A stretch of DNA of 30,436 bases from a virus: the IMG/VR virus record IMGVR_UViG_3300020202_000187, positions 1-30,436 of that record; one strand, given 5' to 3'. Under the pieces are notes generated by a model. It saw nothing but the letters and a program-made list of their open reading frames with translations, ran no database searches and was not told the DNA's origin. The first letter of the stretch is position 1. The number at the start of each line of letters is the position of its first letter. The position numbers and the translations under genes are program-made. Of the stretch, positions 1 to 30,436 are shown piece by piece.

Positions 1-74
1 CTCATTTTCACGAAATCTGAGCCGGACTGAATTCAATCAATTCCCCGGCTGGCTAATCAAACGGGCAGGACAGC

Positions 75-401
75 ATGGCGCGCGGTGGTGCACGGCCGGG
101 AGCGGGCAGGCCGCGGAAGGGCTCGCTCGAATCGACGAAGCCCGTTCCGCCGGACATCAAGCAGGCGGCCCGTTCGGCGAAGGTGACGCCGCTCGAGTAC
201 ATGCTCGCGGTGATGAACGACGAGACCGCCGAGGCGGCGCGGCGCGATCGCATGGCGATGGCGGCGGCGCCCTATGTGCACCGGCGCGCCGCCGACGAGC
301 CGATCGGCAAGAAGGAACGCCAGCTGGCCGAGGCCGAAGCCGCCGGGGTGAACAGCGAATGGGGCGACGACCTCAAGCCGCCGGCCGGGCCGCTGAACTG
401 A
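75..401 (+). CDS. Terminase small subunit-like protein
   Basis: Probable small terminase subunit, which recognises phage DNA and hands it to the large subunit for packaging. The 108-residue product opens with the basic Gly/Ala/Pro/Arg tract (GARPGAGRPRKG) common in phage small terminases, followed by a helical part with TPLEYMLAVMNDE (about residues 38-50) and RRDRMAMAAAPYVH (56-69), typical of this short family. The charged C-terminus ends SEWGDDLKPPAGPLN. It is the first gene of the rightward operon and its last 43 bases overlap the start of the large terminase gene, which fits translational coupling. The ribosome site is weak (GGGCAGGA about 6 bases before ATG). The family call rests on sequence flavour and position; the DNA-binding role is inferred. 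Confidence 0.75.
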   Translation: MARGGARPGAGRPRKGSLESTKPVPPDIKQAARSAKVTPLEYMLAVMNDETAEAARRDRMAMAAAPYVHRRAADEPIGKKERQLAEAEAAGVNSEWGDDLKPPAGPLN

Positions 402-2104
402 CCTGGTCGACCGCGGTTCCGGATTGGGAGCGCCGGATTGCCGCCGGGCAGTCGCTGATTCCGGCGCTGCCGCTGAACAAGGCCCGCGCCGACAAGGCGC
501 TGCGCATCTTCAAGCGCTTCCGGATGGTCGACGTCATCGGCCAACCGACCATGGGCGAGGCGTGCGCGCCCTGGGTGTTCGACCTGGTGCGGGCAATCTT
601 CGGCGCGTTCGACCCCGAGCGCCGGCGCCAGCTGATCCGCGAGTTCTTCTTCTTCGTGGCGAAGAAGAACGGCAAGTCGTCGATCGCCGCGGGCATCATG
701 ATGACCGCGCTGGTGATGAACGAGAGGGTCAGCGGCGAGTTCCTGATCCTTGCGCCAACGAAGGACGTTGCCGACAACAGCTTTACGCCGGCCTACCAGA
801 TGGTGAAGGCCGACAAGGCGCTGCTGGCTCGGTACAAGCCGAGCGACACGACGCGCGAGATTGTCGATCGGCTCGACGGTTCGGTGCTTTCGGTGAAGTC
901 GGCCGACGCCGACGTGCTGGGCGGCCAGAAGGCAATTGCGGTTTTCATCGACGAGCTGTGGCTGTTCGGCAAGAAGGCGTCGGCGGCGAACATTCTGTCG
1001 GAGGCGACGGGCTCGCTCGCGGCGCGGCCCGAGGGCTTCGTGGTCTACGCCTCGACGCAATCGGATGATCCGCCGGCGGGCGTGTTCGCATCGAAGCTGC
1101 GGCGCTTCCGTCAGATCCGTGACGGTGTTCTGGTCGATCGATCGTCGCTGCCGGTGATCTACGAGTACCCGGTGCCGATGCAGAAGGCGCAGGCGTGGCT
1201 CGACCCGAAGACGTGGCATATCCCGAACCCAAGCCTGGGGCGCTCGGTCGACGAGGAGTGGCTGAGCGGCAAGCTGGCCGAACACACGCGCGAAGGGCCG
1301 GCGGCGCTCAAGCTGTTCCTCGCCAAGCACTTCAACGTCGAGATCGGCCTCGGCCTGAAAACCGATGGCTGGATCGGTGCCAACTTCTGGGAACGCCGGG
1401 CCGACACGACGCTGACGCTCGACGATCTGATCGCCCGTAGCGAGGTGATCACGGTCGGAGCGGACGGCGGCGGCCTTGACGACCTGTACGGCCTGGCGGT
1501 GCTCGGGCGCGAAGTCGTGACGCGCCGCTGGCTGCTGTGGTGCCATGCCTGGTGTCACGATTCGGTGCTGGAGCTGCGCAAGGACATCGCGTCGCGCCTG
1601 CTCGACCTGGAGGCCGCGGGCGAGCTCACCATCGTGCGCGACCTGGGCCGCGACATCGACGACATCGTCGATACGATCATGCTCGCCGAGGATGCGGGCA
1701 AGCTCGACAAGGTGGGGCTGGATCCGGCCGGCATTGGTTCGCTGGTGGATGCGCTGGACGAGAAGGGCATCAACGGCGACCGCATCGTCGGCATTCCGCA
1801 AGGGTGGAAGCTGGTCGGCGCGATCAAGACCGCAGAACGCAAGCTCGCGGATAGCTCGCTGCTACATGCCGGGCAGGCGCTGATGGCCTGGTGCGTCGGT
1901 AACGCCAAGGTGGAACCGCGCGGAAACGCCATCCTGATCACGAAGCAGGCGGCGGGCTCGGCGAAGATCGACCCGCTGATGGCGATGTTCAACGCGGTGG
2001 CGCTGATGTCGATGAACCCGGAGGCGCCCGGTAGATCGATTTACGACTGGGGTGATCTTTGGGCCTCCTCGACTACTTCCGCCCGGCCGCCCGTGAGCGC
2101 GTAG
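359..2104 (+). CDS. terL: Terminase large subunit (ATPase and nuclease)
   Basis: Large terminase, the motor that pumps DNA into proheads and cuts concatemers. The N-terminal segment with DWERRIAAGQSLIP (about 22-35) is typical of HK97-type large terminases. The ATPase Walker A is AKKNGKSS (101-108), Walker B is AIAVFIDEL with acidic pair D198/E199, and the coupling motif ASTQSDD follows at 231-237. The nuclease half has VGADGGGLDDLYGLAV with metal-ligand candidate D369 and D374/D375, and a late acidic motif in KIDPLMAMFNAVALM near residue 540. Length (581) is normal for the family. The ATG at 359 lies within the small terminase gene; no better in-frame start precedes the conserved N-terminus, but a later non-ATG start near 398 is possible. 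The 3' end overlaps the portal gene by 46 bases. Confidence 0.95.
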   Translation: MGRRPQAAGRAAELTWSTAVPDWERRIAAGQSLIPALPLNKARADKALRIFKRFRMVDVIGQPTMGEACAPWVFDLVRAIFGAFDPERRRQLIREFFFFVAKKNGKSSIAAGIMMTALVMNERVSGEFLILAPTKDVADNSFTPAYQMVKADKALLARYKPSDTTREIVDRLDGSVLSVKSADADVLGGQKAIAVFIDELWLFGKKASAANILSEATGSLAARPEGFVVYASTQSDDPPAGVFASKLRRFRQIRDGVLVDRSSLPVIYEYPVPMQKAQAWLDPKTWHIPNPSLGRSVDEEWLSGKLAEHTREGPAALKLFLAKHFNVEIGLGLKTDGWIGANFWERRADTTLTLDDLIARSEVITVGADGGGLDDLYGLAVLGREVVTRRWLLWCHAWCHDSVLELRKDIASRLLDLEAAGELTIVRDLGRDIDDIVDTIMLAEDAGKLDKVGLDPAGIGSLVDALDEKGINGDRIVGIPQGWKLVGAIKTAERKLADSSLLHAGQALMAWCVGNAKVEPRGNAILITKQAAGSAKIDPLMAMFNAVALMSMNPEAPGRSIYDWGDLWASSTTSARPPVSA

Positions 2105-3381
2105 AACCCCGGTTCTTCGCTGCGTCGCCGGAGAACCCGAACACCAGCCTGAGCAACCCGGCGCCGTGGCTCGAGGATTGGATGGCCGGCGGCAGCGCCT
2201 CAGGCTTTGGCCCCGCCGTCAATGAGCGCACCTCGATGGCGTGCTCGGCGGTCTACCGATCGGTGTCGATGGTCAGCGGCATGATCGCCGGCATGCCATT
2301 GAAGATTTACAGGCGCACTGCTGACGGCGGCCGAGAGTTGGCGCCTAGCCACAAGCTGCAGCCGATGTTTCAGGTCGCGCCCTACCCCGGTCGCGCGATG
2401 ACGGCCTTTACCTGGCGAGAGCTTTGGATCGTTAACGAGCAGCTTTGGGGCAACCACTACTCGGTGATCCGCTACGACAACGCCGGGCGCGTGGTCGGCT
2501 TCGAGCCGGTGATGCCCTGGAATGTCGAGGTCTACCGCGTCGGCAACCGGAACAAGTACCGCTGCACCTTCACGGATAACGACTTCGACGGTTCGCAGCG
2601 GGTCGAGTGGGTCGATCAAGAGGATATAATCCACATCCCCGGCATCGGCTTTGACGGGGTCAAGGGCGTCTCCCGCATCCGGCATCATGCCCGCGATGCC
2701 ATCGCGCTGAACCGGCTGCTGTCGGAGCAGGTCGGCATCATCCATGAAAACTCGGCTCGCCCGAGCGCCTACGTGACGGTGCCGCAGAAGGTCAGCCCGG
2801 ATTCGTTTGCGCGCATGCGCGCGGAGTTCGAGCGCCAATATGCTGGCCGCGCCAACGCCGGCAAGGTGATCTTCGGCGATCACGACACCACGCTGACGCC
2901 GATGCAGATGTCGGCCGAAGACCTCGGCACGATCAACATGCTGCGGTTCACGGTCGCCGATATCTCTCGGTTCTTCGGGGTTCCGCTGCATCTGCTCAAC
3001 GAGACCGACAAGTCGACCAGCTGGGGTAGCGGCCTCGCCGAGATGAACCTCGCCTGGCTGCAGACGACGCTGAATGCAATTCTGCGGCGCGCCGAGTCAG
3101 AGCTAAACATGAAGTTGTTCGCCGGTAGCGAATACTTCATCGAATTTCAGCGCGAAGCCTTGATGGAAATGGACCCGGTGAAGTCGGCCGAGGTTGCGCA
3201 GAAGGAAATCAGCGCGGGCGTGCTGCTGATCAATGAGTATCGCAAGGTAAAAAACCGGCCGCCAGTCGAGGGCGGCGACGAGCCCCTGGTCAACGGAACT
3301 AACGTGCCGCTGAAGCAGGCGCTCGAGCCGAAGCCGGCGCCGGCGCCCACCGCGCCCGTTCCTGCGCCAGCAGAGGAGTGA
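2059..3381 (+). CDS. Portal protein (HK97 gp3-like)
   Basis: Portal protein, forming the dodecameric ring at one capsid vertex through which DNA enters and leaves. The 440-residue product has the HK97-type pattern: SMACSAVYRSVSMVSGMIAGMPLKIYRR near residues 54-83, the WRELWIVNEQLWGNHYSVI segment, HIPGIGFDGVKGVSRI, and the DISRFFGVPLHLLNETDKSTSWGS motif near 310, which is highly typical of the family. The C-terminus is a Pro/Ala-rich tail. I use TTG at 2059 because the reading frame begins MGLLDYF, typical of portals, and GGGGTGA lies a few bases upstream. It sits between terminase and protease, as expected, and is separated from the protease by 3 bases. Confidence 0.95.
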   Translation: MGLLDYFRPAARERVEPRFFAASPENPNTSLSNPAPWLEDWMAGGSASGFGPAVNERTSMACSAVYRSVSMVSGMIAGMPLKIYRRTADGGRELAPSHKLQPMFQVAPYPGRAMTAFTWRELWIVNEQLWGNHYSVIRYDNAGRVVGFEPVMPWNVEVYRVGNRNKYRCTFTDNDFDGSQRVEWVDQEDIIHIPGIGFDGVKGVSRIRHHARDAIALNRLLSEQVGIIHENSARPSAYVTVPQKVSPDSFARMRAEFERQYAGRANAGKVIFGDHDTTLTPMQMSAEDLGTINMLRFTVADISRFFGVPLHLLNETDKSTSWGSGLAEMNLAWLQTTLNAILRRAESELNMKLFAGSEYFIEFQREALMEMDPVKSAEVAQKEISAGVLLINEYRKVKNRPPVEGGDEPLVNGTNVPLKQALEPKPAPAPTAPVPAPAEE

Positions 3382-3384
3382 CCG

Positions 3385-4125
3385 ATGCGCCGCAGCTACG
3401 AATCCCGCGAGGCCCGGTTCTCCGCGCAAGTCCTGCAGCGCTGGATCGGCGCCAAGCTGCCGACCGGCTTTGCCGCGAAGGCGGCCGAGAAGGACAAGGC
3501 GGCCGAGGTGCTGATCTATGACGAGATCGGCTATTTCGGGCTGACCGCCAAGGCGTTCATGGAGAAGCTGGCAGAGGTCGGTTCCGGCCCGCTGACCGTG
3601 CGGCTCAACTCGCCGGGCGGCGACGTGTTCGATGGCCTGGCGATCTACAACGCGCTCAAGGCGCGCGCCGAGCCGGTGACCGTCCATGTGGACGGCATCG
3701 CGGCCTCGATCGCCTCGGTGATCGCGATGGCGGGCGGCAACGTCATCATGGCCGAGCAGTCGATGATGATGCTGCACAATTGCTGGGGCCTGGTGATCGG
3801 CAACCGGCACGACATGCTCGAAACCGCCGCGGTCATGGAGAAGATCGACGGCCAGATCGCCGACACCTACGCGCGCAAGAGCGGCAAGAAGGCGCCGGAG
3901 ATGTCGGCCGTGATGGACGCCGAGACCTGGTACACCGCCGAGGAAGCGGTTGACGCCGGGCTGGCCGACGAGATCGCCAAGGCGCCGAAGATCGAGGACA
4001 GCATCGCGCAGGAAATCGCCTATGCAGCCGCGGCCGAGGAAGTGAAGCGGCTGGCCGCGCTGGCGGCGTCCGAGCACGACACCCGCATGCGCCGCCTGCG
4101 CCTCGCCGAGGCCGAGGCGGCCTGA
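3385..4125 (+). CDS. ClpP-like (S14) prohead maturation protease
   Basis: Head maturation serine protease of the ClpP/S14 fold, which removes the scaffold-like N-terminal part of the capsid protein during prohead assembly. Recognisable elements are VRLNSPGGDVFDGLAIYNAL (72-91), GIAASIAS with catalytic Ser108, MMMLHNCWG with catalytic His131, and a later acidic residue near D178 ahead of WYTAEEAVDAGLADEI. Length (246) fits phage ClpP-type proteases. A good site (CAGAGGAGTGACC) precedes ATG at 3385, partly inside the portal stop region. The gene lies directly before the major capsid gene, the standard arrangement when the capsid carries an N-terminal delta domain. The last ~40 residues are Ala/Glu/Arg-rich and probably helical. 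Confidence 0.95.
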   Translation: MRRSYESREARFSAQVLQRWIGAKLPTGFAAKAAEKDKAAEVLIYDEIGYFGLTAKAFMEKLAEVGSGPLTVRLNSPGGDVFDGLAIYNALKARAEPVTVHVDGIAASIASVIAMAGGNVIMAEQSMMMLHNCWGLVIGNRHDMLETAAVMEKIDGQIADTYARKSGKKAPEMSAVMDAETWYTAEEAVDAGLADEIAKAPKIEDSIAQEIAYAAAAEEVKRLAALAASEHDTRMRRLRLAEAEAA

Positions 4126-4130
4126 CCTGA

Positions 4131-4174
4131 GATCCCGCTTAGCCGCGGGTAGCCCGATAGCCCTTGGGCAAGGC
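4131..4174 (+). promoter_or_regulatory. Two-hairpin leader element A before major capsid gene
   Basis: Non-coding element in the 95-base gap before the major capsid gene. It contains a hairpin CCCGC-TTAGCC-GCGGG (4134-4149) followed by AGCCCTTGGGCAAGGC (4159-4174). The same 16-mer, preceded by a different hairpin around the same TTAGCC (CCGGC-TTA-GCCGG), occurs at 12856-12897 ahead of the major tail protein gene. The stem bases differ between the copies while pairing is kept, pointing to a selected RNA structure. A third possible stem, GCGCC-GGAC-GGCGC, follows at about 4181-4194. Possible roles are mRNA stabilisation, processing or translation enhancement for the two most abundant virion proteins. 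Function is inferred. Confidence 0.55.
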
Positions 4175-4220
4175 GACGCAGCGCCGGACGGCGCCGCATC
4201 CCATTGATGGAGCCTACCCC

Positions 4221-5438
4221 ATGAAGTCCAAGCAGCTGCGTGAGCAGCGCGCGAAGCTCGTCGCAGATGCGCGCGCCCTGGTTTCCGGCGAGGCCCCGAC
4301 CGCCGAGCAGAAGGCCAAGTTCGACGAAATGATGGGCCAGGTCGACGCCATGAAGGCGGACATCGACCGCCTGGAGCGCCTGGAGCGCGAGGAGGCCGAG
4401 AGCCTGGAGGACATGCGCGCCGCGGCCGACCGCAAGGGCACCGACCCCGAGCAGGAGAAGGAGCGGCGCGAGTTCCAGGAGCAGACCTTCGCTGCCTATC
4501 TGCGTCACGGCCCGAGCGGCATGGACGACAAGCAGCGCGCCGAGTTCCAGCGCCGGTTCAAGGCCGCGCAGTCGGGCGGGGTCGCCTCCGAAGGCGGCTA
4601 CACCGTGCCGAGTGTCTTCATGCAGCGCATGGAGCGGGCGCTGCTCGACTTCGGTGGCATGTTCAGCGCCGGCTGCGAGATCATCACCACGGACTCGGGC
4701 AACGAGATCCTGATGCCGATGAACGACGACACCTCGAACGAGGGCGCGCTGATCGGCGAGAACCCGGCCAGCGCATCGGAGCAGGATGCGAGCTTCGCGG
4801 CCGTGACCTTCCGCGCCTACACCTACACGTCGAAGCTGGTGAAGGTGTCGAATCAGCTGCTGCAGGACAGCGCCGTCGATGTCGGCTCCATGCTGGCTGG
4901 TATGCTCGGCGAGCGCATCGCCCGCGGCGTGCACCGCCATCTGACGGTCGGTGACGGCGCGGCCAAGCCGGCCGGCGTGGTCACCGGTGCAACCTCGGGC
5001 GTCAGCGGCGCGAGCGCCGCTGCGGTGACCTTCGACGAGCTGATCGACCTGAAGCATTCGGTCGACCCGGCCTACCGCAACGGCGCGCGGTTCATGTTCA
5101 ACGACACCACGCTGCGCGAGATCACGCAGCTGAAGGACGGCCAGGGCCAGTACCTGTGGCGTCCGGGCGTGCCGCTGGTCGGTGCGCCGGACACGATCAT
5201 GAACGACCCCTACACCATCAACCAGCACATGGCGACGATGGCGTCGAGCGCGAAGTCGATCCTCTACGGCAACTTCCGCAAGTACATGATCCGGCGCGTC
5301 AGCGGCGCGCTGGTGATGCGCCTCAGCGAGCGCTACGCCGAGCTCAATCAGACGGCGTTCGTTGCGTTCCAGCGCTGGGACGGCGGCATCGTCGACGCCG
5401 GCACCCACCCGATCAAGTACTTCCAGAACGCCGCCTGA
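4221..5438 (+). CDS. Major capsid protein (HK97 fold)
   Basis: HK97-type major capsid protein, 405 residues. Residues 1 to about 85 are a strongly charged coiled coil (MKSKQLREQRAKLVADAR..., DIDRLERLEREEAESLEDM) matching the delta/scaffold domain cut by the adjacent protease. The core begins near SGGVASEGGYTVPSVFMQRM and includes MNDDTSNEGALIGEN, the FRAYTYTSKLVKVSNQLLQDS stretch and a C-terminal RRVSGALVMRLSERYAELNQTAFVAFQRWDGGI, all typical of the family. I start at ATG 4221, preceded by TGGAGCC at a proper distance; an upstream in-frame ATG at 4164 lies inside the structured leader and would add an unlikely Arg/Pro-rich extension. The long leader with a conserved element suggests special control of expression. 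Confidence 0.95.
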   Translation: MKSKQLREQRAKLVADARALVSGEAPTAEQKAKFDEMMGQVDAMKADIDRLERLEREEAESLEDMRAAADRKGTDPEQEKERREFQEQTFAAYLRHGPSGMDDKQRAEFQRRFKAAQSGGVASEGGYTVPSVFMQRMERALLDFGGMFSAGCEIITTDSGNEILMPMNDDTSNEGALIGENPASASEQDASFAAVTFRAYTYTSKLVKVSNQLLQDSAVDVGSMLAGMLGERIARGVHRHLTVGDGAAKPAGVVTGATSGVSGASAAAVTFDELIDLKHSVDPAYRNGARFMFNDTTLREITQLKDGQGQYLWRPGVPLVGAPDTIMNDPYTINQHMATMASSAKSILYGNFRKYMIRRVSGALVMRLSERYAELNQTAFVAFQRWDGGIVDAGTHPIKYFQNAA

Positions 5439-5472
5439 TCGGCCGCAACAGCCTCTCCCATAGGAGATCACG

Positions 5473-5934
5473 ATGCTGAAGAACCTGAGCAAGGACGTGA
5501 AGATCGTCCGCCTCAAGCCGGACGCGTCCGGCTGGACCGTCGCGGCCGGCACGTCGAACGTCGCCAGCGACATCATCGACATGGCCGGCTTCGATGCCGT
5601 CCAGTTCATGGTCGGCTTCGGCGCCATCACCTCCGGCGCCGCAACGTCGATCAATGTGCAGCAGGGCGCGGTGTCGACCCTGAGCGATGCGGCCGACCTG
5701 GCCGGCACGTCGATCACGGTTGCCGACACCGACGACAACAAGGTGGCGGTCACCGAGATCATCCGGCCGGCCGAGCGCTATCTGCGGCTCGAGATCCTGC
5801 GCGCGACGCAGAACTCGGCGGTGGACTTTGCGCTCGCGCTGCTCTACGGCGCCCGCAATGTGCCGGTGACGCACGACTCCGCGACCGTGATCACGCCCGA
5901 GGTGCACAACACCCCGGCTGAAGGCACGGTCTAA
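5473..5934 (+). CDS. Unknown virion-type protein after capsid gene
   Basis: A 153-residue protein of unknown function directly following the major capsid gene, with a strong ribosome site (TAGGAGATCACG-ATG). The sequence is rich in Val, Ala, Thr and Asp and looks all-beta (for example DAVQFMVGFGAITSGAATSINVQQ and RYLRLEILRATQNSAVDFALALLYG). It has no signal peptide or membrane segment. Position and apparent abundance-type expression suggest a head decoration protein or another minor head component, but no motif proves that. The conserved-looking phrase RYLRLEILRATQNS resembles small phage proteins found next to capsid genes, which I cannot name. Confidence 0.7.
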   Translation: MLKNLSKDVKIVRLKPDASGWTVAAGTSNVASDIIDMAGFDAVQFMVGFGAITSGAATSINVQQGAVSTLSDAADLAGTSITVADTDDNKVAVTEIIRPAERYLRLEILRATQNSAVDFALALLYGARNVPVTHDSATVITPEVHNTPAEGTV

Positions 5935-5960
5935 TCACCCTGAGCTGAGCGAGGCCGACC

Positions 5961-6452
5961 ATGATCCGCTTTTTGAAGCAACTGGCCGTGGCCGGCTTCG
6001 CCTCGCTGGCGCTGCTGCTCGGCTTCCTGTTCACCGAGCCGGGCAAGTCGTTTGCCCAGAACGTCGCCTGCTACATGACGCAGGGCGGCGCGGCCTGGAC
6101 GGCCGGCTCGGGCTGCACACTGACCGTGGCGTCGGGCGGCACGCTGGCGATCGCCAGCGGCGGCGCCTTCACGATCAACGGCTCGTCGGTGCTGATCGCG
6201 CGCGGCTCGACTGCGCTCGACGGCTCAAACCCGACCTACATCACCACCGGGTTGACCACGATCTCGGCCTGCACGGTGATGAAGCGCGGCAGCGCGGCGC
6301 CGACCGACCTCGTGTCGACGGTGCTGATCACGCACGGTGGCGCCACCGGACAGTTGATCCTCTACGCCTGGCGGCATACCTCGGCCAGCGTGACCACCTA
6401 CACGGCGAGCACCGCGACTGAGCTCGTTGACTGGATCTGCGGCGGCTCGTGA
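5961..6452 (+). CDS. Secreted beta-rich protein with signal peptide
   Basis: A 163-residue protein with a clear N-terminal export signal: basic MIRFLKQ, hydrophobic LAVAGFASLALLLGFLF, then a likely cleavage site after SFA-QN near residue 31. The mature part is Gly/Ser/Thr/Ala-rich and apparently beta-structured, with short repeats (TLTVASGGTLAIASGGAFTI) and two Cys pairs (CYMTQ, SGC, SAC, ICGG) that could form disulphides outside the cytoplasm. A phage virion gene would not normally be exported by Sec, so this is more likely a host-surface or periplasmic accessory protein than a capsid part. Its stop overlaps the GTG of the O-antigen ligase-like gene, so the two are probably co-translated and may act together. 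Function unknown. Confidence 0.75.
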   Translation: MIRFLKQLAVAGFASLALLLGFLFTEPGKSFAQNVACYMTQGGAAWTAGSGCTLTVASGGTLAIASGGAFTINGSSVLIARGSTALDGSNPTYITTGLTTISACTVMKRGSAAPTDLVSTVLITHGGATGQLILYAWRHTSASVTTYTASTATELVDWICGGS

Positions 6453-7519
6453 GCTTGGAGGGGCGTACCGCCGCCCTGGTGCTCGTCGCCTCCCTGGCGT
6501 TCTGGCCGTGGTTCAGCAATGCCGCGGTAGCGCCTCGGTGGGCAGTGCTGTCGGTCGGCGTCCCGGTGCTGCTGTGGTCGGTTCGGCCGCAGCTGCTGTC
6601 GCCGGCGGGGGTGATCGGGGCGGCCTTCCTCTCCTGGGCCGCCCTGTCGCTCGCCTGGACGCCGGTGTTCTGGTACGGCGCCGGCGCGCTGTGGCAATGG
6701 CTGCTGCTGGCCGGCCTGTTCGTGATCGGCGCCGAGCTGCGCACGCTGCGGCCGGTCTGGATCGCGGCCGGGCTCGGTATGTCGGTCTCGGGCGCCATCG
6801 CGCTCGCGCAACTGCTGGGCTGGCAGGAGGTGCCATCGGTCAACGTGCCGGCCGGGCTGTTCGCCAACCGGAACGTCATGGCCGAGGCCGCTGGGCTGGT
6901 CTGCGTCGGCCTGGTGGCGCACCGGCTCTGGTGGCTGCTGCCGGGCACCGGGCTCGCGCTGGCGCTGCCGCTGTGCCGCGGCGCGGTGCTGGGCGTGGCG
7001 CTGGCGGGCATCGCCTGGCTGTGGAGCCGGGCGCGCGTGGCCGCGATCCTGCTGGTGCCGATCCTGGTGCTGGGCGTGGCGTTCTCGGCCTCGGGCCGCT
7101 GGCATTCGGTGCGCGAGCGGCTGGACATCTGGCACGACGCCTTCGCCGGCATGACCTGGGCGGGCAACGGCGTCGGCTCGTTCTACGTGCAATTCCCCGC
7201 CGAGGCGCGGCGGCACGACATGGTGAACGGTCGGCCGACGCAGGCGCATTCCGAGCCGATCGAACTGCTCTTCGACCACGGGCCCGGCGCGCTGCTGCTG
7301 TTCGGCCTGGTCATCCTGGCGCTGCGCGGGAGAGACGATGCGGCACGATACGTCCTCATCGCCGGGCTCGGCATGGCGCTGGTGGGTTTCCCATTGCGAA
7401 TGCCGCTCACTGCCGCGCTTCTCGCGCTGGTGGCGGGCCGGCTTTGCCGCGGTGGGGCTGATCTTCGCGTGGCAGACCCTGTGGGCCGAACGCTGGCACA
7501 CGGACGGGCTCTGGCATAA
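6449..7519 (+). CDS. O-antigen ligase/polymerase-like membrane protein (Wzy_C/WaaL type)
   Basis: A polytopic membrane protein of 356 residues with roughly nine or ten hydrophobic segments. It carries hallmarks of the O-antigen ligase/polymerase superfamily: GLFANRNVMAEAAGL (136-150), a CRG arginine motif (R177) in LALPLCRGAVLGV, then a periplasmic-loop-like region RERLDIWHDAFAGMTWAGNGVGSFYVQF ending in AHSEPIELLFDHGPGALLLFG with H267. Such proteins move or join surface glycans from undecaprenyl carriers at the periplasmic face. GTG at 6449 overlaps the previous stop. From about residue 330 (nt 7436) the sequence (RLCRGGADLRVADPVGRTL...) no longer looks like this family, while frame +1 continues with a hydrophobic helix and TPR-like tail, so a +1 frameshift, natural or mutational, may end the true product. 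Likely a lysogenic-conversion gene. Specific substrate unknown. Confidence 0.85.
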   Translation: MSLEGRTAALVLVASLAFWPWFSNAAVAPRWAVLSVGVPVLLWSVRPQLLSPAGVIGAAFLSWAALSLAWTPVFWYGAGALWQWLLLAGLFVIGAELRTLRPVWIAAGLGMSVSGAIALAQLLGWQEVPSVNVPAGLFANRNVMAEAAGLVCVGLVAHRLWWLLPGTGLALALPLCRGAVLGVALAGIAWLWSRARVAAILLVPILVLGVAFSASGRWHSVRERLDIWHDAFAGMTWAGNGVGSFYVQFPAEARRHDMVNGRPTQAHSEPIELLFDHGPGALLLFGLVILALRGRDDAARYVLIAGLGMALVGFPLRMPLTAALLALVAGRLCRGGADLRVADPVGRTLAHGRALA

Positions 7520-7844
7520 CCGATTCCCCTCGGCTCACTTTGCCGCGACGCTCGGCCCGCATCTGCCGCACGCGCAGAAGCAGCCGGGCAACCTGGTGCT
7601 GACCTACGGCGACGGCCTGCCGCCCGACATGGCGATCGCCATCCTGACCGGCGTGCTGGCGGTCGACCCCTATGCGTCGGACCTGATCGGCGCGCTGGCC
7701 CGGGTGCAGTTCCGAGCCGGGCAGGTCGGCACCGCTGCCGAACTTGCCGCGCGCGCCTACGAACTGTCGCCGCACAACCCGGCGCTGCGCGATCTCGCCC
7801 AAGCCTACGGCCTCGAGCGCGATTGGATGGAGACGAAACGATGA
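7338..7844 (+). CDS. TPR-like C-terminal partner of the O-antigen ligase-like protein
   Basis: Reading frame +1 relative to the ligase-like gene, overlapping it by 182 bases. From about nt 7443 the product looks genuine: a hydrophobic helix (FAAVGLIFAWQTLW), then an extracytoplasmic-type stretch and a TPR-like pair of helices, DPYASDLIGALARVQFRAGQ and AELAARAYELSPHNPALRDLAQAYG. Many O-antigen ligases end in just such a helix plus TPR tail, so this may be the displaced C-terminus of that protein. The first ~35 codons after ATG 7338 resemble a shadow of the ligase frame, although GGGAGAGACG before this ATG is a good ribosome site. Alternative starts are GTG 7452 or fusion by +1 shift near 7436-7443. 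The stop overlaps the next start (ATGA). Start uncertain, tail real. Confidence 0.65.
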   Translation: MRHDTSSSPGSAWRWWVSHCECRSLPRFSRWWRAGFAAVGLIFAWQTLWAERWHTDGLWHNRFPSAHFAATLGPHLPHAQKQPGNLVLTYGDGLPPDMAIAILTGVLAVDPYASDLIGALARVQFRAGQVGTAAELAARAYELSPHNPALRDLAQAYGLERDWMETKR

Positions 7845-8224
7845 GCTTTGTTCAGCGCCTCGTGGTCGACATCACCGTCGACGCCTCGGGCGATGCGACG
7901 GTTTACTCCGACCAGATCCAATACGGCCGCATCAGCCAAATCCGCTACGTCAAGCACGGCACAAACCCGTTCGACAACACCGTCGATTTCACCGTGACGG
8001 TCGAGGCGACCGGAGAGGCGGTGTGGTCGCAATCGAACGTGACGGCGAGCGCCACAATCGCGCCACGCCAGGCTACGCACGACGTGCTCGGGGCGGCTTC
8101 GCTCTATGCCGCCGGCGGAGAGCCGGTCGAGGACAAGATCGCGGTGGCGCGCGACCGCATCAAGATCGTGGTGGCCCAAGGCGGCAATGCCAAGCAGGGC
8201 ACGCTTCACATCATCCTGAGCTGA
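7841..8224 (+). CDS. Conserved phage protein, probable virion component
   Basis: A 127-residue, apparently all-beta protein beginning MSFVQRLVVDITVDASGDATVYS. Phrases such as DFTVTVEATGEAVWSQSNVTASATI, APRQATHDVLGAASLYAAGG and DRIKIVVAQGGNAKQGTLHIIL are typical of a small protein often found after capsid genes in siphophages; I know of no assigned function. I start at ATG 7841 because it forms an ATGA overlap with the preceding stop and has TGGAGACG upstream; an in-frame ATG at 7823 lies inside the upstream gene. No signal peptide or membrane segment. A minor head or head-fibre role is possible by position only. Confidence 0.75.
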   Translation: MSFVQRLVVDITVDASGDATVYSDQIQYGRISQIRYVKHGTNPFDNTVDFTVTVEATGEAVWSQSNVTASATIAPRQATHDVLGAASLYAAGGEPVEDKIAVARDRIKIVVAQGGNAKQGTLHIILS

Positions 8225-8302
8225 TCGGCGCGGCAACGTGGTGAAGATGGCCCAGCGTGGTGCCGATGGGCGCGTGACGGGGGTGGCTTAGGAGAACTCG
8301 AA

Positions 8303-8617
8303 ATGGCAATCCAGAATTTGCATTTCAACGACCAGATCAGTCACGGCCGCATGCTCCGCCGAGGGTTGCAGATGCTGGAGGAAGGCCGAGACGGCCTCAT
8401 TGATCTGGTCGCCACCATGACGTTGATGATCGACGGCGACGGCTCCGACGCCGCGCACTTCGGCGAAGTGACGACCCGCTTCGGCTTCACCAGCAACGCC
8501 ATGTCAAAGGCGGCCTGGGATGAGCTGAACAGCATGCTTAGCAAGGTCAACGGCAATGGCTCGGTGAGCAACGTGCTCGCCGCCATGGATCAGGCGTTCA
8601 GCAAGTTCCGGGGATAA
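8303..8617 (+). CDS. Conserved small phage protein, unknown function
   Basis: A 104-residue acidic, mostly helical protein starting MAIQNLHFNDQISHGRMLRRGLQMLEEGRDGLIDLVATM, with a central DGDGSDAAHFGEVTTRFGF and a helical C-terminus (AAWDELNSMLSKVNGNGSVSNVLAAMDQAFSKFRG). A strong ribosome site (TAGGAGAACTCGAA-ATG) supports the start. Repeated Asn/Ser near the C-terminus suggests a flexible linker. It lies within the accessory block of the virion operon, and similar short proteins occur in phage structural regions, so a minor structural role is the most likely reading. No catalytic motif is visible. Confidence 0.7.
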   Translation: MAIQNLHFNDQISHGRMLRRGLQMLEEGRDGLIDLVATMTLMIDGDGSDAAHFGEVTTRFGFTSNAMSKAAWDELNSMLSKVNGNGSVSNVLAAMDQAFSKFRG

Positions 8618-8623
8618 CGCCTC

Positions 8624-9367
8624 GTGGCACTGACCGACGATCTTATCTCGTATTGGAAGCTCGACGAGGCGAGCGGCAATGCGCTTGACGCGCACGGCAG
8701 CAATACGCTCACCGACACCAACACCGTGGGGGCGGCCACAGGCAAGATCAGCGGCGGACGGGATTTTGAATCGAGCGCCAGCGAGTATTTCACCATCGCC
8801 GACAATGCCAGTCTATCGACGGGCGACATCGACTTCACGTTTTCTTTGTGGGTGAACGCCGAGTCCCTGGCCGCCAATGCAGACATAATCAGCAAGGACA
8901 CGGCCACTTCACCGAACCGGGAATACATCATCGGCTTTGCATCGGCGACGCCAAGGTTTCGCTTCATCCTGTTTGACGGCGCTTCGGCAACCATTCTGTC
9001 GGCAAACAACCTCGGCGCCCCGTCAACTGGCACTTGGTATTTCATCGTTGCCTGGCATGACTCGGTCAACAATACGATGAACATCCAGGTCAACAACGGC
9101 GCTGTCGACAGCGTCTCGCACACGACGGGAACCGACGATGGCGCGGCGCCCTTCCGCATCGGTGCGCGCGGCAACACTGCCGAGTTCTTCGACGGCATCG
9201 TTGACGAGGTCGGCTTCTGGAAGCGAGTGCTGACCAGTGACGAGCGGGCCAGCCTCTACAATAGCGGCAATGGGCTGGCGTATCCGTTCACCAGCGGCAC
9301 CACCGTCGCCCGCCTTGTCAACGACGCCCCCTACCCGTTTCGTAGACCAATCATGGTCGCGGCCTGA
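8624..9367 (+). CDS. LamG/concanavalin-like jelly-roll protein
   Basis: A 247-residue protein with a LamG-type (concanavalin A-like) beta-sandwich over about residues 5-220. Signature pieces are LISYWKLDEASGNALDAHGSNTL at the N-terminus, RDFESSASEYFTIADN, DFTFSLWVNAESL, TGTWYFIVAWHDSVNNTMNIQVNN and the closing FDGIVDEVGFWKRVLTSDERASLYNSGNG. Such domains bind glycans or proteins and are used on phage heads and tails. The start is GTG 8624, six bases after the previous stop, with GGGGAT upstream. Its place among head-proximal genes rather than at the tail tip suggests a capsid decoration or head-fibre role, or work with the glycan-modifying gene upstream. Ligand unknown. Confidence 0.85.
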   Translation: MALTDDLISYWKLDEASGNALDAHGSNTLTDTNTVGAATGKISGGRDFESSASEYFTIADNASLSTGDIDFTFSLWVNAESLAANADIISKDTATSPNREYIIGFASATPRFRFILFDGASATILSANNLGAPSTGTWYFIVAWHDSVNNTMNIQVNNGAVDSVSHTTGTDDGAAPFRIGARGNTAEFFDGIVDEVGFWKRVLTSDERASLYNSGNGLAYPFTSGTTVARLVNDAPYPFRRPIMVAA

Positions 9368-9437
9368 TCTATCTGCGCGCGAGCGGCGCCAGTCTTCGGC
9401 TCGGAATCAGACCATCGCCTGAACGAAGGGGCACACC

Positions 9438-9905
9438 ATGGCGCTTTATCACTCGAACAACGACCTCGCTGGCACGAAGCAGGCCATCAGTTCGTCCTAC
9501 AAGACGCTCCTCGTGCTGAAGGCCGCGACGGCGACGCTGCGGCGCGCTTGGGTATATGACGTGCTGATCGGTACGCTCGGCACGCCGGCCGATACCTCTT
9601 ACCAGTTCGACATTTCGCGCCAGACCGCAGACGGCACGGCGACGGCGGTCACGCCGCTGGCGCTCGATCCGGCCGATGCGGCGTCCGATACGGTTGGCGC
9701 CGCGAATGCGACGGCGGAGGGCACCATCACGGCCACGTCGAGCGTGTTCAACATCGGCATCAACCAGCGCGCCTCATACCGGTGGGTTGCGGCGCCGGGT
9801 TCCGAGCTGGTCATCCCCGCGACCAACCTGAACGGCCTTGCCCTGCGCTGCCTGTCGGCCAGCGGCACCGCAGTAGCGACCGGCGGCATGTACCACAAGG
9901 AGTAA
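9438..9905 (+). CDS. Unknown virion-type protein
   Basis: A 155-residue protein with a strong ribosome site (CGAAGGGGCACACC-ATG). It is Ala/Thr-rich and apparently beta-structured: KTLLVLKAATATLRRAWVYDVLIGTLGTPADTSYQFDISRQTADG, then many Thr/Ala repeats (NATAEGTITATSSVFNIGINQRASYRW) and a C-terminal ALRCLSASGTAVATGGMYHKE. The pattern resembles small phage structural proteins that follow LamG or capsid-decoration genes. There is no signal peptide. Function cannot be assigned; by neighbourhood it is part of the particle or assists it. Confidence 0.7.
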   Translation: MALYHSNNDLAGTKQAISSSYKTLLVLKAATATLRRAWVYDVLIGTLGTPADTSYQFDISRQTADGTATAVTPLALDPADAASDTVGAANATAEGTITATSSVFNIGINQRASYRWVAAPGSELVIPATNLNGLALRCLSASGTAVATGGMYHKE

Positions 9906-9909
9906 CGCC

Positions 9910-10170
9910 ATGATGCGGCGCCCCGGCGGCTACGGAATCCTTACCCAACCGGAAGGGGCGCCGCAGGAACACGACACTTTCAGTTGCTCGCACTGCAACC
10001 GCGTCGTGCGGGTCGAGGCACGGCAGCGAGCCGACGACATCGGCGGCTTTTGCTCCGTCTGCGCGGGCCTAATCTGCCCGTCCTGTGTTGGAAAAGGTTG
10101 CGATCCGCTCGAGGAAAAGCTGCGGCGCATCGAGGCTCGAGCGGACGTTCGGAGAAGCTACGGCTTCTGA
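9910..10170 (+). CDS. Zinc-binding treble-clef/ribbon-type phage protein
   Basis: An 86-residue protein with eight cysteine/histidine ligand candidates arranged as CSHC (about residues 26-29) and then CSVCAGLICPSCVGKGC (48-64), the spacing of a small zinc ribbon or treble clef. The N-terminus MMRRPGGYGIL and the C-terminal charged helix (PLEEKLRRIEARADVRRSYGF) match a small conserved protein of phage structural operons whose role is not known. Zinc binding is inferred from the cysteine spacing. It follows the previous gene by 4 bases and is probably translated with it. It could stabilise a virion interface or act in assembly; nucleic acid binding is an alternative. Confidence 0.75.
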   Translation: MMRRPGGYGILTQPEGAPQEHDTFSCSHCNRVVRVEARQRADDIGGFCSVCAGLICPSCVGKGCDPLEEKLRRIEARADVRRSYGF

Positions 10171-10184
10171 ATTAGGGGCGTCGC

Positions 10185-11084
10185 ATGACCTGGGTCATCT
10201 ACCCGTCCAGGACGGAGCCGGTCCTTTCTGCGCCGGAGACCGTCACGGCGGATCGGTGGCGCCAGCCGCTGAGTGAGCCGGTGCGGCGCCGCGTACTTCC
10301 GGTCGCGCTCATCGTTGGCGCGCTGTTCGCCCCGCCGGAGCAGGCGCCCGAGACGGTCACAGTTGACCGTTGGCTGATCCCGCTGTCGGAGCCTGTACGG
10401 GTCAAGCCGGCGCTGCATGCAAGTCGACAGCAGGTATTCGCGGTCGACCAAGGCGCGCTGACGCAGCCGGAAAGCGTGACGCTCGACCGCTGGCAACAGC
10501 GATTGAGCGAGCCGGTGCGGCTCAAGGTTGGGCTGCGGCCCGATCTGCAACAGGCGTTCACGGTCGACCCGACCGCGTTGACGGCGGCGGAAACGGTTTC
10601 CGTCGACCGCTGGCTGATCCCGCTCGCCGAGCCGGTCAGGATTGCGCCAGCACTGCGCAGCGCGGCGCAGCAGTTCTTTGCCGGCGACGTTCGGCCGCTG
10701 GCCGCCGCCGAGACGATCACCGCCGACAAGTGGCATAGACCGCTTTCGGAGCCGGTGCAGTTCCGCGCGTTACTCACGGCGCAGCAGCAGGCGTTCGCGA
10801 TCGATCAACGGGCGCTGACCGAGCCCGAGGCAACGACGGTCGACCGCTGGTTCGCCGCGCTCAACGAGCCGGTGCGCTACCGGGTTTTAGTCACGGCACT
10901 GAATCCGGCGTGCTTCACGCTGGAATTGCCGCAGCCGACACAGCCGAGCGTACCGACCGAAGCGACGATCACGGACGCGGCGGTAACGACAGCGACTCAT
11001 GTCGATGCCCTGGTCACCACGGCCACCCTGACCGACGCGCTGGTCACTACCGCGACGCTCACCGAAACCATCGCGCCGAGCTGA
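10185..11084 (+). CDS. Six-repeat protein with ~40-residue DRW-LSEPVR units
   Basis: A 299-residue protein made almost wholly of six tandem units of about 40 residues. Each has the core ETVTxDRWxxPLSEPVR, with the DRW (or DKW) at residues 23, 61, 101, 141, 181 and 220, followed by a stretch ending in QQxFAxDxxALT. The C-terminal 40 residues switch to a short repeat, DALVTTATLT, in about three copies (TDAAVTTATHV, DALVTTATLT, DALVTTATLT). No signal peptide, membrane segment or enzyme motif is seen. The regular unit suggests an extended or fibrous protein, perhaps a head fibre or a length-variable spike. Related repeat proteins appear in some phage structural regions without assigned roles. Repeat number should vary among relatives. 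Confidence 0.8.
   Translation: MTWVIYPSRTEPVLSAPETVTADRWRQPLSEPVRRRVLPVALIVGALFAPPEQAPETVTVDRWLIPLSEPVRVKPALHASRQQVFAVDQGALTQPESVTLDRWQQRLSEPVRLKVGLRPDLQQAFTVDPTALTAAETVSVDRWLIPLAEPVRIAPALRSAAQQFFAGDVRPLAAAETITADKWHRPLSEPVQFRALLTAQQQAFAIDQRALTEPEATTVDRWFAALNEPVRYRVLVTALNPACFTLELPQPTQPSVPTEATITDAAVTTATHVDALVTTATLTDALVTTATLTETIAPS
10233..10910 (+). repeat. Six coding tandem repeats of ~117-120 bp
   Basis: The DNA under residues 17-242 of the repeat protein contains six in-frame units with spacing of 114, 120, 120, 120 and 117 bases between DRW/DKW codons. Units are diverged at the DNA level but keep the core codons for DRW and SEPVR. This points to old duplications retained by selection on the protein rather than a recent expansion. 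Confidence 0.8.
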
Positions 11085-11093
11085 GGTGCCCGC

Positions 11094-11393
11094 ATGGCGA
11101 ACAGCTACCCGGTGGGCAGCAAGGTCCGCTCGACCTGCACGTTTGAGAATTCGGCCGGAACCGACGTCGATCCGACGGGGGTATCGGTCACCTATCGCGT
11201 GCCGGGCGCGGCGGCGTCGGTGACGAAGACCTATCCGACTGACGCCGAGGTCGTGAAGTCCGCGACCGGCATCTACTACATCGACCTCGATCTGGACACG
11301 GCGGGCGAATACCGCATCCGCTGGGCCGGCACGGGGTCGAACAAGGCGGCGCAGGAATCGCGCATCCGCTGCGCGCCGAGCTTCTTCTCGTGA
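11094..11393 (+). CDS. Small beta-sandwich-type virion protein
   Basis: A 99-residue protein, apparently a single Ig-like or beta-sandwich domain: MANSYPVGSKVRSTCTFENSAGTDVDPTGVSVTYRVPG, then KSATGIYYIDLDLDTAGEYRIRWAGTGSNKAAQESRIRCAPSFF. The phrase GIYYIDLDLDTAGEYRIRWAGTG is typical of small phage proteins near connector genes that resemble bacterial Ig-like folds. A site GAGGTGCCCGC lies before the ATG. It is the last accessory gene before the connector block. It may decorate the head or connector; no direct evidence of role. Confidence 0.75.
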   Translation: MANSYPVGSKVRSTCTFENSAGTDVDPTGVSVTYRVPGAAASVTKTYPTDAEVVKSATGIYYIDLDLDTAGEYRIRWAGTGSNKAAQESRIRCAPSFFS

Positions 11394-11400
11394 GGGCGGC

Positions 11401-12033
11401 ATGATCGGATCGCTCGCCCTGGTGACGGCCGCGGCCGACGAGCTGCCGATCGACCTCGACCGCTTCAAGTCGCAGGCGCGGATCGACAGCACGACCGAGG
11501 ACGATCTGCTGCGCGCCTACTTGAGCGCCGCCATGTCCTACCTCGACGGCAAGGACGGCATTCTCGGCCGCGCGCTGATGACCCAGACCTGGGATTGGCG
11601 GCTTGACGACTGGTGCCCGGCATTCCGCGACCTCGGCAACGGCATCTATGGCGCCGAGGCGCCGCTGCCGCCGCTGCAGAGCGTCACCAGCATCAGCTAC
11701 ATCGACGCGAACAACACGACGCAGACCTGGGCCTCGAGCAACTATCAGGTCGACATCTACTCGACGCCGGGCCGCATCTGCGTCGCGCCGGCCGCGCAGC
11801 TCCCGGCCCTCTACGGCTCGGGCAAGCTCAATCAGGTGACGATCCGGTTCATCGCCGGCTACGGCAGCAACCCGACCGACGTGCCCGAGGACATCCGCCA
11901 CGCCATCGCGTTCATCGCCTCGCACTGGTACGAGCGGCGCCTGCCGATGGAGTTCGGCGCCGGCCAGGCGATCGACATCGGCCTGACCGCCGATGCGCTG
12001 CTGCTCAAGTACCGGATGAAGATCTTCGGATGA
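11401..12033 (+). CDS. Head-tail connector protein (HK97 gp6-like)
   Basis: Adaptor protein that binds beneath the portal and prepares the head for tail attachment. The 210-residue product shows the gp6-like pattern: ELPIDLDRFKSQARIDSTTEDDLLRAYLSAAMSYLDGKDG (residues ~16-55), LMTQTWDWRLDDW, the proline-rich PLPPLQSVTSISYIDANN, then a beta region and the C-terminal helix PEDIRHAIAFIASHWYERRLP. Length and motif order match the family. It starts eight bases after the previous stop with TGAGGGCGGC upstream, and its own stop overlaps a 23-codon ORF in ATGA fashion. Confidence 0.92.
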   Translation: MIGSLALVTAAADELPIDLDRFKSQARIDSTTEDDLLRAYLSAAMSYLDGKDGILGRALMTQTWDWRLDDWCPAFRDLGNGIYGAEAPLPPLQSVTSISYIDANNTTQTWASSNYQVDIYSTPGRICVAPAAQLPALYGSGKLNQVTIRFIAGYGSNPTDVPEDIRHAIAFIASHWYERRLPMEFGAGQAIDIGLTADALLLKYRMKIFG

Positions 12034-12101
12034 GCCGCCGGGACGCGTGGCTTGCCGGGCTGTGGCTGGCCGTGCTGCCGTTCATCGAATGGGGTTGGTG
12101 A
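12030..12101 (+). CDS. Possible 23-residue membrane peptide
   Basis: A very short ORF, MSRRDAWLAGLWLAVLPFIEWGW, that exactly bridges two connector genes: its ATG overlaps the stop of the gp6-like gene (ATGA) and its TGA is immediately followed by the ATG of the next gene. The product is a basic start plus one hydrophobic Trp-rich helix. Precise fit between neighbours suggests it is translated, if only to keep ribosomes coupled to the next gene. It could be a tiny membrane protein. Without comparison to relatives its reality is uncertain. Confidence 0.4.
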   Translation: MSRRDAWLAGLWLAVLPFIEWGW

Positions 12102-12440
12102 ATGCCGACGAACCTGCATTCGCCATCGGAACTGCGCGAGCGAGTGAGCATCTACAGCGACGCCGGCGTGGCCGACGGCTATCGCGGCCGATCGGTGGCG
12201 TGGACGCTGCTCGCGACGGTGTGGGCGAAGGTGAAGCCGATCAGCGGGCGGGAGATCGAGATCGGGCCGGGGCAGCAGGCCGAGGTGTCCACGCTGATCG
12301 TGATCCGCTATCGCAGCGACGTGACGGCGGCGAAGAAGGCCACGGTGCGCGGCGTTGACTACAACATCCGCAGCTGCGTCGATCCAGACCTGCGCCGGAC
12401 TTGGCTCGAGATGCTTTGCGACCGTGGGGCTGCGACGTAG
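12102..12440 (+). CDS. Head-tail joining/head closure protein (SPP1 gp16-like family)
   Basis: Head closure protein that seals the connector and offers the docking surface for the tail. The 112-residue product has the family order: SELRERVSIYSDAGVADGYRG at the N-terminus, WTLLATVWAKVKPISGREIEIGPGQQAEVSTLIVIRYRSDV in the middle and a C-terminal GVDYNIRSCVDPDLRRTWLEMLCDRG. The phrases RV.IY, WAKVKPISGRE and the IRYR motif are typical of phage head-tail joining proteins. It lies between the gp6-like and DUF3168 genes, exactly the expected place. Stop and next start abut without a gap. Confidence 0.88.
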   Translation: MPTNLHSPSELRERVSIYSDAGVADGYRGRSVAWTLLATVWAKVKPISGREIEIGPGQQAEVSTLIVIRYRSDVTAAKKATVRGVDYNIRSCVDPDLRRTWLEMLCDRGAAT

Positions 12441-12857
12441 ATGCCCAGCGACGCCAGCCTGCCGCTTCAGGGCGCGATAGGGGACGCGCTTGCCGATGCC
12501 GCCGCTATTCAGGCGCTGATCGGCAACCCGGCGCGCATCTATGACGAGCCGCCAGCGGATGGCGCAAGCTACCCGTGCATCACCATCGGCGAAGACACCG
12601 TTTCCGACATGGGGACGAAGACGACGGACATTTCCGAGCACACGCTGACGCTGCACGCCTGGTCCCGCTACAACGGCCGGAAAGAGGCGAAGCAGATCCT
12701 CGACGCCATCAAGGCGACGCTGCACCACAACCTGCTGAGCGTCACCGGCCACACCGTGGTCGAGGCGCATTTCGAGTTCGCCGAGACGCTGCTCGATCCG
12801 GACGGCGAGACCTGGCACGGCGTCGCACGCTACCGCTTCATCGTCGAAGACACCTGA
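12441..12857 (+). CDS. Tail terminator/completion protein (DUF3168 type)
   Basis: DUF3168-family protein, the likely tail terminator that stops tail tube growth and joins tail to head. The 138-residue product begins LPLQGAIGDALADAAAIQALIGNPARIYDEPPADGASYPCITIGED, followed by SEHTLTLHAWSRYNGRKEAKQILDAIKATLHHN, a pattern typical of DUF3168 proteins (helix, then beta core with L.V.S/W motif). The C-terminal WHGVARYRFIVEDT closes the fold. Position just before the major tail protein gene agrees. Confidence 0.88.
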   Translation: MPSDASLPLQGAIGDALADAAAIQALIGNPARIYDEPPADGASYPCITIGEDTVSDMGTKTTDISEHTLTLHAWSRYNGRKEAKQILDAIKATLHHNLLSVTGHTVVEAHFEFAETLLDPDGETWHGVARYRFIVEDT

Positions 12858-12897
12858 TCCCGGCTTAGCCGGCCGCCCCTGAGCCCTTGGGCAAGGC
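12856..12897 (+). promoter_or_regulatory. Two-hairpin leader element B before major tail gene
   Basis: Second copy of the leader element seen before the capsid gene. It contains CCGGC-TTA-GCCGG (12860-12872), a perfect five-pair stem, and then AGCCCTTGGGCAAGGC (12882-12897), identical over 16 bases to 4159-4174. It begins at the stop codon of the DUF3168 gene and ends 27 bases before the major tail ATG. The pairing-preserving differences relative to the other copy argue for RNA-level function. Followed by a good ribosome site, GACGGAGTTTCGCC-ATG. Confidence 0.55.
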
Positions 12898-12924
12898 CCT
12901 TCCACAGATCGACGGAGTTTCGCC

Positions 12925-13329
12925 ATGGCTGCTCAGACGGGCCGCTCAATGCTGTTGAAGTCCGGCACCGCGGCGGCCGGCACCACCATCGCGGCGCTGC
13001 GCGAGACCAGCTTCGCCATCAACGGCACGCCGGTCGACGTGACCAACAAGGACAGCGGCGGCTACCGCGAGCTGCTGGCCGGCGCGGGCGTGACCTCGGT
13101 CAGCATCAGCGCCTCGGGCGTGGTCACGGACAACGACGACATGATGACCCTGATCGGCTACGCCAAGGCGCGCACGCTGAACACGTTCGGCATGGTGTTC
13201 GGCGACGGCGACAAGCTCGACGGCTCATGGCAGATCACCGCCTATTCGGTAAGCGGCGGCTTCGACAACGAGCAGACCTTCTCCGCGACCTTCGAGTCCA
13301 GCGGCGAAATAACCTTCACCACCGTCTGA
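12925..13329 (+). CDS. Major tail (tube) protein
   Basis: Tail tube subunit of the TP901-1-like major tail protein group, 134 residues. Typical pieces are GRSMLLKSGTAAAGTTIAALRETSFAINGTPVDVTNKDSGGYRELLAGAGVTSVSISASGVV and the C-terminal SWQITAYSVSGGFDNEQTFSATFESSGEITFT. The DVT(N/S)KDS and RELLAGAG phrases are highly characteristic. The gene is preceded by the hairpin leader shared with the major capsid gene, as would suit a protein made in many copies. It sits between the tail terminator and chaperone genes. Confidence 0.93.
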   Translation: MAAQTGRSMLLKSGTAAAGTTIAALRETSFAINGTPVDVTNKDSGGYRELLAGAGVTSVSISASGVVTDNDDMMTLIGYAKARTLNTFGMVFGDGDKLDGSWQITAYSVSGGFDNEQTFSATFESSGEITFTTV

Positions 13330-13346
13330 TCCCTCGGGAGACCCCC

Positions 13347-13766
13347 ATGCTGAAGCGCCTCCTCGGCGCGGCACTCGCCGCGCTGCTCCTGCTGCCCATT
13401 CAGCTCGGCGCCGCCGTGCTGACGGTCAACGACACGGCCGACACCGGCGTCGAGATGACGCTGACTGCGGCCGGCGTATCCGGCGACAGCTTCGCCAACC
13501 CGGACGACCACCGGACGATCTTCGTTGTGACCAAGGGCGGCAGCGGGTCGGTGACCGTGACCATCACGCCAGCGACCACGCAAGTCCTGGTGCCGGGCGT
13601 CGGCCTGCTCGACAACCCGAACGGCGGCGGCTCGGTGAGCGCCGGCACGACCAAGATTTTCGGGCCGTTCCCGACCAGCTTCAACGACAGCAACGGCCGG
13701 GTGGCGGTGACCTACAGCACCACGACCTCGGTCACGGTCAACCCGTTCCGGGTGCCGCGCCAGTGA
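13347..13766 (+). CDS. Secreted beta-rich protein in tail operon
   Basis: A 139-residue protein with a clear signal peptide: MLKRLLGAALAALLLLPIQLGAAV, with likely cleavage near residue 21-22. The mature part is all-beta, with LTVNDTADTGVEMTLTAAGVSGDSFANPDDHRTIFVVTKGGSGSVTVTITPATTQ and an Ig-like ending. It resembles phage structural beta-sandwich domains but carries an export signal, which is odd between the tail tube and chaperone genes. The ATG at 13347 has CGGGAGACCCCC upstream; an in-frame ATG at 13227 lies in the tail gene and is ignored. Its stop overlaps the GTG of the next gene. Role unknown; surface exposure in the lysing or lysogenic cell is inferred. Confidence 0.8.
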   Translation: MLKRLLGAALAALLLLPIQLGAAVLTVNDTADTGVEMTLTAAGVSGDSFANPDDHRTIFVVTKGGSGSVTVTITPATTQVLVPGVGLLDNPNGGGSVSAGTTKIFGPFPTSFNDSNGRVAVTYSTTTSVTVNPFRVPRQ

Positions 13767-14122
13767 GCGAGAAAACCGCCAACCCGGTCCGTGGCGAGGT
13801 CACGATCGACCTGCCGGGACATGAGCGCTACGTGCTCCGGCCGACCTTCGACGCGCTGGTGCAGATCGAGGCCGAGCTCGGCGAGAAGATCATCCCGCTC
13901 GCCATGTCGCTTGCCGGGCTCCGCGAGGCTGCGGTGATTATCCACCGGTGCGGCCAGGCCGCTGGTGGCAAGCTGACCTTCGCCCAGATCAAGGAACTGG
14001 TCATGCAGGCCGGCCTCGTGGCGCTGCTCCCGCATCTGCGCGCGATGCTCAACTTGGCGCTGACGCCTGCCGACCCAAACGGGGAAGCGGTGACGGATCA
14101 GGTGACGACACAGACGACCTGA
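13763..14122 (+). CDS. Tail assembly chaperone, upstream frame (GTA gp10-like)
   Basis: A 119-residue protein of the GTA gp10-like family, in the position of lambda G: immediately after major tail genes and before the tape measure. Motifs are GEVTIDLPGHERYVLRPTFDALVQIEAELGEKIIPLAMSL and AAVIIHRCGQAAGGKLTFAQIKELVMQAGLVALLPHLRAML. GTG at 13763 overlaps the previous stop. Near its end, the codons for Pro-Asn are read from a canonical slippery heptamer (14074-14080), which would direct some ribosomes into the -1 frame and fuse this protein to the chaperone extension ending at 14331, as lambda does to make GT. Chaperones of this type bind the tape measure during tail assembly. Confidence 0.85.
   Translation: MSEKTANPVRGEVTIDLPGHERYVLRPTFDALVQIEAELGEKIIPLAMSLAGLREAAVIIHRCGQAAGGKLTFAQIKELVMQAGLVALLPHLRAMLNLALTPADPNGEAVTDQVTTQTT
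14074..14080 (+). other. Slippery heptamer CCCAAAC for -1 ribosomal frameshift
   Basis: The heptamer CCCAAAC is read in the chaperone frame as C-CCA-AAC, the exact X-XXY-YYZ arrangement required for tandem -1 slippage. Slipping gives CCC-AAA-CGG and continues to the stop at 14331. The site is 14 codons before the zero-frame stop (14120-14122), so the long product would have about 189 residues (106 plus 83). Location inside the tail chaperone gene matches the known conserved frameshift in long-tailed phages. No strong downstream stem-loop was evident by eye. Confidence 0.75.
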
Positions 14123-14331
14123 CCTGGCACCGCTTTCTCGAAATGGCCGGCGCGATGCGCATGCCGACCGACGTGTTCTGGAGCACCACGCCGCGGGAAT
14201 TCATCTCCATGGCGGACGGCTTCGCGGCCAGCAAGGGCGCCAAGCGGGACGGCGGCGCCAAGGCCAAGGCGCCGACGCGGGCGGAAATGCAGGACTGGAT
14301 CGAGAAGGAGAAGCGCGGGGAGCGGTTCTAA
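14080..14331 (+). CDS. Tail assembly chaperone, -1 frame extension
   Basis: Reading frame -1 relative to the gp10-like gene, from the slippery site to the TAA at 14331 (83 codons). The product carries DLTWHRFLEMAGAMRMPTDVFWSTTPREFISMADGFAASKG, the motif set of the small GTA-type tail chaperone family (W..L...L...P..FW..TP.E....  pattern), then a charged KAKAPTRAEMQDWIEKEKRGERF. The first conserved residues (LTW) lie upstream of the first ATG (14143), and no ribosome site precedes that ATG, so synthesis as a frameshift fusion is favoured over a separate 62-residue protein starting at 14143. The stop overlaps the reversed lipoprotein gene stop by 4 bases. Confidence 0.75.
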   Translation, partial: RGSGDGSGDDTDDLTWHRFLEMAGAMRMPTDVFWSTTPREFISMADGFAASKGAKRDGGAKAKAPTRAEMQDWIEKEKRGERF

Positions 14332-14537
14332 TACCCCTTCACCCGCATGCACGACTGGTAGACCGAGATATGGCCGCTCACGCGGTCGGCCATGGTCCGG
14401 CCGCTGGCGGTCGCCTTCTCGGCTTCGAACCTGCACTCGAGCGACGCCTGCCGGAACACCGGGTCACTGTCGAACCGCGGGTCTGGCGCCATGCAGCCGG
14501 CCAGCAGCGCCAGGGCCACAAAGGTTAATGCACGCAT
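14328..14537 (-). CDS. Small phage lipoprotein, reversed within tail operon
   Basis: A 69-residue lipoprotein on the opposite strand to all flanking tail genes. MRALTFVALALLAGC has a lipobox LLAGC with lipidated Cys15; the mature part (MAPDPRFDSDPVFRQASLECRFEAEKATASGRTM...) is short, charged and contains two more cysteines (35 and 63) that may pair. A very strong ribosome site (CGGGAGGATGGG-ATG) supports it. The longer frame upstream of this ATG is only a shadow. Self-contained reversed lipoprotein genes in phages are often lysogenic-conversion genes; phage lipoproteins such as T5 Llp block reinfection by acting on the receptor. That role is inferred here. Its stop shares TA with the chaperone stop, leaving no room for a terminator between them. 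Confidence 0.8.
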   Translation of the reverse strand: MRALTFVALALLAGCMAPDPRFDSDPVFRQASLECRFEAEKATASGRTMADRVSGHISVYQSCMRVKGY

Positions 14538-14589
14538 CCCATCCTCCCGTTTGGGGGCCTCAACCATAACGGGAAATGAGGTAGCGCGC

Positions 14590-15045
14590 ATGTCGGGCAT
14601 CCGCAAGGGCGACGTGCCGCGTATCACGCAGAAGTTCCGGCAGCTGCCGGAGGCGGTGCAGCGCGAACTGCAGCAGCAGATCAGGGATGCCGGGCCTCGG
14701 GTGGTCAGCGAGGCGCGCGCACGCGTGCCGGTCGACCTGGGAGACCTCAAGAACAGCATCACGCTGATTCCCAAGGGCAAGTTTGGCTGGGCCATTGACG
14801 TTATGGCCAAGGCAAAGCGCGGCCGGCACGCCTTCAACTACGGCTGGTTCGTCGAGTTCGGCACGAACCGGGCGGTGGCCGTCACCATCCGCCGGGGCCG
14901 ATCCAAGAAGGCGCAGACCCGAAAGCTCGGCGCGAACGCTCAGCCCTTCCTCCTGCCGGCCTTCCGCCGGGTCATGCGCCCGGTGATGCGGCAGATCCGG
15001 CAAGCCATCCGAGGCGTGGTGCGCAAGCACTCCATTCGAGGGTAG
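14590..15045 (+). CDS. HK97 gp10-family tail/head-tail protein
   Basis: A 151-residue HK97 gp10-like protein. The N-terminal LPEAVQRELQQQIRDAGPRVVSEARARVPVDLGDLKNSITLIPKG (residues ~19-63) is the characteristic gp10 pattern, followed by FNYGWFVEFGTNRAVAVTIRRGR and QPFLLPAFRRVMRPVMRQIRQAIRG. Start ATG 14590 has GAGGTAG upstream; the longer in-frame extension reads through the reversed lipoprotein gene and is not credible. Normally this gene lies among the connector genes before the major tail gene; here it sits after the chaperones and before the tape measure, separated from the tail genes by the reversed lipoprotein. Proposed role is in tail completion or head-tail joining. Confidence 0.88.
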   Translation: MSGIRKGDVPRITQKFRQLPEAVQRELQQQIRDAGPRVVSEARARVPVDLGDLKNSITLIPKGKFGWAIDVMAKAKRGRHAFNYGWFVEFGTNRAVAVTIRRGRSKKAQTRKLGANAQPFLLPAFRRVMRPVMRQIRQAIRGVVRKHSIRG

Positions 15046-15048
15046 TCG

Positions 15049-17991
15049 ATGGCCGTCCTCGACAAGATGACCATCGAGCTGACTGGCGACCCCAGTCAGC
15101 TGCAGAACGCCATGCGGGCGGCCGAGCAGGCCATGCGGCAGGGCGTGTCCGGCATCGAGGGTCACCTCGGCAAGCTCGACCGGGCATTCAAGAGCCTGAT
15201 CGCGACAGGCGTCGGCTTCCTGTCGATCGACTTCGCGCAGCAGCTTTACCAGACCGGCCGCGCAGCGCTGTCCGCCGCCGGCGACCTAGCCGAGTTGGCC
15301 GAGCAGGCCGGCATCAGCACCGACCAATTGCAGGTTCTGGTCGCAGCCGGCGTGCAGGCCGGCGCGCAGGTTGCCGACATCACCACCGGCATGGGCCGCT
15401 TCTCGCGCAGCCTGGCCGAGGCGGCGACCGAGGGCGGCAAGGTCGGCGAGACGTTCAACAAGCTCGGCGTGGCGACGCGCACCAGCGCTGGCGGCGTGCG
15501 CGACACCTTCACCGCTCTGGTCGACACCGCCGAAGCAATCAGCAAGATCGAAAGCCCGGCGCAGCGCATCCAGGTTGCGATGGATCTGCTCGGCAAGGGC
15601 GGAGCCAAGCTTCTGCCGATCCTGAGCGGCGGCAAGGAGCGGATCGAGGAGTTCGCCCGACAGGCCCAGAAGATGGGCCTAGTGATGGGTTCGGACCTGG
15701 TGAAGGCGGCCGACGATGCGGCCGACAAGCTGGCGCTGATGGACCTGAAGAGCGAAATGCTCAACAGGACGCTTGCCGCGAAGCTGATGCCGACGTGGGT
15801 CGATTTCACGAACAAGCTGAAGGAGTTTGCTGCAGGCATCCTGGCGCCGGTCGATGCCGTTGGCCAGCTGGAAGATCGCATCAAGTCGCTGCGGCACAAT
15901 ATTGAGAACTGGCCGGATTGGGCCAGCGGAAGGACGCGAGCGCAGATCGCCGATCTGGAGGCCCAGCTCGAGGATCAGATGCGCGGGCGCGCACGACTGA
16001 ATGCCGCGGGCGGGCCGGCAGCGGGCGACAAGGGCAAGATGTCGCCTACCAAGCCAGACGCCGTTGCGAAGATGATCAGTGGGCTGGAGTCCGAGGTGCT
16101 CGTCGGCAGGGCTCGGCTCTCTGGCGGCGACCTGGCCGGCGACATCAAGAAGCAGCAGCAGGCGGCGGCGCAGGCGCTGGAGGGTATCCGCGGCCTGACC
16201 AAGGCCGAAGAAGACCGGATCGAATCGCTCGTGCGGACCATCGCCGAGCTGAAGCGGGCGCAGGAGGCGCAGGACAAGTACAGCGCGGCGCTCGACGCCG
16301 AGGACGCGAGCCTTGGGCAGCTTGCGAAGACCCAGCGCGAGGTTGCTGCCGCCAAGTTCAACCTGATCAACTCCACGTCGGAGGAGATCGAGAAGAACGA
16401 AACCCTGCTCGGCGCGCTGCGGCAGTCCGAAGAGGCGTACCGGATCGAGCTGCGCATGCAGCAGCTGCTCGCCGAGGCGAAGCAGAAGAACATCGCGCTC
16501 GGGCCCGAGGAGATCGCCCTGCTGCGGGAGCGTGCGACCGAGCTCGGCAGGCAGGACCAGACCCTCACCGCCCTAAAGGACGGCTACGAGGAGTCGCGCC
16601 GGGCCGCCAGCGACTTCGCGAACGTGATCGGCACCGCGTTCGAAGACGCGATCCTGAAGGGCTCCAAGTTCTCCGACGTGCTGCGCGGCGTGGCCGAAGA
16701 CATCGCGCGGATCGCGCTTCGGACCACGATCACGAAGCCATTCGAGAACCTGTTGACCGGGCAGGGTAGCGGCAGCGGCGGCGGGGGGCTGCTCGGCAGT
16801 CTGTTCTCTGGCGCCGGGAACCTGTTCAGCTCGGCAGGCTCCGGCAGCGGTGGCGGCATCGGGTCGCTATTCAGCTCGGCCGGCAGCGGCATCATGTCCC
16901 TGTTCGGCGGCGGCGGTGGGTCGGCCGCTGGCATCGCCCTTCCGGCGGCTGGCCTGCTGGAGGGCGGGGGTGTGGCGGCCGGCTCGGGCGCTTTGATGAC
17001 CGGCGGTTCGACCGGCCTGGTGTCCGGCTTGGGCGCAGCGATGCCCTATGTCGGCGCGGCACTCGCCGCTGGCAGCGTGCTCTACAGCATCTTCGGCAAG
17101 AAGAAGCCGAGCGTCGGCCCGAACGGCACCGGCGGCGTGCTGATGGGCGACGGCGGCCTGTTCGGTACCATGACGAGCGGAGACAACGGGTTCTCCGGCG
17201 GCCAGGTCGTGGGCTTCGCCACGGAGGCAGCGCGCGCGCTGTCCGATCTCGCGACGAAGCTCGGCACGACGGTCACCGAGCGTGGCGTCGGCGGCTTCTC
17301 CGAGCTACAGGGCCGGCTCGCCTTCGGCTTCAACGGCGAGGGCTACGGCAACAGCACCAGCGCCGAGCGGGCGGTCTTCGACTACGTCAACGCTGCGATC
17401 GAGCGCGGCGCGCTGGCGGGCATCACCGAGGTCGACGAGACGCTGATCGCCGGCGCGGTGGGCGGGAAGCTCGAGGAAGCGATGGCCGCGCTCGAGCAGG
17501 CCAGGGTGGCGCTCGAGGGCGAGCAGCTGGCCGGGCTGTCTCGCGAGTTCGACCGGCTGCGCGAAGGCATTGACCGGACCAAGGACTCGATCGGCCAGTT
17601 CCTGGACTCGCTCAAGCTCGACGACGGGCTGTCGCCGCTGAAGCCGCTGGAGCAGCTGAACGAGGCGCGGCGGCAGTTCTACGAACTGATCGCCCGAGCG
17701 AACAACGGCGACCTCGACGCGGCCGCGCGGGCACCCCAGGCCGGCCGCGCGCTGCTCGGGCTGTCGCAGGACTTCTATGCCCGCTCGTCCAGCGACTACC
17801 GTGCCGAGTTCGGCGGCGTGACGACCGACCTGAACGCGATCCAGGGCTCGCTATCCGGCCGCAGCGCCGAGATCGCCTCGCTGCAGGGCCGGGCGGCGGA
17901 TGCCATCGCGGCGGAGAACCTGACCGAGATCCGTGCACTGCGCGAGTCCTTCGACCGGCTCGCCCGCGCCATCACTCACGACCGACGCTGA
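15049..17991 (+). CDS. Tail tape measure protein
   Basis: Tape measure protein, 980 residues, which sets tail length and passes out of the tail at DNA delivery. It has the usual layout: N-terminal domain with DPSQLQNAMRAAEQAMRQ, helical regions (AEQAGISTDQLQVLVAAGVQAG), long charged coiled coils (residues ~340-530), then the lambda-H-like C-terminal signature SDFANVIGTAFEDAILKGSKFSDVLRGVAEDIARIALRT near 525-562, a Gly/Ser-rich hydrophobic stretch (~570-680) that may insert in membrane, and a conserved-looking C-terminus. At about 0.15 nm per residue this predicts a tail near 147 nm. It starts 3 bases after the gp10-like stop. Confidence 0.95.
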   Translation: MAVLDKMTIELTGDPSQLQNAMRAAEQAMRQGVSGIEGHLGKLDRAFKSLIATGVGFLSIDFAQQLYQTGRAALSAAGDLAELAEQAGISTDQLQVLVAAGVQAGAQVADITTGMGRFSRSLAEAATEGGKVGETFNKLGVATRTSAGGVRDTFTALVDTAEAISKIESPAQRIQVAMDLLGKGGAKLLPILSGGKERIEEFARQAQKMGLVMGSDLVKAADDAADKLALMDLKSEMLNRTLAAKLMPTWVDFTNKLKEFAAGILAPVDAVGQLEDRIKSLRHNIENWPDWASGRTRAQIADLEAQLEDQMRGRARLNAAGGPAAGDKGKMSPTKPDAVAKMISGLESEVLVGRARLSGGDLAGDIKKQQQAAAQALEGIRGLTKAEEDRIESLVRTIAELKRAQEAQDKYSAALDAEDASLGQLAKTQREVAAAKFNLINSTSEEIEKNETLLGALRQSEEAYRIELRMQQLLAEAKQKNIALGPEEIALLRERATELGRQDQTLTALKDGYEESRRAASDFANVIGTAFEDAILKGSKFSDVLRGVAEDIARIALRTTITKPFENLLTGQGSGSGGGGLLGSLFSGAGNLFSSAGSGSGGGIGSLFSSAGSGIMSLFGGGGGSAAGIALPAAGLLEGGGVAAGSGALMTGGSTGLVSGLGAAMPYVGAALAAGSVLYSIFGKKKPSVGPNGTGGVLMGDGGLFGTMTSGDNGFSGGQVVGFATEAARALSDLATKLGTTVTERGVGGFSELQGRLAFGFNGEGYGNSTSAERAVFDYVNAAIERGALAGITEVDETLIAGAVGGKLEEAMAALEQARVALEGEQLAGLSREFDRLREGIDRTKDSIGQFLDSLKLDDGLSPLKPLEQLNEARRQFYELIARANNGDLDAAARAPQAGRALLGLSQDFYARSSSDYRAEFGGVTTDLNAIQGSLSGRSAEIASLQGRAADAIAAENLTEIRALRESFDRLARAITHDRR

Positions 17992-18000
17992 GGTCACCGC

Positions 18001-18801
18001 ATGTTCAAGCTCGCCGAGCGGGTCAAGGAAACCACCGCGACCACCGGCACCGGCACGCTGACGCTGGCTGGCGCGGTCACGAGTTTCCAGACCTTCCTTT
18101 CCGGCATCGGCAACGGCTCGACGTGCACGTTCATGACCACGGACGGCACGAATTGGGAGGTTGCCGAGGGCGCGTTGAGCGGCGGCACCAGCCTGACCCG
18201 CGCCACCATCATCGCGTCGAGCAATGGCGGCTCGGCGGTCAGCTGGTCGACCGGCAACAAGACCGTGGCGCTGGTGCACCCTGGCGACCGCCAGAATGAA
18301 TTGCTGATCGGGAAGGATACCGCCGCGGCGGACTCCACCCTCGATTTCAGCGTCGATGGCACCTACACCCGCTATCGGCTCGAATTCGACAACCTGCGCC
18401 TGAGCGCTGACGGCGCCTCGCTGTTGTTCCGGATCTCCATCGCGGCGGCCTTCCTGGCTGCAGACTACCAGTACGACATCACCACGAACGGCAACGGCTC
18501 GGTCGGCGCGCTGAATTCGACCACCGCCACTCACGTCATCCTGGCGGGCGCGACAGACAACGCCTCGGCGTCGCACGCGATCTCCGGCGAGATCAGCATC
18601 ATCACGCCGAACAACGGCACCTATACCAAGGACCTGTTCGGCTGGGGCCGCTACCGGCGCAACGCCGACAACCTGATGCAGCACAACATCATCAGCGGCA
18701 AGTACATCGGCGCCGCGACGGCCATCGATGCGATCCGCATCCTGCCCGACAGCGGCAACATCGCCTCGGGTGAGGTGCGCCTGTTCGGAAGGAAGTATTG
18801 A
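18001..18801 (+). CDS. Tail-associated protein with VKETT module
   Basis: A 266-residue protein just after the tape measure. Its N-terminal ~100 residues (LAERVKETTATTGTGTLTLAGAVTSFQTFLSGIGNGSTCTF, then NWEVAEGALSGGTSLTRATIIASSNGGSAVSW) form a module widely seen at the N-termini of phage tail and fibre proteins. The remaining part is beta-rich and ends IRILPDSGNIASGEVRLFGRKY, typical of the last strand set of such proteins. I read it as a virion tail-tip or fibre protein. There is no lyase or hydrolase motif. Its stop overlaps the next start (TGATG). Confidence 0.75.
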   Translation: MFKLAERVKETTATTGTGTLTLAGAVTSFQTFLSGIGNGSTCTFMTTDGTNWEVAEGALSGGTSLTRATIIASSNGGSAVSWSTGNKTVALVHPGDRQNELLIGKDTAAADSTLDFSVDGTYTRYRLEFDNLRLSADGASLLFRISIAAAFLAADYQYDITTNGNGSVGALNSTTATHVILAGATDNASASHAISGEISIITPNNGTYTKDLFGWGRYRRNADNLMQHNIISGKYIGAATAIDAIRILPDSGNIASGEVRLFGRKY

Positions 18802-19064
18802 TGCCGCTCACCTACAAGCGCGACGGCGTGCGCCACGAGATGACGCCCGAGCAGGAGGCCGCCTTCCTGGCCGAGCAGTCCGCGGCTCGCGCGGAGAACG
18901 CGCAGGTCTTCTGGCGCGCGGCCATGCAGGCGAGCGACCGGGACATGCCGCGCGCGCTCGAGGATCTGCTCGACGCCATGCCGCAGGTCGTGGCGACGCT
19001 GCCGGAACAGACGCGGGCGAAGCTGGCCGACAAGAAGGCGCTGCGGGCCGCCCGACCGGCGTAG
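18801..19064 (+). CDS. Small helical protein, possible fibre chaperone
   Basis: An 87-residue Ala/Glu/Arg-rich, helical protein: MPLTYKRDGVRHEMTPEQEAAFLAEQSAARAENAQVFWRAAM and a charged C-terminus. TPEQEAAFLAEQ is common in small proteins that follow phage tail-fibre genes. Its ATG overlaps the stop of the previous gene and GGAAGGAAG precedes it, so it should be made in step with that protein. A fibre-assembly or minor tail role is plausible but unproven. Confidence 0.65.
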   Translation: MPLTYKRDGVRHEMTPEQEAAFLAEQSAARAENAQVFWRAAMQASDRDMPRALEDLLDAMPQVVATLPEQTRAKLADKKALRAARPA

Positions 19065-19070
19065 CGCGCC

Positions 19071-20735
19071 ATGCTGAGCGACGGCGCGCTTTCCGAACTC
19101 CCGCTATCGACGGCGCTCGACGAGAGCGTGCCGGCCGACGCGCTGGCCGCCCTGGTCAGCGATTCGACCCGCGATCTGGTCTACCTGGTCGAGATGGACC
19201 TGTTTCAGCGCATCGGCGTTGCCGAGGTCGGCGACGTGGCGGCGCTGTCGGAACTGCCGCTGTCGGCCCTGCAGCCCGCCGCCGAGAGCGCGACCGGCAT
19301 CGTGACCTTCCGGTTCTGCGACCGCAAGTTCGTCAGCCAGGATGACGACACGCCGGCGAACACCGTCTATCTGCCGCGCCTCAACCAGCCGCTCTATTAC
19401 AGCCGCAGCCTGCCGACCGGCGACGGCCTAGTCCAGTTCAGCGGCATTGCCACGGCATCAGGTGAGATCCGGCTCGCCAATCTCGACGGCCAGCTCGACA
19501 CCATGGTGACGAACTTCGCGGTCGACGGACGTCGGGTGGTGGTGAAGGTCGGCGACCGCGGCGCGGCGCTGGCCGATTTCCAGATCATCTTTGACGGCAC
19601 GGCCGAGGGCTGGGAATCGGACGAGGCCGAGGTGGTGATCCGGCTGCGCTCGCCGCTCCTGCCGCTGCGCCTGCCGGCGCTGAGCGACCGCTTCGGCGGC
19701 ACCGGCGGCGTGGACGGCGGCGCGAACCTGAAGGGCAAGGGCAAGCCGCTCTGCTATGGCGAGTGCGCCAACGTCGATTGCTCGGCCTTCCTGGTCGATC
19801 CTACGGCGAAGACCTACCGTCCGCACGGCGGCGGCACGGTGCAGGACATCACGGCGGTCTATGAGCGCGGCGCCACGCTGGTGCTGACCACCGACTACAC
19901 CCTCAACCTGGCGAACGGTGCGTTCACGCTGGTTGCCTCGCCGGCCGGCCTGATTACCTGCGACATCCGGGGCGACAAGTCTTCCGGCACCTACGTCACC
20001 ACGGCGGCCGACATCGCCAAGCGGTTCCTGATCGACCGGGCCGACATCGCGGCCTCAAGCCTGGACCTCGGCACCTTCGACCAGGCCGCGGCCGATCAGC
20101 CCGCGCCGGTCAACTGGGTGATCCAGGACGATAGCGAGAGCCGGGCCGACGCGCTGATCCGGCTGCTGGCGCCGCTCGGGCTGTTCCTGAGCGACAACCG
20201 GGCCGGCAAGGTGACGATCGCCCGCTTCGGCTCCGACCTGGCGCTCGACACCGTGGACATCGGGGCGCGCGACCTACTGGTGCCGCCCGAGCGCCGGGCT
20301 GGCCCGGTCGATCCGCCAGCGCGCACGGTCCGGGTGGCATTCGAACGCATCTGGACGGTGCAGACGCAGGACATTGCCGGCAGCGTCACCGACGCCCGGG
20401 TGGCCGAACTGGCGGTGGCCGACCGGGTGACCGACCCGCTCGACACTGGCGCCGGGTCGGCGCATGTGCTGGCCGGCGAGCCGCCCTACGTGCCGGCCCT
20501 GTTCAACGACGAGGCCGACGCCGACGACGAGGCCGAGCGGCTGGCTGACCTGTACGGGGTCGACCGGAACATCTACGTGCTGCGCACCCCCCGCGCGCTG
20601 TGGCGGCTGCGGCTGGGCCAGACCATCCGGCTCACCTATCCGCGCTGGGATCTGCGCGGCGGCAAGGTCGGCTGGGTCGTGTCGCTCAAAGAGGACGCGG
20701 CGCGGAACGAGGTCGAGATCGAGCTTCTCGTTTAG
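19071..20735 (+). CDS. Tail tip/baseplate hub-type protein
   Basis: A 554-residue protein in the distal tail region. The N-terminal ALSELPLSTALDE motif recurs at about residue 60-68 (ALSELPLSAL), a short internal repeat. A beta-rich middle contains PRLNQPLYYSRSLPTGDGLVQFSGIATASGEIRLANLDGQLD and FQIIFDGTAEGWESDEAEVVIRLRSPL, phrases of phage tail-hub-like domains, then GKPLCYGECANVDCSAFLVD with three cysteines. The C-terminal third has LFNDEADADDEAERLADLYGVDR and LRLGQTIRLTYPRWDL, again typical of tail hub proteins. It probably forms the tail tip with the gene at 21085. Exact role unassigned. The stop overlaps a reversed gene by 4 bases. Confidence 0.75.
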   Translation: MLSDGALSELPLSTALDESVPADALAALVSDSTRDLVYLVEMDLFQRIGVAEVGDVAALSELPLSALQPAAESATGIVTFRFCDRKFVSQDDDTPANTVYLPRLNQPLYYSRSLPTGDGLVQFSGIATASGEIRLANLDGQLDTMVTNFAVDGRRVVVKVGDRGAALADFQIIFDGTAEGWESDEAEVVIRLRSPLLPLRLPALSDRFGGTGGVDGGANLKGKGKPLCYGECANVDCSAFLVDPTAKTYRPHGGGTVQDITAVYERGATLVLTTDYTLNLANGAFTLVASPAGLITCDIRGDKSSGTYVTTAADIAKRFLIDRADIAASSLDLGTFDQAAADQPAPVNWVIQDDSESRADALIRLLAPLGLFLSDNRAGKVTIARFGSDLALDTVDIGARDLLVPPERRAGPVDPPARTVRVAFERIWTVQTQDIAGSVTDARVAELAVADRVTDPLDTGAGSAHVLAGEPPYVPALFNDEADADDEAERLADLYGVDRNIYVLRTPRALWRLRLGQTIRLTYPRWDLRGGKVGWVVSLKEDAARNEVEIELLV

Positions 20736-21070
20736 GTGGCGGCCAGCGGCGCGCCGGCGGGCTGACCAAGCGCGTGGAATATCTCCCACTGCCGTCCGTC
20801 ACTTGCGATGAAAGTATTCACCGCATCGCCAATTTCGATCCCAAGAAAGCCCGGCGGGGGTTCGACCAGTCGGTACATTCCGAGCCCGACTGGAATGGCC
20901 TTGCACTTCGTTCTGGCGCGCAACTCGCCGCGGTCGAGTGGTCTGGATTCGACCATAAGAATGTCAACAGCAGTTGAGCCCCACCGGACAAATCGGTCGC
21001 GGTCAGCGCCGTTAGACGAGGCGATCGGTCCCGGCCGTTCGGCAATCAGTTCGCTCATGCCCGCCAGCAT
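20732..21070 (-). CDS. Unknown reversed gene in tail region
   Basis: A 112-residue product on the strand opposite to its tail-gene neighbours. The sequence is protein-like, with FVRWGSTAVDILMVESRPLDRGELRARTK, VGLGMYRLVEPPPGFLGIEIGDAV and ASDGRQWEIFHAL, and lacks the Arg/His-rich composition of shadow frames. It fills the gap between two tail genes: its stop shares TA with the stop of the upstream gene, and its ATG is 14 bases from the next start. A second in-frame ATG at 21058 may be used. No known family is recognised. No export signal. It is a probable accessory (moron) gene, perhaps expressed in the lysogen. Confidence 0.65.
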   Translation of the reverse strand: MLAGMSELIAERPGPIASSNGADRDRFVRWGSTAVDILMVESRPLDRGELRARTKCKAIPVGLGMYRLVEPPPGFLGIEIGDAVNTFIASDGRQWEIFHALGQPAGAPLAAT

Positions 21071-21084
21071 AGCACAGGTGACCC

Positions 21085-21858
21085 ATGCCGGTAGGCGTCC
21101 GCATCCTCGACATCAACCTGGCGGACAGCGCCACCCTGTCGACCGACAGCGCCGAGACGAGCGCGCCGGTGACCAACCTGCAGGACGCGCAGCTCGGCGT
21201 GGTGTGGCGGGCCGCGGCAAACAGCGCCTACGTGGTGGCTGATCTCGGCTCGGCGGTGAGCTTCAACTTCGTCGGACTGTTCGGGCTCGAGGGTACGTCG
21301 GCGCTCACCCGGCGGGTGGGGCTGTCCAGCGCCGACAGCACCGGTGCCGCCCGCGACCTCTACGACAGCGGCACGGCGAGCAGCGACATCGACGTCGCCA
21401 CCTTCGGCCAGATGCTCCACTGGGGCGACTGGCAAGGGCGCTACCTGCGCATCGACCTGTCCGACACTCAGCCGCCCGAGGCCGGCCGAATCGTGGTCGG
21501 CATGGCCTGGGCGCCGGCGCGCTCCTGGGACTTCCCGGCCGAGCTCGGCGTCGTCGACCGCTCGCTGCGCCAGCAGACGCCGACCGGCAACGTGTTCATC
21601 AAGCAGGGGCCGAAGCACCGGGTTGCCGACATCACGCTGCCGGCGATCAGCGAGGCCGACGCCTGGACCCGCATGCTGGCGATGGACCTGCGCAACGGCA
21701 TCGGCACCGACATCCTGCTGTGCCTCGATCGGTTCGACACCACCTACCGGCACCAAAAGACCATGTGGGGCCTGATGGTCGACCCGTCGCCGATCAGTTG
21801 GCGCGCACACGGCATGTTCGGCCGGCGGCTCAGGGTCGAGGAACGGGTGAGGGACTAA
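21085..21858 (+). CDS. Tail protein, probable baseplate component
   Basis: A 257-residue protein with an N-terminal half that resembles a carbohydrate-binding or discoidin-like beta-sandwich: TNLQDAQLGVVWRAAANSAYVVADLGSAVSFNFVGLFGLEG, then FGQMLHWGDWQGRYLRIDLSDTQPPEAGRIVVGMAWAPAR. The C-terminal half has HRVADITLPAISEADAWTRMLAMDLRNG, which is typical of small phage tail-tip proteins. AGGTGACCC lies before the ATG. It ends the tail module and precedes the lysis genes. A tail-tip structural or binding role is inferred from fold-like sequence and position. Confidence 0.75.
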   Translation: MPVGVRILDINLADSATLSTDSAETSAPVTNLQDAQLGVVWRAAANSAYVVADLGSAVSFNFVGLFGLEGTSALTRRVGLSSADSTGAARDLYDSGTASSDIDVATFGQMLHWGDWQGRYLRIDLSDTQPPEAGRIVVGMAWAPARSWDFPAELGVVDRSLRQQTPTGNVFIKQGPKHRVADITLPAISEADAWTRMLAMDLRNGIGTDILLCLDRFDTTYRHQKTMWGLMVDPSPISWRAHGMFGRRLRVEERVRD

Positions 21859-21869
21859 GGGAGGCGCCG

Positions 21870-22160
21870 ATGCCGAAGCTTGCCATCATCGCCGCGGCCC
21901 TTCTGGCCGCCACGCCCGCGTTCGGCCAAGCCTGCTTCCGGGCCGAGCTCCTGACCGAACGGCTGCGGGTCGAGTCCGGCGAGGTCCGGATGTTCACCGC
22001 GCGCACGGCGGGCACACCCTCGCTCCCAGTGGAGATCACGGTGGGTCCGGCCGGCGACTGGACCGTGCTGCTGATGCGACCGGATGGTGCGGCCTGCATC
22101 ATGGTCGGCGGGGATGGCTTCATGCCCGCTGAGCCACGCAAGCCAGGGCGGGGGAGCTGA
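21870..22160 (+). CDS. Small secreted protein
   Basis: A 96-residue protein with a signal peptide, MPKLAIIAAALLAATPAFGQ, cleaved probably after FGQ or AFG. The mature chain is short and beta-rich (VEITVGPAGDWTVLLMRPDGAACIMVGGDGF) with two cysteines. AGGGAGGCGCCG-ATG is a strong ribosome site. It sits at the junction of tail and lysis genes. It resembles small exported proteins seen with phage lysis genes in proteobacteria. It may act in the periplasm at lysis or alter the lysogen surface; no function is shown. Confidence 0.75.
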   Translation: MPKLAIIAAALLAATPAFGQACFRAELLTERLRVESGEVRMFTARTAGTPSLPVEITVGPAGDWTVLLMRPDGAACIMVGGDGFMPAEPRKPGRGS

Positions 22161-22163
22161 GCC

Positions 22164-22388
22164 ATGGCCGTGTCTGAAGGGCTGAAAGAGCAGCTGGTCA
22201 AAACGGCGGCCGACACGTCCATCGCGGCGCCAGCCCTGACCGCCCCATTCTGGTGGACCATGTTCGACGGGGTGACTCACGTCCTGCTGGTCCTGGGCGG
22301 GCTGGTGCTTCTCTACCTGCGTATCCGCATGGCGCTCGACGAGCGCAAGACCCGGCGCGGCTATCGACGGAGGGCGAGCGACAAATGA
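22164..22388 (+). CDS. Small membrane protein, holin-like candidate
   Basis: A 74-residue protein with one or two hydrophobic segments (APALTAPFWWTM and VTHVLLVLGGLVLLYLRIRMAL) and a very basic tail (DERKTRRGYRRRASDK). Basic tails after the last membrane helix are common in holins. It is the first of a chain of tiny membrane-protein genes ahead of the endolysin. GGGGAGCTGAGCC lies before the ATG. Its stop region overlaps the next start. A holin or antiholin role is reasonable but competes with the 23740 gene. Confidence 0.7.
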   Translation: MAVSEGLKEQLVKTAADTSIAAPALTAPFWWTMFDGVTHVLLVLGGLVLLYLRIRMALDERKTRRGYRRRASDK

Positions 22389-22513
22389 ACCACGATCACG
22401 ACCTCCCCGACTGGTTCATGGCGATTGTCGATTGGGTGATGGCCCACCCGTGGTGGACGGTGAGCCTGTTCGTCGGCACCGGCGCGGTGGTTGCCGGCGT
22501 GGTGCTGCGATGA
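22385..22513 (+). CDS. 42-residue single-span membrane peptide
   Basis: Short ORF MNHDHDLPDWFMAIVDWVMAHPWWTV... with one long hydrophobic helix and a near absence of charge after residue 8. It overlaps the upstream stop by 4 bases and the downstream start by 4 bases (ATGA), and GGAGG lies about 12 bases upstream of its ATG. Tight coupling and composition support a real gene. It may be a small lysis-regulating or membrane-anchored peptide. No family recognised. Confidence 0.55.
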   Translation: MNHDHDLPDWFMAIVDWVMAHPWWTVSLFVGTGAVVAGVVLR

Positions 22514-22599
22514 GCCCGGCCGACATGCTGATCCTGACCGTGGTCGGCTGCCTGCTCGCCATGCTGCTGGTATCCGGCGCGCTGTGGGTGGTGGGGTGA
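22510..22599 (+). CDS. 29-residue membrane peptide
   Basis: Tiny ORF, MSPADMLILTVVGCLLAMLL followed by VSGALWVVG, nearly all hydrophobic. Its ATG overlaps the stop of the previous peptide gene (ATGA). It ends 3 bases before the end of the reversed DUF551-like gene. Taken with its two neighbours it makes a run of three coupled membrane peptides, a pattern often found in phage lysis cassettes. Real translation is likely from the coupling, role unknown. Confidence 0.5.
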   Translation: MSPADMLILTVVGCLLAMLLVSGALWVVG

Positions 22600-22602
22600 T
22601 GA

Positions 22603-22944
22603 CTATCGCGGCGGCTTGCTTGGCGGCGGATCGGCTGGGCATTGATCGGGCTCCGGAGCGGGGATTGGTGCCCAATGCGTAGGCTGGATGTCGCCAGCGC
22701 CGTCGTCACCGATGAAGCGCCAACAGTTCCCTTTGTGGCACCACCAACCAATATCCCAACCCGGCTTTGGCAGAAACGGGATGCGCAGATACACCGGCCG
22801 CCCGTTCATGAATCCTGCCCCGTGGTGGTAGTCGGTGGCCCTGCTCGCCGTGTCTATAGGGCGCCAGCAACGCGCCGGAATAATGCGCGCAGTCCACGCT
22901 CTGGCCGCACGGTGGTATGTCATTCTCGCTTCGTGATCGGTCAT
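22603..22944 (-). CDS. DUF551-like reversed gene in lysis region
   Basis: A 113-residue product on the opposite strand. It has CWRPIDTASRATDYHHGAGF near residue 27, an aromatic middle (GWDIGWWCHKGNCWRFIGDDGAG) and QPTHWAPIPAPEPDQ close to the C-terminus. The W.PIDTA...THW.P.P pattern is the hallmark of DUF551-like phage proteins of unknown role. Two starts are possible, 22944 and 22923; neither has a clear ribosome site. It is wedged between membrane peptide genes and the endolysin, the third reversed single gene in the rightward operon. Confidence 0.65.
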   Translation of the reverse strand: MTDHEARMTYHRAARAWTARIIPARCWRPIDTASRATDYHHGAGFMNGRPVYLRIPFLPKPGWDIGWWCHKGNCWRFIGDDGAGDIQPTHWAPIPAPEPDQCPADPPPSKPPR

Positions 22945-23001
22945 GAGGTTCGGCCGGGCAATCGGCGAGGCGCCGAAGGTCAGATCCCGGCCGGGGTCAC
23001 C

Positions 23002-23027
23002 CTCGCCAACCCGCCAAGAATGGCGAG
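23002..23027 (+). other. Hairpin before the 29-codon ORF
   Basis: A perfect seven-base stem CTCGCCA (23002-23008) with TGGCGAG (23021-23027) and a 12-base loop. It ends just before the ribosome site GCGGGGTGA of the ORF at 23043. It could mark a transcript end or modulate translation of the lysis genes. No T-run follows, so a factor-independent terminator is unlikely. Confidence 0.35.
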
Positions 23028-23042
23028 CGGGGTGAATCTACC

Positions 23043-23132
23043 ATGATTACCACCCCCCATCAACTAGCCCGCATCCTGCCGATGCTCCTGGCGCTGGCAT
23101 GGCATCCCCTGGCGTGGTGGACGGTGCCGTGA
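23043..23132 (+). CDS. 29-residue peptide, partial copy of endolysin start
   Basis: Short ORF MITTPHQLARILPMLLALAW then HPLAWWTVP. Residues 1-14 match the endolysin N-terminus (MISPDQLARIMPM) and then diverge into a hydrophobic Trp-rich helix. The stop overlaps the endolysin ATG (TGATG), and GCGGGGTGA precedes its own ATG. It may be the remains of a duplication or insertion at the endolysin start, now acting as a coupled leader peptide or a small membrane lysis peptide. Translation is plausible but unproven. Confidence 0.45.
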   Translation: MITTPHQLARILPMLLALAWHPLAWWTVP

Positions 23133-23169
23133 TGATCTCCCCCGATCAACTAGCCCGCATCATGCCGAT
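23059..23169 (+). repeat. Partial duplication at endolysin start
   Basis: The 17-mer ATCAACTAGCCCGCATC occurs at 23059-23075 and again at 23145-23161, 86 bases apart; after one mismatch TGCCGATG is also shared. Both copies start within a few codons of an ATG in the same register relative to the ORF each opens. The second copy is the true endolysin N-terminus. Confidence 0.75.
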
Positions 23170-23737
23170 GTGCCGGCAGGAGTGGCTTGCCCCGCTCAAC
23201 GTAGCGATGGTTGAGTTCGACATCACCACATGGCCCCGGCAGGCGGCCTTCCTGGCGAACGTGGCGCACGAAAGCGGGGAGTGCAGGCGGCTGGAGGAAA
23301 ACCTGTCCTACAGCGCCGAGCGGCTGAGGGCGGTATGGCCGGGGCGGTTCCCGAGCCTGGATGCGGCAAGGGACTTCGAGCGGCAACCCGAGAAGCTGGC
23401 GAACTACGTCTATGGCAAGCGGCTGGGCAACAGTCCCACCGAGGGATGGAAGTACCGGGGGCGCGGTTTGATCCAGGTCACCGGCAAGGACAACTACCGC
23501 CGCTGCGGCGAGGCGCTGGACCTCGACCTTGTATCGACGCCCGATCTGCTCTGCGTGCCCAGGCATGCCGCCCGATCTGCCGGGTGGTTCTGGCAGGACA
23601 GGGGACTCAACGCCTACTCGGATGCAGGCGGGGAGGCGAATTTCTCGAGGATCGTCAGGACGATTAACGGCGGCCTCAATGGGCTCGATGAACGCATGCT
23701 GTACTGGCGCAAGGCGCTGGACGTACTGAGGGACTGA
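23132..23737 (+). CDS. Endolysin, glycoside hydrolase family 19 (chitinase-like)
   Basis: Cell-wall hydrolase of the GH19 chitinase/lysozyme-like family, 201 residues, which cuts peptidoglycan glycan strands at lysis. The catalytic region has FLANVAHESGECRRLEENLSY with general-acid candidate E47 (HES) and E56/E57 downstream, and the substrate-cleft motif YRGRGLIQVTGKDNYRRCGEALDLDL. The remainder has SAGWFWQDRGLNAYSD and FSRIVRTINGGLNGLDERMLYWRKAL, all typical of phage GH19 endolysins. No signal peptide, so it needs a holin for release. The start at 23132 is chosen over 23099 because it begins the family N-terminus and overlaps the preceding short ORF stop. Confidence 0.93.
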   Translation: MISPDQLARIMPMCRQEWLAPLNVAMVEFDITTWPRQAAFLANVAHESGECRRLEENLSYSAERLRAVWPGRFPSLDAARDFERQPEKLANYVYGKRLGNSPTEGWKYRGRGLIQVTGKDNYRRCGEALDLDLVSTPDLLCVPRHAARSAGWFWQDRGLNAYSDAGGEANFSRIVRTINGGLNGLDERMLYWRKALDVLRD

Positions 23738-23739
23738 CC

Positions 23740-23946
23740 ATGTATCGCTCCGTAGCCGGCGGCCTAGCGGGCGCCATCGCTGCCTCCGTCCAATACTGGA
23801 TGATCCCGCCCACTGCGGCGCAAGAGCTGCTGAGGGTCGCATTCGACTGGAATGTCTCGGTCGACACCGCCGGCTTCCTCGGCACGCTCGCGGTCGGGAT
23901 GGTTGGCACGCTGGTCACCCACTTCGCACCGAAGCAGGCGAAGTGA
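23740..23946 (+). CDS. Holin-like membrane protein
   Basis: A 68-residue protein with two hydrophobic segments: SVAGGLAGAIAASVQYWMI (about 4-22) and TAGFLGTLAVGMVGTLVTHFA (43-63), a short linker (PPTAAQELLRVAFDWNVSVD) and a basic end (PKQAK). Two-span small proteins placed right after the endolysin and before Rz are usually holins, which open the inner membrane at the set time. It starts 2 bases after the endolysin stop, and its TGA overlaps the Rz start. Confidence 0.75.
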   Translation: MYRSVAGGLAGAIAASVQYWMIPPTAAQELLRVAFDWNVSVDTAGFLGTLAVGMVGTLVTHFAPKQAK

Positions 23947-24185
23947 TGCCCGCAATCCTGCTGAAGCTGTTCGGCGGCCTCGGCGGCAAGCTCGCCGGCC
24001 TTGCAGCAATCGGTGGCGCGCTCCTGGCGGTTCTCCTGGGCGCGCGACAGTCAGGCCGCAATGCAGAGCGGGTCGACAACCTCGAAACCACCGCGAAGGT
24101 CAAAGATGCGCAAGCCAAGGCTGCTGCCGATGGTCCTCGTAGCCGCGACGACGTTACTAAGCGGCTGCGGTCCGGCACCTTCTAA
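23946..24185 (+). CDS. Rz-like inner-membrane spanin
   Basis: A 79-residue protein with an N-terminal membrane anchor (LAGLAAIGGALLAVLLGA) and a charged, helical periplasmic part (RQSGRNAERVDNLETTAKVKDAQAKAAADGPRSRDDVTKRLRSGTF). This is the shape of an i-spanin (Rz), and the gene contains the start of a lipoprotein gene in the +1 frame, the classic Rz/Rz1 arrangement. ATG 23946 overlaps the holin stop by one base; a GTG one codon earlier is possible. It would act with the lipoprotein to fuse inner and outer membranes in the final step of lysis. Confidence 0.8.
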   Translation: MPAILLKLFGGLGGKLAGLAAIGGALLAVLLGARQSGRNAERVDNLETTAKVKDAQAKAAADGPRSRDDVTKRLRSGTF

Positions 24186-24336
24186 GATCTCCGTCTGCCC
24201 GCCGGTCACGAACTACTCGCGGGAGTTCCTGGCGAAGGCGGCCGACGATCTCGACACGCTGCCGCCGGACTCCGCGCTCGACCGGATGATGCAGGACTAC
24301 GGCACGCTCAGGGCGCAGCTGAGAGCCTGCCAGTAG
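24106..24336 (+). CDS. Rz1-like outer-membrane lipoprotein spanin
   Basis: A 76-residue lipoprotein whose gene begins inside the Rz-like gene in another frame. The signal MRKPRLLPMVLVAATTLLSGC has a lipobox LSGC (Cys21), followed by GPAPSKISVCPPVTNYSREFLAKAADDLDTLPPDSALDRMMQDYG. The part VCPPVTNYSREF..A is typical of Rz1-type o-spanins in alphaproteobacterial and other phages. About 80 bases overlap with the Rz-like gene. The in-frame sequence before ATG 24106 is only a shadow. Last gene of the rightward operon. Confidence 0.85.
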   Translation: MRKPRLLPMVLVAATTLLSGCGPAPSKISVCPPVTNYSREFLAKAADDLDTLPPDSALDRMMQDYGTLRAQLRACQ

Positions 24337-24341
24337 CCGCC

Positions 24342-24354
24342 GAGTCTAACGCGT
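24342..24354 (+). repeat. Box 1 of TCTAACGCGT family
   Basis: GAGTCTAACGCGT. The inner CTAACGCGTTAG (24346-24357) is a perfect 12-base palindrome. Candidate integrase arm-type or excisionase site. Confidence 0.55.
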
Positions 24355-24403
24355 TAGCCGGGTGCGTGGAAATTCTTCAACAAAATCAAACATAGCCGTT
24401 CAT

Positions 24404-24436
24404 GCCGCGTTAAGCTTCTTTGCGGCGATTTTCTGT
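24404..24436 (+). terminator. Probable terminator of the rightward operon
   Basis: GCCGC (24404-24408) pairs with GCGGC (24422-24426), with a 12-base loop containing AAGCTT, and is followed by GATTTTCTGTT. It lies 68 bases after the last rightward gene. The stem is short, so efficiency is uncertain. Confidence 0.4.
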
Positions 24437-24460
24437 TATGCCAGAACCGCTTAGGTCATC

Positions 24461-24473
24461 ACGCGTTAGACTC
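24461..24473 (-). repeat. Box 2 of TCTAACGCGT family (inverted)
   Basis: ACGCGTTAGACTC, the exact reverse complement of box 1 over 13 bases, 106 bases downstream of it. Confidence 0.55.
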
Positions 24474-24483
24474 AATCCACAGT

Positions 24484-24492
24484 TTATCCACA
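24484..24492 (+). other. DnaA-box match TTATCCACA
   Basis: A perfect match to the consensus DnaA box TTATCCACA inside the candidate attP segment. A single box is not an origin, and chance occurrence is possible. Confidence 0.35.
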
Positions 24493-24520
24493 TTGCAGCA
24501 CAGGCACTTCTGCCCTGTGG

Positions 24521-24530
24521 TCTAACGCGT
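24521..24530 (+). repeat. Box 3 of TCTAACGCGT family
   Basis: TCTAACGCGT overlaps the last codons and stop of the leftward integrase gene (Thr-Arg-stop), in direct orientation relative to box 1. Confidence 0.5.
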
Positions 24531-25568
24531 CCCGCCCTTCTCCCACGCGGCAATTCCAGCCGCCGCCACGTCGCTACGACGCGGAAGGTAGACGGCCAGT
24601 ATCTTCTCAACCTGCTTCATCCCGTGCCCGGTCACGGCAGCAATCTGCGGCACGGTCGCGCCGGCCTCGGCGAGCTTCACGACGGCCGTCCGGCGCAGAT
24701 CGCGGTTCTGCAGTAAATGGCGGTCCACTTCCGCCAGCTTCATCGCTTTGTGCACGTGCAGACGCAAGCGGGCGGCCGTCCAGGAGCGGCCAAGGGGGTG
24801 CACGGTGATCAGTGGCCCCCGCCGTGGCGCGGCGTCCAGTGCGGCCCTGAGAGCCTTGTGCACGGGCACGCCCAACAGTTCGCGCATGCGCTTTCCGGTT
24901 TTCTCCTGGCGAACCAGGATGCGGCCGTTAGGCGCATCGTACTGCGACCAGGCCATCTTGACCACATCGCCCGGCCGCTGCGCGGTGTAGAGCAGCAGAT
25001 GCAGGGCCAGCCGCACCTCGGGGCTGGCGGCATCGGCGACGGCGCGGAATTGATCGTCGGTCCAGACCGTCTCGCGGGCAGGCGCCGTGCTCAACTCCGG
25101 GTCGGTCGCTGGGTTGACCGCGATCAGATCCCGGTTGCGGGCGATCTCCAGCACAAGGCGCAGGACAGCGAAGGCATGGTTGACCGTGCCGAGCTTGTGC
25201 TTTTGCAACAGAAGCTCCCGAAGCTCGATCACTGCGCCTCGGGTGAAGGCGCTGACATGCCGCCGACCGATGGCGCGCTCGTAGAAGCTGAGCCATCGGC
25301 TGTAGACCTTGCGGGTTGATTTTGCGAGGCCGTCAGGGCTGGCGAATTTCGCCGACGCTCGGTATTGCGCGATGCACCACGCAATGGTGCCGTGCGCTCC
25401 AGCCGCTCCGGCGTCTGCTGTCTGGTTGAGTTCGGTGACGCGCGCCAGTCGCTCAACCGGGTCGTCCGGAAGGCGGACCAGCTTGAAGCCGCGCCGCTGC
25501 CAATAGTGCCGCTCCTTGCCGTTGCGATTCCGGCGGACCGTGACCCAGGGCAGCGGCTCAGAAGGCAC
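24522..25568 (-). CDS. int: Tyrosine integrase
   Basis: Tyrosine recombinase of 348 residues for site-specific integration and excision. An N-terminal basic arm-binding-type region (VRRNRNGKERHYWQRRGFKLVRLPDD) precedes a core-binding region (~60-160) and the catalytic domain. Catalytic residues are R198 (TAQRPGD), K223 (QEKTGKR), R292 within NRDLRRTA, H315 (VTGHG) and nucleophile Y327 (LAVYLPR). The first position of the usual HxxR motif is Arg (R289-D-L-R), a variant known in part of the integrase family. The start is GTG 25568, overlapping the excisionase-like gene by 11 bases. It is last in the leftward operon and adjoins the repeated boxes expected for arm sites. Confidence 0.93.
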   Translation of the reverse strand: MPSEPLPWVTVRRNRNGKERHYWQRRGFKLVRLPDDPVERLARVTELNQTADAGAAGAHGTIAWCIAQYRASAKFASPDGLAKSTRKVYSRWLSFYERAIGRRHVSAFTRGAVIELRELLLQKHKLGTVNHAFAVLRLVLEIARNRDLIAVNPATDPELSTAPARETVWTDDQFRAVADAASPEVRLALHLLLYTAQRPGDVVKMAWSQYDAPNGRILVRQEKTGKRMRELLGVPVHKALRAALDAAPRRGPLITVHPLGRSWTAARLRLHVHKAMKLAEVDRHLLQNRDLRRTAVVKLAEAGATVPQIAAVTGHGMKQVEKILAVYLPRRSDVAAAGIAAWEKGGTR

Positions 25569-25788
25569 GCCTTATGTCCTCCAGCAGGCTTTCAGTCTCC
25601 GATTTTGGCCCGGCCTGCGGCTTGCCGGCAAGCCACGCAACAACAGCGTCGGCGGACCAGCGGCGACAGCGGCCGATCTCACGGGGCCGAGGGAAGCCTT
25701 GCCGATAGAGCGCCGGCAGGTGCCCGGCAAGCGTCGCCGGATGCACTCTCAGCAGGCGGGCAACGTCGGTTGCGGTAAGGGCTGTCAT
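25558..25788 (-). CDS. Excisionase-like/AlpA-type DNA-binding protein
   Basis: A 76-residue protein with a winged-helix/MerR-type DNA-binding domain: TATDVARLLRVHPATLAGHLPALYRQGFPRPREIGRCRRWSADAVVAWLAG, the pattern of AlpA and phage excisionases (helix-turn-helix, then RWSADAVVAWL). Overlap with the integrase gene start suggests joint translation and a role as recombination directionality factor. TGGAGCC precedes the ATG. It could equally act as a regulator of the integrase; both uses are known in this family. Confidence 0.8.
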   Translation of the reverse strand: MTALTATDVARLLRVHPATLAGHLPALYRQGFPRPREIGRCRRWSADAVVAWLAGKPQAGPKSETESLLEDIRRAF

Positions 25789-25819
25789 GGCTCCAGGGGC
25801 AGGCGTGGGCGGGGGTTGG

Positions 25820-26431
25820 TCACGATGAGAGTCGGGCCTGCAATGCGGCCTGTTCGACCGGCGTCAGGTCCCAGGCCGCGACCACAACCCACATGTCGCC
25901 ATCGCCGATCTGGCGCAGCAGCAGCGGATCAACCGGGACGGTGCGGGTCCACTCGGCTTCCCAGAGGATGTGGTAGTTTGCAAGACCGCGCTGCGGGCGC
26001 AGGTTCACGGGCACCAGCGGGACGATGCCTTCGTGGCCGCGCGCCGGCCCCGGCGCCATGCCGGACCACAGCACATCGAACGCCGTTCCCTTGCGCCGCC
26101 GACTGCTCCAGCCAGGCGCCCTGCTGTCGATGAAGCGGAAGCCGCGCCGCTCATATAACCGACGCTCGGGAAGCCACGCGCCGGTCAAAGGCTCCAGTCG
26201 GCACATCTTGGCGTCGGCTCGGCAGATTGCGAGCTTGGGCAGCCCCTGTTCGTTGAAGCCGGCGGTGCGGATGCTTTCCAGCGCCCGGATCACCAGCCGC
26301 CCTTGCGCGATCAGTTGGTAGGCGCGCTGAATTTCCGCATCGATCGGTTCGGACCAGTGCCGGTGCTTCTTGTATTCGCGGTAGAGCCTCTTGGCCTCGG
26401 CGCGGTCAACGGTGATGGCTTGCGTTTCCAT
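25820..26431 (-). CDS. Unknown conserved phage protein
   Basis: A 203-residue protein with a very strong ribosome site (TTAGGAGGACACC-ATG). N-terminal helix: RAEAKRLYREYKKHRHWSEPIDAEIQRAYQLIAQGRLVIRALESI; then GLPKLAICRADAKMCRLEPLTGAWLPERRLYERRGFRFID and a C-terminal region with ILWEAEWTRTVPVDPLLLRQIGDGDMWVVVAAWDLTPVEQAALQARL. No catalytic motif that I recognise. The good codon usage and start leave little doubt it is a gene. It lies between a small helical protein gene and the excisionase-like gene in the leftward operon. Confidence 0.8.
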   Translation of the reverse strand: METQAITVDRAEAKRLYREYKKHRHWSEPIDAEIQRAYQLIAQGRLVIRALESIRTAGFNEQGLPKLAICRADAKMCRLEPLTGAWLPERRLYERRGFRFIDSRAPGWSSRRRKGTAFDVLWSGMAPGPARGHEGIVPLVPVNLRPQRGLANYHILWEAEWTRTVPVDPLLLRQIGDGDMWVVVAAWDLTPVEQAALQARLSS

Positions 26432-26459
26432 GGTGTCCTCCTAACCTCCGGTCGTCGGC

Positions 26460-26735
26460 CTACGGCCGAAATCCAACATCTACTTCCCCTAGATCTGACA
26501 GGCGGGAGAGGGCTCCGGTCAGCTCGTCGAGCGGCTTGACCCACGAGCGTGTCAGTTGGTTGGTCTGCCGAGCTGGCAGCGACAGGACGCGGATGTTCTC
26601 CGCAGCCCTCGCCACCTCGACCAGCGCCAGCACGGCGGAGGCGAGGGTGACCTCTCGGTGCGTCACCAGATTGTCGGCCTTCACCTCCTCCGCCAAGAGC
26701 GTGAGGCTTGCGAGCGTGGATGGGAGGTCAGCCAT
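26460..26735 (-). CDS. Small helical protein, unknown
   Basis: A 91-residue mostly helical protein: MADLPSTLASLTLLAEEVKADNLVTHREVTLASAVLALVEVARAAENIRVLSLP, then RSWVKPLDELTGALSRLSDLGEVDVGF. Start 26735 is chosen because it lies just within the end of the previous gene (8-base overlap); the longer frame beyond is a shadow. No motif assigns a function. A helical bundle that partners another early protein is possible. Confidence 0.65.
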   Translation of the reverse strand: MADLPSTLASLTLLAEEVKADNLVTHREVTLASAVLALVEVARAAENIRVLSLPARQTNQLTRSWVKPLDELTGALSRLSDLGEVDVGFRP

Positions 26736-27078
26736 TGTCGCTCTCCCAAGGCACGGTCGGCGCGGCGTCGTGCGCAGCGCGCAGTTGATTGCGGCGGCCT
26801 TCGGCTGCCGTCGCGAGCGGGAAATACGTGATGGGCTCAGCGCGCGTGGTCGCCACCACCATGGCATCGCTCGGCTCGCGCCTTGTCACCTTGCACCCGA
26901 ACCGCTCCAGCACGGGAGGGAGGGAGGCGAGGGCGGCTGAGGCGTCAACCTTGTGCCAGAACTTACAACCGTATTTCTCGCACACATCGGTTTGTTGAAT
27001 GCGGTCGCAGCTTGCGCGGCAAATCGCCTTCGCCATCGCCTCTACCAGCGCGGCCTTGATGTCGGAGGGGGTGGTCAT
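26728..27078 (-). CDS. Small Cys-containing phage protein, unknown
   Basis: A 116-residue protein. Its N-terminal half carries cysteines in AMAKAICRASCDRIQQTDVCEKYGCKFWHKVDASAALASLPPVLERFG, which might bind a metal; the middle has DAMVVATTRAEPITYFPLATAAEGRRNQLRAAHDAAP. Similar short proteins with the KAIC...CD...ASAAL pattern occur among phage early genes without known role. Start 27078 is used because GGATGGTGAAGCC lies upstream and the longer frame overlaps another small gene. Confidence 0.7.
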   Translation of the reverse strand: MTTPSDIKAALVEAMAKAICRASCDRIQQTDVCEKYGCKFWHKVDASAALASLPPVLERFGCKVTRREPSDAMVVATTRAEPITYFPLATAAEGRRNQLRAAHDAAPTVPWESDNG

Positions 27079-27082
27079 GGCT

Positions 27083-27202
27083 TCACCATCCTCTTTGCGA
27101 GCGGCGAATAATGGCGTCGGCGATGGCAACCGCGATGATGATCGCGCCCACGCCGAGGCCGATCCAACCGAACACCTGTGCCAGCTCCAGGGCGGTTTCC
27201 AT
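27083..27202 (-). CDS. 39-residue membrane peptide
   Basis: Short gene missed by size cut-offs. It encodes METALELAQVFGWIGLGVGA followed by IIIAVAIADAIIRRSQRGW: an amphipathic start, one hydrophobic helix and a basic end, so orientation with C-terminus inside is likely. A strong site (GGGAGGTGAGTG-ATG) lies before it and its ATG overlaps the upstream stop by one base (TGATG). Its stop is 4 bases before the next start. Role unknown; small early membrane peptides of phages may affect the host envelope or exclude other phages. Confidence 0.6.
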   Translation of the reverse strand: METALELAQVFGWIGLGVGAIIIAVAIADAIIRRSQRGW

Positions 27203-27468
27203 CACTCACCTCCCTTCGGGGTGGTGGGCGGCAGCAGGGCGCGGATGCGGATTGCTACTTCACCGGCGGCCCACATCCGCTGTACGGAAGTGTGATTCTC
27301 CATCTGGACGGCAACGGCCACCTTCGCCGCCGCCTCTATCGCCTCCCGCCGCACGTCGCGCAGGGCGGCAGTGAGCAAGTCGATCTTCTTCGCGCGCCGG
27401 TTCCGCACGCCGATGTTGCCCATGGCGTCAACCAGCTTCTCCGCCCTCTCCCGCAGGTCGTTAGCCAT
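27202..27468 (-). CDS. Small helical protein, unknown
   Basis: An 88-residue protein, MANDLRERAEKLVDAMGNIG then VRNRRAKKIDLLTAALRDVRREAIEAAAKVAVAVQ and MWAAGEVAIRIRALLPP. Helical and charged, with a likely coiled coil over residues 25-55. The similarity of AIEAAAKVAVA...AIRALL to other small phage early proteins suggests a family, but none is named. The start is chosen by the 8-base overlap with the gene upstream. No catalytic features. Confidence 0.65.
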   Translation of the reverse strand: MANDLRERAEKLVDAMGNIGVRNRRAKKIDLLTAALRDVRREAIEAAAKVAVAVQMENHTSVQRMWAAGEVAIRIRALLPPTTPKGGE

Positions 27469-27898
27469 GTCCGTCGCCCTCCTGCGGGGTGGTGAGGGCG
27501 GCGCGTGCGATTGCATGAGCAGCCGATGCGTCTGCGTTGATCTCCCCGTGCAACAATCCCTGAATGCGCTCCAGCGCCTCCCGGAGCCTCGCCGCTTGCG
27601 CCTCCGACTCCAGTAGCAAAATGGCGACTCTGTTGGCCTTAGCTGCCCAACGGGCGCGTTCGGCCTCCGCTGCGGCGCGGGCGGCTTCGGAGGCGGCTGT
27701 GCGTCGCTCCGAAGCCTCAACAAGCGACAGGCCGTCTCTCGCGGCCATCGACATAAGGGATAGCGCTGCTTCGTGAGCTGCTTTGTACCGGTCGCGCTCG
27801 GCCTCCGCTGCTTCGGCGCGTCGCTGCCAGCTACCTTTTGCTAGTTCTGGCGTTGCGCCGTCACTCTCCATCGGTGCTGCGGGGGATGGGCTGCTCAT
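27461..27898 (-). CDS. Ala/Glu-rich coiled-coil protein, unknown
   Basis: A 145-residue protein dominated by a long coiled coil: WQRRAEAAEAERDRYKAAHEAALSLM and SERRTAASEAARAAAEAERARWAAKANRVAILLLESEAQAARLREALERIQGLL. The N-terminal 20 residues are Ser/Pro-rich and the last ~25 end ADASAAHAIARAALTTPQEGDGHG. AGGAGAAGTGACCCC-ATG is a good ribosome site. Nothing indicates enzyme activity. It may be an oligomeric partner in the early region. Confidence 0.7.
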   Translation of the reverse strand: MSSPSPAAPMESDGATPELAKGSWQRRAEAAEAERDRYKAAHEAALSLMSMAARDGLSLVEASERRTAASEAARAAAEAERARWAAKANRVAILLLESEAQAARLREALERIQGLLHGEINADASAAHAIARAALTTPQEGDGHG

Positions 27899-27902
27899 GG
27901 GG

Positions 27903-28268
27903 TCACTTCTCCTGGGTGGCGCGGGCGCGCAATGCCGCGATGCAGAGGGCAAGCGGCAGGGTCGCGGCGTGCCCATCAACAACACGGCCCTGCCCAGCTT
28001 GCGGGTCAGCCCAGTGCTCGGTGGCAAGTTCGACGTGTGCGTTGTCGTCAGGAAAGCTGGCGTTGCGCTCGTTGCTCAGCTTGACGACCGGCCACCCCTC
28101 CGGCACGAGCGACATCGCCGCGTCGATGCTGCCGCTCCAGTATGGGATTTCATCGTCGCCGCAGTCGTAGCCGTCAGGCTGTTCCCGGAACCAGTTCTGG
28201 ACGGCGCAATTGAGCTCGAACGAGCCCTCTGTCGCCTTCTCTAGCCGCGCAATGAGTTCCTCGCTCAT
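27903..28268 (-). CDS. Conserved small phage protein (SIDAAMSLVPEGW family)
   Basis: A 121-residue acidic protein with MSEELIARLEKATEGSFELNCAVQNWF at the N-terminus, then IPYWSGSIDAAMSLVPEGWPVVKLSNE and a C-terminal LPLALCIAALRARATQ. This pattern (LIARLE.ATEGS.ELD, then SIDAA..LVPEGW, then ALCIAAL.AR) is widespread in phages of alpha- and other proteobacteria; its role is not known. Start 28268 has CGGTGAGACC upstream and fits family length; an in-frame ATG seven codons earlier is less likely. Confidence 0.75.
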   Translation of the reverse strand: MSEELIARLEKATEGSFELNCAVQNWFREQPDGYDCGDDEIPYWSGSIDAAMSLVPEGWPVVKLSNERNASFPDDNAHVELATEHWADPQAGQGRVVDGHAATLPLALCIAALRARATQEK

Positions 28269-28305
28269 GGTCTCACCGTCAGGTCGCATATCGAGAACAG
28301 GGCGT

Positions 28306-28383
28306 TCATGGGCTCAGCGCCTCCTCGATACAGGCGTCATGGCAGTCATGACGGGGACAGCGGTCGTGCATGAGGCAGGTCAC
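28306..28383 (-). CDS. 25-residue Cys/His-rich peptide
   Basis: A very short ORF with GTG start overlapping the upstream stop (GTGA). Product begins MTCLMHDRCPRHDCHDACIE and ends EALSP: four cysteines and three histidines in 18 residues, a spacing suited to one zinc ion. Its stop precedes the next gene region by about 37 bases. A minimal zinc-binding peptide is possible; translation needs confirmation. Confidence 0.4.
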   Translation of the reverse strand: MTCLMHDRCPRHDCHDACIEEALSP

Positions 28384-28727
28384 CGGGCAAGGTTCATCTC
28401 GGCCCGCCGGCTGCTCTCCGCTGAGCGAACCAGTTCCACGAACGCCTGGTAGGTCTTCCACCGCACATGCGCCCTGTTGGCTGTCCGGCGAGCGTCCACC
28501 ATGCTCTTGATGTGCGTCTGATAGCGCTCGTCCGCCTTGGCTCTCAGTTCGGCCTTGGCTGCGCTGTCGCCCGCCTCCAGAAAGCCGGTTGCGATCTGCG
28601 AGTAGACCGACTGCCGGGTTTCCTCCAGGGCTTCCGCCGCCGCGTTTGCGTCCGCCCAGGCCATGCCGCGCTGGGCGAGTTCCTCGGCCATCTTCCATGG
28701 TTCAAGCTCTGTGCTGTTGCGGGTCAT
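28380..28727 (-). CDS. Small helical charged protein, unknown
   Basis: A 115-residue helical, charged protein: STELEPWKMAEELAQRGMAWADANAAAEALEETRQSVYSQIATGFLEAG, then SAAKAELRAKADERYQTHIKSMVDARRTANRAHVRWKTYQAFVELVRSAESSRRAEMN. The pattern is that of an extended helical hairpin. It occurs in phage early operons as a protein of unknown role that I recognise only by general shape. Start 28727 makes an ATGA overlap with the HNH gene stop and has GGAG nine bases upstream. Confidence 0.75.
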   Translation of the reverse strand: MTRNSTELEPWKMAEELAQRGMAWADANAAAEALEETRQSVYSQIATGFLEAGDSAAKAELRAKADERYQTHIKSMVDARRTANRAHVRWKTYQAFVELVRSAESSRRAEMNLAR

Positions 28728-29341
28728 CGGATGTGGCTCCATGTCTTGCCCGCCACCAGGGCGCGGATGGATGATTCTGAAATCCCATACTTCGCAGCCA
28801 CAGGGGCCAGCGCGCCATCCTTCAGGCGCTTGCCAGACGGACTTAGCGGCAGCAATGCGACTTCCCGTCGAATTTGCGCGACATGTTCGGGTAGTAACTT
28901 GGCTTTGCCGTTGCGCTCGCCCGCCGCGCCTTTGCTGCGGCCCTTTGCGTGCCGGTCGGCGGCGTTATCATCGTTGGTGCCTAGGAAAAGGTGTTCCGGG
29001 TTGACGCAGGGCGGGTTGTCGCAGCGATGCAAAACATGCATCCCCTTCGGGATGGGACCGTGGTGCGCAATCCAGCTGATACGATGCGCCAAGACCTCTC
29101 CGGTCGCCGCGTCCACGGCCCGGCCATATCCCTTGCGGTCCCTGTGAAGATGCCATTCCCAGCAACCGCCGTTTGCGAGTGTGCTGCCGTTGATCACCTT
29201 CTCAGCGGGCGAAATCGCACGAGCCTTGAGCGAACAAGTGCGGTTGCAAAACACACGACGTCGCCAATCGCGAAGTTCTTCCGTGGGCCGGCGCGCAAGT
29301 GCTTTGCCGCAGTGCAAGCACTGCCGTTCATGCGGCGTCAT
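28724..29341 (-). CDS. HNH endonuclease with N-terminal zinc finger
   Basis: A 205-residue HNH nuclease of the homing-endonuclease type. The N-terminal zinc-finger-like part has C8xxC11 and C32xxxC36; the nuclease part has HRISWIAHHGPIPKGMHVLHRCDNPPCVNPEHLFLGTNDDNAADRHAKGR, where H-R-C-D-N-P-C-x-N-x-x-H gives the ββα-metal site. A C-terminal helix-turn-helix (GALAPVAAKYGISESSIRALVAGKTW) probably recognises DNA. It stands in the early operon without an intron or intein being evident, so it is a free-standing nuclease that may be mobile. Coupled by overlap to its neighbours. Confidence 0.9.
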   Translation of the reverse strand: MTPHERQCLHCGKALARRPTEELRDWRRRVFCNRTCSLKARAISPAEKVINGSTLANGGCWEWHLHRDRKGYGRAVDAATGEVLAHRISWIAHHGPIPKGMHVLHRCDNPPCVNPEHLFLGTNDDNAADRHAKGRSKGAAGERNGKAKLLPEHVAQIRREVALLPLSPSGKRLKDGALAPVAAKYGISESSIRALVAGKTWSHIR

Positions 29342-29693
29342 TGACGGCCTCTCTCACTCTCGGATCGGTTGACCGGCGGGCGAAGCGCTTACAGACCTCC
29401 CGAAGGTCCAGCCCGAACCGCTCCTGAAACTCGACCTCTCCAATCTTGTGCTGGAGGTCGTGCCCGCCCCAACAACAAGGGAAGGTAAATTCATCCGACG
29501 GCTTGAGGCCCATGCCCCCGCCCGTCGCCATCCGGTAGTGGCAGCACTGGACCGGCCCCTTGCATTCGTGACCGGGGCGGCCCCACAGGATGCAGCGCTG
29601 CTGCCGAATGAACATCTTGTGCGACACCGAGCGGATGAAGGTGGATTCCTTCACCCGCACCTTGCGCTTCAGGGATCTAGCGCCGATGGGCAT
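29328..29693 (-). CDS. DUF968-like putative HNH-type protein
   Basis: A 121-residue protein with cysteine/histidine motifs QQRCILWGRPGHECKGPVQCCHYRM, GGGMGLKPSDEFTFPCCWGGHDLQH and FGLDLREVCKRFAR. The order C..G.PGHEC.GPVQ.CHYR, GG.G.KPSDE, PCC..HD.QH is that of DUF968-type phage proteins, thought to be HNH-like nucleases linked with recombination. The usual second Cys of the first pair is Trp here. The start ATG 29693 overlaps the upstream stop; a GTG one codon earlier is possible. It overlaps the HNH gene by 14 bases. Confidence 0.75.
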   Translation of the reverse strand: MPIGARSLKRKVRVKESTFIRSVSHKMFIRQQRCILWGRPGHECKGPVQCCHYRMATGGGMGLKPSDEFTFPCCWGGHDLQHKIGEVEFQERFGLDLREVCKRFARRSTDPRVREAVNDAA

Positions 29694-29875
29694 CACGCAG
29701 CCTTTCGCGAGTGCCGCCGCCGCGTCTCCGCGACCTTGGCATAGATGTGGTAGTCAACGCATTGCCGGCTCACCCCGAACAGCGCGGCCAGGTATTCCAG
29801 CTTCTCGCCGGCCGCCTTCATGGCGCGCATCTGCTCGCGCTGCTCCATGGTGAGCTTGCGCTGGCGGGGCCTCAT
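29693..29875 (-). CDS. Small helix-turn-helix protein
   Basis: A 60-residue basic protein with a helix-turn-helix: LTMEQREQMRAMKAAGEKLEYLAALFGVSRQCVDYHIY, where YLAALFGVSRQCVDYH fits a resolvase- or sigma-like recognition motif. The ends are basic (MRPRQRK, ETRRRHSRKAA). The start overlaps the annealing protein stop (ATGA). It may regulate the leftward operon or help load recombination proteins. Family not certain. Confidence 0.75.
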   Translation of the reverse strand: MRPRQRKLTMEQREQMRAMKAAGEKLEYLAALFGVSRQCVDYHIYAKVAETRRRHSRKAA

Positions 29876-30436
29876 GCCGCAGCCTTCGTGAGCTTCTGCG
29901 CCTGGCGCTGCTGGATGTTGCGGACCTGCTGGTAGAGGTCCGGGTATTTGTCCTCCAGCTTCGCCATGCCCTTTTTGTTGCGGTCGAGCGTCATCAACTC
30001 GACCAGAAAGCCGGTGGTCTTGGTCCGCTCGATTTCGGCCATCAGACCGTTGGCGAACTCGGCCGCCGCCGCCGCGTCGTCATCGTTCCGGCCGTTGCGG
30101 TACTCGGGCTGCGTTTGCCGGCCTACCGCGCCTTCTCCGTCGTCATCCTCCGGCGCCACGCCCACCATGGCAGCCAAGGCATATCGGCGGGCGTAGGTGA
30201 TGGCGCTGCCGAGGCCCTGGGCGTCGCTCTTGGTCGGCTTCACCGTCAGTTCGCCGCGAATCCATTGGCCGCTGCCATGCATCAATGTCGTGACCATGGT
30301 CACGGTGTTGCCGTCACCGGGGCGCGTCGTCTGCGTCACGGCCAGCCCATTGCCGGAGAGCGCCTTGCGGCAGGCGTCCCACACGCTCGCGAGGGTGGCG
30401 TAGGATGAAGCCCGGCCATTGTTCTTGAATGCCGGG
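29872..30436 (-). CDS. ERF-family single-strand annealing protein (5' end beyond window)
   Basis: C-terminal and central part of an ERF-type recombinase that anneals complementary single strands in phage recombination. The frame is open to the window edge and, before any internal start, reads PAFKNNGRASSYATLASVWDACRK, matching the family N-terminal region, so the start lies outside. Core motifs are ALSGNGLAVTQTT, VTMVTTLMHGSGQWIRGEL and the diagnostic DAQGLGSAITYARRYALAAMVGVAPEDDDGEG. The C-terminal tail is charged and helical. At least 187 codons are in the window. GTG 30384 is inside the gene and should not be taken as the start. Confidence 0.92.
   Translation of the reverse strand, partial: PAFKNNGRASSYATLASVWDACRKALSGNGLAVTQTTRPGDGNTVTMVTTLMHGSGQWIRGELTVKPTKSDAQGLGSAITYARRYALAAMVGVAPEDDDGEGAVGRQTQPEYRNGRNDDDAAAAAEFANGLMAEIERTKTTGFLVELMTLDRNKKGMAKLEDKYPDLYQQVRNIQQRQAQKLTKAAA

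Follow-up and report, generated by a model that had tools for sequence, protein, structure and literature searches.

A gene for a divergent member of the O-antigen ligase/polymerase (Wzy_C) superfamily, as judged from the encoded protein sequence, lies within the head module of a phage, between the major capsid gene and the head-tail connector genes. The window analysed here comprises 30,436 bases and consists of a single virus record (IMGVR_UViG_3300020202_000187). With somewhat better than even confidence, we favour the reading that this gene provides a phage-borne enzyme of the superfamily which is made late in infection and alters the host envelope against re-adsorption, and which may have been inactivated in the present copy.

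The left part of the window represents the packaging and head module of a siphophage, with genes for terminase, portal, a ClpP-type protease and capsid, and from position 11401 on genes for adaptor, head completion, tail terminator and tail tube follow. The right part contains a GH19 lysis-type gene and genes for a tyrosine integrase, a small HTH_17 protein, an HNH protein and an ERF recombinase. Given the presence of integrase, HTH_17 and ERF genes, the phage is temperate; the host of this siphophage would be a Gram-negative bacterium, probably a proteobacterium. The features of the capsid-to-connector interval are compiled in Table 1. As the preliminary description of this DNA had stated, a polytopic protein displaying an arginine in a CRG motif (R177) and a histidine in an AHSEP motif (H267) is encoded from position 6449 on, between the capsid gene and the connector genes.

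Table 1. Coordinates and supporting evidence for features between the capsid gene and the first connector gene of the window.
Feature	Position	Strand	Evidence
Major capsid protein with HK97 fold; bounds the slot upstream	4164..5438	+	PF05065 E=1.3e-58; phrog_10
Conserved small head-module protein	5473..5934	+	phrog_5707 E=4.5e-8; directly 3' of the capsid gene in many relatives
Head-module protein of 'QGGD..VVASGG' type, signal peptide (cleavage near SFA|QN), conserved cysteines	5961..6452	+	alignment with L016 and L017
Frame-A membrane core of Wzy_C/O-antigen ligase type, starting with GTG; R177, R224 and H267 candidate catalytic residues	6449..7436	+	
Out-of-frame end of the frame-A ORF up to the stop at 7519, not coding-like	7437..7519	+	codon-usage scores
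Frame-B continuation: end of the last membrane helix and TPR tail	7437..7844	+	TPR_19 25.2 bits (cut-off 25.0); coding score 0.43 per codon
Conserved head-module protein, likely ATG 7841 (listed ORF from TTG 7823)	7841..8224	+	relatives: 62 in IMG/VR, 8 in genomes
LamG (Laminin_G_3) protein, probably virion decoration	8624..9367	+	PF13385 E=1.5e-21
Head-tail adaptor; bounds the slot downstream	11401..12033	+	PF05135 E=1.3e-10; phrog_442

The stretch from 6449 to 7844 had been described as a single gene, but it covers two open reading frames, and the break between them had been missed. The first (frame A) extends from the GTG at 6449 to a stop at 7519 and encodes 356 residues of hydrophobic character, including both motifs mentioned above. 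The second (7338-7844) overlaps the first in another frame (frame B) and bears the TPR match. Codon-usage segmentation trained on other genes of the window assigned the coding frame to A until 7436 and, without interruption, to B from there on (7437 to about 7830). The coding score of frame B (Table 1) compares with a maximum of -0.47 per codon in out-of-frame blocks of trusted genes, and the frame-A residues past 7436 do not look coded. The whole membrane core is held by frame A and the TPR tail by frame B, with the switch located inside a stretch that, when the frames are joined, reads as one unbroken membrane helix. Ancestrally, 6449-7844 was most likely a single cistron that encoded a membrane core with a TPR tail. 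The frame break may have arisen by sequencing or assembly error, by a real mutation or, least likely, by a +1 shift. Programmed +1 frameshifting was considered in view of a CTT-TGC step at the junction and ranked last, as neither a stop codon nor, by eye, an obvious Shine-Dalgarno-like stimulator accompanies this step. Given that the tail is out of frame in the present copy, the activity of this exact copy is uncertain.

Alternatively, the cistron may consist of two genes, i.e. a complete 356-residue Wzy-type enzyme in frame A and a small TPR protein that starts within it in frame B, for instance at GTG 7452. Such an arrangement would resemble those of two bacterial relatives, one of which (L095) also stops soon after the last helix and carries no TPR tail, while the other (L128) has a TPR protein as a separate neighbouring gene. 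However, frame A is not coding-like past 7436, frame B takes over without a gap, and a start signal ahead of 7452 is not obvious by eye. We consider two genes decidedly unlikely.

The assignment of the frame-A protein to O-antigen ligases/polymerases, already proposed in the preliminary description together with a PF04932 profile search, was borne out by shuffling, pairwise comparison and shared motifs, but not by a match above the family threshold. The search did return a match (E=2.3e-5), but its 24.6 bits remained below the gathering score of 31.7 bits. The Wzy-beta polymerase of phage D3 also falls under this cut-off, with 21.9 bits and thus a lower score than the window protein, indicating that superfamily membership is not delimited by this cut-off. 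For the read-through protein Wzy_C no longer appeared in the Pfam list, and no match to the Wzy-type protein was obtained in PHROG and NCBIfam. As composition bias is strong (27-49 bits), the protein was compared with shuffles in which local hydropathy was kept, using two home-made family profiles (10 and 29 sequences), each scored with and without bias correction. In these four profile comparisons the real score was matched by 0, 0, 1 and 0 of about 3,000 shuffles, with Z values of 5.0 to 11.4. The earlier 10-sequence profile gave a clearer score than the broader 29-sequence profile, against which the bias-corrected score was 6.0 bits and was reached by 1 of 3,000 shuffles. Pairwise local alignment resulted in Z values of 12.3 and 16.1 against the Wzy_C proteins L095 and L128, both encoded in alphaproteobacterial genomes, and the motifs GLF.N.N, G.G.G.F, AH(N/S) and (F/Y)PLR are common to all three proteins. 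The bias and the borderline profile scores might suggest a polytopic membrane protein that is unrelated to Wzy_C and resembles it in composition only. This is scarcely plausible given that shuffles of the same local composition fall short of the pairwise scores and that agreement with Wzy_C proteins extends to the level of motifs.

In the O-antigen ligase, two arginines bind undecaprenyl pyrophosphate and one histidine is proposed to activate the acceptor (PMC10920833). R177, R224 and H267 of the window protein fall in conserved columns of the profile alignment and would be equivalent to Arg 191, Arg 265 and His 313 of the solved WaaL (GT121) enzyme. The D3 polymerase also has a histidine at the position of H267, and ligase and polymerase are therefore indistinguishable by these key residues. 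The single-sequence structure model of the read-through protein (mean pLDDT 48, pTM 0.24) was of too low confidence to judge whether the protein adopts a WaaL-like GT-C fold, and a sequence search of solved structures retrieved designed repeat proteins alone, with E above 0.3.

The cistron is tightly fitted between its neighbours. At the 5' end, its GTG shares bases with the stop codon of the upstream gene (GTGA, 6449-6452); at the 3' end, the stop of frame B shares bases with the ATG of the following gene (ATGA, 7841-7844). No match to a sigma-70-type promoter or to a terminator was detected in 3900-9500, although in a GC-rich genome such a search has little power. The overlaps and the lack of such a match make late co-expression likely, and the gene is probably expressed late. 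Third-position GC content (GC3) is 0.92 and 0.86 for the two parts of the cistron, inside the range of the other genes of the phage. Both the overlaps and the phage-range GC3 speak against a mis-join of recent date and favour joint expression with the late head genes. An assembly chimera, in which bacterial DNA had been joined into a phage contig, could be suspected from the single record with no sibling found and from the regional GC content (72% vs 67%), but with start and stop overlaps with phage genes at both ends and with third-position GC in the range of the phage we regard it as highly improbable.

On the reading that we favour, the Wzy-type protein would be translated by coupling from the late structural transcript and inserted into the inner membrane, with the TPR tail as a periplasmic domain of the same protein. 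Its substrate would be a glycan linked to undecaprenyl pyrophosphate at the periplasmic face. The two arginines would act on the diphosphate and the histidine would activate the acceptor, and O-units would be joined or transferred. The surface changed in this way may hinder adsorption of sibling and related phages, as proposed for the seroconversion polymerase of D3. Coupling of the gene to those of the capsid region would imply late, lytic-phase remodelling of the envelope by a glycan ligase or polymerase. The position in a late operon does not fit lysogenic conversion unless another promoter exists.

Loci of relatives were collected by scanning with the gene that follows the cistron (7823-type), which yielded 62 IMG/VR loci and 8 loci from genomes. 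These loci belong mostly to alpha- and betaproteobacteria, plus one planctomycete bin. A frequent gene order is capsid, 5473-type, 5961-type, 7823-type and adaptor, and the cistron of the window separates two head-module genes that in most relatives are direct or near neighbours. The distance from the capsid gene end to the start of the 7823-type gene is mostly about 0.9-1.4 kb in measurable relatives, with outliers up to 2.6 kb, and amounts to 2.4 kb in the window. Apart from the window's own, no forward ORF with at least six strongly hydrophobic segments was present in 84 loci, and Wzy_C was absent from 12 records found by way of terminase or capsid genes.

Broader scans with short exact peptides revealed no close relative of the Wzy protein in 50,697 phage records (distant ones can escape such peptides), in IMG/VR (three scans, using the core, the core aligned with a bacterial relative, and the TPR tail) or in 84,980 species genomes. 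Wzy matches were remote at best in some 1,450 genomes sampled from Burkholderiales, Alphaproteobacteria, the order of a Pseudolabrys bin and the class of Pseudoduganella. The only phage record retrieved with three bacterial Wzy_C queries was a faecal contig of 11.7 kb without annotation. The gene is rare in what was sampled, by scans that use short peptides and sampled genomes. The present case illustrates that enzymes of this kind can diverge beyond the thresholds of Pfam, NCBIfam and PHROGs, and their number in phages may therefore be underestimated.

The absence of the gene from all sampled relatives, the lack of a close homologue anywhere searched and the frame break near 7436 would also be expected of a decaying passenger. 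Captured once from a bacterium and now being lost, such a gene would serve no function at present, and the break would be a true mutation. We weigh this explanation seriously but consider it rather unlikely: the catalytic core is whole, codon use is like that of the phage's own genes, the few-base overlaps with neighbours at both ends suggest a settled gene, and the lone break could also be a sequencing error.

The window protein has motifs and the R177, R224 and H267 columns in common with bacterial PF04932 proteins (WaaL, CAZy GT121; polymerases, GT122-GT135), the nearest bacterial Wzy_C proteins found displaying about 25-38% identity in aligned stretches. However, the bacterial genes reside in polysaccharide clusters, whereas the window gene resides in a phage head operon. 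The phage O-antigen polymerases that we found described form one group, D3 and its relatives, with VarioGold distant, and are viewed as lysogenic-conversion genes. D3 Wzy-beta (with PMG1, phi297 and VarioGold VG_p25) is likewise a phage-borne membrane enzyme of Wzy_C type from a temperate phage, but has no pairwise similarity to the window protein (Z -0.3). D3 wzy-beta and VarioGold VG_p25 are found near lysis/integrase genes on the opposite strand, and the D3 conversion genes are located outside the virion genes, with both wzy-beta and iap on the other strand. In contrast, the window gene is placed amid head genes and co-directional with them, overlaps both neighbours, and has a TPR tail and a frame break. 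As to the D3-type companions iap and oac, no acyltransferase match was obtained among the subset of window proteins scanned, and iap is too short for detection. The location of the window gene is unusual and differs from that of the two described phage cases, and in the open-access literature searched we found no description of a glycan ligase or polymerase gene between capsid and connector genes.

Most Pfam matches of 74 slot proteins from relatives were to virion, nuclease or decoration families, indicating that glycan genes are a minority in this slot. In one locus (L017), genes for a methyltransferase and an MptE-like protein are inserted between the capsid and the 5961-type gene. In another (L004), pyruvyl-transferase-like and MptE-like genes (8808-10138) are situated between the 7823-type and portal genes, and the MptE-like gene matches a PHROG named alpha-2,3-sialyltransferase, the name also borne by D3 orf7. 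The glycan-type genes of L004 and L017 and D3 orf7, which is annotated as a sialyltransferase and lies between capsid and adaptor genes, share with the window gene a head-module position between capsid and connector genes, but their enzymes are soluble by family, with no polytopic polymerase or ligase of the membrane among them. The earlier statement that phage glycan genes usually lie elsewhere is weakened by D3 orf7 and the L004 gene. It is conceivable, though quite unlikely, that the capsid-connector interval serves as a swappable slot for late envelope-glycan enzymes, by which the cell surface would be changed before lysis so that new virions are not stuck, and that the exported, cysteine-bearing form of the 5961 protein acts as partner or substrate of the enzyme at the cell surface.

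The other distinct homologues of the 5961 family begin right at the 'KVYRxQGGDxxVVASGG'-like motif and have no signal; a signal peptide and added cysteines are present in the 5961-type proteins of the window, L016 (1462-1953) and L017 (7947-8495). An exported form of a virion-type protein was unexpected. In L016 no glycan gene was recognised alongside the exported form, and in L017 an unrelated one is present. This occurrence with and without a neighbouring glycan gene does not support a functional set. The secreted protein, the Wzy-type protein and the LamG protein had previously been grouped as a surface-remodelling set, a grouping that is not supported: the 5961 and 7823 genes belong to the head-module core in many phages without wzy, 5961-type genes are common in head modules, and neither wzy nor the LamG gene was found in the sampled relatives. 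For the LamG protein, with its ordinary virion-type domain, a role as virion decoration is the simplest reading.

PglL enzymes share the Wzy_C domain, and the upstream neighbour, with its signal peptide and a gene that overlaps the wzy start, could be the target of a PglL-like protein O-glycosyltransferase decorating the exported 5961 protein. This is very unlikely, as the exported form occurs in L016 and L017 in the gene contexts described above and no evidence of an acceptor site was obtained.

Several minor observations were made in relatives and elsewhere in the window. In a spring-water podovirus (L136, MW202742.1), a gene annotated as 'general glycosylation pathway protein' (1360-1785) precedes the capsid gene and lies close to a weak match to the 5961 protein. 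The capsid protein of L016 (15-1379) opens with two strongly hydrophobic, membrane-like segments. In the tail assembly chaperone region of the window (13763-14331), the usual site of programmed frameshifting in tailed phages, the coding frame shifts at approximately 14102. The protein encoded at 10185-11084 contains several degenerate repeats of the unit 'TVDRW..PLSEPVR' and has a weak tail-fibre match.
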